Assembly: GCA_021769965.1 (NCBI GenBank)
Contig: JAETRU010000025.1
Coordinates: 1-43,997 of the forward strand
Length of the DNA: 43,997 nt
From: Eubacterium sp.
GTDB taxonomy: Bacteria; Bacillota; Clostridia; Peptostreptococcales; Anaerovoracaceae
Reading direction: 5' to 3'
A program made the position numbers and the translations under genes. This document shows, one piece after another, positions 1-43,997 of this stretch (positions are counted from its first letter, which is position 1; each line of letters begins with the position of its first letter). Below the pieces are notes generated by a model, which was not told the DNA's origin, searched no databases, and worked only from the letters and a program-made list of their open reading frames with translations.

Positions 1-1
1 A

Positions 2-37
2 ATGGAAAAACATCTGTCATATCTGCAGGCAGCATAA
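2..37 (+). CDS. Possible C-terminal tail of an upstream gene (partial)
   Basis: The first bases read in frame as MEKHLSYLQAA followed by TAA at 35-37. A strong hairpin follows 6 bases later, which fits the end of a gene whose body lies before the window. Too little is visible to name it. The frame choice rests only on the nearby terminator. Confidence 0.3.
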   Translation: MEKHLSYLQAA

Positions 38-43
38 AAAATA

Positions 44-86
44 CCAGTCGGAGAACACTTCCGACTGGCCAAAAAATTTATTTTTT
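44..86. terminator. Intrinsic terminator hairpin
   Basis: A 9-bp perfect stem, CCAGTCGGA (44-52) with TCCGACTGG (60-68), has a 7-base loop. An A/T-rich tract follows (71-86), and the left flank is A-rich, which gives a U-tract on the other strand. It may work in both directions. Confidence 0.65.
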
Positions 87-166
87 CAATTGTCTACTTG
101 ACGGGTAGCAGTTCAGACAGGGGACGCCGTATGAGTACAAAAAATCAAAAAAAGCGGCGGAGCAGA

Positions 167-196
167 TTGACTGTGAACAGTAATCACAAGTATACT
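167..196 (+). promoter_or_regulatory. Sigma-A-like promoter
   Basis: TTGACT (167-172) and TATACT (191-196) are separated by 18 bases. The predicted transcript would start near 203. It would first meet a strong Shine-Dalgarno site (221-228) and the 6-codon frame at 236. Confidence 0.4.
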
Positions 197-329
197 GTCA
201 GATGAATTTAAAATAATTGAAGAAGGAGTAAGAGCATGCTGACGCAGCCATCGTAATAAGCCCGAGTTGAATCTGAAACCTAAACGATACAAAAAAGGAA
301 AATAATACTGGATATAAAAGTTAATTTTG

Positions 330-358
330 ACCGTTTATCGCAAAAAACGACCGTTTAT
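330..358 (+). promoter_or_regulatory. LytTR-type direct repeat (activator site)
   Basis: ACCGTTTAT occurs at 330-338 and again at 350-358, a 20-bp period that places both copies on one helical face. Both match the 9-base LytTR (AgrA/VirR-type) consensus at every position. The 11-base spacer is slightly shorter than the usual 12-13. The second copy ends 10 bases before the -35 element of the promoter at 369, where such an activator would bind. Confidence 0.5.
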
Positions 359-368
359 CCCAAAGTTG

Positions 369-397
369 TTGCTTTTTTGGCGGGGGTGTGCTATGTT
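369..397 (+). promoter_or_regulatory. Promoter downstream of the LytTR-like repeat
   Basis: TTGCTT (369-374), a 17-base spacer and TATGTT (392-397), with TG one base before the -10 element (extended -10). The predicted start is near 404. The weak -35 and upstream direct repeats fit an activator-dependent promoter. No clear gene follows before 786. Confidence 0.45.
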
Positions 398-785
398 GGA
401 GGTACAGAAGGGGATAGAGAAGTCAGGTAATGAAAAGGCATGCCGGATCGTTTATATGTATAGAGGGGAAAAGATACATTCGCAGCGGTTTAAGATCGGT
501 GTCATTCTGAAATATATAATATACTTTTAAAAGTTTGTCCCCAAATGGGGGTCGAGAATGGTTATATATTATGGAGAGGGAATTAGAGATGGGTCATATT
601 GCATACGGGCAGGCTGCGCAGAAATGCGCGGTCTGTTCGTGATAAGACAGCTGTGGGGTATTTACAAAGTACTAGATCAGGAATGTACTGAATTTTGTAC
701 AAATTTTTTGAAAAGATTGTCACCAGATTGACTTTTTTGTGGTCATATATAGTAAAGAGAGTTTTTTTGATCGAGAGGGCAAGGG

Positions 786-1217
786 ATGAAAGTACAGAAG
801 AGAAAATGGGTGATAGCAGCGGCTATAGCAATTCTTTTTTTAACCGTGTTTTTGTGGGCGGAATGGTTTCTGCAGATGCAGAAGCCTCTCTGCATCAAGA
901 TGTTGGGCGATGAAGAGATCCGGCATGTGGAAGCCGGATGCGCCTCCACGGATGGATGGCAGTACGAGGAACTGAGTTATCAGGAGATACAGCGTCTGGT
1001 CCGGACGATGAACAGGATCCAGGGGGAACGGATCGCGCCGAGGCCGCACAGAACTGCATCGGGGAAACGGATGATCTTCAGTATAGAGAAGACTGACGGT
1101 GAGCGGCAGTATGTGACTTTTTCCGATCAGACTCTGACCATCGATAATAAGGTCACCTATCTGCTGTCAAAACGAGACGCGCGTCAGATCGAGCATCTCT
1201 TCGGAGAGATACTGTGA
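786..1217 (+). CDS. Small membrane-anchored protein of unknown function
   Basis: This 143-residue protein starts with a few basic residues and one hydrophobic segment (about residues 8-29), consistent with a signal anchor. About 110 residues outside the membrane follow. The outer part is mixed alpha/beta in character, with paired Cys residues near the start (KPLCIK, AGCAS) and a C-terminal region resembling the small beta-rich domains of Clostridial lipoproteins. No family was recognised. The start is supported by GAGAGGG upstream. The gene stands alone, with a terminator at 1287, and has no visible functional link to the ECF genes that follow. Confidence 0.6.
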   Translation: MKVQKRKWVIAAAIAILFLTVFLWAEWFLQMQKPLCIKMLGDEEIRHVEAGCASTDGWQYEELSYQEIQRLVRTMNRIQGERIAPRPHRTASGKRMIFSIEKTDGERQYVTFSDQTLTIDNKVTYLLSKRDARQIEHLFGEIL

Positions 1218-1286
1218 TTATGGGGGCCGGAGTCTACAGGAAAAACAGCGAGGGCGGCTAGATCTGCGGCAAGTTTAGTAAAGTGT

Positions 1287-1320
1287 AAAAGGGCCTTTTC
1301 AGAGAGGGGCCCTTTTGTTC
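1287..1320 (+). terminator. Intrinsic terminator
   Basis: AAAAGGGCC (1287-1295) pairs with GGCCCTTTT (1308-1316) across a 12-base loop, and the right arm runs into a T tract. It ends the transcript of the small membrane protein. The A/T symmetry could also stop transcription from the other side. Confidence 0.75.
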
Positions 1321-1402
1321 TATCAACGTTGACAAATTTCATTATTTTGCGCATTTTAGTCAACAAACGGTCTGAATGGCAGATCAAAATATACTTAAAC
1401 GA

Positions 1403-1506
1403 TGACAGAAGTGACAAAAATCCGATATTTTGTCACTTTTGTCAACGTTTATATTCCGCAATGTTGACAGGAGTGACACTTTTTTTATTTTTTGTCACTT
1501 TTGTCA
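1403..1506. repeat. 62-bp tandem hairpin repeat with TGACA/TGTCA arms
   Basis: Two hairpins lie exactly 62 bases apart. Unit 1 pairs 1403-1419 with 1428-1444 (17 bp, one mismatch). Unit 2 pairs 1465-1478 with 1493-1506 (14 bp, two mismatches). Each arm holds two TGACA (or TGTCA) pentamers 9 bases apart. Further single copies occur at 1330, 1557 and 1585. Only the arms are conserved; loops and spacers differ. It lies in a 587-base gap (1218-1804) that also holds the terminator, the ecfA1 promoter and its leader. Confidence 0.7.
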
Positions 1507-1636
1507 CTAAACTGATTGCTTTACAGGCGCTTTCGAGTAGAAATGGAATGAAATGTTGACAAAAATAAAGAAATCGCGGACATGTGTCACATTACTTCGT
1601 TTTCGTGTGTTTGCCGTAAACACAGCGAAGCTGACG

Positions 1637-1665
1637 TTGTAACCGGCGAATAATTGTGGTATAAT
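1637..1665 (+). promoter_or_regulatory. Promoter of the ecfA1-ecfA2-ecfT-trmB operon
   Basis: TTGTAA (1637-1642), a 17-base spacer and TATAAT (1660-1665), with TGG just before the -10 (extended -10). Transcription should start near 1672, leaving a leader of about 130 bases before ecfA1. Confidence 0.75.
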
Positions 1666-1671
1666 GAACGC

Positions 1672-1804
1672 TGATAATCGAAACGGCGTTGCCGTTTTGC
1701 CCCAGGCCTGCCTGGCCAGGCAAAACGGACAGCGAAGGCAGTGAAGTTGCCGGAGGAGTATTGCGCAGCAATACGTTGCCGCATAATATAATACAGAGGA
1801 AACT
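1672..1804 (+). promoter_or_regulatory. Structured 5' leader of ecfA1 (class not recognised)
   Basis: Three helices are visible. CCGTTTTGCC (1692-1701) pairs with GGCAAAACGG (1719-1728) and encloses CCAGG/CCTGG. GGCA (1737-1740) pairs with TGCC (1748-1751). GTATTGC (1758-1764) pairs with GCAATAC (1768-1774) just upstream of the ribosome-binding site. The motif GTTGCC occurs three times (1688, 1746, 1775). No hairpin followed by a U tract is present, so any control would act on translation. It does not match a riboswitch consensus I know. Confidence 0.45.
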
Positions 1805-2644
1805 ATGGAAAATATGATCCGCATTGAACATTTAACATTTGAATATATGGCCGGGGAGGATGAGCAGCCAGTCAGAGCGATTGATGATGTGTCTCTGGAC
1901 ATTGAGAAGGGCAGTTTTACTGCTGTGATCGGCCGCAACGGATCGGGAAAGTCCACTTTGGCGAAAAATCTCAACGGTCTGCTGCTGCCGGGCGGCGGCG
2001 CGGTTTATGTGAAAGGCTGGGATACCAGGGATGAAGAGCATATCTGGGATGTCCGCCAGACTGCCGGCATGGTTTTTCAGAATCCGGATAACCAGCTGGT
2101 GTCATCCATCGTGGAAGACGATGTGGCATTCGGACCGGAGAATCTGGGCGTAGAGCCGGAGGAGATCAGAAGGCGGGTGGATAAGGCGTTAGAATCCGTC
2201 AACATGGGCCGATATAAGAAGAAAGCGCCTCATAACCTGTCCGGAGGGCAGAAACAGCGGATCGCCATCGCCGGAGTCGTAGCCATGAAGCCGGAGTGCA
2301 TCATCTTTGATGAGCCGACCGCCATGCTGGACCCGAGAGGACGCTGTGAGATCATGGAGATCATCAGAGAACTTCACGAAGAGGGGATCACCATCATTCT
2401 GATCACGCACTTTATGGAAGAGGCTGTGCAGGCGGACAGGATCGTCATCATGGACAACGGCCGGATCCTGATGGACGGCACGCCGGAAGAGATCTTTGCG
2501 CAGGAGGAGACTCTGCGGGAGGTGAATCTGGAAGTGCCCATGGCAGTAGAGCTGGCAGGAAAGCTGCGCAGGCGAGGCGTCAAAATTCCGCAGGATGTAA
2601 TTACAAGTGAAGGACTGGTAGAATTTCTATGTCAATACAAGTAA
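1805..2644 (+). CDS. ecfA1: ECF transporter ATPase A1
   Basis: One of the two ATP-binding subunits that power energy-coupling-factor (ECF) vitamin and metal importers, working at the inner face of the membrane with EcfT. The 279-residue length is normal. Visible motifs are Walker A (GRNGSGKS, about 43-50), the Q-loop in VFQNPDNQ, the signature LSGGQKQR (about 145) and Walker B ending IIFDEP (about 166-171). A switch-region His is present in LITHFMEE. The start follows AGAGGA. It overlaps ecfA2 by 16 bases. In many Firmicutes this trio follows rplQ; here it lies about 30 kb from rplQ. No substrate-binding S-component is adjacent, so this is probably the shared (group II) module. Confidence 0.93.
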   Translation: MENMIRIEHLTFEYMAGEDEQPVRAIDDVSLDIEKGSFTAVIGRNGSGKSTLAKNLNGLLLPGGGAVYVKGWDTRDEEHIWDVRQTAGMVFQNPDNQLVSSIVEDDVAFGPENLGVEPEEIRRRVDKALESVNMGRYKKKAPHNLSGGQKQRIAIAGVVAMKPECIIFDEPTAMLDPRGRCEIMEIIRELHEEGITIILITHFMEEAVQADRIVIMDNGRILMDGTPEEIFAQEETLREVNLEVPMAVELAGKLRRRGVKIPQDVITSEGLVEFLCQYK

Positions 2645-3486
2645 GAAATTTATCCCATATATATTCTCCGGGCATGCCGGAGGAGCATCAGGCGCTGTCC
2701 AACGTCAACTTTGACGTGTACGACGGTGAGATCGTGGGTATCATCGGGCATACGGGCTCTGGCAAATCGACACTCCTCCAGCACCTTAACGGATTGCTGA
2801 AGGCCAGCGAGGGCAGTATCGTGATCGGCGGCGTGGATATCACGGAGCCGGGCGTCAGCATGCGGGATATCCGCAGGCGGGTAGGCCTGGTGTTCCAGTA
2901 TCCGGAGTACCAGCTGTTTGAAGAGACTGTGGCCAGCGATGTGGCCTTCGGGCCGAAGAATCTGGGCCTGTCTCAGGCAGAGGTCGAAGAACGGGTGGAG
3001 GAAGCCATCGAACTGGTGGGACTTGATTATGAGGCCATCAGAGACCGGTCGCCTTTTGAACTGTCCGGTGGACAGAAGAGAAGAGTTGCCATCGCCGGGG
3101 TCATCGCTATGAAACCGCAGGTACTGATTCTGGACGAACCTACGGCGGGACTGGATCCCGGAGCGCACGCGGATATCCTGAAGATGATCCGGCAGGTTCA
3201 TGAGAGCCAGGGCGGCATCATCCTCTTTGTCAGCCATAATATGGCGGATGTAGCCCAGCTTTCGGATAAGGTCATCGTTATGAGCGAAGGAAAGGCAGTC
3301 ATGGTGGGAACGCCGAAAGAGGTGTTTGCCCGGAGGGAACGGCTGGCAGAGCTGGGCCTGGGCGTGCCGCCGGTGACGGAGCTGATGGGAGAACTCAGGG
3401 CGCGGGGCGCGGATGTGGCTGAAACCGTTTTGTCCCTGAAGGAAGCAGAAGAAGAAATCTATAACTATTTGCAGAGGAAAAAATGA
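2629..3486 (+). CDS. ecfA2: ECF transporter ATPase A2
   Basis: The partner ATPase of EcfA1 (285 residues). It has Walker A (GHTGSGKST, about residues 39-47), Q-loop VFQYPEYQLFEETV, signature LSGGQKRR and Walker B LILDEPTAGLDP. The VFQYPEYQLF segment is typical of A2 as opposed to A1 subunits. EcfA1 and EcfA2 form a heterodimer with asymmetric ATP sites. The start lies inside the last codons of ecfA1 and the stop overlaps the ecfT start (ATGA), so the three are translationally coupled. The pair hydrolyses ATP to tilt an S-component carrying its vitamin; which vitamins are served cannot be told from this subunit. Confidence 0.93.
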   Translation: MSIQVRNLSHIYSPGMPEEHQALSNVNFDVYDGEIVGIIGHTGSGKSTLLQHLNGLLKASEGSIVIGGVDITEPGVSMRDIRRRVGLVFQYPEYQLFEETVASDVAFGPKNLGLSQAEVEERVEEAIELVGLDYEAIRDRSPFELSGGQKRRVAIAGVIAMKPQVLILDEPTAGLDPGAHADILKMIRQVHESQGGIILFVSHNMADVAQLSDKVIVMSEGKAVMVGTPKEVFARRERLAELGLGVPPVTELMGELRARGADVAETVLSLKEAEEEIYNYLQRKK

Positions 3487-4283
3487 TAAGAGATATTACA
3501 CTGGGTCAGTATTACGGGAGTCCGTCTCCTGTCCACAGACTGGATCCGAGACTGAAAATCATAGGGACGCTGCTGTTTATCGCTGCGCTGTTCGTGGCCG
3601 ATGACTTCATCGGCATGGCTGTCTGCGCTGTTTTTCTGGCGGTTATAGTCAAAGCGTCCAGGGTTCCGCTGAGCTTCATACTGCGGGGCCTGAAACCGAT
3701 CTTTATCCTGCTCATCTTCACCTTCTGCCTGAACATCTTCATGATGGACGGTCATGTGCTGTGGCAGTGGAAGTTCCTGAAGGTGACGGAAGAAGGCGTG
3801 TACCGGGCTGTATTTATGGCGGTGCGGCTGGTGCTGCTGATCATCGGATCGTCTCTGCTGACCCTGACGACAAAGCCGATCAGTCTGACTGACGGTATAG
3901 AGCGGCTGCTGCGTCCTCTCACGCGGATCGGCGTGCCGGCCCATGAGATCGCCATGATGATGTCCATCGCTTTGCGGTTCATCCCGACTCTTCTGGAAGA
4001 GACCGATAAGATCATGAAGGCGCAGCAGGCCAGAGGCGCGGATTTTGAAAGCGGAAATCTGATCGCCAGAGCTAAATCTCTGGTGCCGATCCTGGTTCCG
4101 CTGTTTGTCAGCGCATTCCGCATAGCGCAGGATCTCGCCATGGCTATGGAGGCCAGATGTTACCGGGGAGGAAAAGGAAGGACCCGGATGCATCAGATGA
4201 AGTTTACGGGAAATGATCTGATCGCCGCCGTGATTCTGGCGGGACTTTTAGGCGTGGTCATTTGTGAAAGGATCGTGTTATGA
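3483..4283 (+). CDS. ecfT: ECF transporter transmembrane subunit T
   Basis: Membrane scaffold (266 residues) that joins the EcfA1/A2 ATPases to interchangeable substrate-binding S-components. Several hydrophobic segments occur in the first half and one at the C-terminus. The two coupling-helix motifs that dock on the ATPases are visible as QARGADFESG and, later, EARCYRGGKG. The start codon overlaps the ecfA2 stop as ATGA and the stop overlaps the trmB start in the same way. Because no S gene is adjacent, this copy is likely the general module shared by several unlinked S-components, for example for folate, riboflavin or cobalamin (inference). Confidence 0.92.
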   Translation: MIRDITLGQYYGSPSPVHRLDPRLKIIGTLLFIAALFVADDFIGMAVCAVFLAVIVKASRVPLSFILRGLKPIFILLIFTFCLNIFMMDGHVLWQWKFLKVTEEGVYRAVFMAVRLVLLIIGSSLLTLTTKPISLTDGIERLLRPLTRIGVPAHEIAMMMSIALRFIPTLLEETDKIMKAQQARGADFESGNLIARAKSLVPILVPLFVSAFRIAQDLAMAMEARCYRGGKGRTRMHQMKFTGNDLIAAVILAGLLGVVICERIVL

Positions 4284-4951
4284 GACAGCGAAAACTGAAG
4301 AATCTGGATGAAAGACTGAACGCTTTCAGCCATTTGATCATAGAGGATCCGGCGGAAAACAAAGGACGCTGGAAACAGGTCTTTGGCAGCGACGACCCCA
4401 TCTGGCTTGAGATCGGCTGCGGAAAAGGCCAGTTTATCACCGGCCACGCGAAGGCGCATCCGGAGAGAAACTATATCGCGGTAGAGGGTCATGAAAGCGT
4501 AGTGCTGCGGGCCCTGGAAAAGGCCGATCAGCTGCGGGCGGATCAGGCAGACGGCGGACAGAAAGCCGGGCCGGACAACCTTTGTTTCATCCTGGAATAC
4601 GTAAAGGATATCAGAGACTTCTTCGATGACGGAGAGCTGGAAGGCATCTACCTGAATTTCAGCGACCCGTGGCCGAAGGACCGTCACGCCAAGCGGCGTC
4701 TGACCTACGGGAAACGGCTGAGACAGTATGTCCAGATCCTGAAGCCGGGCGGCGTTATCGTCTTTAAGACCGATAATGAGGGATTGTTCGAATTTACTCT
4801 TCAGCAGATCCAGAGCGAGGGGATGGAGATCCTGGAGATGAGCAGAGATCTGCACCATTCCCCATACAATGAGGAAAATATTACCACGGAGTACGAAGAT
4901 AAATTCGCGCTGACGGGGAAGAATATCAATTATGTAAAGTTCAGAGCCTGA
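4280..4951 (+). CDS. trmB: tRNA (guanine-N7)-methyltransferase
   Basis: Uses S-adenosylmethionine to methylate G46 in the variable loop of many tRNAs. The 223-residue protein has the Rossmann SAM-binding motif LEIGCGKGQF (about residues 38-47). It also has the highly characteristic TrmB segment NFSDPWPKDRHAKRRL (about 129-144), which carries catalytic and tRNA-binding residues. The start overlaps the ecfT stop by 4 bases, so it is the last gene of the ecf operon. Its stop lies inside the stem of the following terminator. The link to the transporter is probably only operonic. Confidence 0.95.
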   Translation: MRQRKLKNLDERLNAFSHLIIEDPAENKGRWKQVFGSDDPIWLEIGCGKGQFITGHAKAHPERNYIAVEGHESVVLRALEKADQLRADQADGGQKAGPDNLCFILEYVKDIRDFFDDGELEGIYLNFSDPWPKDRHAKRRLTYGKRLRQYVQILKPGGVIVFKTDNEGLFEFTLQQIQSEGMEILEMSRDLHHSPYNEENITTEYEDKFALTGKNINYVKFRA

Positions 4952-4973
4952 TCACAGGCTCTGTTTTGCTTTT
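4942..4973 (+). terminator. Intrinsic terminator of the ecf-trmB operon
   Basis: CAGAGCCTG (4942-4950) pairs with CAGGCTCTG (4955-4963) across an ATCA loop, followed by TTTTGCTTTT. The trmB stop codon lies at the top of the stem. Confidence 0.85.
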
Positions 4974-4988
4974 CTGCGAATAAAAAAC

Positions 4989-5675
4989 TCAGAAGGAAAT
5001 ATAGCTTTCAGGGTTGACCGGTTTTCCGTCTTTCAGCATTTCAAAATGCAGATGGGCTTCCTCCATAGATTCGTAGATCGCGGTCTTGCCGATGTTGCTG
5101 ATGACCTGTCCCTTTTTTACTGTATCGCCTTTTTCAGCCAGTTTGCTGGTGGAAAGGTTGCAGTAGCGGGATACCAGACCATCCCCGTGAGAGATCTCGA
5201 TGGTGGTGCCGTAAGCGTCGTCCTCGTAGATATCTGTGATCGTACCGTCAGCGATAGCTTTGACGCCGGAGCCTGACGGAGCTGTGAGATCCATGCCGGG
5301 GTGGGTCATGTACTGGTCTAACGTCAGATTATATATGACCATATCCATGGAATATTCTTTGGAGATCCTGGCGGCAGCCATATCCATGGGGCTGACGTAA
5401 GTGTGAGTCTTCGGGGCCTCCTGGCGGCTGTCCACTGTCGGAACTTTGGCAGACGCCTCAGCAGACGATTCATCAGACCCTTTCTTATCCGCCTCCTGCT
5501 TTTTTTCTTCATCGGCCGCAGTCTTTTTTGTGACCGGAACATCCCCCGCGCTTTCAGAGATCTTATCGATGCTGGCTTTGATGGTAAAGATCGAAGTCAG
5601 CGCAATGAGGCAGAAACAGAGCATCAGCGCGGCGGCAACCTTATCCTTCCCTTTTTTCTTTTCAACCTGTCGCAT
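4989..5675 (-). CDS. spoIIQ: SpoIIQ-like forespore M23 peptidase
   Basis: A 228-residue membrane-anchored LytM/M23 protein. In sporulating Firmicutes SpoIIQ sits in the forespore outer membrane and joins SpoIIIAH to form a channel to the mother cell. There is a basic N-terminus, one membrane segment (about residues 12-32), an Ala/Lys/Glu-rich linker and a C-terminal M23 domain. The zinc ligands look intact (THPGMD and HLHFE), as in Clostridial rather than Bacillus SpoIIQ. The MVIYNLTL...THPGMDL stretch resembles SpoIIQ rather than general cell-wall hydrolases. I chose ATG at 5675 because AGGAGG lies 8 bases upstream; the in-frame GTG at 5684 overlaps that site. A sigma-F-type promoter precedes it. 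Confidence 0.8.
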   Translation of the reverse strand: MRQVEKKKGKDKVAAALMLCFCLIALTSIFTIKASIDKISESAGDVPVTKKTAADEEKKQEADKKGSDESSAEASAKVPTVDSRQEAPKTHTYVSPMDMAAARISKEYSMDMVIYNLTLDQYMTHPGMDLTAPSGSGVKAIADGTITDIYEDDAYGTTIEISHGDGLVSRYCNLSTSKLAEKGDTVKKGQVISNIGKTAIYESMEEAHLHFEMLKDGKPVNPESYISF

Positions 5676-5694
5676 TTTCTTCACCTCCTGGTTC

Positions 5695-5724
5695 TAGTAT
5701 CACCAGCTGCCGCCGATCTCATAC
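5695..5724 (-). promoter_or_regulatory. Sigma-F-type sporulation promoter of spoIIQ
   Basis: On the minus strand, GTATG (5724-5720) is followed after 15 bases by GGTGATACTA (5704-5695). The -10 box matches the sigma-F consensus GGNNANAHTR at every defined position. The -35 box matches GYATA at four of five. Transcription would start very close to the ribosome-binding site, giving a leader of only about 15 bases. Confidence 0.65.
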
Positions 5725-5748
5725 CTTCAAACCGGCCGCAAGAATAAC

Positions 5749-5777
5749 TTGTAAAAAAAATAGCTTCGCTGTATAAT
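5749..5777 (+). promoter_or_regulatory. Promoter of the aminotransferase-exoA pair
   Basis: TTGTAA (5749-5754), 17 bases, then TATAAT (5772-5777). The -35 is the same sequence as that of the ecf operon. The predicted start is near 5784, about 40 bases before the gene. It is back to back with the spoIIQ promoter. Confidence 0.7.
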
Positions 5778-5825
5778 AGACCCAGTATAAAAAGCAGTTG
5801 ACTTCAGTTCACGGGAGGGATCAGT

Positions 5826-7079
5826 ATGGGTGAATTTATTATGGCGGCGCAGAACGGACGAAATATTCCGATGGAAGACAAGATCTTCGGTATCAGCCGC
5901 AGAGCGAATGAGATGAAGGAAGAGCGGGGCGCTGACGCGGTGATCAATGCGACCATCGGCGCTCTGCTGGACGATGACGGCGATCTGATGGTGCTGTCTT
6001 CGGTAGACGACACATTTATGGGACTGGATCCGGAAGAATACGCAAGCTATGCGCCTATCGGCGGTACGCCGGCTTTCCGCAGGGCAGTGATCAAAGCGGC
6101 CTTCGGCAAATATGAGCCTAAAGGCTTCACAGAAGCGGTGGCTTCTCCGGGCGGCACCGGCGCTATCAGAAATGTGATCGCAAACTATTCCTGTCCCGGG
6201 GACAAAGTCCTGACCAGCGACTGGCACTGGTCTCCGTACGGTACCATCGCCTCTGAGATCGGCCGCGGCATCGCCACTTATGAGATGTTTACTGAGGACA
6301 GAAAATACAATATTCCCGCGCTGAAGGCGAAGATAGAAGAACTGCTCGCCGTTCAGGACCGCCTGGTGGTCATCATCAATACACCGGCGCACAACCCGAC
6401 CGGATACGCTTTGACCGTGGATGACTGGAAGCAGGTGGCAGACGTTTTGAAAAACGTGCCGCCAGAGAAGAAAGTCGCTTTGCTGGTGGATGCCGCGTAT
6501 ATCGACTTTGCCGGTGACGAGGAAGAGCAGCGGGCTTTCCTGCCGGTACTGGAAACACTGCCGGAAAATGTACTGCCGATCATGGCCTACAGCGCGTCCA
6601 AGACCTACACCATCTACGGCATGCGGTGCGGCGCGGATATCTGTCTTGCTCCGACAAAGGAGATCGCGGAAGAATTCCGCAGAGTCTGTGAGTTCTCTGC
6701 CAGAGGACGCTGGTCCAACTGCGCGAAGGCCGCCCAGAGCATCATCGCCAGGATCTTCGCGGATGAGACTCTGCTGGAAAAGGTAACGGCAGAGCGGGCA
6801 GAGATCAGGCAGATGCTTCTTGCGAGAGGAAAAGCCTTTGAGGAAGAGGCGGCAAAAGCAGGGCTGGCCATCGTGCCTTTTGACGGCGGATTCTTCGTGT
6901 CCATCCCGTGCGATGATCCGGACGCCCTCAGCGCCAGACTGGAAAAGGAAGGAATATTCCTGGTGCCGCTGGCAAAGGGACTTCGCGTATCTGTAGCGTC
7001 CGTATCAGAGGATAAGTGTCGTCTGATCCCGGCTAAGATCGTGGAAGCCATGAAGGCCGAGGCCGGAGCGCAGGCGTAG
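5826..7079 (+). CDS. PLP-dependent class I/II aminotransferase
   Basis: A 417-residue fold-type I aminotransferase. Visible landmarks are the substrate-side NTPAHNPTG motif (about 182), the Asp of LLVDAAYIDFAG that contacts the pyridine nitrogen, the Schiff-base Lys in YSASKTYTIYG, and a later Arg near the C-terminus (LRVSVASVSE) for the substrate carboxylate. The family includes aspartate and aromatic amino acid aminotransferases. The N-terminal YAPIGGTPAFRRAV segment is like tyrosine/aromatic forms, but substrate cannot be assigned. GGGAGG precedes the chosen ATG; a second ATG five codons on is possible. The exodeoxyribonuclease gene follows after 17 bases and is probably co-transcribed. 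Confidence 0.85.
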   Translation: MGEFIMAAQNGRNIPMEDKIFGISRRANEMKEERGADAVINATIGALLDDDGDLMVLSSVDDTFMGLDPEEYASYAPIGGTPAFRRAVIKAAFGKYEPKGFTEAVASPGGTGAIRNVIANYSCPGDKVLTSDWHWSPYGTIASEIGRGIATYEMFTEDRKYNIPALKAKIEELLAVQDRLVVIINTPAHNPTGYALTVDDWKQVADVLKNVPPEKKVALLVDAAYIDFAGDEEEQRAFLPVLETLPENVLPIMAYSASKTYTIYGMRCGADICLAPTKEIAEEFRRVCEFSARGRWSNCAKAAQSIIARIFADETLLEKVTAERAEIRQMLLARGKAFEEEAAKAGLAIVPFDGGFFVSIPCDDPDALSARLEKEGIFLVPLAKGLRVSVASVSEDKCRLIPAKIVEAMKAEAGAQA

Positions 7080-7096
7080 ATCGGGAGGTATGGAAA

Positions 7097-7849
7097 ATGA
7101 AATTTGTATCATGGAATGTAAACGGGCTCAGAGCCTGCCTCGGCAAAGGGTTTAACGAATCCATGCTGGCCCTTGAGCCGGATTTTATCTGCATTCAGGA
7201 GACGAAGATGCAGGAGGGCCAGGCGCAGGTGGAGCTGCCGGGATATCATTACGAGTATTTCAGCAGCGCCGAGAAAAAAGGTTACTCCGGCACAGCCATC
7301 TTCGCAAAACAGGAGCCGGAAAGCGTACAGATCAATTTCGGCCGGCATACAGACGAAGGCCGCGCCGTGATCCTGGAATATGAGAAATTCTATCTGGTCA
7401 ATGTCTACGTGCCTAACGCGCAGGATCAGCTGAAGAGGATCGACTACCGCATGGAGTGGGAAGATGATTTCCGGGAGTTTGTGCTGGAGCTGGATCAGAA
7501 AAAGCCGGTCATCATCTGCGGCGATATGAATGTAGCAAAGGAAGAGATCGACCTGAAAAACCCTAAGAGCAACAGAGGCAACGCGGGCTTTTCCGATCAG
7601 GAGCGGGAGAAGATGCGCGCACTGCAGGCCGCAGGCTTTGTCGACTCTTTCCGGTATCTGTATCCGGATGCGACCGGGGTCTACAGCTGGTGGTCCTATC
7701 GCTTCAACGCCCGTAAAAACAACGCGGGATGGCGTATCGACTACTTCCTGGTCAGCGAGCGCCTCAAAGAGAAGATCATCGATGCGAAGATCCACACGGA
7801 TATCTTCGGCAGCGACCACTGCCCGGTAGAACTGGAGATCGAGTTATAA
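7097..7849 (+). CDS. exoA: Exodeoxyribonuclease III / AP endonuclease
   Basis: DNA repair enzyme that cuts the backbone at abasic sites and removes 3' blocks. The 250-residue protein starts MKFVSWNVNGLRA, carries the metal-binding Glu in CIQETKMQ, the GDMNVA motif, a WWSYRFNARKNNAGWRIDY segment and ends with the catalytic SDHCPVELE. These are hallmarks of the ExoIII/Xth branch of the endonuclease-exonuclease-phosphatase family, and the length is typical. GGGAGG lies upstream. No ordinary terminator follows; instead a hairpin array begins 29 bases after the stop. Confidence 0.95.
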   Translation: MKFVSWNVNGLRACLGKGFNESMLALEPDFICIQETKMQEGQAQVELPGYHYEYFSSAEKKGYSGTAIFAKQEPESVQINFGRHTDEGRAVILEYEKFYLVNVYVPNAQDQLKRIDYRMEWEDDFREFVLELDQKKPVIICGDMNVAKEEIDLKNPKSNRGNAGFSDQEREKMRALQAAGFVDSFRYLYPDATGVYSWWSYRFNARKNNAGWRIDYFLVSERLKEKIIDAKIHTDIFGSDHCPVELEIEL

Positions 7850-7877
7850 AGGGTATAGATTTTTTAATTGGATGGAC

Positions 7878-8159
7878 TTGGGCTAAAGTCGCCTGACGCG
7901 GCCCAAAAGCCCAACTTTCCGGTCGCGGGATTGGGCTAAATGCACTGAAACAGACTAAAAAACCCAACTTTCCGGCTGTAGGATTGGGCTAAACACACCG
8001 AAACAGACTAAAAAGCCCAATTTCACGTTTCTGAAGGGCCGCGAAGTCCTCTCAAAACCGCAATAATTGGGTTTTTGCAGCAGATATTGAAGAAAAACCC
8101 AGCGAACAGGAGCAGAAGTTGGGCTTTTCTGCTTCAAACAGGCTTAAAGGCCCAACTTC
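7878..8159. repeat. Hairpin array with TTGGGCT/AGCCCAA arms, 53-bp period
   Basis: TTGGGCTAAA occurs at 7878, 7931 and 7984, exactly 53 bases apart. Each copy faces a right arm (AGCCCAA at 7908 and 8014; AACCCAA at 7961). Units 2 and 3 share the loop ending GAAACAGACTAAAAA. Two diverged units follow: TTGGGTTTTT (8067) with AAAAACCCA (8093), and GAAGTTGGGC (8115) with GCCCAACTTC (8150). Arms in units 4 and 5 change in compensating fashion, so pairing is kept. The array fills the 323 bases between exoA and the next gene. Confidence 0.75.
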
Positions 8160-8172
8160 GGCAGGCGATTTG

Positions 8173-9093
8173 ATGACAGATGATAATAGAACTATGCTAA
8201 AATTAATACTACTCATTTTAATATTGATTCTGGCCGGCGGAGCATTTCTCCAATGGAGCAGAAAGTCTGAGGTCCTCACCCGGTATACTGTGAGGACGGC
8301 CCGCGCGGCCTTTGACGGATTTCGCATCGCTCACGTCTCCGACCTGCAGAGCGAGTACTTCGGCGCGGACCAGCAGCGTCTGGCAAAGACAGTAAAAGCG
8401 GCGTCGCCGGACATTATCGTCTTTACCGGCGATCTTGCTGACAGAAACCATACAGATTATGAAGCATCCCTTGCGGCTATGCGGGAGCTGACTGCCATCG
8501 CGCCGGTCTATTTCGTTAACGGCAACCATGAGCTGGCACTGCCCGAGAACTGTATATCGCAAATGTACGATGAAATGGACGCGATGGGCGTTCACAGGCT
8601 CTTTGACCGCCGCGAAACGATCACACGCGGAGAAGAGCGAATGGTTCTTCTGGGGATTTCGGAGGAGACTTTATATGCGGCAAAGGGTGTCCGTCCCGGG
8701 GATGACCAGCCCGGCCGGACTTATACGGCTTTTGATACTGGTGTGATCACGGAGGCCGTAGAAAGGCTGACAGAAGGGCTGCGAGCCGAAGATCTGGCGG
8801 TGCTGCTGGTGCACGAGCCACAGTATCTGGACGCTTACGCGTCAGCGGCGGGAGGAAGACTGGATCTGATCTTTGCCGGCCACGCCCATGGCGGACAGAT
8901 CAGGCTGCCCTTTACCGAAGGCCTGTTCGCGCCGGGACAGGGTATTCTTCCAAAACTGACCAGCGGTATTCACAGCAGGGGAAAGACATCCATGGTCATC
9001 AGCAGAGGACTGGGCAACAGCGTATTTCCGTTCCGTGTGTTCAACCGGCCGGAGGTGGTGGTATGCGAACTGAAACGGTTTCAGAACCGCTGA
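8173..9093 (+). CDS. Membrane-anchored calcineurin-like metallophosphoesterase
   Basis: A 306-residue protein with one N-terminal membrane segment (about residues 8-26) and a metallophosphoesterase domain facing outward, similar in layout to YkuE/YaeI proteins. Metal-binding motifs are VFTGDLAD, FVNGNHE, LLVHEP and FAGHAHGGQ. The first motif, normally Asp-x-His, reads SDLQSEYFG, so a usual metal-ligand His is Gln. I start at ATG 8173; an upstream TTG at 8119 lies inside the hairpin repeat and has no good binding site. Substrates in the family include phosphodiesters and undecaprenyl or lipid phosphates; nothing here decides. A terminator follows at 9172. Confidence 0.8.
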   Translation: MTDDNRTMLKLILLILILILAGGAFLQWSRKSEVLTRYTVRTARAAFDGFRIAHVSDLQSEYFGADQQRLAKTVKAASPDIIVFTGDLADRNHTDYEASLAAMRELTAIAPVYFVNGNHELALPENCISQMYDEMDAMGVHRLFDRRETITRGEERMVLLGISEETLYAAKGVRPGDDQPGRTYTAFDTGVITEAVERLTEGLRAEDLAVLLVHEPQYLDAYASAAGGRLDLIFAGHAHGGQIRLPFTEGLFAPGQGILPKLTSGIHSRGKTSMVISRGLGNSVFPFRVFNRPEVVVCELKRFQNR

Positions 9094-9171
9094 GATTCAG
9101 ATATTTCCGAAAAACAGGAAGAAAAATCCCGAAATTCGGATGAAATTGTGCTCCTTTTGCGATTTTTCAGG

Positions 9172-9200
9172 CTATGCCGTTTGGCATAGTTTTTGCTTTT
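9172..9200 (+). terminator. Intrinsic terminator
   Basis: CTATGCC (9172-9178) pairs with GGCATAG (9183-9189) across a GTTT loop, followed by TTTTTGCTTTT. It ends the metallophosphoesterase transcript. Confidence 0.85.
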
Positions 9201-9283
9201 AATTAAGGCAAAATAGCTGCGGTCTGCCGGTGCGTTCAGATAATTCCGGCGGGTGACGCGGCCGCGCTGAAAGGAGAAAATAA

Positions 9284-10936
9284 ATGAGAAGAAAATGCAT
9301 CAGTATAATTTTGGCATTGGCCGTGACCCTGACCATGTGTTTTGGAACCGGTTTGACAGCCTTTGCGGGCGATCAAATGAACAGAGTGAACCTGCAGGTA
9401 AGTGTTGACGGAAAGGCACCGGTAACAGTAAAAGCGTATAACGCGTCTTATACTTACAACACCTATGTTTCCATGAAAGATTTCTGCAGCGCTATCAGCG
9501 GTACAGACAAGCAGATGGATTTCCGCTGGGATGAGGAGCAGGAAGCCTATGTGGTGACCAGAGGCACAGCCTATACTGCCGCAGGCGGTGAAAATCAGGC
9601 TTTCGACGGTGACGCGCCGGACGATATCAGTCTGCGGGCCTGCAAGTTTATCATCGACGGCAGCAGACAGTCATACAGCGTATACGAAAAAGATGGCGAT
9701 GCGTATATGAAGCTGGTGGACCTGGGAATGGTCTTTGGTATTACCACTGATCTCAGCGCCAGGGATCAGATGAGCGTGGATACAGAAGCGGAATTCAGAA
9801 TTGATATCGATCATCTGGATAAGAACGGGTATTTCAGTTTTCTGCACGGAACCGTTCTGGGAAACGCTGATACCGGAGAGATTCTTTATTCCAGCAAGAA
9901 AGATGTGCAGACGCAGATAGCCAGCACATCTAAACTGATGACCTATCTGCTGGTGCAGGAGGCCATTGATAACGGAAAACTGTCTCTGGATACAAAGGTA
10001 AAACTTTCAGAAGCTGTGATAGAAGAAGCTAATTCCGAAGATTCCACATCCACCTTCCGAAATAATTTTAAGCTGGGACAGGAAGTTTCGGTCCATGATC
10101 TGCTGGCAGGCATGCTGCTGCCTTCTGCCAACGAATGTGCCACTGCTCTGGCAGAAGCCGTATCTGGTTCAGAAGCTGCTTTTGTGAAGAAGATGAACGC
10201 GAGAGCTAAAGAACTGGGACTTTCCAGCGCAGTATTTTACAATCCTCACGGGCTGCCTAATTATGATAAGAGTTCCGTTACGGCTAAACGTCAGAATTCC
10301 ATGAGTGCGGCTGATATGTTCAAGCTGGTATCTTATCTGCTGAAAAACTACGAAGAACAGCTGACCTATTTTACCTCCAAGACCTCCATCGACATTCCTA
10401 CAGTAGGTGAGGGCGCGAAGGCGGAATGCACCTATGCGACTCTGATCTACAATATGGGCGTAACCGGCCTGAAAACTGGAACCACAAACCGGTCCGGAGC
10501 CTGTATCGTAACGGTGATCCCGGTGAAGAATAATGGAAAGACCCAGAATCTGGTTTCTGTTATCTTCGGCGCGGAAAATAACATGGAGCGTTATGAGAAG
10601 AGTATGATGCTGCTGAAATACGGACAGCAGTTCTATGCGGAGAAAAACCAGGTCAATCAGGCATCAGTGAAGGCATCAGCCAAAGCAGCGAAAAAGGGAA
10701 CTACAATTTCCTGGAAAAAGGTTTCAGCTGATATTGACGGCTATCAGGTTTACAGATCCGTGACCGGCAAGGCCGGAACTTTTAAGAAGATCGTGACCAC
10801 AAAGAAATTGTCGGTTTTGAACAAGAGTGTATCTTCCGGCAAAACTTACTACTACAAGGTAAGAGGTTATAAGAAGATCGACGGAAAGACTGTATATACG
10901 CAGTGGTCAAAAGCTGTAGCCCAAAAAGCAAAATAA
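9284..10936 (+). CDS. D-Ala-D-Ala carboxypeptidase with Fn3-like tail
   Basis: A secreted penicillin-binding protein (550 residues) that trims the terminal D-Ala from cell-wall peptides. It has a signal peptide (about 1-28, ending TAFAG) and an N-terminal region resembling the copper-amine-oxidase-N stalk domain (about 35-130). The peptidase S11 domain has the SxxK motif in STSKLMT, the SxN motif in LPSANECA and KTGTTNRSGA. After about residue 455 there is a fibronectin-III-like module containing DGYQVYRS and YYYKVRGYKKIDGKT. The same module ends the large surface protein at the end of the window. AAAGGAG precedes the start. It stands alone as a gene. No spore-type promoter was seen, so a vegetative DacA-like role is as likely as DacF. 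Confidence 0.88.
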   Translation: MRRKCISIILALAVTLTMCFGTGLTAFAGDQMNRVNLQVSVDGKAPVTVKAYNASYTYNTYVSMKDFCSAISGTDKQMDFRWDEEQEAYVVTRGTAYTAAGGENQAFDGDAPDDISLRACKFIIDGSRQSYSVYEKDGDAYMKLVDLGMVFGITTDLSARDQMSVDTEAEFRIDIDHLDKNGYFSFLHGTVLGNADTGEILYSSKKDVQTQIASTSKLMTYLLVQEAIDNGKLSLDTKVKLSEAVIEEANSEDSTSTFRNNFKLGQEVSVHDLLAGMLLPSANECATALAEAVSGSEAAFVKKMNARAKELGLSSAVFYNPHGLPNYDKSSVTAKRQNSMSAADMFKLVSYLLKNYEEQLTYFTSKTSIDIPTVGEGAKAECTYATLIYNMGVTGLKTGTTNRSGACIVTVIPVKNNGKTQNLVSVIFGAENNMERYEKSMMLLKYGQQFYAEKNQVNQASVKASAKAAKKGTTISWKKVSADIDGYQVYRSVTGKAGTFKKIVTTKKLSVLNKSVSSGKTYYYKVRGYKKIDGKTVYTQWSKAVAQKAK

Positions 10937-11013
10937 AAAAAGATGTACGGAATTCCGGCGTCGGCGGCAGCCGCCGCGGAACTATGAATAAAGTAATAAA
11001 CTAGAAAAAATGG

Positions 11014-11050
11014 TTGACATACAAACCATAATATGGTAATATAACCATAA
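11014..11050 (+). promoter_or_regulatory. Promoter and palindromic operator of the YdbC-like gene
   Basis: TTGACA (11014-11019), 17 bases, then TAATAT (11037-11042). Between the two boxes lies a perfect palindrome ACCATAATATGGT (11025-11037), and half of it (ACCATAA) recurs at 11044-11050. This layout fits repression by a dimer, but I cannot name the regulator. Confidence 0.65.
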
Positions 11051-11080
11051 CGGGCCGACTGGCATGGAAAGGAAACTGAA

Positions 11081-11650
11081 ATGCCGGAAAGAAACAACAA
11101 CATCACCTATGAGATCATAGAACACATTGGAACGATCAGCAGCTGGGAGTCTGGCTGGAACCGTGAGCTGAACCTGATCAGCTGGAACGGCGCTAATCCG
11201 AAATATGATATCAGAGAGTGGGATGATAATCACGAGCGCATGAGCAAGGGAATCACTCTGCATCCGTGGGAAATGCGCAATCTGGTAGACCTGTATCTCA
11301 CCAATAACAGCGAGAAGGCTGTGGAGAAAGGAAGAGAAAAGGAGGCGCAGCGGCAGAAACGGCGCACAGAATATCGCCGGACAGGTAGTGAAAATGATGG
11401 ACGGCCGGAAGAAAGCAAAGCAGCGTCAGGCGCCGCGCCGCTGCAGACGCAGGACTCCGCGGCCGAGCAGGCAGAGCGCAATACCTTTGAGGAAGACGCG
11501 CAGCTTCAGATGGGATCTTCCCCTGCCGCGCCGCCGCAGACTGCCTGTGAGGCGGAAGCTGCAGACAACGCGGACTTGGCGGCTGCGCCAGAGACAGAGG
11601 ACGTTATAGACGCTGCCAGAACGGAATCTGAGAAACAGGCGGATTTTTAG
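11081..11650 (+). CDS. YdbC/PC4-like nucleic-acid-binding protein with long acidic tail
   Basis: The first 75 or so residues match the YdbC family (bacterial PC4-like fold), small dimers that bind single-stranded DNA. Conserved segments are EIIEHIGTIS, ELNLISWNG, KYDIREWD and MSKGITL. YdbC proteins are usually about 70-75 residues. This one has about 110 extra residues: a basic Lys/Arg stretch (about 85-105), then a low-complexity tail rich in Ala, Glu, Gln and Pro, probably disordered. The start is supported by AGGAAA upstream. It is monocistronic behind its own strong, operator-bearing promoter. A role in DNA replication, transcription or competence is possible, but function in bacteria is poorly known. 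Confidence 0.8.
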   Translation: MPERNNNITYEIIEHIGTISSWESGWNRELNLISWNGANPKYDIREWDDNHERMSKGITLHPWEMRNLVDLYLTNNSEKAVEKGREKEAQRQKRRTEYRRTGSENDGRPEESKAASGAAPLQTQDSAAEQAERNTFEEDAQLQMGSSPAAPPQTACEAEAADNADLAAAPETEDVIDAARTESEKQADF

Positions 11651-11664
11651 ACAGCCGTCAGCGA

Positions 11665-11692
11665 ACCAAAATGCCGCGGCGGGCATAGTATA
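11665..11692 (+). promoter_or_regulatory. Sigma-K-type sporulation promoter
   Basis: AC (11665-11666), 17 bases, then CATAGTATA (11684-11692). This matches the sigma-K consensus AC-N17-CATANNNTA exactly. It lies about 20 bases before the ribosome-binding site of the small Cys-rich protein at 11725. Confidence 0.5.
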
Positions 11693-11724
11693 TATCAGAT
11701 CATCAAGATTGGAGGTATATATGT

Positions 11725-11868
11725 ATGATGTCATGCTGTGAGCGTAAAGGCGGAATTGACGATAGTCTGTTATTCTTCTTTCTGATTCTGGTTCTGCTGT
11801 TCTGTAAACCGGGTATGTTCGGATGCGGACGCGAGGATTTCGATTCCTGCGAGTCTACATGTTGCTAA
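11725..11868 (+). CDS. Small Cys-rich membrane peptide, probable spore protein
   Basis: A 47-residue frame beginning MMSCCERKGG, then a hydrophobic segment (about residues 13-27), then a Cys-rich end finishing ESTCC. It has seven Cys in all. GGAGGT lies 8 bases before ATG 11725 (ATG 11728 is also possible). It is too short for usual gene callers. Size, hydrophobic core and Cys-rich ends are like small coat or spore-membrane peptides, but no family was identified. The sigma-K-type promoter and a strong terminator just after it support a real gene expressed in the mother cell late in sporulation. Confidence 0.6.
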   Translation: MMSCCERKGGIDDSLLFFFLILVLLFCKPGMFGCGREDFDSCESTCC

Positions 11869-11880
11869 GAAGAAACAATA

Positions 11881-11913
11881 CAGGAGAGAGGGATATTTTA
11901 TCCCTCTCTCCTG
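11881..11913. terminator. Bidirectional terminator between convergent genes
   Basis: A 15-bp perfect stem, 11881-11895 with 11899-11913, and a 3-base loop. Both flanks supply U-rich tails for the strand leaving them. The stem contains the last codons and stop of the minus-strand DUF378 gene. Confidence 0.8.
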
Positions 11914-12095
11914 TTGTCGTTAAATAAAAATGTGATGGCCCAGATGGCGGCAAGGCCTACCACTGCATAAATGATACGGGAAATTGCGAAAAAGTCCGGC
12001 CCGAAAATGCTGTCGACCAGATTGTATCTGAAGAATCCGATCAGACCCCAGTTGATACCGCCGATGATCAGCAGGGCAAGAATTAATTTTTTCAT
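11898..12095 (-). CDS. DUF378 family small membrane protein
   Basis: A 65-residue protein with two predicted membrane segments (about residues 2-22 and 38-57). It has the family landmarks KLILALLIIGGINWGL near the start and FFAISRIIYAVVGLAAIW later, as in YuzA-type DUF378 proteins. Function is unknown; members are short integral membrane proteins common in Firmicutes. AAAGGAG lies upstream of the start. It is transcribed toward the small spore peptide and shares its terminator. No clear promoter was found in front of it. Confidence 0.85.
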   Translation of the reverse strand: MKKLILALLIIGGINWGLIGFFRYNLVDSIFGPDFFAISRIIYAVVGLAAIWAITFLFNDNRREG

Positions 12096-12179
12096 TCAAT
12101 CACTCCTTTCAAAGGATTAGTGTGCCCGGCGAGGATCAGATTATCCGTGGATTGATTTCCCGCGCGTCTGCACATACTC

Positions 12180-12209
12180 TTGTCAAGGCGCAGGGAACTG
12201 TGATAAAAT
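12180..12209 (+). promoter_or_regulatory. Promoter of the nucleoside kinase gene
   Basis: TTGTCA (12180-12185), 18 bases, then TAAAAT (12204-12209), with TGA before the -10 (extended). It is about 54 bases from the start codon. Confidence 0.6.
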
Positions 12210-12262
12210 ATAACAGCAGATAGAATAAGCCGGGAATTTTCAAAAGGAGGAGAAAGAGATTC

Positions 12263-13930
12263 ATGAAGATCAGACTTCGTACAGCGCCGAGAGGCAGCTG
12301 GAAAGAAATTGAAATTACAGAAGGGACCTCTTGCGAGGAGGTCTATCGCAGCTATAAAAATGAAATGGAATATACGGCGCTGGCAGCCAGAGTGGACAAC
12401 AAGATCGAGGATCTCGCGTATCAGCTGAATAAGCCGTGCGATCTGGAGCTTCTGGACATGCGTACCCAGTCGGCGAACCTGATCTACCAGTACAGCCTGT
12501 CGCTGATTTATCTGAAAGCGGCCTCAGACTGTCTGGGCAGAAACGCCCGGGTGGAGATCCAGAACTCCCTGAACAAAGGACTGTATACAGAGATCAAATG
12601 GGAGAAGCCGGTGACGCCCCGTCATGTGCAGCAGATCGAGCACAGGATGCGCGAGCTGGTAAACGCGGATCTGCCTTTTGTCAAGGAGATCGTTTCCAGA
12701 GAAGAGGCAATGGCTATCTTTGAAGAGGACGGACGTCAGGAAAAACAGCGGATGCTCAGCGAATCCCTGAATCTGAAGCAGTTGAAATTCTATTCACTGG
12801 AAGGCTGCCGCGATTTTTTCTATGGATTTATGGTGCCGTCTACAGGTTACATACAGCATTTTCAGCTGATGAAATACAGGCGGGGCGTTTTGCTCCGGTT
12901 TCCGCATCCATCGGCGCCGGATCGGATGCCGCCGTATGTCGATGAAAAAAAGCTGTACCAGGCCTTTGGCGAGCAGACCAAATGGGACCGGCTGCTGGAC
13001 GTCAAATACGTGGCGGATCTCAACGAGAAGATCGAAAACGGCCAGTATAAGGAGCTGATACAGCTGTCCGAGGCTCTTCACGAGAAGAAGATCGCCCAGA
13101 TCGCCGATATGATCAAAAAGCAGCACAAACGGATCGTTCTCATCGCAGGACCGTCGTCCTCCGGCAAGACCACCTTTGCCCGCAGACTCTGTATCCAGCT
13201 GAAGGTGAACGGATTGAACCCGCTGTATCTGGGTACCGACGACTATTTTGTCGAGAGAGAGGAAACGCCGCTGGATGAAAACGGCGAAAAGGACTATGAG
13301 AATCTGGAGGCGGTGGATATCAGGCTGTTTAATGACAACATGAACGATCTGCTGGCTGGCAGAGAGGTGGATCTGCCTACCTTTGATTTTATGACAGGAC
13401 ACAAGTCCTACGGCGGCAGAAAAACCGTCATCAGCAGCGATCAGCCCGTGGTCATTGAGGGGATCCACGCGCTGAACGAGGACCTGACGCCATATATACC
13501 GAAAGAAGAGAAGTTCAAAATATACATCAGTCCGCTGACTCAGATGAACATCGACGCCCATAACAGAATCCCGACCACCGACGAGAGAATGCTGCGCCGG
13601 ATGGTCCGCGACAACCTGTACCGCGGCCACGACGCGCAGAGCACCATTGCCAGCTGGCCTAAGGTCCGCGGAGGAGAAGACCGGAATATCTTCCCGTACA
13701 GCGGCGAGGCAGACGTTTTGTTCAACTCCTATCACGTCTACGAGATCGCCGTACTGAAAAAATACGCCGAGCCTCTGCTGGCAAAGATCACGCCGCAGGA
13801 GCCCGAATACGCGGAGGCCGTGCGCATGCTGAAATTCCTGCGGTTCTTCCGGACCATAGAAGACGACAGCATGATCGCAGGCAACTCCATACTGCGGGAG
13901 TTTATCGGCGGAAGCATCTTTGTCGAATAG
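12263..13930 (+). CDS. Uridine-kinase-like nucleoside kinase with TGS-type N-terminus
   Basis: A 555-residue protein of the long uridine kinase family found in Clostridia and Thermotogales. The N-terminal region (about 1-240) resembles the TGS and second additional domains of threonyl-tRNA synthetase. The C-terminal half is a P-loop kinase with Walker A GPSSSGKTTFARRL (about 296-309), the LGTDDYFV substrate-lid motif, and VVIEGIHALN as Walker B. It likely phosphorylates a nucleoside such as uridine or cytidine with ATP or GTP. The N-terminal domain has no known synthetase activity here. AAAGGAGGAG precedes the start. A pseudouridine-kinase-like gene follows after 101 bases, so the pair may salvage nucleosides. 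Confidence 0.88.
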   Translation: MKIRLRTAPRGSWKEIEITEGTSCEEVYRSYKNEMEYTALAARVDNKIEDLAYQLNKPCDLELLDMRTQSANLIYQYSLSLIYLKAASDCLGRNARVEIQNSLNKGLYTEIKWEKPVTPRHVQQIEHRMRELVNADLPFVKEIVSREEAMAIFEEDGRQEKQRMLSESLNLKQLKFYSLEGCRDFFYGFMVPSTGYIQHFQLMKYRRGVLLRFPHPSAPDRMPPYVDEKKLYQAFGEQTKWDRLLDVKYVADLNEKIENGQYKELIQLSEALHEKKIAQIADMIKKQHKRIVLIAGPSSSGKTTFARRLCIQLKVNGLNPLYLGTDDYFVEREETPLDENGEKDYENLEAVDIRLFNDNMNDLLAGREVDLPTFDFMTGHKSYGGRKTVISSDQPVVIEGIHALNEDLTPYIPKEEKFKIYISPLTQMNIDAHNRIPTTDERMLRRMVRDNLYRGHDAQSTIASWPKVRGGEDRNIFPYSGEADVLFNSYHVYEIAVLKKYAEPLLAKITPQEPEYAEAVRMLKFLRFFRTIEDDSMIAGNSILREFIGGSIFVE

Positions 13931-14031
13931 CCTTCTGGCAAAGGGTGTCGGGACGGAGGCTTCCGCGGCGTCTGATGCTGCGGGCGGCGGGACTTCGGCA
14001 TAGTAATACACAGAAAGGAACAATGTAAATC

Positions 14032-14940
14032 ATGGCAGCAATCACAGTTGTTGGAGGTATCAATATAGACATCGAGGGACGGCCTGACGCGCCTTTGATC
14101 GCGGCGGATTCCAATCCGGGGAAGGTATCGATATCCGCGGGCGGAGTGGGACGCAACATCGTGGAGAATATCGCGCGGCTGGGCGGCGATGTGGCTATGA
14201 TCTCTCTGACCGGAGATGATGTTATGGGGCAGGATGCCAGAGCGCAGCTGGCGGGCCTTGGCGTGGATGTGAGCCATATACAGAACGTGGCGGGAGAGAG
14301 CACAGGCATGTATCTTTCCATTTTGAATCATCGAAACGACATGGAACTGGCTGTCTGCAACATGGATATTCTGGAACGGATCACGCCGGATTTTCTGGAA
14401 AAGCGGATGGATGTTTTCCGCGAGTCCCGGATCGTCGGGCTGGACTGTAATCTGCAGGCGGAATCCCTGGCGTATATGACAGAGCGTCTGCAGGTGCCGC
14501 TGTTTCTTGATCCTGTATCCGCCTCGAAGGGGATTCGGGTGAGACCGGTGATCCACCGTTTTCATACGATCAAGCCCAACCGGATCGAAGCCCAGATGCT
14601 CAGCGGGATCCCTATCGAGGATCAGAAGTCTTTGGAGAAAGCAGGAAAGTGGTTCATCGATCAGGGCGTGAAGCGTGTGTTTATCAGTCTGGGAGAAAAA
14701 GGAGCCTATTACAGGACTGCTGATGAAGAGGGCATAGCGGGAACGAAGGCTTCCGGCCTTGTCAGCGCCACCGGCGCGGGAGACGCTTTTTCCGCGGCGA
14801 TCCTGATGGGACATGTTATGGGGCTGTCAGCGGAAGAGACAGCCAGGATGGGTATCGCCTGCGCGTCCCTCGCCATGGAGACCAGGACCGCGGTAAACCC
14901 TGCTATGTCCATGGAAGCCGTGCGGGCCAGAATGAAGTGA
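14032..14940 (+). CDS. psuK: PfkB-family kinase, likely pseudouridine kinase
   Basis: A 302-residue ribokinase-fold sugar/nucleoside kinase. The N-terminal VVGGINIDIEG, the DSNPGKVSISAGGVGRN motif and the C-terminal signature LVSATGAGDAFSAAI, with its catalytic Asp, are visible. The N-terminal segments resemble PsuK (YeiC), which phosphorylates pseudouridine on its 5' hydroxyl before PsuG splits it to uracil and ribose phosphate. No psuG is adjacent, so the name rests on sequence resemblance; other nucleosides are possible. GAAAGGA lies about 14 bases before ATG, slightly far. It is probably co-transcribed with the preceding nucleoside kinase. Confidence 0.72.
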   Translation: MAAITVVGGINIDIEGRPDAPLIAADSNPGKVSISAGGVGRNIVENIARLGGDVAMISLTGDDVMGQDARAQLAGLGVDVSHIQNVAGESTGMYLSILNHRNDMELAVCNMDILERITPDFLEKRMDVFRESRIVGLDCNLQAESLAYMTERLQVPLFLDPVSASKGIRVRPVIHRFHTIKPNRIEAQMLSGIPIEDQKSLEKAGKWFIDQGVKRVFISLGEKGAYYRTADEEGIAGTKASGLVSATGAGDAFSAAILMGHVMGLSAEETARMGIACASLAMETRTAVNPAMSMEAVRARMK

Positions 14941-14948
14941 TTTTTCGC

Positions 14949-14977
14949 TTGCATTTTGCGCAGGAGTCTGATACAAT
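14949..14977 (+). promoter_or_regulatory. Promoter of the NimA-like gene
   Basis: TTGCAT (14949-14954), 17 bases, then TACAAT (14972-14977), with TGA before the -10 (extended). The predicted start is near 14984, leaving a 130-base leader that contains a terminator-like hairpin. Confidence 0.65.
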
Positions 14978-15012
14978 TCACGTAGATAAAAAAATAGAAA
15001 ATTGCCGCCGGG

Positions 15013-15071
15013 TAACGTCTTGTATCCATTCCGTTAGGCCTTTGAAGGAATGGGTAAGAGACGTTATTTTT
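15013..15071 (+). promoter_or_regulatory. Terminator-like hairpin within a 5' leader (possible attenuator)
   Basis: A 20-base arm (15013-15032) pairs with 15047-15066 with two or three imperfect pairs and a 14-base loop. TTATTTTTA overlaps and follows the right arm. Shorter outer arms GCCGC (15004-15008) and GCGGC (15074-15078) could also pair. Since it lies between the promoter at 14949 and the gene at 15115, it could attenuate the gene. Alternatively it is a terminator for psuK placed after an overlapping promoter. Confidence 0.55.
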
Positions 15072-15114
15072 ATGCGGCAGATGTGCGGGAAGCAGAAAGG
15101 AAGGCTTATCAATT

Positions 15115-15615
15115 ATGTTTAGAGAAATGAGACGCAGAAAACAGGTATTGTCTGCGGAAGAAACGGAAGCTGTTCTGAAAAGAGCTACAGCGGGCGTTCT
15201 GTCTGTCAGCGGAGATGACGGGTATCCTTACGGCGTGCCGGTCAGTTATATCTATACCGACGGAAAGATCTATTTTCACTGCGCTAAGACCGGACACAAG
15301 CTGGACGCTATTGCGAGAAATGAGAAGGTGTCTTTCAGCGTTATCGATCAGGACCAGATCGTAGCAGAAGAATTCACTACATACTTCAGAAGCGCCATCG
15401 CCTTTGGAAGAGCCAGGATCATCGAGGATGCTGAAGAGAAGAGAGCAGCCGTGAGAAAACTGACTGTGAAATACTGTCCGGCGCCGGAGCTGGCGGAAGG
15501 CATAGAGAAGGAGATCGATGCCGAATTTCCTGCTCTGTGCGTAGTGGAGATCACCATCGACCATCTTTCCGGGAAGGAAGCGATCGAACTGGTACGGGCC
15601 AGAGAAACGAAATAA
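15115..15615 (+). CDS. NimA-like pyridoxamine-phosphate-oxidase-fold flavoprotein
   Basis: A 166-residue split-barrel FMN-binding protein of the family that includes NimA (nitroimidazole reductase). Features are RRRKQVLS at the N-terminus, GVLSVSGDDGYPYGVPVSY (the conserved strand and loop), IYFHCAKTGHKLD (about 60-73, FMN and phosphate contacts) and a C-terminal VVEITIDHLSGKEA. NimA-type proteins reduce nitroaromatic drugs or bind flavin or heme; the natural substrate is unknown. AGGAAGG precedes the start. The gene is monocistronic, with its own promoter, structured leader and terminator. It sits beside oxygen-defence genes but faces them convergently. Confidence 0.85.
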   Translation: MFREMRRRKQVLSAEETEAVLKRATAGVLSVSGDDGYPYGVPVSYIYTDGKIYFHCAKTGHKLDAIARNEKVSFSVIDQDQIVAEEFTTYFRSAIAFGRARIIEDAEEKRAAVRKLTVKYCPAPELAEGIEKEIDAEFPALCVVEITIDHLSGKEAIELVRARETK

Positions 15616-15623
15616 AATAATGA

Positions 15624-15660
15624 AAAAGGCAGCGGCCGCGGGAAAGCGGCGCTGCCTTTT
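15624..15660. terminator. Bidirectional terminator
   Basis: AAAAGGCAGC (15624-15633) pairs with GCTGCCTTTT (15651-15660), with an inner GCCGC/GCGGC stem. The A/T symmetry serves both the NimA-like gene and the convergent superoxide reductase gene. Confidence 0.85.
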
Positions 15661-15666
15661 GTCATA

Positions 15667-16047
15667 TCAGTTCAGCTCTTTTTTCCAGAACCCGTGCAGG
15701 TTGCAGTATTCGTAAGCCGCAACCGGTTTTTCGCCTTCTGCCAGAGCGAATACTGCTTCCGGCGTTCCGGTCTTATCCAGATATTTTTTCTGGACGCCTT
15801 TGTCTGTTTCCAGAATGATGAAAGAGATGTGATGCTCTTCTGTCATCGGATGCTTCGCGCTGCCTACGCTGACAGTGACTTTGCTGCCGCTGACAGCGAC
15901 TACCGGAACGTGTTTTTCCACAGCAGCGTCCGTGGTGCCGGGCTCGAGCTGCTGCATCGGTTCACCGCAGCAGAACACTTTGACGCCTTTGTCTTCTACC
16001 ATTTCTATGATGTTGCCGCAGTGGGCGCATTTAAATAACTTTATCAT
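15667..16047 (-). CDS. dfx: Desulfoferrodoxin (superoxide reductase)
   Basis: A 126-residue two-iron superoxide reductase, which reduces superoxide to hydrogen peroxide without making oxygen. The N-terminal desulforedoxin-like domain has CAHCG and FCCGEPM, giving the four Cys of centre I. The catalytic centre II ligands are visible in EKHVPV, KHPMTEEHHI and YCNLHGFW, the last supplying Cys and His. GAGGAGGA precedes the start. A TATACT -10-like box lies upstream (16106-16101 on the minus strand). The peroxide product could be removed by the rubrerythrin encoded just across the divergent promoter region. Confidence 0.95.
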   Translation of the reverse strand: MIKLFKCAHCGNIIEMVEDKGVKVFCCGEPMQQLEPGTTDAAVEKHVPVVAVSGSKVTVSVGSAKHPMTEEHHISFIILETDKGVQKKYLDKTGTPEAVFALAEGEKPVAAYEYCNLHGFWKKELN

Positions 16048-16150
16048 ATCAATTCCTCCTCGTATGAATGTGATTTTGGTTGTTGTTTAGCTGTGCTGAT
16101 AGTATACCCCGCTGACTGTGTTTTAAACTGAGAAAAAAATAAAAAACCGC

Positions 16151-16179
16151 TTGACATAGTGCGTGAACGGATTTATTAT
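16151..16179 (+). promoter_or_regulatory. Promoter of perR-rbr
   Basis: TTGACA (16151-16156), 17 bases, then TATTAT (16174-16179). The Fur-type box begins 3 bases after the -10, so a bound regulator would block the start site. Confidence 0.8.
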
Positions 16180-16181
16180 AA

Positions 16182-16196
16182 TGATAATCATTATCA
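16182..16196. promoter_or_regulatory. Fur/PerR box
   Basis: TGATAATCATTATCA is a perfect 7-1-7 inverted repeat and matches the classical Fur box exactly. It covers the predicted transcription start of the regulator gene, indicating autoregulation. The PerR-type consensus differs at the outer pairs (TT..AA instead of TG..CA). Confidence 0.85.
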
Positions 16197-16218
16197 CTAT
16201 TTGTTGTGAGAGGCAGTT

Positions 16219-16653
16219 ATGACGTATTCAAGGCAGAGAAATTTAATATTTAACATCGTCAGGAATACCGATGTGCATCCAACAGCAGAATGGGTTTATG
16301 AGCAGGCAAAGCTTGCTATGCCTACGATCGGTATTGCTACGGTATACCGCAATCTGAATGCTTTGTCGCAGACAGGTCTGCTTGCGAGAATTGTAAGTCC
16401 TGACGGCACGATACGCTTTGACGGGTCTACAGAGGAGCATTATCATATGCAGTGCAGGAAGTGCGGACAGCTTTTTGATCTGTCCGTTGTCGACCGGGAG
16501 GCCTTTGACGAACTGAAAGAGGCAGCGTCGAGAGCATTTGGCATGGAAGTCGAGAATATTGTGCTGGCGGCCACGTTGTTTTACGGGATGTGTCCCCGCT
16601 GCGCAGAAGAAAAAGAGGAGGAAGAAAATCATGAAGGACTTAAAAGGAACTAA
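16219..16653 (+). CDS. perR: Fur-family metal-dependent repressor, likely PerR
   Basis: A 144-residue Fur-family regulator. The winged helix includes HPTAEWVY (the metal-ligand His of PerR), [10 protein letters not shown] (recognition helix) and an Asp in [11 protein letters not shown]. The structural zinc site has CRKCG and CPRCA. Such proteins repress oxidative-stress or iron genes; peroxide-sensing PerR oxidises its metal-ligand His residues. Neighbours (superoxide reductase, rubrerythrin) favour PerR, but the operator in front is a Fur-type box. The last 23 bases overlap the rubrerythrin gene, which makes a two-gene autoregulated operon. The C-terminus is unusually acidic ([11 protein letters not shown]) because it reads through the next ribosome-binding site. 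Confidence 0.82.
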
Positions 16654-17167
16654 AACTTTAGAAAATTTACTGACTGCTTTCGCAGGTGAATCCGAGGCGA
16701 GAAACAAGTATACTTTCTACGCGTCCCGCGCGAAGAAGGAAGGCTACGTGCAGATCCAGAAGATCTTTGAGGAGACTGCTGCCAATGAGAAAGAGCATGC
16801 GGAGCTGTGGTTCAAACTGGCCCACGGTATCGGTACCACAGAGGAAAATCTGCTGGACGCTGCCGCAGGCGAGAATTATGAATGGACAGAAATGTATGCT
16901 GAGATGGCTAAGACTGCCCGTGAAGAAGGTTTCCCTGAGATCGCCGCTCAGATGGAAGGCGTCGCAGCTGTAGAAAAGGAACATGAAGAAAGATACAAGA
17001 AGCTGGCAGAGAACGTCAAGGCTGGCAAGGTATTCGCGAAGGATGAAGAAGTACTCTGGCAGTGCAGCAACTGCGGCCACCAGGTAGTGGGCAAGGAAGC
17101 TCCGCTGGTATGCCCGGTATGCAAGCACCCGCAGGCTTACTTCCAGATCAAAGCAGAGAATTATTAA
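16631..17167 (+). CDS. rbr: Rubrerythrin
   Basis: Non-heme di-iron peroxidase of anaerobes that reduces hydrogen peroxide to water. The 178-residue protein has an N-terminal four-helix domain with Glu ligands in GESEARNKY and NEKEHAE, repeated in the second half (EKEHEERY). The C-terminal rubredoxin domain has CSNCGHQ and CPVCKHP. The ATG at 16631 follows AGAGGAGGAAG and overlaps the end of the regulator gene. A longer reading frame from 16538 would run deep into perR and has no support. Together with superoxide reductase it forms a complete superoxide-to-water route. Confidence 0.96.
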
Positions 17168-17267
17168 AAAGCAGACCCGCCGCTGCGCATGTCTGGCGGG
17201 GAAGCGGAAGCTTCGTAAAACGGTGTAAATATACCGAAAATATGAAAGGATTCAGTACATAGCAAGA

Positions 17268-17384
17268 GAAAGAGTTTCGTAGATCAGGGTGATTTTGCCC
17301 GAAATACGAAACTCTTTCTTCGTTTGAGGCCGGATCGCTTCATAAAAAACGGCAAATACCGCAAAGTACGAAATGCTTTTGCGG
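17268..17384. repeat. Two-hairpin element; first hairpin may terminate rbr
   Basis: GAAAGAGTTTCGTA (17268-17281) pairs perfectly with TACGAAACTCTTTC (17305-17318), followed by a moderately U-rich TTCGTTTG. A second hairpin pairs CCGCAAA (17359-17365) with TTTGCGG (17378-17384). The shared TACGAAA occurs at 17305 and 17367, 62 bases apart, like the periods of the other hairpin arrays in this window. Confidence 0.55.
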
Positions 17385-17406
17385 AGAAGACCCGCGGAAT
17401 TCCCCC

Positions 17407-17434
17407 TTACATCTGCCGGTCGAAGGTGTATAAT
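17407..17434 (+). promoter_or_regulatory. Promoter of the DUF2284 gene
   Basis: A TATAAT -10 (17429-17434), with TG directly before it, and a weak TTACAT -35 (17407-17412) 16 bases upstream. Confidence 0.5.
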
Positions 17435-17454
17435 AAATGCTGAGGTGAATTTTT

Positions 17455-18000
17455 ATGATGATGACAGAAAAAGAAATAGTGACGATGGCTGCGGAAGCCG
17501 GCATTGATGCTGCCGCCGTGATCGATGTATCGGAGATCGTATTTGAATATGACTTCAGAAAGTACTGCGAGATGAATCAATGCGGCAATTATGGGAAGAA
17601 TTATGGATGTCCGCCGGACTGCGGAACGCCTCAGGAAATGGAGGCCCGGGCTATGGCTTACAGCCGCGCTCTGATCCTGCAGACGATCTGGCCTGTAGAA
17701 GATATCACAGATCCGGAGGAGACCGGACCCCTGAAGAAGAAGCATAATCAGAAGCTCAGGCGTTTTATGGATCAGCTGGCTGAGGGAGGGATCGTCGGGC
17801 TTCCTGTCATGGCCGGACCGTGCAGCCTCTGTTCGCCGTGCGCTAAGGCCAGCGGCCAGCCGTGCCGTTTTCCGGAAAGGCAGGCTTCCTGTCTGTCTGC
17901 ATACGGGATCAATGTAATGAAACTGTGCGAAAGCAGCGGCGTGGCCTGGGACTACGGTCCGGACAAAGTGGCGTTTTTCGGACTGTATATGATGAAATAG
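17455..18000 (+). CDS. DUF2284 Cys-rich metal-binding protein
   Basis: A 181-residue protein of the DUF2284 (predicted metal-binding) family common in anaerobes. Eleven Cys residues are concentrated in CEMNQCGNYGKNYGCPPDC (about 36-54), CSLCSPCAK (about 123-131), PCRFPERQASC and CLSAYG. The pattern suggests an iron-sulfur cluster or another metal site. Function is unknown. Three consecutive ATGs begin the gene; GAGGTG lies 7 bases before the first. It is monocistronic, between the perR operon and the ribosomal cluster, and there is no evidence it belongs to either. Confidence 0.82.
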   Translation: MMMTEKEIVTMAAEAGIDAAAVIDVSEIVFEYDFRKYCEMNQCGNYGKNYGCPPDCGTPQEMEARAMAYSRALILQTIWPVEDITDPEETGPLKKKHNQKLRRFMDQLAEGGIVGLPVMAGPCSLCSPCAKASGQPCRFPERQASCLSAYGINVMKLCESSGVAWDYGPDKVAFFGLYMMK

Positions 18001-18229
18001 CGGAATATCCGGCACGGTAAATACAGCCGTGGATCATCATTTTACACGTTTGCCGCGGCGGCTTTCCAACCCGTGCCGGATGCCTTTTGACGGGAAGATA
18101 CAGCGCGGGACCGTCAAAAAAGAAACGCCCGTATACGTGGCATGATATAGCGGGCTAAAGCGGTTGAAAATGCTTGATTATGAAGAAGAAAAAACTTTAA
18201 AATCGCATGAAGTTTTTTTCAAAAAAGAC
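18001..18229. other. Intergenic spacer with hairpins
   Basis: No gene is seen. CCGGCACGG (18009-18017) can pair with CCGTGCCGG (18071-18079), and TTTTGACGG (18085-18093) with CCGTCAAAA (18111-18119). Neither has a proper U tract, so termination of the DUF2284 transcript here is uncertain. The last part is A/T-rich and leads into the rpsJ promoter. Confidence 0.4.
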
Positions 18230-18258
18230 TTGCTTTATTGATAAACATCATGTATACT
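18230..18258 (+). promoter_or_regulatory. Main promoter of the S10-spc-alpha cluster
   Basis: TTGCTT (18230-18235), 17 bases, then TATACT (18253-18258), with A-tracts upstream (possible UP element). It is the only clear promoter found between 18 and 34 kb. The predicted start is near 18265. Confidence 0.7.
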
Positions 18259-18264
18259 AAAAAG

Positions 18265-18525
18265 GCTTGCTTAAGGCGATGAAGTAGGAAGTTGCGGAGC
18301 TATCCGGTAATTTCTACGGAGAATTGTCCCCACCAGATGGGGGCGAAGGTGTTCGCCGACTTTTGCTTTGTGCGAAAAATAAAGAAACGCACGGAGCCGT
18401 GTGCAAAGTAAGCGATTCCACCGCACACGTTGAGAAGTGGGCATTTGACCGGTATCGCTCCGGTCAGCAAAGAACCCCTTGTACAAGCGTAGCGAAAACA
18501 GTACAAAAATTTTAGGAGGAAAACA
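18265..18525 (+). promoter_or_regulatory. Long structured leader of rpsJ
   Basis: About 260 untranslated bases precede rpsJ. Visible stems are CCCC/GGGG (18328-18345), GGCGAA/TTCGCC (18342-18357) and GACCGG/CCGGTC (18437-18455). GCACGG/CCGTGTGC (18390-18405) competes with CCGTGTGC pairing to GCACACG (18422-18428). Ribosomal protein operons are commonly autoregulated through such leaders, but I do not recognise a known class. Confidence 0.5.
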
Positions 18526-18837
18526 ATGAGCGAATTACAGAAAATCAGAATTAAGCTTAAGGCCTATGACCACGCGTTATTAGACCAGTCAGCAGCCAAG
18601 ATCGTGGAAACTGCCAAGAAGACAGGCGCAGACGTTTCCGGCCCGATTCCACTGCCGACAGAAAAAGAAGTCGTGACGATCCTGAGAGCGGTTCACAAGT
18701 ATAAGGACAGCAGAGAGCAGTTCGAGCAGAGAACCCACAAGAGACTGATCGACATCACCAATGCGACACTGCAGACTACAGACGCGCTGACAAAGCTGGA
18801 TCTGCCTGCAGGCGTAGACATTGAGATCAAACTGTAA
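18526..18837 (+). CDS. rpsJ: 30S ribosomal protein S10
   Basis: 103 residues, normal length. It begins with the typical [16 protein letters not shown] and has [11 protein letters not shown] and THKRLIDI, the tRNA-site loop and head-binding parts. S10 binds the 30S head and, as NusE, joins NusB in antitermination complexes. AGGAGG lies 7 bases before ATG. It is the first gene of the cluster; the next, rplC, starts 228 bases later, after a structured RNA element rather than the usual short gap. Confidence 0.97.
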
Positions 18838-18860
18838 AATAAGGGAGTCTCCCTTAGTAA

Positions 18861-19039
18861 GATCGCATGAGAGGGAAAAGCTGCGAACGGCTCACCTGTG
18901 AGAGCCCAGGCGCAAGATGCGGCGCCGCTGCGGCAAGTTGCGGTAAAAATCACAAAATCAAAGATTTTGGATTTCCTCGCAGGAGACCTGCCGGCGATTT
19001 CTTCGGAAATCGGGCCAGGACTTCCACACCAGAGCGATC
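18861..19039 (+). ncRNA. Structured RNA element, copy A (before rplC)
   Basis: Outer arms GATCGC (18861-18866) and GCGATC (19034-19039) close a multi-stem region. The core from 18941 to 19030 aligns with 25562-25653 before rpsH. Copy A has AAAATC/GATTTT (loop AAA), AAATC/GATTT around it, and CGATTTC/GAAATCG with a TTCG loop. The invariant GAGACCTGCC and GGGC-N-AGG flank the last stem. Several pairs change together between the copies, which supports RNA pairing. Extra hairpins lie in 18880-18935. Confidence 0.65.
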
Positions 19040-19065
19040 CAATGTAAGTGAAAAGGAGAAAAAAT

Positions 19066-19701
19066 ATGAAAGCAATCTTAGGTAAGAAAATCGGAATGAC
19101 TCAGATTTTCGCAGAAACAGGAGAAGTGATTCCTGTAACAGTGATCGAAGCTGGTCCTGAAGTTGTAACCCAGATCAAGACAGTTGAGACTGACGGTTAC
19201 GACGCAGTACAGGTTGGCTTTGAAGATCAGAAAGCTCACAGAGTAAACAAGCCGATGACAGGTCATTTTGCCAAGAGCGGCGCGCCTCTGAAGAAACATC
19301 TTGCAGAGTTCAGACCTGAAGAGGGTGAAACCTATGAATTAGGACAGGTCATCACCGTTGCTGATTTTGAAGAAGGCAGCAAGCTGGACGTGACCGGAAC
19401 ATCCAAAGGTAAAGGCACTCAGGGCAACATCAAGAGACACGGCCACCACAGAGGCCCGATGACACACGGTTCCAAGCATAAGAGACTGGCCGGCGCGCTG
19501 GCAGCAGGTACTTATCCTTCCAGAGTGTTCAAAGGCAACAAAGCTCCGGGAAGAATGGGCCGCGAAACTGTTACCGTACAGAACGTAGTTTTAGTAAAAG
19601 TTGACACTGACAGAAACCTGATGCTGATCAAGGGCGCTGTTCCTGGCGGCAAGGGAAGTCTGGTAAGAGTCCAGTACGCTGTCAAAGGTCAGGACAAATA
19701 G
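19066..19701 (+). CDS. rplC: 50S ribosomal protein L3
   Basis: 211 residues. It starts [15 protein letters not shown] and carries [17 protein letters not shown], the loop reaching the peptidyl transferase centre, with the modified-Gln region nearby. L3 is an early 23S rRNA-binding assembly protein. I use ATG 19066, 9 bases after AAAAGGAG; an in-frame GTG 18 bases earlier would place that site inside the gene. It is preceded by the 5' structured element, so its expression could be tuned apart from rpsJ. Confidence 0.97.
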
Positions 19702-19730
19702 AATAGACTTCAGAAAGGAGGAAGCACACA

Positions 19731-20354
19731 ATGGCAAAAGTAACTATGCTTAATATGGCCGGAACTGAAGCCGGAACCATCGAGCTTAAAGATGAAATAT
19801 TTGGCATCGAGCCAAACGCAAACGCTGTTCACGCAGTAGTTGTAAACTATCTGGCAAACCAGAGGCAGGGCACACAGTCCGCTAAGACCAGAGGCGAAGT
19901 CAGAGGAGGCGGCAGAAAGCCTTTCAGACAGAAAGGAACCGGACGTCACAGACAGGGTTCCACAACTGACCCTTCACAGGTAGGAGGCGGTATCGCTTTC
20001 GCACCGAAGCCAAGAAGCTACAGATACACAGTATCCAAGAAGCTGAGAAGACTGGCTATGAAGTCCGCGCTCTCCGCTAAAGTAGCAGACAACGAGATCA
20101 TCGTTATAGACGAATTAAAATTTGATGCTCCTAAGACTAAGGAAATGGTTAAGGTCCTGGAGAATGTAAAGGCAGCAAAGAAGGCGCTGATCATCACTGC
20201 TGACAAGGACGAAAACGTTGTTAAGTCCGCTGCAAACATCCCTGGAGTAAAGACTGCTCTTGTGGGAACCATGAACGTTTACGAGATTGTAAACCATACC
20301 AGCTTCATCGTAACGAAGGAAGCAATCGAAAAGATTCAGGAGGTGTACATCTAA
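19731..20354 (+). CDS. rplD: 50S ribosomal protein L4
   Basis: 207 residues. The extended loop containing [23 protein letters not shown], which lines the peptide exit tunnel, is clearly present, followed by the globular Rossmann-like domain. In gamma-proteobacteria L4 also represses its own operon; whether that holds here is unknown. AAAGGAGG lies 11 bases before ATG. The stop overlaps the rplW start by one base. Confidence 0.97.
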
Positions 20355-20644
20355 TGAGATCAGCATATGACGTAATCATCAAGCCGGTCATTTCCGAACA
20401 GAGTATGGACCAGGCACAGGAAAAGAAGTACACATTCAAGGTTGCTGTAGACGCTAACAAGACAGAGATCAAATTAGCAGTCGAAGAAATCTTTGGTGTT
20501 GAAGTAAAGAAAGTCAATGTCATGAACTATGACGGCAAGTTAAAGAGAATGGGAAGAACCGTGGGCAGAAGATCTGCTTACAAGAAGGCTGTTGTGACTC
20601 TGACTGAAGGCAGCAAAGAGATCGAGTTCTTCCAGAGTCTGTAA
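20354..20644 (+). CDS. rplW: 50S ribosomal protein L23
   Basis: 96 residues, usual size. It has [14 protein letters not shown] at the N-terminus and the flexible [15 protein letters not shown] loop near the exit tunnel. L23 is the docking site for trigger factor and the signal recognition particle. Its ATG overlaps the rplD stop (TAATG), and the ribosome-binding site GGAGG lies within the end of rplD, so translation is coupled. Confidence 0.97.
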
Positions 20645-20662
20645 TATAGGAGGTAGACAAGA

Positions 20663-21496
20663 ATGGGAATTAAGAAATATAAACCAACGACTCCTGGTCA
20701 GCGCGGCATGACAGTTTCTACTTTCGAAGAGATCACAACCAGCACACCGGAAAAGTCTCTTACAAAAACTTTGAAGAAACATTCAGGCAGAAACGTCAGA
20801 GGTAAGATCACCGTCAGACACAGAGGCGGCGGCACCAGACATAAATACAGAATCATCGACTTCAAGAGAACGAAGGACGATATTCCGGGCAGAGTTGCCA
20901 CCATCGAGTACGATCCGAACAGAAGCGCCAACATCGCTCTGATCGTTTACGCCGATGGTGAGAAGAGATATATCATCGCTCCGAACAAGCTGAAGGTCGG
21001 CGATGTGATCTACTCCGGTCCGGAAGCAGATATTAAGGTTGGAAACGCACTTCCGATCGCCAACATTCCGGTTGGTACTATGATCCACAACATCGAACTG
21101 AAGCCTGGCAAGGGCGGTCAGCTGGCAAGATCCGCAGGCAACGCCGCACAGCTCATGGCTAAGGAAGATAAATATGCTCAGGTAAGACTTCCGTCCGGCG
21201 AAGTAAGAAAAGTACTGATTCAGTGCAGAGCCACCATCGGTGAAGTTGGTAACGCAGATCACTCCAACATCCAGATCGGTAAAGCAGGAAGAAAGAGACA
21301 CATGGGTATCAGACCTACCGTAAGAGGTTCTGTAATGAACCCTAACGATCACCCACACGGCGGTGGTGAAGGCAGAGCGCCTGTTGGTCGTAAGAGCCCG
21401 GTTACTCCTTGGGGTAAACCTGCACTTGGCTACAAGACCAGAAAGAAGAACAAGGCTTCTAATCAGTATATCGTAAAGAGAAGAAATGAGAAATAA
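20663..21496 (+). CDS. rplB: 50S ribosomal protein L2
   Basis: 277 residues. It begins [17 protein letters not shown], has the SH3/OB core [16 protein letters not shown], and ends with the [15 protein letters not shown] motif whose His lies near the peptidyl transferase centre. L2 is one of the primary 23S rRNA-binding proteins and is needed for subunit joining. AGGAGG lies 8 bases before ATG. Neighbours are in the canonical order L23-L2-S19. Confidence 0.98.
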
Positions 21497-21512
21497 GGAA
21501 GGAGCATAGAGA

Positions 21513-21791
21513 ATGAGTAGATCACTTAAAAAAGGTCCTTTCGTAGACGTTAAGCTTCTGAAGGCTATCGAAGCTATGAACGAAGCAAACGAGAAGAAAG
21601 TTATCAAGACATGGTCAAGACCATCCACTATATTCCCACAGATGGTGGGACACACCATTGCAGTCCATGACGGCAGAAAGCACGTTCCTGTATATATCAC
21701 AGAGGACATGGTAGGCCACAAGCTTGGAGAATTCGCTCCAACCAGAACTTACAGAGGTCATGCTGCAGATAAGTCATCAAAAGTAAGATAA
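21513..21791 (+). CDS. rpsS: 30S ribosomal protein S19
   Basis: 92 residues. It starts [20 protein letters not shown] and contains [22 protein letters not shown] and [12 protein letters not shown], all diagnostic. S19 sits on the 30S head, contacts S13 and takes part in bridges to the large subunit. GGAAGGAG lies about 9 bases upstream of ATG. It is separated from rplB and rplV by 16 bases each. Confidence 0.97.
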
Positions 21792-21807
21792 GAAAGGGAG
21801 ATAAAAA

Positions 21808-22143
21808 ATGGAAGCAAAAGCAGTTGCAAAATACGTAAGAATGTCTCCTATCAAGCTGAAGCCGGTCGTTGACCTGGTCAGAGGCAAGGACTTAGACGAG
21901 GCATTAACAATTCTGAAGTTCACACCGGGAAAAGGTTCAGAAATCGTGGAAAAGGTTGTGAAATCAGCTGCGGCAAACGCTGAGAACAACTTCGACATGA
22001 ATCCGGATAATTTATACGTTGCAGAAGTATATGCTCATCAGGGCCCTACAATGAAGAGATGGAGAGCCGGTTCACAAGGTAGAGCATCAATCATTCTGAA
22101 GAGATCAAGCCACGTTGGCGTGACTCTGAAGGAAAGAGACTAA
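21808..22143 (+). CDS. rplV: 50S ribosomal protein L22
   Basis: 111 residues. It has AKAVAKYVRMSPIKLKPVVDLVRG near the N-terminus and the beta-hairpin GPTMKRWRAGSQGRASIILKR, which lines the narrowest part of the exit tunnel and is a site of macrolide-resistance changes in other bacteria. AAGGGAG lies upstream. It is followed by rpsC after 18 bases. Confidence 0.97.
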   Translation: MEAKAVAKYVRMSPIKLKPVVDLVRGKDLDEALTILKFTPGKGSEIVEKVVKSAAANAENNFDMNPDNLYVAEVYAHQGPTMKRWRAGSQGRASIILKRSSHVGVTLKERD

Positions 22144-22161
22144 GGATAGGAGGTTCATTGA

Positions 22162-23037
22162 ATGGGTCAGAAAGTAAGTCCACATGGATTGAGAGTGGGC
22201 GTAATCAAAGACTGGAACTCAAAGTGGTATGCGAAGAAGAGCAACTTTGCAGATTTACTCGTTGAAGACAATCAGATCAGAGAATACGTAAAGAAAAAAT
22301 TATACGCTGCAGGCGTTTCTAAAGTTTTAATCGAGAGAGCAGCTGAGAACAAGATCAGAGTTATCGTACTCACTGCTAGACCGGGTATGGTCATCGGCCG
22401 TTCCGGCAACGGAGTTGACGAGCTGAAGGCAGCCCTGGTCAAGATGACCGGCAAGGAGATCGAGATTTCCATCGAGGAAGTCAGAAGATCCGAACTGGAC
22501 GCGCAGCTGACTGCAGAAAGCATCGCGCAGGCTCTGGAAAGACGTGTTTCTTTCAGAAGAGCAATGAAGCAGGCTATCGGCAGAACTATGAAGGCAGGCG
22601 CTAAGGGTATCAAAGTACTCTGCTCCGGAAGACTGGGCGGCGCTGAAATCGCCAGAAGCGAAAAGTACAGCGAAGGCAACGTTCCTCTCCATACACTGAG
22701 AGCCGACATCGACTACGGTTTTGCTGAAGCAGATACCACATATGGTAAGATCGGCGTAAAGGTATGGATCAACCATGGCGAGATCCTCGACAAGGGATTA
22801 CAGAGCCCGGTTCGCGAAGAAAAGCGCGAAAAGAGAGAGAGAAGAGGCAGAAAAGACGGCGACAGAAGAAGAAACGACAGACGTGATCGCGGCGACAGAA
22901 GAAGAAACGACCGCAATGACAGAAACGAAGCGCCGAAAGCTGTAAATCCGAGAGTCAGAAAGGCTCCGAAGGTTGAACCTAAAGCAGAAGAACCACAGGT
23001 AGAAGCTGCACCAGCTGCAGAAGCTACTGAAGAATAA
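22162..23037 (+). CDS. rpsC: 30S ribosomal protein S3 with long charged C-terminal extension
   Basis: 291 residues, about 70 longer than the usual 210-230. The first 212 or so are normal: [13 protein letters not shown], the KH domain with [11 protein letters not shown], and the C-terminal domain with [20 protein letters not shown] and [10 protein letters not shown]. The extra tail has Arg/Asp/Asn repeats ([16 protein letters not shown]) and then an acidic Ala/Pro/Glu end. The tail is probably disordered. S3 forms part of the mRNA entry channel and acts as a helicase with S4 and S5. AGGAGG lies about 9 bases before ATG. Confidence 0.96.
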
Positions 23038-23062
23038 GCACTGAGAAAGGAGGAACTAAGCC

Positions 23063-23494
23063 ATGTTAATGCCAAAGCGCGTTAAACACAGAAGAGTTCA
23101 TAGAGGTAGAATGAAGGGCGTAGCAACCAAGGGAAATACCATTACCTACGGTTCATACGGCCTGGTATCACAGGAATGTGGATGGATCACCTCCAATCAG
23201 ATCGAGGCAGCCCGTATTGCCATGACAAGATCTATCAAAAGAGGTGGTAAAGTATATATCAAGATTTTCCCGCACAAGTCAGTAACAAAGAAGCCTGCTG
23301 AAGTACGTATGGGTTCCGGTAAAGGTGCACCAGAGTACTGGGTAGCAGTTGTAAAACCTGGCAGAGTCATGTTTGAGATCGATGGTGTAACAGAAGAGCA
23401 GGCAAGAGAAGCTATGAGACTTGCAATGCACAAGTTACCTGTCAAGTGCAAATTTGCCATCAAGGAAAACGAAGCAAAGGGTGGTGAAGCATAA
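23063..23494 (+). CDS. rplP: 50S ribosomal protein L16
   Basis: 143 residues. It begins [19 protein letters not shown], a nearly invariant start, and has [27 protein letters not shown] and [14 protein letters not shown] (each conserved). L16 contacts the A-site tRNA elbow and is a late assembly protein. AAAGGAGG lies 10 bases before ATG. The stop codon overlaps the rpmC start by one base (TAATG). Confidence 0.97.
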
Positions 23495-23697
23495 TGGAAC
23501 TGAAGAAAATGAGAGAAATGACTGACATCGAGTTAAATGCTGAACTGGAAAAGATGAAGAAAGAACTTTTCAACCTGAGATTTCAGCATGTTACAGGACA
23601 GCTTGAAAATCCTGTAAAGATGAGAGAAGTTAAAAGAAACATTGCAAGAGTGAAAACCATCATCAGAGAAAAAGAGCTGGAAAAGGCTCAGGCTTAG
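23494..23697 (+). CDS. rpmC: 50S ribosomal protein L29
   Basis: 67 residues forming the usual two-helix hairpin, with [27 protein letters not shown] and [13 protein letters not shown]. It sits near the exit tunnel beside L23. The ATG overlaps the rplP stop, so translation is coupled, with the ribosome-binding site GGTGG inside rplP. Confidence 0.96.
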
Positions 23698-23716
23698 TGA
23701 AAGGAGGATGTAAATT

Positions 23717-23977
23717 ATGGCAGTTGAAAGAAACAGAAGAAAGACTAAAGTCGGCATCGTTGTAAGCGACAAGATGGATAAGACTGTAGTTGTTGCAATC
23801 GAAGACTTCGTAAGACATTCCCTTTACGGCAAAGCTGTAAAAAGAACCAAGAAGGTAAAGGCTCACGATGAAAACAACGAATGCAATATCGGAGATAAAG
23901 TTAGAATTATGGAAACAAGACCTCTGTCCAAAGACAAGAGATGGAGACTTGTAAACATCATAGAGAAGGTTAAATAA
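23717..23977 (+). CDS. rpsQ: 30S ribosomal protein S17
   Basis: 86 residues. OB-fold protein with [18 protein letters not shown] and [20 protein letters not shown], both diagnostic. It binds 16S rRNA early in 30S assembly. AAAGGAGG lies 10 bases before ATG, and the gene sits in the standard L29-S17-L14 order. Confidence 0.97.
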
Positions 23978-23991
23978 GGAGGCACCAGATC

Positions 23992-24366
23992 ATGATTCAA
24001 ACAGAAACAAGATTAAGAGTTGCTGACAATTCAGGTGCAAAAGAACTTTTATGTATCCGTATCCTGGGCGGTACTTCCCGTCAGTATGCGAATATCGGTG
24101 ATGTAATCGTTTGTGCTGTTAAAGAAGCAACACCAGGCGGCGTCGTGAAAAAGGGCGATGTTGTCAAGGCTGTAGTAGTTAGAACAAAGAAGGGCGCCAG
24201 AAGAGCAGACGGCAGCTACGTGAAGTTTGACCAGAACGCAGCAGTTATCATCAAAGATAAAGAAGATAAGACCCCGGTTGGAACTCGTATTTTCGGGCCT
24301 GTTGCGAGGGAGCTCAGAGATAAAGGCTTCATGAAGATCGTGTCATTGGCACCGGAAGTATTATAG
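23992..24366 (+). CDS. rplN: 50S ribosomal protein L14
   Basis: 124 residues, two more than usual. It starts [19 protein letters not shown] and has [21 protein letters not shown] and [21 protein letters not shown] at the end. L14 forms an intersubunit bridge and is the docking site for the RsfS silencing factor. AAGGAGG lies 8 bases upstream of ATG. Confidence 0.97.
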
Positions 24367-24380
24367 GGAGGTGTTGACAG

Positions 24381-24686
24381 ATGCGTATTAAAAAAGGCGA
24401 TACAGTAGTAGTCATTACTGGTAAAGATAAAGGCAAGTCCGGTAAGGTACTGAAGGCTATGCCGAAGGAAAACAGAGTTATCGTTGAAGGTGTAAACATC
24501 CAGACAAAGCACCAGAAGCAGACCAGAACAGAGAAGGCTGAGATCAAGCACTTAGAAGGACCGATCGACGCTTCCAACGTTATGTTCTATGACGCTAAAG
24601 CTAAGGAAGCCATCAAAATCGGCTACAAGATCGACGGTGACAAGAAAGTCAGAGTAAACAGAAAAACCGGAAACGTAATCGACTAA
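24381..24686 (+). CDS. rplX: 50S ribosomal protein L24
   Basis: 101 residues with an N-terminal KOW domain: [21 protein letters not shown] and [10 protein letters not shown] are diagnostic. The C-terminal part has the typical [12 protein letters not shown] segment. L24 is one of two proteins that initiate large-subunit assembly. GGGAGGTG lies about 9 bases before ATG; only 14 bases separate it from rplN. Confidence 0.97.
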
Positions 24687-24703
24687 GAAAGGAGGAGACG
24701 ATT

Positions 24704-25246
24704 TTGACAGCAAGATTAAGAGAAACTTACAAGAATGAAGTATTCCCTGCACTGAAGGAAAAATTCCAGTACAAAAATGTAATGGAAGTTCCTAAGCTGG
24801 AGAAGGTTACTATAAATATGGGTCTTGGCGAAGCAAAGGAAAACGCTAAGATTCTGGAAACAGCCGTTAAGGAAATCGGCCTGATCACAGGTCAGAGACC
24901 GGTTGTTACAAAGGCAAAGAAGTCCATCGCGAACTTCAAAGTAAGACAGGGCATGCCGGTTGGAGCAAAAGTTACCCTGAGAGGAGACAACATGTATGAA
25001 TTTGTCGACAAATTCTTCAACATCTCTCTTCCTAGAGTAAGAGACTTCAAGGGCGTCAGCAAAAACTCCTTTGACGGCAGAGGAAACTATTCCATGGGCG
25101 TCAAGGAACAGTTGATCTTCCCGGAAATCAACTATGATGATGTTGACACGATCAAGGGTATGAACATCGTATTTACAACTACGGCAAAGACAGACGAAGA
25201 AGCAGCGGCTCTGCTGGAACTGCTGGGTATGCCGTTTGAAAAGTAG
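24704..25246 (+). CDS. rplE: 50S ribosomal protein L5 (TTG start)
   Basis: 180 residues. It starts at TTG (24704), with AAAGGAGG at 24688-24695 and no in-frame ATG that would keep the conserved [13 protein letters not shown] start. Conserved parts are [38 protein letters not shown] and the C-terminal [19 protein letters not shown]5 binds 5S rRNA and contacts S13 in a bridge to the 30S head. A structured gap of 87 bases follows before rpsN. Confidence 0.96.
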
Positions 25247-25258
25247 AAAAACCTGATC

Positions 25259-25319
25259 GCATCGGCGTTGCCGCAAGGAAGTTTTTATATAATTTCCTCG
25301 GCGATGCTCGGAAATTATA
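25259..25319 (+). promoter_or_regulatory. Pseudoknot-like leader of rpsN
   Basis: GCATCG (25259-25264) can pair with CGATGC (25302-25307), and TATAATTTCC (25288-25297) with GGAAATTATA (25310-25319). The two helices interlock, so they form an H-type pseudoknot or two exclusive folds. The second helix ends 2 bases before the AGGAGG of rpsN, a position able to influence ribosome access. Confidence 0.55.
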
Positions 25320-25333
25320 GGTAGGAGGTTAAG

Positions 25334-25519
25334 ATGGCTAAGACATCTCTAAAAGTAAAACAGCAGAGAAAACCGAAGTATTCCACTCGTGCATACACAA
25401 GATGCAGACTGTGTGGAAGACCCCACTCTGTACTGAAGAAATACGGTATCTGCCGTATCTGCTTCAGAGAGCTTGCTTACAAAGGTGAAATTCCCGGCGT
25501 AAGAAAAGCAAGCTGGTAA
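25334..25519 (+). CDS. rpsN: 30S ribosomal protein S14, zinc-binding type
   Basis: 61 residues, the short zinc form typical of Firmicutes, with [24 protein letters not shown] providing the Cys4 zinc site. It belongs to the late-assembling 30S head. AGGAGG lies 7 bases before ATG. It is bracketed by structured non-coding gaps on both sides, unusual for genes in this tightly packed operon. Confidence 0.97.
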
Positions 25520-25536
25520 AATAAGAAGTTAAATCA

Positions 25537-25657
25537 GTGCGAAGGCGGAGCAGCGGACTTGGCGGTAAAACGCAGCCAAATCAAAGATTTGGGCGTTTCT
25601 CGCACGAGACCTGCCAACGATTTGTTTCACAAATCGGGCTAGGGCTTCGAACCACGC
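25537..25657 (+). ncRNA. Structured RNA element, copy B (before rpsH)
   Basis: The outer pairing is CGAAG (25540-25544) with CTTCG (25645-25649). The inner core aligns with copy A at 18941-19030. Here the stems read CAAATC/GATTTG (loop AAA), AAACGC/GCGTTT around it, and CGATTTG/CAAATCG. GAGACCTGCC and GGGC-N-AGG are unchanged. Compared with copy A, the changes A-T to C-G, T-A/C-G to CGC/GCG and C-G to G-C keep pairing. It fills the 160-base gap between rpsN and rpsH. Confidence 0.65.
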
Positions 25658-25679
25658 AAGAGGAAGGAGATATACTGTA

Positions 25680-26078
25680 ATGACAATGACAGATCCAATA
25701 GCGGATATGCTGACAAGAATCAGAAATGCCAATACTGTAGGTCATGAGACAGTTGAGATCCCTGCGTCCAAGATCAAAAGATCCATCGCAGAGATCCTGC
25801 TGGAAGAAGGCTACATCAGCGGCTATGATGTAATAGACGATAACAAGCAGGGCATCATCAAAGTACAGATGAAGTACGGTGCCAACAAAGAAAGAGTTAT
25901 CAACGGTATCAAGAAGATTTCAAAACCGGGCCTGAAGGTTTATGCGAAGGCGAACGACGTACCGAAGGTACTGGGCGGCCTCGGCATCGCTATCATTTCC
26001 ACATCCAAGGGAGTTATCAGCGATAAGAAAGCCAGAGAATACGGCGTCGGCGGCGAAGTTATCTGTTATGTATGGTAG
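25680..26078 (+). CDS. rpsH: 30S ribosomal protein S8
   Basis: 132 residues. It begins [17 protein letters not shown] and ends with the conserved [22 protein letters not shown] segment. S8 binds 16S helix 21 and in Escherichia coli represses the spc operon by binding its mRNA near L5. Here a structured RNA element lies directly upstream, so S8 autoregulation is a possible but untested reading. AGGAAGGAG lies about 9 bases before ATG. Confidence 0.97.
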
Positions 26079-26090
26079 GAGGTAAGAATT

Positions 26091-26633
26091 ATGTCAAGAA
26101 TAGGTAGAAAACCTGTTGCACTTCCTGCCGGAGTAGAAGTTACTGTTGACGATAAGAACGTCGTAACAGTAAAAGGTCCTAAGGGAACCCTGCAGGAACA
26201 GGTAAGCAGATTAATCAACGTAGAAGTAAAAGACAACGAAGTGGTTCTGACCAGAACTTCCGATGCGAGAGAGCACAGATCTCAGCACGGTCTGGCAAGA
26301 ACGCTGGTAAACAACATGGTAGTCGGCGTTACAAACGGCTACGAGAAAAAGCTTCAGCTTGTAGGCGTAGGTTACAGAGCTGAAAAGAAAGGCAGCAGCC
26401 TGGTTATGAACCTTGGCTACTCCCACCCGGTTGAAATGCCGGATCCTGAAGGAATTACAACAGAGGTTCCTGACGCTACTACTGTATTAGTAAAGGGAAT
26501 TGATAAAGCAGCTGTAGGAAACTATGCGGCAAACATCAGAGCTTGGAGAATGCCTGAACCGTATAAGGGCAAGGGTATCAAGTATGCTGACGAAGTGATC
26601 CGCAGAAAAGAAGGCAAAGCCGGAGCTAAATAA
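26091..26633 (+). CDS. rplF: 50S ribosomal protein L6
   Basis: 180 residues with two similar domains. [17 protein letters not shown] and the C-terminal [23 protein letters not shown] are diagnostic. L6 sits near the factor-binding site and sarcin-ricin loop. AGGAGG lies about 7 bases before ATG; the gap from rpsH is 12 bases. Confidence 0.97.
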
Positions 26634-26652
26634 GAAAGGAGTGAAATGAGAA

Positions 26653-27018
26653 ATGGCAAAAGAAAGCAGAAATGACAAGCGTGTAAAAAGACACGAAAGA
26701 GTTAGAAAAAATTTATCTGGAACTCCTGAGAAGCCAAGACTTTGTGTTTACAGATCCAACAAGAACATTTCTTGTCAGATCATCGACGATGTAAACAAAG
26801 TGACTTTAGCTTCTGCATCTTCCCTTGACAAAGACCTGAAGGCTGAAATCGGCTACGGCGGAAACAAGGAAGCTGCAAAGAAGGTCGGCGAAGCTATTGC
26901 AAAGAGAGCACTGGAAAAGGGCATCGAAGTTGTTGCTTTTGACAGAGGCGGTTTCCTCTATCACGGAAGAGTTAAGGAACTGGCTGACGGCGCTCGCGAA
27001 GGCGGATTAAAATTCTAA
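26653..27018 (+). CDS. rplR: 50S ribosomal protein L18
   Basis: 121 residues. It has a basic N-terminus, [19 protein letters not shown] and [27 protein letters not shown] at the end, all typical. L18 binds 5S rRNA with L5. GAAAGGAG lies upstream of ATG. Confidence 0.97.
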
Positions 27019-27034
27019 CAGGAGGAGATAAGGA

Positions 27035-27538
27035 ATGCGTAATATCATTGATGCATCCAAGCTGGACTTGAAAGAAACTATCGTTAGCATCAGACGTGTC
27101 GCAAAGACTGTTAAAGGCGGTAGAAACATGAGATTCAGCGTTACTGTAGTAGTCGGCGACGGCAATGGCTATGTAGGCGTTGGTCTTGGCAAAGCGCAGG
27201 AAATTCCTGAAGCTGTAAGAAAAGCTACAGAAGATGCAAAGAAGAATTTAATATATGTTCCGACAGTTGGAACTACTATACCACACAGAAACATCGGTAT
27301 CTTCGGCGCAGGCAAAGTTCTGCTGATGCCTGCTGCACAGGGTACTGGAGTTATCGCAGGTTCCTCTGTACGTACCGTACTGGAAGCTGCAGGAATCAAG
27401 GACGTAAGAGCAAAGTCCATCGGTTCCAATAACACCGGTAACATGGCTTATGCGACTCTGGAAGGTCTGAAAGGACTGATGACAGTAGAAAAGGTCGCTA
27501 AGCTGAGAGGTAAGACACCTGAAGAAATCTTAGGATAG
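27035..27538 (+). CDS. rpsE: 30S ribosomal protein S5
   Basis: 167 residues. It contains [38 protein letters not shown] and [17 protein letters not shown]5 helps control decoding accuracy and mRNA unwinding with S3 and S4; the loop with [11 protein letters not shown] is the site of spectinomycin-resistance changes in other species. AGGAGG lies 9 bases upstream of ATG. Confidence 0.97.
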
Positions 27539-27551
27539 GAGGATACGCAAA

Positions 27552-27734
27552 ATGGCTAAAATGTTGAAAATCACTTTGACAAAAAGTACGATCGGCGCTT
27601 CCCCTAAGCAGAGAAAGGTTGTCGAAGCGTTAGGACTGAAGAAGATGCATCGCAGTGTAGAACTTGCCGATACGCCTGCAACTCGTGGTGCAGTTGCTAA
27701 GGTAGCGCATCTTGTTACTGTAGAAGAACTGTAG
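27552..27734 (+). CDS. rpmD: 50S ribosomal protein L30
   Basis: 60 residues: [21 protein letters not shown] and [16 protein letters not shown] match the short bacterial L30. GGAGG lies upstream of ATG. It is not found in all bacteria but is standard in Firmicutes at this position. Confidence 0.96.
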
Positions 27735-27754
27735 GATAGGAGGTGCAAGGGATA

Positions 27755-28195
27755 ATGAAACTGCATGAATTAAGAGCTGCTGAAGGTTCCAAGAAGAACC
27801 GCAAGAGAAGAGGCCGCGGTACAGCTACCGGTCAGGGTAAAACCGGCGGAAGAGGTATGAACGGTCAGAAGTCCAGAAGCGGCGGCGGCGTAAGACTCGG
27901 CTTTGAAGGCGGACAGATGCCTCTGTACAGACGTCTGCCAAAGAGAGGCTTCACCAATATCTGGGGAACAGAATATACGACGATCAATGTAAAAGACCTC
28001 AACAGATTTGAGGCTGGTACTGTTGTAACACCGGAGCTCCTTGAGGAAGTCGGCATGGTAAAACAGGTCAAAGACGGAATCAAGATCCTGGGCGACGGCG
28101 CTCTGAACAATGGTATCACTGTAAAAGCACACAAATTTACCAAGAGTGCAATTGAAAAAATTGAAGCTGCCGGAGGAAAGGCAGAGGTGATCTAA
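27755..28195 (+). CDS. rplO: 50S ribosomal protein L15
   Basis: 146 residues. It starts [20 protein letters not shown], then the Gly/Arg-rich extension [22 protein letters not shown] that threads into 23S rRNA, and ends in the globular domain. I use ATG 27755, 12 bases after AGGAGG; the in-frame GTG at 27743 is part of that ribosome-binding site. Confidence 0.96.
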
Positions 28196-28196
28196 G

Positions 28197-29483
28197 ATGG
28201 AGATGCTTAAGACAATTTCGCAGGCATTCAAAGTCGCAGAAATCAGAAGCAAGATCATCTTTACACTGCTGATGCTGGTCGTGTTCAGAATCGGATCTAA
28301 TATCCCCGTACCGGGGATCAGCAGATCCGCTCTGGCACAGGTCTTCACCGGTGAGACCGGACTCTTCGACCTGTTCGACCTGTTTTCCGGCGGAGCGTTC
28401 AGTAACTTTACGATCTTCGCTTTAAGTATTACACCATACATTACAGCGTCTATCATCATCCAGCTTCTGACCATGGCCTTCCCTTATTTCGAGAGACTGG
28501 CCAAAGAAGGTCAGGAAGGCAGAAAGAAGATGGCTCAGATCACACGTTATCTGACCATCGTGCTGGCGCTGATCCAGGCTTTCGGTCTGACCGTAGGTCT
28601 GTTCAGAAGAGCTGTTATCGACCAGACATGGTTCTCCTTCGCGGTGATCATTCTGGTGCTGACAGCAGGTACAGCGTTCCTGATGTGGCTGGGTGAGCAG
28701 ATCAACGAATACGGTATCGGTAACGGTATCTCCCTGATCATCTTCGGAGGTATCGTAGCAAGGGTTCCGAGCGGACTGCGTACTATTTGGACACAGTTCC
28801 AGGACGGACAGCTTTCCATCATTTCGATCCTGCTGTTTATCGTATTTGCTGTAGTGGTTATTCTGGGCGTTATTGAGATTCAGCAGGGAACCAGAAGGAT
28901 TCCGGTTCAGTACGCAAAGAGAGTGGTTGGCAGAAAGATGTACGGCGGACAGTCCACCCACATCCCTCTCAAGGTCAACCAGGCTGGTGTTATTCCGGTC
29001 ATCTTCGCACTGTCCATCCTGCAGTTCCCATTGACCATCACCTACTTCTTCCCGAATACAGCTTTCACTGATTTCGTGACGAAGTGGCTGTCACCGGCAG
29101 GAAACCCTGGCGTATGGGTCTATGCCGTGTGCAACGTACTGCTGATCATATTCTTTAACTACTTCTATACGGCAGTTACCTTTAACCCTGTGGAAGTAGC
29201 TCAGAACATGAAGGCCAACGGCGGCTTTATCCCGGGCATCAGACCGGGCAAAGCTACGGTTGAATATCTTAGCAAGGTTATGTCAAGAATCTCCATTGTG
29301 GGAGCCATATTCCTTGCGGTAATCGCAACGCTGCCGACCATTCTGGGCGTGCTGATCCCTGCTTTGAAAGGTATGCACTTCGGCGGAACTTCCCTGCTGA
29401 TCGCAGTAGGTGTTGCGCTTGATACAATGAAACAACTGGAAAACCAGATGGTTATGAGAAACTATCAGGGCTTTCTTAAATAA
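28197..29483 (+). CDS. secY: Preprotein translocase subunit SecY
   Basis: 428 residues, ten membrane segments, the pore of the Sec translocon. Conserved stretches are NIPVPGISRSAL, GGAFSNFTIFALSITPYI and the long cytoplasmic loop with RRIPVQYAKRVVGRKMYGGQSTHIPLKVN that meets SecA and the ribosome. The start could be ATG 28197 or 28203; the ribosome-binding site AGAGGTG lies in the end of rplO, one base upstream of a coupled start. It is co-transcribed with adk. Confidence 0.97.
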   Translation: MEMLKTISQAFKVAEIRSKIIFTLLMLVVFRIGSNIPVPGISRSALAQVFTGETGLFDLFDLFSGGAFSNFTIFALSITPYITASIIIQLLTMAFPYFERLAKEGQEGRKKMAQITRYLTIVLALIQAFGLTVGLFRRAVIDQTWFSFAVIILVLTAGTAFLMWLGEQINEYGIGNGISLIIFGGIVARVPSGLRTIWTQFQDGQLSIISILLFIVFAVVVILGVIEIQQGTRRIPVQYAKRVVGRKMYGGQSTHIPLKVNQAGVIPVIFALSILQFPLTITYFFPNTAFTDFVTKWLSPAGNPGVWVYAVCNVLLIIFFNYFYTAVTFNPVEVAQNMKANGGFIPGIRPGKATVEYLSKVMSRISIVGAIFLAVIATLPTILGVLIPALKGMHFGGTSLLIAVGVALDTMKQLENQMVMRNYQGFLK

Positions 29484-29497
29484 GAGGAGATGAGCAA

Positions 29498-30145
29498 ATG
29501 CTTAGAACAGTTTTGTTAGGCCCTCCGGGAGCCGGCAAGGGCACACAGGCGGTAAGAATCGTGGAGAAATACAATGTTCCCCACATTTCAACCGGAGATA
29601 TTTTCAGAGAAAACATTAAAAATGGTACAGAGCTGGGCAAAAAAGCGCAGGAGTACATGAACAAAGGCGAATTAGTTCCTGACGATCTGGTCATCGAGAT
29701 CGCGACCACAAGGCTGCTGGCAGATGACTGCAGGAACGGATTCCTTTTAGATGGATTCCCACGGACTGTATATCAGGCAGAAAAGCTGGATGAATTCCTT
29801 ACGGAGCACGGCATGAAGCTTGATCTGGTCATCGATATCGAGGTTGAAAAGGAAGAACTGATTAGCAGACTGACGGGAAGAAGAGTTTGCAAGACCTGCG
29901 GCGCTTCCTTCCATGTCGTTAACATTCCTCCTAAAAAAGAAGGCATTTGTGATATCTGCGGCGGTGAGCTGATCCAGAGAGCTGACGATACAGTGGAAAC
30001 TGTTGAGAACAGAATCGAGGTTTATAACCAGCAGACTATGCCTCTTGTAGATTACTATAAAAAGGCAGGCAACATCGCTACTGTAGACGGTGCTCTGCCG
30101 CTGGAAACAGTATTTGCGGAAATCGTGAAAGCTATAGGAGAATAG
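29498..30145 (+). CDS. adk: Adenylate kinase, zinc-binding
   Basis: 215 residues. It converts AMP and ATP to two ADP. The P-loop GPPGAGKGTQA is at residues 7-17, the NMP-binding part has HISTGDIFR, LLDGFPRT is present, and the long LID domain carries a Cys4 zinc site in CKTCGASFH and CDICGG. The placement between secY and map is standard in Firmicutes. GAGGAG lies upstream of ATG; map follows after one base. Confidence 0.97.
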   Translation: MLRTVLLGPPGAGKGTQAVRIVEKYNVPHISTGDIFRENIKNGTELGKKAQEYMNKGELVPDDLVIEIATTRLLADDCRNGFLLDGFPRTVYQAEKLDEFLTEHGMKLDLVIDIEVEKEELISRLTGRRVCKTCGASFHVVNIPPKKEGICDICGGELIQRADDTVETVENRIEVYNQQTMPLVDYYKKAGNIATVDGALPLETVFAEIVKAIGE

Positions 30146-30146
30146 T

Positions 30147-30893
30147 ATGATCATCATCAAATCCAGACAGGAAATTGACATAATGCGTGAGTCGGGTAAG
30201 GTCACAGGGTATATTTTAAATACCCTGGCCGACTTCATCAAGCCCGGCATGTCTACTATGGATATTGATCGTTATGTCGAGCAGACCATCAAAAAACATA
30301 AGATGATCCCGACCTTCAAGGGTTACGGTGGATTTCCGGGCAACGCCTGTGTCTCCATCAACGAAGAGGTCGTACACGGCATTCCCGATAAGAAACGCAT
30401 CATTCACGAAGGCGATATCGTCAGTGTTGATGTAGGAGCTACCTATAAAGGCTACGTCAGTGATGCGGCCAGAACGTATCCGGTAGGCAAAGTAGATGAT
30501 GAGGCTATGCGTCTCATCGAAGTGACAAAAGCCAGCTTCTTTGAAGGCATCAAGTATGCCAGAGTAGGCTACCGCCTTTCCGATATCTCTCATGCCATTC
30601 AGGTAAAGGCTGAGGATGAAGGATTTTCCGTCATCCGGGACTTTGTCGGACACGGCGTAGGAAGAGAGATGCATGAGGATCCTCAGATTCCGAACTACGG
30701 GAAGCCGGGCAAGGGACCAAGGCTGGTCAGCGGCATGGTGTTTGCCATCGAGCCGATGATCTGTCAGGGCGCCTACGAGATCGAGACACTGCTCAATGAC
30801 TGGACAGTCGTCACGGCTGATGGAAAACTGGCGGCACATTATGAAAATACTGTTGTTATCAATGATGGTGAGCCTGAGCTGCTTACCCTGTAG
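30147..30893 (+). CDS. map: Methionine aminopeptidase
   Basis: 248 residues, type I enzyme that removes the initiator Met from new proteins. The metal ligands are in SVDVGATYKGYVSDAAR (two Asp), FVGHGVGREMHEDPQIPNY (His), VFAIEPM (Glu) and HYENTVVI (Glu). The start follows the adk stop by one base, with TAGGAGA inside adk as ribosome-binding site. In related Firmicutes a KOW-domain gene often sits between map and infA; here it is absent. Confidence 0.97.
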   Translation: MIIIKSRQEIDIMRESGKVTGYILNTLADFIKPGMSTMDIDRYVEQTIKKHKMIPTFKGYGGFPGNACVSINEEVVHGIPDKKRIIHEGDIVSVDVGATYKGYVSDAARTYPVGKVDDEAMRLIEVTKASFFEGIKYARVGYRLSDISHAIQVKAEDEGFSVIRDFVGHGVGREMHEDPQIPNYGKPGKGPRLVSGMVFAIEPMICQGAYEIETLLNDWTVVTADGKLAAHYENTVVINDGEPELLTL

Positions 30894-30915
30894 TGAATAG
30901 AGAGAGGTGTATTTC

Positions 30916-31137
30916 ATGGCGAAGAAAGACGTCATAGAGGCAGTTGGAACCGTTGTGGACGCTCAGCCAAATGCAATGTTCAAGGTAAAACTTGAAAACG
31001 GTTTTGAAGTGCTTGCACACATTTCTGGAAAAATCAGAATGAACTATATAAGGATTCTTCCGGGAGACAAGGTGAAGGTTGAGCTTTCCCCTTATGATTT
31101 GACCAGAGGAAGAATTATATGGAGAGATAAAGGCTAA
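30916..31137 (+). CDS. infA: Translation initiation factor IF-1
   Basis: 73 residues, S1-type OB fold that binds the A site of the 30S subunit during initiation. [40 protein letters not shown] (in two parts) and [13 protein letters not shown] are diagnostic. I take ATG 30916, with AGAGAGGTG upstream; the GTG at 30907 lies within that site. Confidence 0.96.
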
Positions 31138-31151
31138 ATAGGAGGAATAAG

Positions 31152-31265
31152 ATGAAAGTTAGAGCTTCCGTAAAACCAATCTGTGAAAAGTGCAAGATAA
31201 TCAAAAGACACGGAAAAGTAATGGTTATCTGTGAGAATCCAAAGCATAAGCAGAGACAAGGTTAA
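31152..31265 (+). CDS. rpmJ: 50S ribosomal protein L36, zinc-binding
   Basis: 37 residues, a tiny gene. It reads [20 protein letters not shown] at the start, and CENPKHKQ supplies the remaining Cys and His of the zinc site. GGAGG lies 6 bases before ATG. It follows infA by 14 bases, the standard order. Confidence 0.96.
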
Positions 31266-31392
31266 TCGATTTGTTTAAAAATTTGTCCGGTGAGGACCAG
31301 GACCGCCGGACGTATATAAATTATAGTTTATTTAGAACCCCTGTCTATATCACTCCTGGAACGTGACGGAAGATAGGAGAAGGAGGAAACGT
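31266..31392 (+). promoter_or_regulatory. Leader region of rpsM (possible alpha-operon control)
   Basis: The 127-base gap holds GTCCGG (31284-31289) pairing with CCGGAC (31306-31311). A second helix, CTAT and TCAC (31344-31354), pairs with GTGA and ATAG (31362-31376), just before AGGAGG. No clear promoter was found. In other bacteria S4 represses this operon through a pseudoknot before rpsM; these stems are in the right place, but no match to that fold was established. Confidence 0.4.
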
Positions 31393-31761
31393 ATGGCTCG
31401 TATAGCCGGTGTCGACTTACCAAGAGAAAAAAGAGTAGAGATTGGTTTGACCTATATTTATGGTATTGGCAGACCGACCGCAAACGCTATCCTTGCAAAA
31501 GCAGGTGTAAACCCTGATACCAGAGTGAAAGACCTGAGCGAAGAGGAAGCAGGTAAAATCAGAAAGATCATCGATGAAGATTACCTCGTAGAAGGTGACC
31601 TGAGAAGAGAAGTTTCTTTGAATATCAAGAGACTGATGGAGATCGGAAGCTACAGAGGAATCAGACATAGAAGAGGTCTTCCTGTAAGAGGACAGAAGAC
31701 CAAGACAAACGCCAGAACTCGTAAAGGTCCGAAAAAGACTGTAGGAAGAAAGAAAAAATAA
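31393..31761 (+). CDS. rpsM: 30S ribosomal protein S13
   Basis: 122 residues. [20 protein letters not shown] and the basic tail [19 protein letters not shown] are diagnostic. S13 contacts the P-site tRNA and forms bridges with L5. ATG 31393 follows AAGGAGGAAACGT; an in-frame GTG 30 bases upstream would absorb that site and is not used. Confidence 0.97.
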
Positions 31762-31778
31762 GAAGGAGGTAGGAAACA

Positions 31779-32177
31779 ATGGCTAAGACTGTAAAGAAAA
31801 CAGTTAGAAAAAAGAAAAGAGAACGTAAGAACATTGAAAAAGGCCAGGCACATATCCAATCCACCTTTAACAATACTTTAGTTACTCTTACAGATATGGA
31901 CGGAAACGCTCTTTCCTGGTCCAGCGCTGGATCCTTAGGATTCAAGGGCTCCAAGAAATCCACACCGTTTGCTGCGCAGATGGCTGCTGAAGAAGCAACC
32001 AAGGCTGCTATGGAGCACGGTTTAAAGACTGTAGAGGTTTACGTAAAGGGTCCGGGTTCCGGAAGAGAAGCTGCTATCAGAGCACTGCAGGCAGCAGGTC
32101 TTGAGATCACCATGATCAAGGATATCACACCGATTCCGCACAACGGATGCAGACCGCCAAAGAGAAGAAGAGTCTAA
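31779..32177 (+). CDS. rpsK: 30S ribosomal protein S11
   Basis: 132 residues. Basic start, then [37 protein letters not shown] and the C-terminal [19 protein letters not shown]11 sits on the 30S platform and contacts mRNA in the E site. AAGGAGG lies 10 bases before ATG. Confidence 0.97.
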
Positions 32178-32199
32178 TTGAAGGGAGGAGTAATATAAC

Positions 32200-32820
32200 A
32201 TGGCAAGATATACAGACGCTAACTGCAGATTATGCAGAAGAGAAGGCCAGAAGCTTTTCTTGAAAGGTGAAAGATGCTATAGCGGCAAATGCGCAATTGA
32301 GAAGAGAAATTACGCTCCCGGACAGCACGGCCAGTCCAGAAAGAAAGTTTCTGACTACGGACTGCAGCTCCGCGAAAAGCAGAAGGCAAAGAGATTTTAC
32401 GGCATGCAGGAAAAACAGTTCAGAAACCTGTTTGAGAAAGCAGCCAGAAAACAGGGTAAGACAGGTGAAAACCTGCTGATCCTGTTAGAAACAAGATTAG
32501 ATAATGCTGTTTACAGACTGGGCTTCGCATCTTCCAGAAAAGAAGCGAGACAGCTTGTAGTACACGGACATTTCACAGTAAACGGCAAGAAAGCTGCGGC
32601 TCCTGCAATGCAGCTGAAGGCTGGAGATGTGATCAAAGTTAAGGAGAAGAGCACCAGCTCCCCTAAGTTTAAGGAAATTAAGGAAATGTCAATCACTGTA
32701 CCTTCATGGATGTCAGTCGATGTTGAAAAATTAGAAGGTAAGATCGTTGCAATGCCGACAAGAGAAGATATCGATACTCCTGTTGCAGAGCACTTAATCG
32801 TCGAGTTGTACTCCAAATAA
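32200..32820 (+). CDS. rpsD: 30S ribosomal protein S4, zinc-binding
   Basis: 206 residues. The N-terminal CRLCRREG and [11 protein letters not shown] form a Cys4 zinc site; the S4 RNA-binding domain has [22 protein letters not shown]4 starts 30S assembly and takes part in decoding accuracy. Unlike Bacillus, where rpsD stands alone, it lies inside the alpha operon here. AGGGAGGAG lies upstream of ATG. Confidence 0.97.
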
Positions 32821-32870
32821 TATAGCGGCGTAAATCCGGTATTACTTGGGAAAATGAAGGAGGGTTTTTA

Positions 32871-33815
32871 GTGATAGAAATCGAAAAACCAACAATAACA
32901 AAATTTGTTGATGAAGAAGGAAATTACGGCAAATTTGTCGTAGAACCTCTGGAAAGAGGGTATGGTACTACTCTGGGCAACTGCATGAGGAGAATTCTCT
33001 TAAGCTCTCTGCCCGGCGCAGCCGTAACTTCTGTAAAAATCGACGGAATACTTCACGAGTTTTCAACGATACCAGGTGTTAAAGAAGACGTAACAGAAAT
33101 CATCTTAAACTTGAAGAAGCTTGCTATAAGGCTCAGCGGTGACAACACGAAACGGGTCATCATCAACGCGGTCGGCCCGAAAGAAGTTACTGCCGCTGAT
33201 ATCATCGGCGATTCCGAAATGGAGATTTTCAATCCGGAGCTGCATATCGCGACACTGGAAGAAAACGCGACGCTTGTGATGGAGATCAACCTCGCAAGAG
33301 GCAGAGGCTATGTGCCTGCTGACCAGAACAAGACAGAAAGCACGCCGATTTCAGTCATCCCGGTCGATTCTATTTACACACCGGTGAGAAAAGTAAACTA
33401 CACGGTTGAGAACACCAGAGTAGGTCAGGTCACAGACTTTGACAGACTGATTCTGGAGATCTGGACAGACGGATCCATCACCCCGGAAGAGGGCGTATCC
33501 ATTGGAGCGAAGATCATGCAGGAACACCTGAATCTCTTCATCCAGCTGGATGATTCTACTGACGGCATGGAGATCATGGTGGAGAAGGAAGAAGACCAGA
33601 AGGAAAAGGCTCTGGAAATGACTATTGAGGAACTGGAGTTATCCGTTCGTTCCTTCAACTGTCTGAAGAGAGCAGCCATCAACACGGTAGAAGAACTGAC
33701 TGAGCGTACGGAAGAGGATATGATGAAGGTTAGAAACCTTGGTAAGAAGTCCCTCGACGAAGTGAAAGCAAAATTAGAGGAATTAGGTCTTGGCCTCAAG
33801 CCAAGCGACGACTAA
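32871..33815 (+). CDS. rpoA: RNA polymerase alpha subunit (GTG start)
   Basis: 314 residues. It starts at GTG 32871, 8 bases after AAGGAGGG. The N-terminal assembly domain has [24 protein letters not shown] (in two parts). A linker of Glu/Lys (about 235-245) leads to the C-terminal domain with [15 protein letters not shown] and [16 protein letters not shown], which binds UP elements and activators. Placement between rpsD and rplQ is standard. Confidence 0.97.
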
Positions 33816-33858
33816 TACCCGCATAGAGAGACCATAACGAAATGAAAGGAGATTTGAC

Positions 33859-34200
33859 ATGCCAGGATATAGAAAACTGGGCAGACCTACTGCTCACAGA
33901 AAAGCTATGCTGAGAAATCTGGTAACTGACCTGTTCAGAGAAGGAAGAATTTCCACTACAGACTGCAGAGCAAAAGAAGCCAGAAGAGAAGCAGAAAAGC
34001 TGATCACCTTAGCTAAACGCGGCGACCTGCACGCAAGAAGACAGGCGCTGGCTTACATCTACGATGAAAGCGTAGTAACCAAGCTCTTCGATGACATCGC
34101 ACCGAAGTATGCTGACAGAAACGGCGGATACACCAGAATTCTGAAGCTGGGACCTCGCAGAGGCGACAGCGCAGAGGTTGTATTCCTGGAGCTGGTTTAA
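33859..34200 (+). CDS. rplQ: 50S ribosomal protein L17
   Basis: 113 residues. [20 protein letters not shown] and [19 protein letters not shown] are diagnostic. It is the last gene of the cluster; a strong terminator starts 37 bases after its stop. In many Firmicutes ecfA1-ecfA2-ecfT follows here, but in this genome that trio is about 30 kb upstream. Confidence 0.97.
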
Positions 34201-34236
34201 TCTAGCACACGTCTAATCATAAAGTAGCAATGCAAT

Positions 34237-34271
34237 AAACCCCGATACGGAGTACCCGTACCGGGGTTTTT
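34237..34271 (+). terminator. Terminator of the ribosomal protein cluster
   Basis: AAACCCCG (34237-34244) and TACGG (34246-34250) pair with CCGTA (34256-34260) and CGGGGTTT (34262-34269), with one mismatch and a 5-base loop, followed by TT. Confidence 0.88.
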
Positions 34272-34282
34272 GTGTGCCGCAG

Positions 34283-34722
34283 CATTCCCGGCGCGCCCGC
34301 GGCCGCCGGCTTGAGCAAAATCAGAGAATGGAGCTCGATTTGCTCAATTTTGAATGTGCCCGCGGCCGCCGGCTTGAGCAAAATCAGAGAAAAGGGCTCG
34401 ATTTGCTCAATTTCGAAGGTGCTCACGGCCGCCGGCTTGAGCAGAAACAGAGAAAAAAGCTTGATTTGCTCAATTTCGAACGTGCCCACGGCCACCGGCT
34501 TGAGCAAAATCAGAGAAAAAAGCTTGATTTGCTCAATTTCGAACGTGCTCACGGCCGTCGGCTTGAGCAAAATCAGAGAAAAGAGTCCGATTTGCTCAAT
34601 TCCCGGCGCGCCCATGGCCACCGGCTTGAGCAAAATCAGAGAAAAGAGCCCGATTTGCTCAATTTCCGGCGCGCCCACGGCCGCCGGCTTGAGCAAAATC
34701 AGAGAAAAAGCTCTATTTGTTC
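34283..34722. repeat. Seven-unit 63-bp hairpin array (TTGAGCAAAATC)
   Basis: TTGAGCA starts at 34311, 34374, 34437, 34500, 34563, 34626 and 34689, exactly 63 bases apart. In each unit TTGAGCAAA(A)TC pairs with GATTTGCTCAA, across a 14-base purine-rich loop starting AGAGAAAA. Spacers contain GGCCRCCGGC and vary between two versions. The last unit has a degenerate right arm. Since 63 is a multiple of three, long spurious frames run through both strands. With the terminator and promoter it fills the 618 bases between rplQ and the next gene. Confidence 0.85.
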
Positions 34723-34741
34723 ATCCTTTGTTCCGCAGCTC

Positions 34742-34770
34742 TTGACAGTTGCATCAATATATGCTATATT
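34742..34770 (+). promoter_or_regulatory. Promoter of the DUF2812-padR operon
   Basis: TTGACA (34742-34747), 17 bases, then TATATT (34765-34770), with TGC before the -10. It begins about 20 bases after the hairpin array. Confidence 0.75.
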
Positions 34771-34779
34771 GAAATTGGA

Positions 34780-34798
34780 TATATCGAATATTGATATA
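34780..34798. promoter_or_regulatory. Candidate operator for the PadR-like repressor
   Basis: TATATCGAATATTGATATA is an inverted repeat with 6-bp arms around 7 bases. It lies just after the -10, across the expected transcription start, where a repressor would block. PadR operators are usually ATGT-N8-ACAT, so the match is only by position. Confidence 0.4.
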
Positions 34799-34818
34799 AA
34801 TGAATGCTGGAGGATGGG

Positions 34819-35670
34819 ATGAAATACAAACTGGAATTTTGGCCGTATGGCGAATTTGAAACGGAAGAGGCTGCGGAGCGGCTGAACCAGCGGGCGAGCG
34901 AAGGCTGGGAGCTTGTCAATATTGATGCTCAGATCTGCAGCGTGGCGCTGTATAGGAGAAATCCTGCGGCAATGGGTTATCGCTATACGGCAGATATCGT
35001 ACCTGCGACAGAAGGACACGACGAAGAGTATGTGTCCTTCTGCGCAGATGCAGGCTGGGAGAAGATCGCAGCAATGAACAGCGGATTCTGCATCTTTGTC
35101 TCAAAGGATGGAAGCGCCAGACCGCTGCATACTAATAAACAGGTGCAGTTTGAACGGCAGCTGCAGGTCCTTGCGGAAAATCACGTATCGGTCAGTGTAC
35201 TGCCCTATGTGCTGGAGATTGTGTTTGTGGGGGCAATATGGTTTTGCACGTTTTATTTTTCAATCAGCCATACTTTTGGAAATTGGATACTGTGGGTGTG
35301 CCCGATATATATTATTATAGCAATAAGGCAGCCTCTGGTGTATGGCGTGAATCTGGCCTATATAAAACGGGCCAGGCGCAGCTGCGAGGAAGGAGAGATC
35401 ATACAGCGGCCTAAATGGCTGGCAGGACTGTATGCGGCGCTATCTGCCTCTACAGAAATATTTTGTACTATTGCATGGATATATTTTCTGGTGCTTGAAA
35501 TTACTGAGGGCACATGGCCTCTGCCAGTGATCGCCGCATTAAACAGCCTTTCTTTGATCCTTGGAGCATCGGGAATGTGGCAGAAGCTGTTTCAGAGAAG
35601 GTGTGATGTTGGAAACGGGTTAATCTTTTTGGCTATTATTTTTTTAATGGCTCCGATTTTAGCAATATGA
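34819..35670 (+). CDS. DUF2812 membrane protein 1
   Basis: 283 residues. The N-terminal part (about 1-115) is the cytoplasmic DUF2812 domain, with two related copies of a short motif: RLNQRASEGWELVNID and FCADAGWEKIAAMNSGFCIF. Four to five membrane segments follow (from about 130). DUF2812 proteins are regularly encoded beside PadR regulators and are thought to be stress- or drug-responsive membrane proteins, function unknown. I use ATG 34819, 5 bases after GGAGG; the earlier ATG at 34804 lies upstream of that site. It is first of a three-gene operon. Confidence 0.8.
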   Translation: MKYKLEFWPYGEFETEEAAERLNQRASEGWELVNIDAQICSVALYRRNPAAMGYRYTADIVPATEGHDEEYVSFCADAGWEKIAAMNSGFCIFVSKDGSARPLHTNKQVQFERQLQVLAENHVSVSVLPYVLEIVFVGAIWFCTFYFSISHTFGNWILWVCPIYIIIAIRQPLVYGVNLAYIKRARRSCEEGEIIQRPKWLAGLYAALSASTEIFCTIAWIYFLVLEITEGTWPLPVIAALNSLSLILGASGMWQKLFQRRCDVGNGLIFLAIIFLMAPILAI

Positions 35671-35698
35671 TTTTGAACTGCAAGTAAAGGACTAGCAT

Positions 35699-36583
35699 AT
35701 GAAAGAGAAGAAACAGAAAAAGATCAGACGCCTGTGGCCTTTTGCCACAGCTGATTATGAGCAGGCGAACGCGTATCTGGAAAAGCAGGCAGAGAAAGGA
35801 TTGATCCTGGAGAGTCTGGTGATATATAACTTTGTAGCAGTATTCCGCAAAGACAGGCCGCAGAAGAGAAAATTCTGCGTTGACGGGTTTAAGGGGACTG
35901 AAGAAGAGGCAGAAGAATATCTGACCATGGCAGAGGACGCGGGCTGGACCGCGGTAGCAGTCTCTCAGGGGCTTATCATCTTCATGTCCGAAGAAAACGC
36001 CAGTCCGGCGCTGATGCAGACCGACTGGGAGCAGTCCTATCGCTGGATCAGGAAAAGCCTGTGGAAATTTGATATACCTATGGGCATCGTGTTAGCGGCG
36101 CTTCTGATCATTTTGTTCTGGCAGCTGCCGCCGTGGGAACTGAGATGGCCGCCTGAGGGGTTTCAGGCATGGAATCTGATCGTTTTGAGCGCTGCAACGG
36201 TCTTTGCTCTGCTGGGTTTTGCCAGAGCTATCGTATTTTACATCCGCAGCGAAAGAGCCTTGCGGACAGGCGCGCCCATGCAGGATAGAGGCAGCTCCCT
36301 GAGGCGCGCGATGCTGTGGGGATATCTTCGCAGCGGAGCAGGTATCGCATGGTGGCTTGCTGTGTTGGGAAGATTTTTGGAAATAGCTGTGCCGGACCTG
36401 CTCGCAGGAGGAACAAAGGCTTTCTGGCTGACTTCGATCATCGTGTGCCTGGCGCTGCTTTTTATCACTGTACGGATATCCTGGGAGAAGCGGCCGGAGC
36501 TGGGGAAAGGCATCATCGTGGTCCTCTGCATTTTACTTACCATGGTATTTCTCGGATACTGCGCGACAGGGAGTTTAAGTTAA
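35699..36583 (+). CDS. DUF2812 membrane protein 2
   Basis: 294 residues, same architecture as the preceding protein. The N-terminal domain has YLEKQAEKGLILESL and YLTMAEDAGWTAVAVSQG, then about five membrane segments from residue 125. Sequence identity to the first copy is low outside the motif positions, so this is an old duplication or two family members brought together. AAAGGA lies 7 bases before ATG. padR follows after 31 bases. Confidence 0.8.
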   Translation: MKEKKQKKIRRLWPFATADYEQANAYLEKQAEKGLILESLVIYNFVAVFRKDRPQKRKFCVDGFKGTEEEAEEYLTMAEDAGWTAVAVSQGLIIFMSEENASPALMQTDWEQSYRWIRKSLWKFDIPMGIVLAALLIILFWQLPPWELRWPPEGFQAWNLIVLSAATVFALLGFARAIVFYIRSERALRTGAPMQDRGSSLRRAMLWGYLRSGAGIAWWLAVLGRFLEIAVPDLLAGGTKAFWLTSIIVCLALLFITVRISWEKRPELGKGIIVVLCILLTMVFLGYCATGSLS

Positions 36584-36614
36584 AGAGGGGTTTTAATATT
36601 ACAGGAGGTGCGTT

Positions 36615-37163
36615 ATGGCACGTGAACAATTAAAAAATCTGACAGAGCCGATGTATTATATTTTGTTGTCGCTTCTGCAGGATAATCATGGCTACGGCAT
36701 CATGCAGATGGTGGATGAGCTGACCGAGGGTCGGGTAGTCATCGGGGCAGGAACGCTTTACTCGCTGCTGGGGCGTTTTGAAAAGGAGGCTATCATCTGT
36801 CAGGTAACGGAAGAAAACAGGAGAAAGATATATCACATAACAGCGAAGGGAGAGCAGCTGCTGCAGGATGAATATACCCGGCTGAATCATCTGGTGGAGG
36901 ACGGGAAGAAATTTTTTCAGTTTGACGGACAGAGGAAAGAACCGCCGGGAGGCGGCGGGGACGGAATGGAGTCGGAAGAGGCTACAGCCGCCAAGCTGAA
37001 TGAGCTGGCTGCAGAAGCAGCGGGCTGTGGCGTGAAAACAGCAGGCGGTGCCGGTACGGATGATGGATGGAAAGAAGGCCGTGACAGGAAAGACGGGAAA
37101 GAAAAGCGTGAAAAGAAAGGAATCCTGACGCCGGGCGGCTGGAGCTATGGCGGAGCGTGCTGA
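36615..37163 (+). CDS. PadR-family transcriptional regulator
   Basis: 182 residues. The first 105 are a PadR winged-helix protein: PMYYILLSLLQDNHGYGIMQ, GAGTLYSLLGRFEKEA (wing and recognition helix) and RKIYHITAKGEQLL. About 75 extra residues follow that are Gly/Lys/Glu-rich and low in complexity (PPGGGGDG, GTDDGWKEGRDRKDGKEKRE), probably disordered, replacing the usual dimerisation helix continuation. It probably represses its own operon with the DUF2812 genes through the site at 34780. AGGAGGTG lies upstream of ATG. Confidence 0.82.
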   Translation: MAREQLKNLTEPMYYILLSLLQDNHGYGIMQMVDELTEGRVVIGAGTLYSLLGRFEKEAIICQVTEENRRKIYHITAKGEQLLQDEYTRLNHLVEDGKKFFQFDGQRKEPPGGGGDGMESEEATAAKLNELAAEAAGCGVKTAGGAGTDDGWKEGRDRKDGKEKREKKGILTPGGWSYGGAC

Positions 37164-37201
37164 TATATCTTTGACGCAAAAGAAAAAATCTGAAAAATGA
37201 A

Positions 37202-37230
37202 TTGACTTAGACGCGGATTTACAATATAAT
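37202..37230 (+). promoter_or_regulatory. Promoter of cobalamin riboswitch 1
   Basis: TTGACT (37202-37207), 17 bases, TATAAT (37225-37230). ATTGACT (37201-37207) and AGTCAAT (37239-37245) form an inverted repeat around the promoter. Transcription should start near 37237. Confidence 0.8.
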
Positions 37231-37250
37231 AAAAACGTAGTCAATACAGG

Positions 37251-37418
37251 CTTATGTTCCTTTGGCCGGGAGAACTTCCGGCAAAGGCTAAGAGGGAAAC
37301 AGGTGAAAATCCTGCGCGGTCCCGCCACTGTAATGGAGGAGCATCATCTACACATGCCACTGGATACTCTGGGAAGGCAGATGATGTGATGAGTCCAGAG
37401 CCAGGAGACCTGCATAAG
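37251..37418 (+). promoter_or_regulatory. Cobalamin riboswitch 1 (aptamer)
   Basis: P1 is formed by CTTATG (37251-37256) and CATAAG (37413-37418). The core has GCTAAGAGGGAA, GGTGAAAATCC, CCCGCCACTGT and the B12 box GCCAGGAGACCTGC (37400-37413). A following hairpin, TTTCTGA/TCAGAAA, is the likely regulatory kissing-loop stem, and a terminator comes next. In this class, bound cobamide favours termination, so the gene is on when B12 is scarce. Confidence 0.93.
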
Positions 37419-37472
37419 TCCATTTTCTGAGGAGGCGGTGAACCGATTCAGAAAGCAAAGAACAGCAAATAC

Positions 37473-37502
37473 GGGCTGTGGGGTTATCCACAGTCCTTTT
37501 TA
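37473..37502 (+). terminator. Expression-platform terminator of riboswitch 1
   Basis: GGGCTGTGG (37473-37481) pairs with CCACAGTCC (37488-37496) and is followed by TTTTTAT. The loop-side GGTTATCC (37482-37489) can also pair with GGATAACC (37513-37520). A third hairpin, GATAAGGCAGG/CCTGCCTTATC (37544-37554, 37564-37574), lies just before the gene. Confidence 0.82.
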
Positions 37503-37593
37503 TATGGGGAACGGATAACCGGGCTTTTCATTCTTTTTTCATAGATAAGGCAGGATTCGTCACCCTGCCTTATCGTATTTCTGGAGGAAAGAC

Positions 37594-38376
37594 ATGCGGG
37601 ACAGAATTTATATCGCGACTTTTTCAGAGGATGCTGAAAGCGTTGCGAAACAGTACGGCTTCAGCATTGAACTGAATGACTTTTGTATTTCGGAGAATCT
37701 GGATCCTGAGCGGATCAAAGGGAGTCTGGAAGCGGCACGAAGAGAACTGCAGGCTGCAGGAGCAGAACATGCCATAATGCACGGACCTTTTACAGAAATC
37801 ATTCCCGCTTCTATAGATCATCGCGCTGTGGAGCTTGGTATGGAGAGGCTGCAGCAGGCTTATCAGGCAGCTAGGGATCTGGGGATCAATCGGATGGTGG
37901 TGCACTCAGGGTATATGCCTTTGCTGTACTTCAAGGACTGGCATCATGCGAAGTCCGTAGAGTTCTGGCGGATGTATATGGCGGACAAACCAGATGAGTT
38001 TTCCATATATATTGAAAATGTCTTTGAGGATGAGCCTTGTATGATGCACAGGTTGATCGAGGACATCGGGGACAGCCGGGTCGGTATTTGTCTGGATATT
38101 GGACACGCCAACGCTGTAACATCGGAAGATTATGATATTATGGATTGGATTCAGATCCTGGGGCCGCAGATCAGGCATTTTCATCTCCATAATAACGATG
38201 GAAATCATGATCAGCACGCGTCTCTTGATCAGGGAATCATGAACATGGACGTAGTGATGGATACGATCAGGCACTGCTGCCGGCAGGATGTGACGATGAC
38301 CATCGAAAGCCGGAGCTGCAGGGAGAGCGCGCAGTGGATCGAAGATTGGATCAGGCGGGGGTGTTTAGAGGGTTGA
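37594..38376 (+). CDS. cbiR: TIM-barrel hydrolase, candidate cobamide-remodelling enzyme CbiR
   Basis: 260 residues of the AP-endonuclease-2/xylose-isomerase-like TIM-barrel superfamily. Metal-ligand candidates are His in VVHSGY, Glu in YIENVFED, Asp and His in CLDIGHAN, His in HFHLHNNDG and Glu in TIESRS. It is the only gene under cobalamin riboswitch 1. CbiR of Akkermansia belongs to this superfamily; it cuts the nucleotide loop of imported cobamides so that the lower ligand can be replaced. The B12 control and fold make CbiR the best guess; a plain sugar-phosphate isomerase is the alternative, but those are not usually controlled by B12. GGAGG lies 6 bases before ATG. No terminator is clear after it. 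Confidence 0.65.
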   Translation: MRDRIYIATFSEDAESVAKQYGFSIELNDFCISENLDPERIKGSLEAARRELQAAGAEHAIMHGPFTEIIPASIDHRAVELGMERLQQAYQAARDLGINRMVVHSGYMPLLYFKDWHHAKSVEFWRMYMADKPDEFSIYIENVFEDEPCMMHRLIEDIGDSRVGICLDIGHANAVTSEDYDIMDWIQILGPQIRHFHLHNNDGNHDQHASLDQGIMNMDVVMDTIRHCCRQDVTMTIESRSCRESAQWIEDWIRRGCLEG

Positions 38377-38522
38377 AAACGAGTTAAATGGTTTCTGACA
38401 CCGACCTTAAATACGCGCGCGTCACACAAATTTTGTGATGCCAGTGGAATGCGCCTATCTGTTTTCTTTGTCAAGTTCCAGCAAAGAGATCGAGATGCGC
38501 AAAGCTAAGAGAGATTTTTATA

Positions 38523-38551
38523 TTGCTTTTATGTAGATTTTGTGATATACT
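38523..38551 (+). promoter_or_regulatory. Promoter of cobalamin riboswitch 2
   Basis: TTGCTT (38523-38528), 17 bases, TATACT (38546-38551), with TGA before the -10 (extended). The 146 bases between cbiR and this promoter show no gene and no convincing structure. Confidence 0.72.
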
Positions 38552-38615
38552 TAAAATACATTTTCTCCCAAAGGATATTCCTTTAGGGCTGATAAAACTG
38601 AATTGATATATGTGT

Positions 38616-38781
38616 TTTATGTTCTTCCATAAGGAAGCTAAGAGGGAAGCAGGTGAGAAACCTGCACGGACCCGCCACTGTATTTGAGGAGTTTCGCATC
38701 GAGGCTTAGGCCATCCACTGGGACAAGTTCCCGGGAAGGAGATGCGGGATGAGGATTCATAAGCCAGGAGACCTGCATAGA
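38616..38781 (+). promoter_or_regulatory. Cobalamin riboswitch 2 (aptamer)
   Basis: P1 is TTTATG (38616-38621) with CATAGA (38776-38781). The core has GCTAAGAGGGAAG, CAGGTGAGAAACCTG, CCCGCCACTGT and the B12 box GCCAGGAGACCTGC. TTTGTCA/TGACA (38788-38822) can form the following kissing-loop stem. It differs from riboswitch 1 in the variable arm (38690-38755) but keeps all core motifs. Confidence 0.93.
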
Positions 38782-38855
38782 ATAATTTGTCATTACCGAC
38801 GGGTATTTTCGGAAGAGTGACAGGGAAACAGATGATTCATTGTGACAGTAGATAC

Positions 38856-38887
38856 GGACTGTGGCTTAATTGCCATAGTCCTTTTTT
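38856..38887 (+). terminator. Expression-platform terminator of riboswitch 2
   Basis: GGACTGTGGC (38856-38865) pairs with GCCATAGTCC (38872-38881) and is followed by TTTTTT. The stem sequence is close to that of the riboswitch 1 terminator, so the two control regions are probably an old duplication. Confidence 0.88.
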
Positions 38888-39178
38888 GTTGCGAGATTGA
38901 AATTTTCTCATCCTAATAAAGGGCGGTGTGCAGGAGAAGTACGCTGCCTGGGCGAAGAAAATTTCATATGGTTCGGAAACACAGACTCAGGAGCAGAAAA
39001 AGAATACACGGAGGAGGCTGCATACCAATGTAAGCGAGCAGGTGCGTTTTGCAGCAGAGGCCTTGTAGATACGGCGGGCAGTCGCCAGAGACAAAATGAA
39101 GTAAAAAATATATTTGAGAATGAGAGTTACATACTGCCATGTAATGATCGGACTCAGAAAAAGGAAGGAGAGATTACC
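38888..39178 (+). other. Long untranslated stretch after riboswitch 2
   Basis: There are 291 bases between the terminator and the first gene. TGAAATTTTCT (38898-38908) pairs perfectly with AGAAAATTTCA (38956-38966). The reading frame of the DUF4430 gene stays open upstream to 38897, but it lacks a good start and would add about 94 unlike residues before a clear signal peptide. I therefore read this as leader, or as the remains of a former coding region. Confidence 0.45.
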
Positions 39179-39712
39179 ATGAAAAAGAATCTCAAAAAGA
39201 TTTTTGCAATCGTATTGGCACTGACCATGGTGTTTGCAATGAGCGCAAGTGCGTTCGCAAGCACGGATGCTGAAAATGAAACAATTACCGTTACGGTTGA
39301 GTTCATCGATGAGAACGGTACCGTATACGAGTGCACCGAAGTATCTTTTGATACAAGTACGTTTAACGAACATCTGTATAGCATTCCAGCTAATCCGGGC
39401 ACTGCTGTGATCACAGGGAATACACCTACTGTTATGGATGCAACATATAAGGCGCTTCAGGACTTAGGCAAGAGTTCGGACATGATTACAGGCTGGGATA
39501 CAGAAGACTCCAGAGGGGGAATGTATATTACCAAGATGCTTGGATTGCAAACGGAAACGGCAGCAGATAGTTCTTCAACCGTATGGAGAGGCTACGCCTG
39601 GGAGTATGAAATTGATTATGCGAAACCAGATTCATATGCTACCAATGTTGCATTAAAAAATGGTGATGTAATATCCTGGTGGTATAGATATTGCGAGGAA
39701 CCTATGAATTAA
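39179..39712 (+). CDS. Secreted DUF4430 (transcobalamin-like) protein
   Basis: 177 residues. The signal peptide MKKNLKKIFAIVLALTMVFA ends near SAFAST (about residue 29). After a beta-rich first part, the DUF4430 domain (about 75-175) has TVMDATYKALQDLG, GYAWEYEID and NVALKNGDVISWWY, the last like the GD-x-V-x-W-x-Y strand of transcobalamin-type domains. DUF4430 resembles the B12-binding C-terminal domain of animal transcobalamins. Being the first gene under a B12 riboswitch, it is likely an extracellular B12 binder. No Cys for lipid anchoring follows the signal, and no LPXTG is seen, so it may be free or bound to the neighbour. GGAAGGAG precedes ATG. Confidence 0.82.
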   Translation: MKKNLKKIFAIVLALTMVFAMSASAFASTDAENETITVTVEFIDENGTVYECTEVSFDTSTFNEHLYSIPANPGTAVITGNTPTVMDATYKALQDLGKSSDMITGWDTEDSRGGMYITKMLGLQTETAADSSSTVWRGYAWEYEIDYAKPDSYATNVALKNGDVISWWYRYCEEPMN

Positions 39713-39743
39713 CTTTTAAAAATGTTATATTGAGGTGAAAATA

Positions 39744-42700
39744 ATGAGCATAAAGAAAAAAATATTTGCATTATTCCTCTCCTTTACTATTATATTATCG
39801 GGAGTTCAAGTGGGGAATATTGCTTACGGAGCAGAGACGGATGATACGTCTGCTTCTGTTGCTCCTGCTGGAACTAAAACCGCGTTGCTGGATTCATGCA
39901 GTCTTGAAGGGCGATATAATACTAGTTCGTTTCCAGGTGGTATTCAAATATCTCCGAACTTTAATTCAGAAATATTTGAGTACGAAGTAGTAGTTACACC
40001 TCCACTCAGAACAAATAGTGTAAGCACTGGAATAGAATTCGGGGTTTCTTCTAAGATAGAAGAAGCAACAATAACGGCAAAATATAAAAATGCATCCACA
40101 GGCAAGGAGGAAACGAAACAACCAAACAATGGAAGCGTAAAGATACCATGCGTAAATGCGGATAAGGCATCTTTTCCCGATGGAAACAACGTTGTTATAA
40201 CAGTAACTCCACCGGAGGGATCGGAACTCGAAGCAGGCCAGTATACTTTCAATGTCAAGCTTGCGAACGAGGACCGGTTGATAGGAATAAAATATGGAGA
40301 TACTTGTGATAAAATTCAAAAAAGTATAGTAAATCCAACTTCTTTTAAGGTGGAAGATTTCGATAAATATTATAATTGCAGTCTTGATGTTAATGAAAAT
40401 CAAAAGACCATAGCCTTTGAATTTTATACAGCAGATAACAATACAGAGATTAGTGTAAACAGAGAAGGAAACATTATTCAATCTTTTCCTAATCCAACAA
40501 ATCCAAATTATCCAAAGTATGTATATGTGCATACGACGCCTACATACAGCCTTAATTACGGCACCAATGTGTTTATGGTGAAAACGAAGATCAAAGGTTC
40601 AAATGGAGAAGGTAAAACTTATACTATTACTGTAAATCGTGCCAGACCATTGCTTACCTGCAATTTTTCGGTAGAAGACGGCGATATTATCAGGAACTCA
40701 TTAGTTTCAGAGGGATTTAATAATACGATAGACGGATATACTTATGCGGCAACAGGAAGTAAAAAAACTTTTAAGCTATATGCAAATGCGGCAGAGGACT
40801 GCATCGTCACCTATGATATTCCTGCAACCAGAGAAAACGCCGGGAAGTATGAAAATAAGGTTATAGGCAATGAAGGACTGGAATTAAACAGGCCTACGTA
40901 TGAAAGAAATGGAAGTAAGGACTATTACGACAGATTGAAAATGTCTCCAACCACTGTTAAAATCTATGTTACGAAGCAGGATGAGGAAAATGGAGATGTA
41001 TATGACGAGTATGTTGTAAACATTTATGCAAGGATGCCAGATGGTGCCAGCCGCGTAAGTAGTGCACAATCTGCGCCGGGACAATTTGCAAATTCTACTT
41101 ACGGAAACATAGTTGATTCTACATTGCTTGCGGATATCAACACTGATAACCTATATAATATCCATTCTCTTGGAACTTTCGGAGGTAGTATCACATATGC
41201 GTTTGATGAACCTATCACAAATGATCCAAATAACAAATATGGAGTAGATTTTGTTGTATATGGTAATTCCTTTGGCAGTGGTGCAGCTGAGGCGGCAGCA
41301 GTAAGCGTTTCAAAAGACGGCAATACATGGTACAATCTTGCAGGTTCTGAATATTATGAACTGACGACGGATTGGAATTATTCCGTAACCTATAATAAGG
41401 GAATTGAAAATGGTATCAGCACAAAGTTAGCCTCTTTTACAAGTTCAAATGGCGCGGAAAATTGGTTAAAGTTCCGAAGCGATATGTACTGGCCAATGAA
41501 TTCCCGTCATGTTGTAATCGGAGGAACTGAATTAGGTGAATCATATACCTTGACAGGAGTATGTACCTATGATGGTTCTGGCAAGAAGCCTGTTCATGCT
41601 TTTGGTTATGCAGATGTGTCCCCAAACGGAAATGTTGATCCAACATCCATCCAGGTGGATAATCCATATGTAGAGGGTGCTCAGTATATGGATTTATCAT
41701 GGGCAGTAGATAAGGATGGGAAGCCTGTGCAACTGAACGAAGTGAATTACGTAAAAGTAACCAATTGCGTATTATATTTTTCAGAGGCATTTGGTGAATC
41801 ATCAACAGAAGTTGGTGGAATCACGAAAGTAAATGCATCTGTCATGAAGAATTCTGTCGGAGTAACAAAAGAACCGGCCTCCATTATGATCAACGGAGTT
41901 GAATATAAAGATGCTGATTTTACTACGTTAAACAATGGGCAACAGAAATATCTTGCAGTTGATTTGAATGATATATCTGTGGTATCTCTTGATGTAAATG
42001 TTAAAGGTGCAGCGGACGACAACATTTGGATTAACAACCAAAGAAGTGAAGGGCAAGCAGAAAGAACGATGATTTTAGACTCGAATACAGAAAATTTGGG
42101 GAACCGTATGGTAAGAATTATTGTTCAGAATGGCAATAAAGAGCCATTAATATATGTCTTTGATTTTACTGGTGGTGGAAATTCTGCTGTCAATGCAGAT
42201 TTGGATGAGGTTGTAATTACGCCGGGAGACATTGCTTATTCCGGAACGGATTTTCAGGATGGAATTATTTCCTGTGAAGTTGAAAATAACGTTGAAAAAA
42301 TTGCATTCACAGCAAGAACACTTAATCCAAGTTCAGGTATGACATTAAAAACACCTTCCAATCAAGGAGGCGTTAAATTGGAGAACGGAACTATTTGTGA
42401 TCCAATTTCATTAGCGGAAGGAGAAAATACTTTTGCAATTTTAGTGACTTCAACAGATCATAGCAGTTCAAAAGAATACAAGATTAAGGTTACCCGCAAG
42501 ACAAAGCAGGAAACGAGCAATAGTGACATAAGAGTGACATTTTCTTTTACAGGAGATGTAAAGCATGGGTGCGATGCAGATGGCAACCCGAATCCGGGGC
42601 ATGTGAAAACGCCATGGATTCCATCTACAACTGTGGAAATTCCAAAAGGATCAACAGTGAAGTATCTGACAGATATGATGCTGTATAATTCCGGAATTGC

Positions 42701-43997
42701 ATTTGATGATACAGATGGCACATATATTTCCAAAGTTCAGATACCGGGAAGCAGCAACTGGCTCGGTGAGTTTGACAATGGTAAAAATAGTGGATGGATG
42801 TATCGCCATAACACATTGATTGCCGATGTAGGGTATGCGGCCCGTGTTTTAAGCGATGGAGATACTGTAGAGTGGTTCTATACTGATGACTATACGAAAG
42901 AAACTGGTTTTGAAAGTGGTAACTGGGATATTTCTGCTGATGAACAGCCAGCTACCGAAGTTACTACTACCGGCGCTTCCGGCTCTGCTGTAACGACGAC
43001 GCCAACAGAGGTTACGGTCAGCGGTGATGTCGCTGCGGCCACGGTCAAGGCGGAGCATGTGACCGAGCTTTTGAAGCAGGCGCAAGAGAACAAGTCCGAA
43101 GAGATCGTGATGCAGGTATCTCCGTCAGCCTCCAAGGGCGCTGAAACAGTGAAACTGCAGCTGGATGCTTCTGCGGTAAGCAGCATGATAGAGAAGACAA
43201 CTGCTGTGGTGACCGCGTCCACCGAAAACGGAACTGTGACACTGGATCGGGAGATCCTGAAACAGGCGGTATCTGAGGCTGGCGGCAAGGCCATCACGCT
43301 GGAAATCGTGAAGCCGAAGACCGTAACAGCGGAACAGAGAAAAGCGGCAGGAGAAAGCGCGCAGTTTATTCAGGCGGCGCTGAAATCCGGAGACAAGACG
43401 ATCTCAACCTTTGATCAGGGCAAGGCCACGGTCAGAGTGGAAGTGCCGGAGAATCTGCAGGACAAGAAGATTGCAGCTGTATCTATCAGAGAAGACGGCA
43501 CACTGGAAGTGCTGAACGGAAAGACTTTGACCGAAGGCGGAAAGACGTACTACCAGTTCACTGTCTCTTCTTTCGGAACCTTTGCTCTGGTGGATGCAGA
43601 CGAGGCCGGCGTGGAGGTGCCGCTGGATCCTATGCCGGAAGAAGTCAAAGAAAAACTCATTGCCGGCGTCAGAGCAACGACCATCAAGGCAGGATCTTCA
43701 TTGAATCAGACTTCCATTAAACTGACCTGGACCAAGTCCAAAGGCTACAAGGTGGACGGATATCAGATTTACAGATCCACCAAGAAGTCTTCCGGCTACA
43801 AGAAATATGCGACGACTAAAAAGCTGACCTATACCAACAGGGCGGGCCTGAAGAAGGGAACCCGCTATTACTACAAGGTCTGCGGCTACCGCGAGATCGA
43901 CGGCAAGACTTACTACACCCAGTGGTCCAACAAAGCGTACCGTCTGATGAAGACGAATTCCGTGGACTACGGCGTGAAGAAGACTACAGTCAAAGCT
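39744..43997 (+). CDS. Giant secreted B12-regulated surface protein (partial, runs off the window)
   Basis: An unbroken frame of 1418 codons to the window edge; the end lies outside. GAGGTG lies 6 bases before ATG. It has a signal peptide (about 1-30), then beta-rich, cadherin-like sandwich repeats (about 45-450, 690-930). A segment with DFVVYGNSFGSG and WYNLAGSEY is at about 503-532. A DUF4430 domain (about 931-1051) has PKGSTVKYLTDMM, NSGWMYRHN and SDGDTVEWFY. A Thr-rich linker (about 1060-1085), a further beta-rich region and an Fn3-like module (about 1333-1403) with DGYQIYRS and YYYKVCGYREIDGKT follow. It is 31 bases after the DUF4430 gene and shares its riboswitch. Base composition shifts near 42950, from A/T-rich to G/C-rich. 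Likely role: B12 capture at the cell surface (inference). Confidence 0.85.
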   Translation, partial: MSIKKKIFALFLSFTIILSGVQVGNIAYGAETDDTSASVAPAGTKTALLDSCSLEGRYNTSSFPGGIQISPNFNSEIFEYEVVVTPPLRTNSVSTGIEFGVSSKIEEATITAKYKNASTGKEETKQPNNGSVKIPCVNADKASFPDGNNVVITVTPPEGSELEAGQYTFNVKLANEDRLIGIKYGDTCDKIQKSIVNPTSFKVEDFDKYYNCSLDVNENQKTIAFEFYTADNNTEISVNREGNIIQSFPNPTNPNYPKYVYVHTTPTYSLNYGTNVFMVKTKIKGSNGEGKTYTITVNRARPLLTCNFSVEDGDIIRNSLVSEGFNNTIDGYTYAATGSKKTFKLYANAAEDCIVTYDIPATRENAGKYENKVIGNEGLELNRPTYERNGSKDYYDRLKMSPTTVKIYVTKQDEENGDVYDEYVVNIYARMPDGASRVSSAQSAPGQFANSTYGNIVDSTLLADINTDNLYNIHSLGTFGGSITYAFDEPITNDPNNKYGVDFVVYGNSFGSGAAEAAAVSVSKDGNTWYNLAGSEYYELTTDWNYSVTYNKGIENGISTKLASFTSSNGAENWLKFRSDMYWPMNSRHVVIGGTELGESYTLTGVCTYDGSGKKPVHAFGYADVSPNGNVDPTSIQVDNPYVEGAQYMDLSWAVDKDGKPVQLNEVNYVKVTNCVLYFSEAFGESSTEVGGITKVNASVMKNSVGVTKEPASIMINGVEYKDADFTTLNNGQQKYLAVDLNDISVVSLDVNVKGAADDNIWINNQRSEGQAERTMILDSNTENLGNRMVRIIVQNGNKEPLIYVFDFTGGGNSAVNADLDEVVITPGDIAYSGTDFQDGIISCEVENNVEKIAFTARTLNPSSGMTLKTPSNQGGVKLENGTICDPISLAEGENTFAILVTSTDHSSSKEYKIKVTRKTKQETSNSDIRVTFSFTGDVKHGCDADGNPNPGHVKTPWIPSTTVEIPKGSTVKYLTDMMLYNSGIAFDDTDGTYISKVQIPGSSNWLGEFDNGKNSGWMYRHNTLIADVGYAARVLSDGDTVEWFYTDDYTKETGFESGNWDISADEQPATEVTTTGASGSAVTTTPTEVTVSGDVAAATVKAEHVTELLKQAQENKSEEIVMQVSPSASKGAETVKLQLDASAVSSMIEKTTAVVTASTENGTVTLDREILKQAVSEAGGKAITLEIVKPKTVTAEQRKAAGESAQFIQAALKSGDKTISTFDQGKATVRVEVPENLQDKKIAAVSIREDGTLEVLNGKTLTEGGKTYYQFTVSSFGTFALVDADEAGVEVPLDPMPEEVKEKLIAGVRATTIKAGSSLNQTSIKLTWTKSKGYKVDGYQIYRSTKKSSGYKKYATTKKLTYTNRAGLKKGTRYYYKVCGYREIDGKTYYTQWSNKAYRLMKTNSVDYGVKKTTVKA

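Follow-up and report, generated by a model that had tools for sequence, protein, structure and literature searches.

Two secreted DUF4430 proteins behind a cobalamin riboswitch, one with a BtuH-like domain, as a probable cobamide capture system

BtuH is a B12-binding surface domain of Bacteroides. The locus described here resembles several known systems, among them BtuH2 and the H-domain of BtuG1 in Bacteroides thetaiotaomicron (PMC8941943, PMC10404256), the animal carriers transcobalamin, haptocorrin and intrinsic factor, and ECF-CbrT, through which Lactobacillus delbrueckii imports vitamin B12 (6FNP; PMC5997447). For Gram-positive bacteria, B12 scavenging by a transcobalamin-like clade of SLBB domains was proposed in 2007; as set out in the passages of Burroughs et al. 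cited here (PMC1796856), the prediction covers CbiO/CbiQ operons and a second paralogous extracellular protein, and the human B12 carriers are traced to Gram-positive bacteria. We infer that this clade corresponds to Pfam DUF4430. The likeness to our locus and its relatives, as far as those passages describe the clade, lies in secreted Gram-positive proteins, toroid partners, paralogous extracellular pairs and CbiO/CbiQ-type operons, but the paper does not contain the word riboswitch and those passages name no BtuH-type domain. The fusion of DUF4430 with a BtuH-like domain and the riboswitch link are thus additions to the 2007 prediction. A preliminary description had called a two-part surface capture system in Firmicutes not well described, but the scavenging role had already been predicted in those passages.

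The window, meaning the whole stretch of DNA analyzed, is a complete contig of 43,997 nt (C80), and the reading frame of its last gene, P0002, runs off the contig end at 43997. Its relevant features are as follows.

37237..37431, + strand: second cobalamin riboswitch (RF00174, 114.4 bits, E 4.3e-28), before the CbiR-like gene
37594..38376, + strand: TIM-barrel protein resembling CbiR, 260 aa (NF041277, PF01261)
38602..38794, + strand: cobalamin riboswitch aptamer (RF00174, 115.3 bits, E 2.4e-28, full length)
38856..38889, + strand: intrinsic terminator, a 10-pair stem (38856-38881) followed by TTTTTT
39179..39712, + strand: P0001, a secreted protein of 177 aa with a DUF4430 domain, transcobalamin beta-domain-like (translation, Pfam, AlphaFold, Foldseek)
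39434..39685, + strand: DUF4430 domain of P0001, residues 86-169 (Pfam PF14478)
39744..43997, + strand: P0002, large secreted protein of at least 1418 aa, running off the contig (translation)
40374..40640, + strand: Cadherin-like beta-sandwich 1 of P0002, residues 211-299 (26.5 bits)
41067..41834, + strand: BtuH-like domain within P0002, residues 442-697 approximately (phmmer, own profile, Foldseek)
42276..42500, + strand: Cadherin-like beta-sandwich 2 of P0002, residues 845-919 (Pfam)
42612..42908, + strand: DUF4430 domain of P0002 (Pfam 26.3 bits, low against a cut-off of 23.8; own profile 84.5 bits)
43695..43898, + strand: fibronectin-III-like repeat of P0002 (fn3, 19.2 bits, below the Pfam cut-off)

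The aptamer scores far above the gathering score of 31.5 bits and lies upstream of, and co-directional with, the P0001/P0002 pair. Both the riboswitch and the terminator of the preliminary description are therefore present, although the aptamer starts at 38602 and not at 38616 as given there. The terminator segment (101-nt fold, z -3.1) is probably the expression platform of this riboswitch. Two features had been overlooked earlier, namely the BtuH-like domain of P0002 and the second riboswitch, which has its own terminator (37473-37496) and is separate from the pair. CbiR is a protein of cobamide remodelling. The gene behind the second riboswitch reaches 50.7 bits (E 1.6e-13) with NF041277, short of the cut-off of 105, and is for that reason named CbiR-like; the deoxyribonuclease IV model NF002198 gives 56.6 bits, also below its cut-off.

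As had been described, a small, apparently secreted DUF4430 protein follows the riboswitch. The N-terminus of P0001 resembles a signal peptide by eye, and its PF14478 score is low (26.4 bits against a cut-off of 23.8). The AlphaFold model (pLDDT 85) predicts two strands, a helix at residues 85-95, extra strands at 103-107 and 114-120, and strands at 135-145 and 164-175, the hairpin being taken from the strand list and not from inspection in three dimensions. In Foldseek, the first 19 matches of this model were all either 3u7z or animal B12 carriers (haptocorrin, intrinsic factor and transcobalamin, the last also as its beta domain alone in complex with cyanocobalamin), at modest TM-scores of 0.37 to 0.48 by query length. 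The suggested resemblance of DUF4430 to the B12-binding domain of animal transcobalamins is thereby borne out for the predicted beta-domain fold of P0001. The protein is divergent, with 15-28% identity to its alignment partners; a sequence search against the PDB returned nothing useful, and PADLOC gave no match. That the DUF4430 calls arose by chance was considered and rejected on the structural match of P0001. A profile iterated on the relatives' reading frames gave 84.5 bits for P0002 and 36.3 bits for P0001, and since its input set included reading frames of the window, these scores are support and not an independent test. The independent support for the DUF4430 identity is structural and comes from the predicted model of P0001.

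P0002 begins 31 bases past the stop of P0001, and its N-terminus also resembles a signal peptide by eye, in agreement with the earlier account of a very large secreted protein with its own DUF4430 domain. Its tail, with the fn3-like repeat, is common to a protein at the end of contig C76, where the DNA is 99% identical; a DNA search with this tail found only that near-identical end and weaker repeats. Animal carriers hold the toroid half in the same protein, whereas the toroid profile found none in the window and neither P0001 nor P0002 carries one.

Residues 442-697 (approximately) of P0002 are homologous to BtuH (phmmer: 7biz_A, E 4.4e-11; 8blw_B, E 6.8e-11), and the best Foldseek matches of the predicted model reach E 3e-17 and 8e-16, the latter to 7biz_B. 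For the model spanning this domain to DUF4430, the 50 Foldseek matches listed include no transcobalamin-type B12 carrier. The likeness to BtuH2 and the BtuG1 H-domain extends to a homologous domain of about 250 residues with the same predicted fold, in a secreted protein under a B12 riboswitch, with the nucleotide-loop contacts Gln333 and Asn399 of BtuH2 kept (as Q and N). The differences are the Gram-positive relatives, the changed ring contacts, the joined DUF4430 and, in 10 of 65 non-Bacteroidota loci, a toroid joined to H domain and DUF4430 as well. The corrin-ring contacts His476, Tyr510, Trp511 and Trp577 of BtuH2 are R, S, G and A in P0002. BtuH proper was accordingly rejected as an identity, and the domain is named BtuH-like. 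Among non-Bacteroidota H domains (L262 left out of these residue counts), Asn is kept in 61/64 and Gln in 40/64 (19 gaps), while Trp577 is kept in none of 64 and His476 in 11. Bacteroidota domains keep His476 and Trp577 in 13/15 each, Tyr510 in 3/15 and Trp511 in 4/15; only His476 and Trp577 of the four ring contacts are general there.

BtuH-like domain and DUF4430 occur in one reading frame in 46/65 non-Bacteroidota loci versus 0/15 Bacteroidota loci, with Bacteroidota assigned from record titles. These loci are 80 of 90 relatives, several from one genome, and fusions were counted with the cleaner dufc profile, as the duf448 and P1 profiles span more than DUF4430. The H-domain profile was seeded from the P0002 domain, and the 11 seeds of the H-domain scan all come from the window or from DUF4430 regions; 10 of the 11 seed reading frames carry DUF4430, which can favor fused relatives. 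Eight of the 80 loci hold a seed, and without such loci the fusion is seen in 39/57 non-Bacteroidota. With riboswitch model R1, a riboswitch lies upstream of the H domain in 15/15 Bacteroidota loci and 23/65 others. Rfam, run on the 38 of these 65 loci where R1 stayed below 34 bits, adds one at 13, one of them belonging to the sister family RF01482 and one (L249) lying about 8 kb upstream.

The replaced ring contacts allow another reading, in which the ligand is a different corrinoid such as cobinamide or a base-variant cobamide, or something related, possibly haem or a metal, and the proteins' role is remodelling or the salvage of precursors and not uptake of complete B12. The adjoining CbiR-like gene with its own riboswitch would suit this, as would the CbiR-like genes in 19/114 listed DUF4430 regions and the depositors' title of 3u7z, a Ruminococcus gnavus protein, as putative metal-binding. 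We consider it unlikely, because the kept nucleotide-loop contacts favor complete cobamides over cobinamide and control by a cobalamin riboswitch speaks against haem or metal. The lost ring contacts could also suit large proteins that are mainly adhesins or wall structure, with DUF4430 and the BtuH-like domain as structural parts and a riboswitch link that reflects a B12-dependent lifestyle. Relatives do carry Ig-like, Cadherin-like, GLUG, SLH or choline-binding repeats, but adhesion alone would not predict that two unrelated families with B12-binding relatives are joined repeatedly, nor that these domains sit in neighborhoods of B12 riboswitches and ECF genes, and we regard this explanation as quite improbable.

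The preliminary description had named a lack of association between DUF4430 genes and B12 riboswitches as evidence against a capture system, and across genomes we saw the opposite. With Rfam alone, 55 of the best 144 riboswitches listed from other genomes of the family fall within DUF4430 regions, and the listed regions make up 1.95 Mb of about 205 Mb (1%). The riboswitches listed were the best 150 of 303 matches, and the genome-wide density used stricter filters. Region counts rest on 150 listed DUF4430 matches out of a total above 150; 114 of 115 regions were counted, L101 being left out as it overlaps L100, and the overlapping regions L105/L106, L139/L140 and L147/L148 share riboswitches. 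Of the 36 riboswitches used to build R1, 34 lie inside these regions, so its counts lean to detection while the Rfam count does not; matches under 34 bits were left out. Among the matches listed, R1 finds a riboswitch scoring 34 bits or more in 71/114 DUF4430 regions and an upstream same-strand riboswitch for 87/145 DUF4430 hits, or 63 of the 89 listed with at least 9 kb upstream in view. The other 43 of the 114 listed regions are without one at this score, some owing to contig ends. A link peculiar to one genome was rejected, as it spreads, among the matches listed, over 46/67 genomes and 30/43 genera. Control regions had a riboswitch of at least 34 bits (R1) in 0/20. One control, L172, had a weak match (33.7 bits); the region itself holds an H domain, DUF4430 and a toroid, and is not a true control.

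A listing of nearby transporters, as had been suggested, found ECF S or T genes in 59/114 listed DUF4430 regions, in every case no more than 4 kb from a DUF4430 reading frame that shares their strand; toroids occur in 70/114. The 20 control regions hold no ECF S/T gene and one toroid. L090 and L134, of one genus, show the order riboswitch, small P0001-like protein, H+DUF4430 giant, riboswitch, toroid, DUF4430, EcfT and EcfA/S; the small protein of L090 has no Pfam match. The joint toroid+DUF4430 profile of the relatives (A5, using 24 of 30 modules) matches transcobalamin-2 at E 1.9e-5, a further likeness to the animal carriers. With DUF4430 only, the profile reaches transcobalamin at no better than E 0.044, and with the toroid only its matches at E 0.01 include squalene-type cyclases but no B12 carrier.

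P0001 is short and has no anchor visible by eye, and it in particular might instead be released to deny cobamides to competitors and not to feed the cell's own importer. Only a minority of loci show the small-then-giant order (8 pairs among the listed relatives plus our own genome; 4 loci in the H set). A small protein is thus not needed everywhere, which would fit such sequestration. Against it, co-location with ECF importers favors uptake, and the C-terminal ends of the four large relatives scanned carry SLH or choline-binding repeats; we give this explanation little credence.

In the genome itself, an operon on contig C27 under a B12 riboswitch encodes EcfT, a fused EcfAA', an S-component, an alpha/alpha toroid and a DUF4430 protein held at the membrane. 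The toroid and DUF4430 proteins resemble the two halves of a transcobalamin. The best PDB sequence match of the S-component is a 6fnp chain, presumably CbrT (E 4e-7). Judged by its genes, the operon thus appears to be of the ECF-CbrT kind, with EcfT, EcfA/A', a CbrT-related S-component and a B12 riboswitch. It differs from ECF-CbrT in that the match is partial (residues 66-168 of 310), among Pfam models the riboflavin S-component scores highest (68.5 bits), and extracellular toroid and DUF4430 proteins are added under the riboswitch. A search of the genome for a FecCD (BtuC) permease found none.

We therefore favor, with fair confidence, the reading of the pair as a B12-repressible surface capture unit for cobamides that feeds an ECF importer. 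The earlier proposal of a candidate B12 capture system is strengthened by the riboswitch association, the transcobalamin-type fold predicted for P0001, the BtuH-like domain of P0002 and the ECF operons of the relatives and of C27, and such a role is probable for P0001 and P0002 from riboswitch, terminator, domains, fusions and co-location as read from sequence. When adenosylcobalamin is scarce in the cell, the riboswitch, acting as an OFF-switch, would let transcription pass the terminator. The cell would then secrete P0001, as a free transcobalamin-beta-like domain, and P0002, with its BtuH-like and DUF4430 domains, the latter protein probably held at the wall. On the outer side of the membrane both would bind cobamides and so enrich them locally for the importer, in this genome probably the riboswitch-led C27 operon, to which the cobamides would be handed over. 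The CbiR-like enzyme nearby, which has a riboswitch of its own, may remodel the imported molecules.

A bolder and rather doubtful extension is that one surface protein uses two unrelated cobamide-binding domains, of Bacteroides type and transcobalamin type, as a relay or two-jaw clamp. The BtuH-like domain would grip the nucleotide loop and DUF4430, that of P0001 or of P0002, would close over the corrin ring and so make up for the lost ring contacts; the ligand would then pass to a toroid/DUF4430/ECF-CbrT-like membrane complex. If this were true, these bacteria would bring together two known designs for capturing B12 at the cell surface. The capture pair could explain how such Clostridia compete for scarce vitamin B12, and the joining of BtuH-like domain and DUF4430 in B12-riboswitch genes would tie many giant surface proteins without an assigned role to one nutrient. 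The joining also supports the 2007 prediction independently and names proteins and cultured strains for testing, the latter including the relatives Lactonifactor longoviformis DSM 17459 (L228) and Clostridium aminobutyricum DSM 2634 (L198); if right, it would bear on where the human B12 carriers came from.

The sole ECF S/T match in the window is an EcfT reading frame at 3483-4283, 35 kb from the pair. Contig C33 holds a DUF4430 gene but none of the nine riboswitches found in the genome. Toroids occur on C27, C52 and C76, and cobamide biosynthesis genes, recognized by eye, on C54. PF02310, a B12-binding domain, matches at 10 places, of which 9 exceed the cut-off.

The preliminary description proposed that a B12 riboswitch with its terminator precedes two secreted DUF4430 proteins that act as a candidate B12 capture system. 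The arrangement is real, as judged from Rfam, a stem followed by a U run, and Pfam, and sequence evidence gives good support to the functional direction proposed, with binding itself predicted.

Features of the DUF4430 locus in the window
37237-37431, second cobalamin riboswitch (Rfam, full-length, 114.4 bits)
37473-37496, 10-pair stem and U run, 3' of the riboswitch at 37237-37431
38602-38794, cobalamin riboswitch (Rfam, full-length, 115.3 bits)
38856-38881, 10-pair stem and U run, 3' of the riboswitch at 38602-38794
39179-39712, small protein P0001, downstream of the riboswitch at 38602-38794; signal-peptide-like N terminus by eye
39744 to contig end, large protein P0002, 31 bases past P0001; signal-peptide-like N terminus by eye

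DUF4430 scored 26.4 bits in P0001 and 26.3 bits in P0002 (Pfam cut-off, 23.8). The window is the complete contig C80 of an assembly of 2.99 Mb in 82 contigs, and because the contig ends inside the gene, the C terminus of P0002 is missing. Positions 43619-43997 are 99% identical over about 379 bases to G000:C76:7259-7637, a common tail that ends both contigs and is probably the cause of the assembly break. Elsewhere in the window lie an EcfT-type ORF at 3483-4283 (132.5 bits by our own profile), far from the DUF4430 pair, and an ordinary S10-Clostridia ribosomal protein leader (RF03136, 40.6 bits) at 18271-18346.

The kind of system described here was already predicted. A paper of 2007 (PMC1796856) proposed B12 scavenging by transcobalamin-like domains of Gram-positive bacteria and described their fusion to toroids, operons with CbiO/CbiQ, and extracellular proteins in paralogous pairs; the word "riboswitch" is absent from that paper. 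What is added here is a two-domain fusion of a BtuH-like domain with DUF4430, together with the riboswitch statistics. Within the open-licence PMC literature, as searched by title and the start of the abstract, we found neither a report of a BtuH-DUF4430 fusion nor a binding measurement for any DUF4430 protein from bacteria.

A lack of association between DUF4430 genes and B12 riboswitches across genomes was expected to speak against the proposal, and the region, pair, density, clade, and control counts instead revealed such an association. Among 100 genomes of the family, 74 carry DUF4430 and 83 carry cobalamin riboswitches. In the other genomes, each listed DUF4430 match was taken with its surroundings as a region of at most 20 kb (115 regions, 67 genomes). 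By Rfam only, these DUF4430 regions, which cover 1.95 Mb of about 205 Mb, contain 55 of 144 riboswitches listed from the other genomes. Our own covariance model, built from 36 riboswitches, 34 of them in counted regions, placed a riboswitch of at least 34 bits in 71/114 DUF4430 regions (61 at 60 bits), spread over 46/67 genomes and 30/43 genera. Density at 60 bits was 45 per Mb in the regions versus 1.4 per Mb genome-wide, the latter being an Rfam figure under stricter filters. An upstream riboswitch on the same strand was found for 87/145 DUF4430 matches, and for 63/89 where at least 9 kb upstream was in view; match-riboswitch pairs numbered 108 upstream and 28 downstream on the same strand, and 7 on opposite strands. 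Twenty control regions at round coordinates in the same genomes gave one riboswitch match, of 33.7 bits (G024:C1:40000-59999), and this lies directly 5' of an ORF with a BtuH-like domain, which is followed by genes for DUF4430 and toroid proteins.

The AlphaFold model of P0001 (pLDDT 85) links the small protein to transcobalamins. All of its first 19 Foldseek matches (E 4e-5 to 2e-3; TM by query length 0.37-0.48) are to 3u7z, haptocorrin, transcobalamin, or intrinsic factor, and the next has an E of 0.05. The Ruminococcus gnavus protein 3u7z, titled putative metal-binding, is presumably a DUF4430 member; the DUF4430 profile matches it only at E 0.36. The matches include 5np4, titled as the isolated human transcobalamin beta domain with cyanocobalamin, so a lone beta domain is able to carry ligand. 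The link is weaker by sequence than by structure: a profile of 24 bacterial toroid-plus-DUF4430 modules ranked squalene-hopene and related cyclases ahead of transcobalamin-2 (E 1.9e-5), which a DUF4430-only profile reached at E 0.044. With the toroid-only profile, nothing but cyclases came up at E 0.01.

P0002 carries a second putative B12-binding module. Residues 442-692 align with BtuH2 (crystal structure 7biz, E 4.4e-11), and the H domain of BtuG1 (8blw) matches the same region (E 6.8e-11). According to passages of PMC8941943, BtuH2 binds B12 via the homologous domain, and passages of PMC10404256 describe a homologous extension on BtuG1. With the AlphaFold model of residues 433-1072 (pLDDT 84.8, 38-row alignment), the top three Foldseek matches were BtuG1 and BtuH2 (E 3e-17 to 3e-15; TM by target length 0.33-0.43), followed by the next at 2.4e-7. 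PMC8941943 mentions btuH homologues in three Firmicutes, one near a predicted ECF transporter. Scanning named genomes with an 11-sequence alignment, we kept 80/90 loci, 15 inside and 65 outside Bacteroidota as split by record titles. BtuH-like and DUF4430 domains share one ORF at 46/65 non-Bacteroidota loci (39/57 without the eight holding a search seed) and 0/15 Bacteroidota loci; at 10/65 non-Bacteroidota loci the ORF also holds a toroid. Our covariance model found an upstream riboswitch at 15/15 Bacteroidota loci and 23/65 others, and Rfam added one at 13 of 38 loci lacking such a match. C-terminal SLH repeats occur in three of four giant relatives scanned, and choline-binding repeats in the fourth. 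BtuH-like domains also occur outside both Bacteroidota and Bacillota, at L207, L227, L244, and L254 (records titled Propionibacteriaceae, Synergistaceae, and Kiritimatiellae).

Contacts were compared using the BtuH2 residues named in passages of PMC8941943. At the nucleotide loop the window retains both contacts (Gln333 as Q, Asn399 as N); among non-Bacteroidota domains Asn399 is N in 61/64 and Gln333 is Q in 40/64. The corrin-ring contacts are not conserved in the window, where R, S, G, and A stand instead. Trp577 occurs in 0/64 and His476 in 11/64 non-Bacteroidota domains, versus 13/15 each in Bacteroidota; Tyr510 (3/15) and Trp511 (4/15) are not general even there. The domain thus keeps its fold and the phosphate side of its pocket but has an altered ring side, which lowers our confidence in P0002 as a true BtuH.

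Downstream of the riboswitch at 37237-37431 lies the gene of a TIM-barrel protein. Among cobamide-related models this protein matches CbiR, below that model's cut-off (NF041277, E 1.6e-13), and its score against a deoxyribonuclease IV model is a little higher, likewise sub-threshold. This riboswitch and terminator before a CbiR-like gene, with CbiR-like genes in 19/114 DUF4430 regions of relatives, suggest that cobamide capture is coupled to cobamide remodelling. The full arrangement is found in L090 and L134, loci from two genomes of one genus: riboswitch, small P0001-like protein, giant with BtuH-like and DUF4430 domains, riboswitch, toroid protein, DUF4430 protein, EcfT, and EcfA/S. The P0001-like protein was called by our own profile (that of L090 has no Pfam match), and the first riboswitch of L134 lies beyond the fetched stretch and is visible in L236 on the same contig. 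The window's own genome has two further giant DUF4430 proteins: one of 3130 aa on C52 (L019), behind a B12 riboswitch match of 96 bits, and one of at least 1625 aa on C76 (L020), which also holds a toroid and FIVAR and lies behind a riboswitch match of 28 bits, below the gathering score.

ECF S or T genes occur in 59/114 DUF4430 regions and 0/20 controls, in all 59 within 4 kb of a DUF4430 ORF and on the same strand. In the window's own genome, on contig C27, a riboswitch-led operon encodes an HNH-repeat protein, EcfT, a fused EcfAA', an S-component, a toroid protein, and a 448-aa DUF4430 protein. This CbrT-like S-component has 6fnp as its best PDB match (E 4e-7), deposited as ECF-CbrT according to PMC5997447; in Pfam it scores best with the riboflavin S-component model. 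FecCD permeases, present in 13/14 control genomes, were not found in this 97% complete assembly, making a BtuFCD route unlikely unless it is encoded in the missing part. PF02310 B12-binding domains lie at 10 places (nine above cut-off), and contig C54 carries cobamide biosynthesis genes, judged by eye; this organism is therefore probably a producer as well as a scavenger of cobamides. The gene that comes first behind the C27 riboswitch (L018:13691-14809) has four HNH_repeat (PF18780) stretches and matches seven ORFs in relatives and this genome, itself counted, two of them directly behind a riboswitch; the C54 ORF L022:8873-9904, related by eye, also lies behind one.
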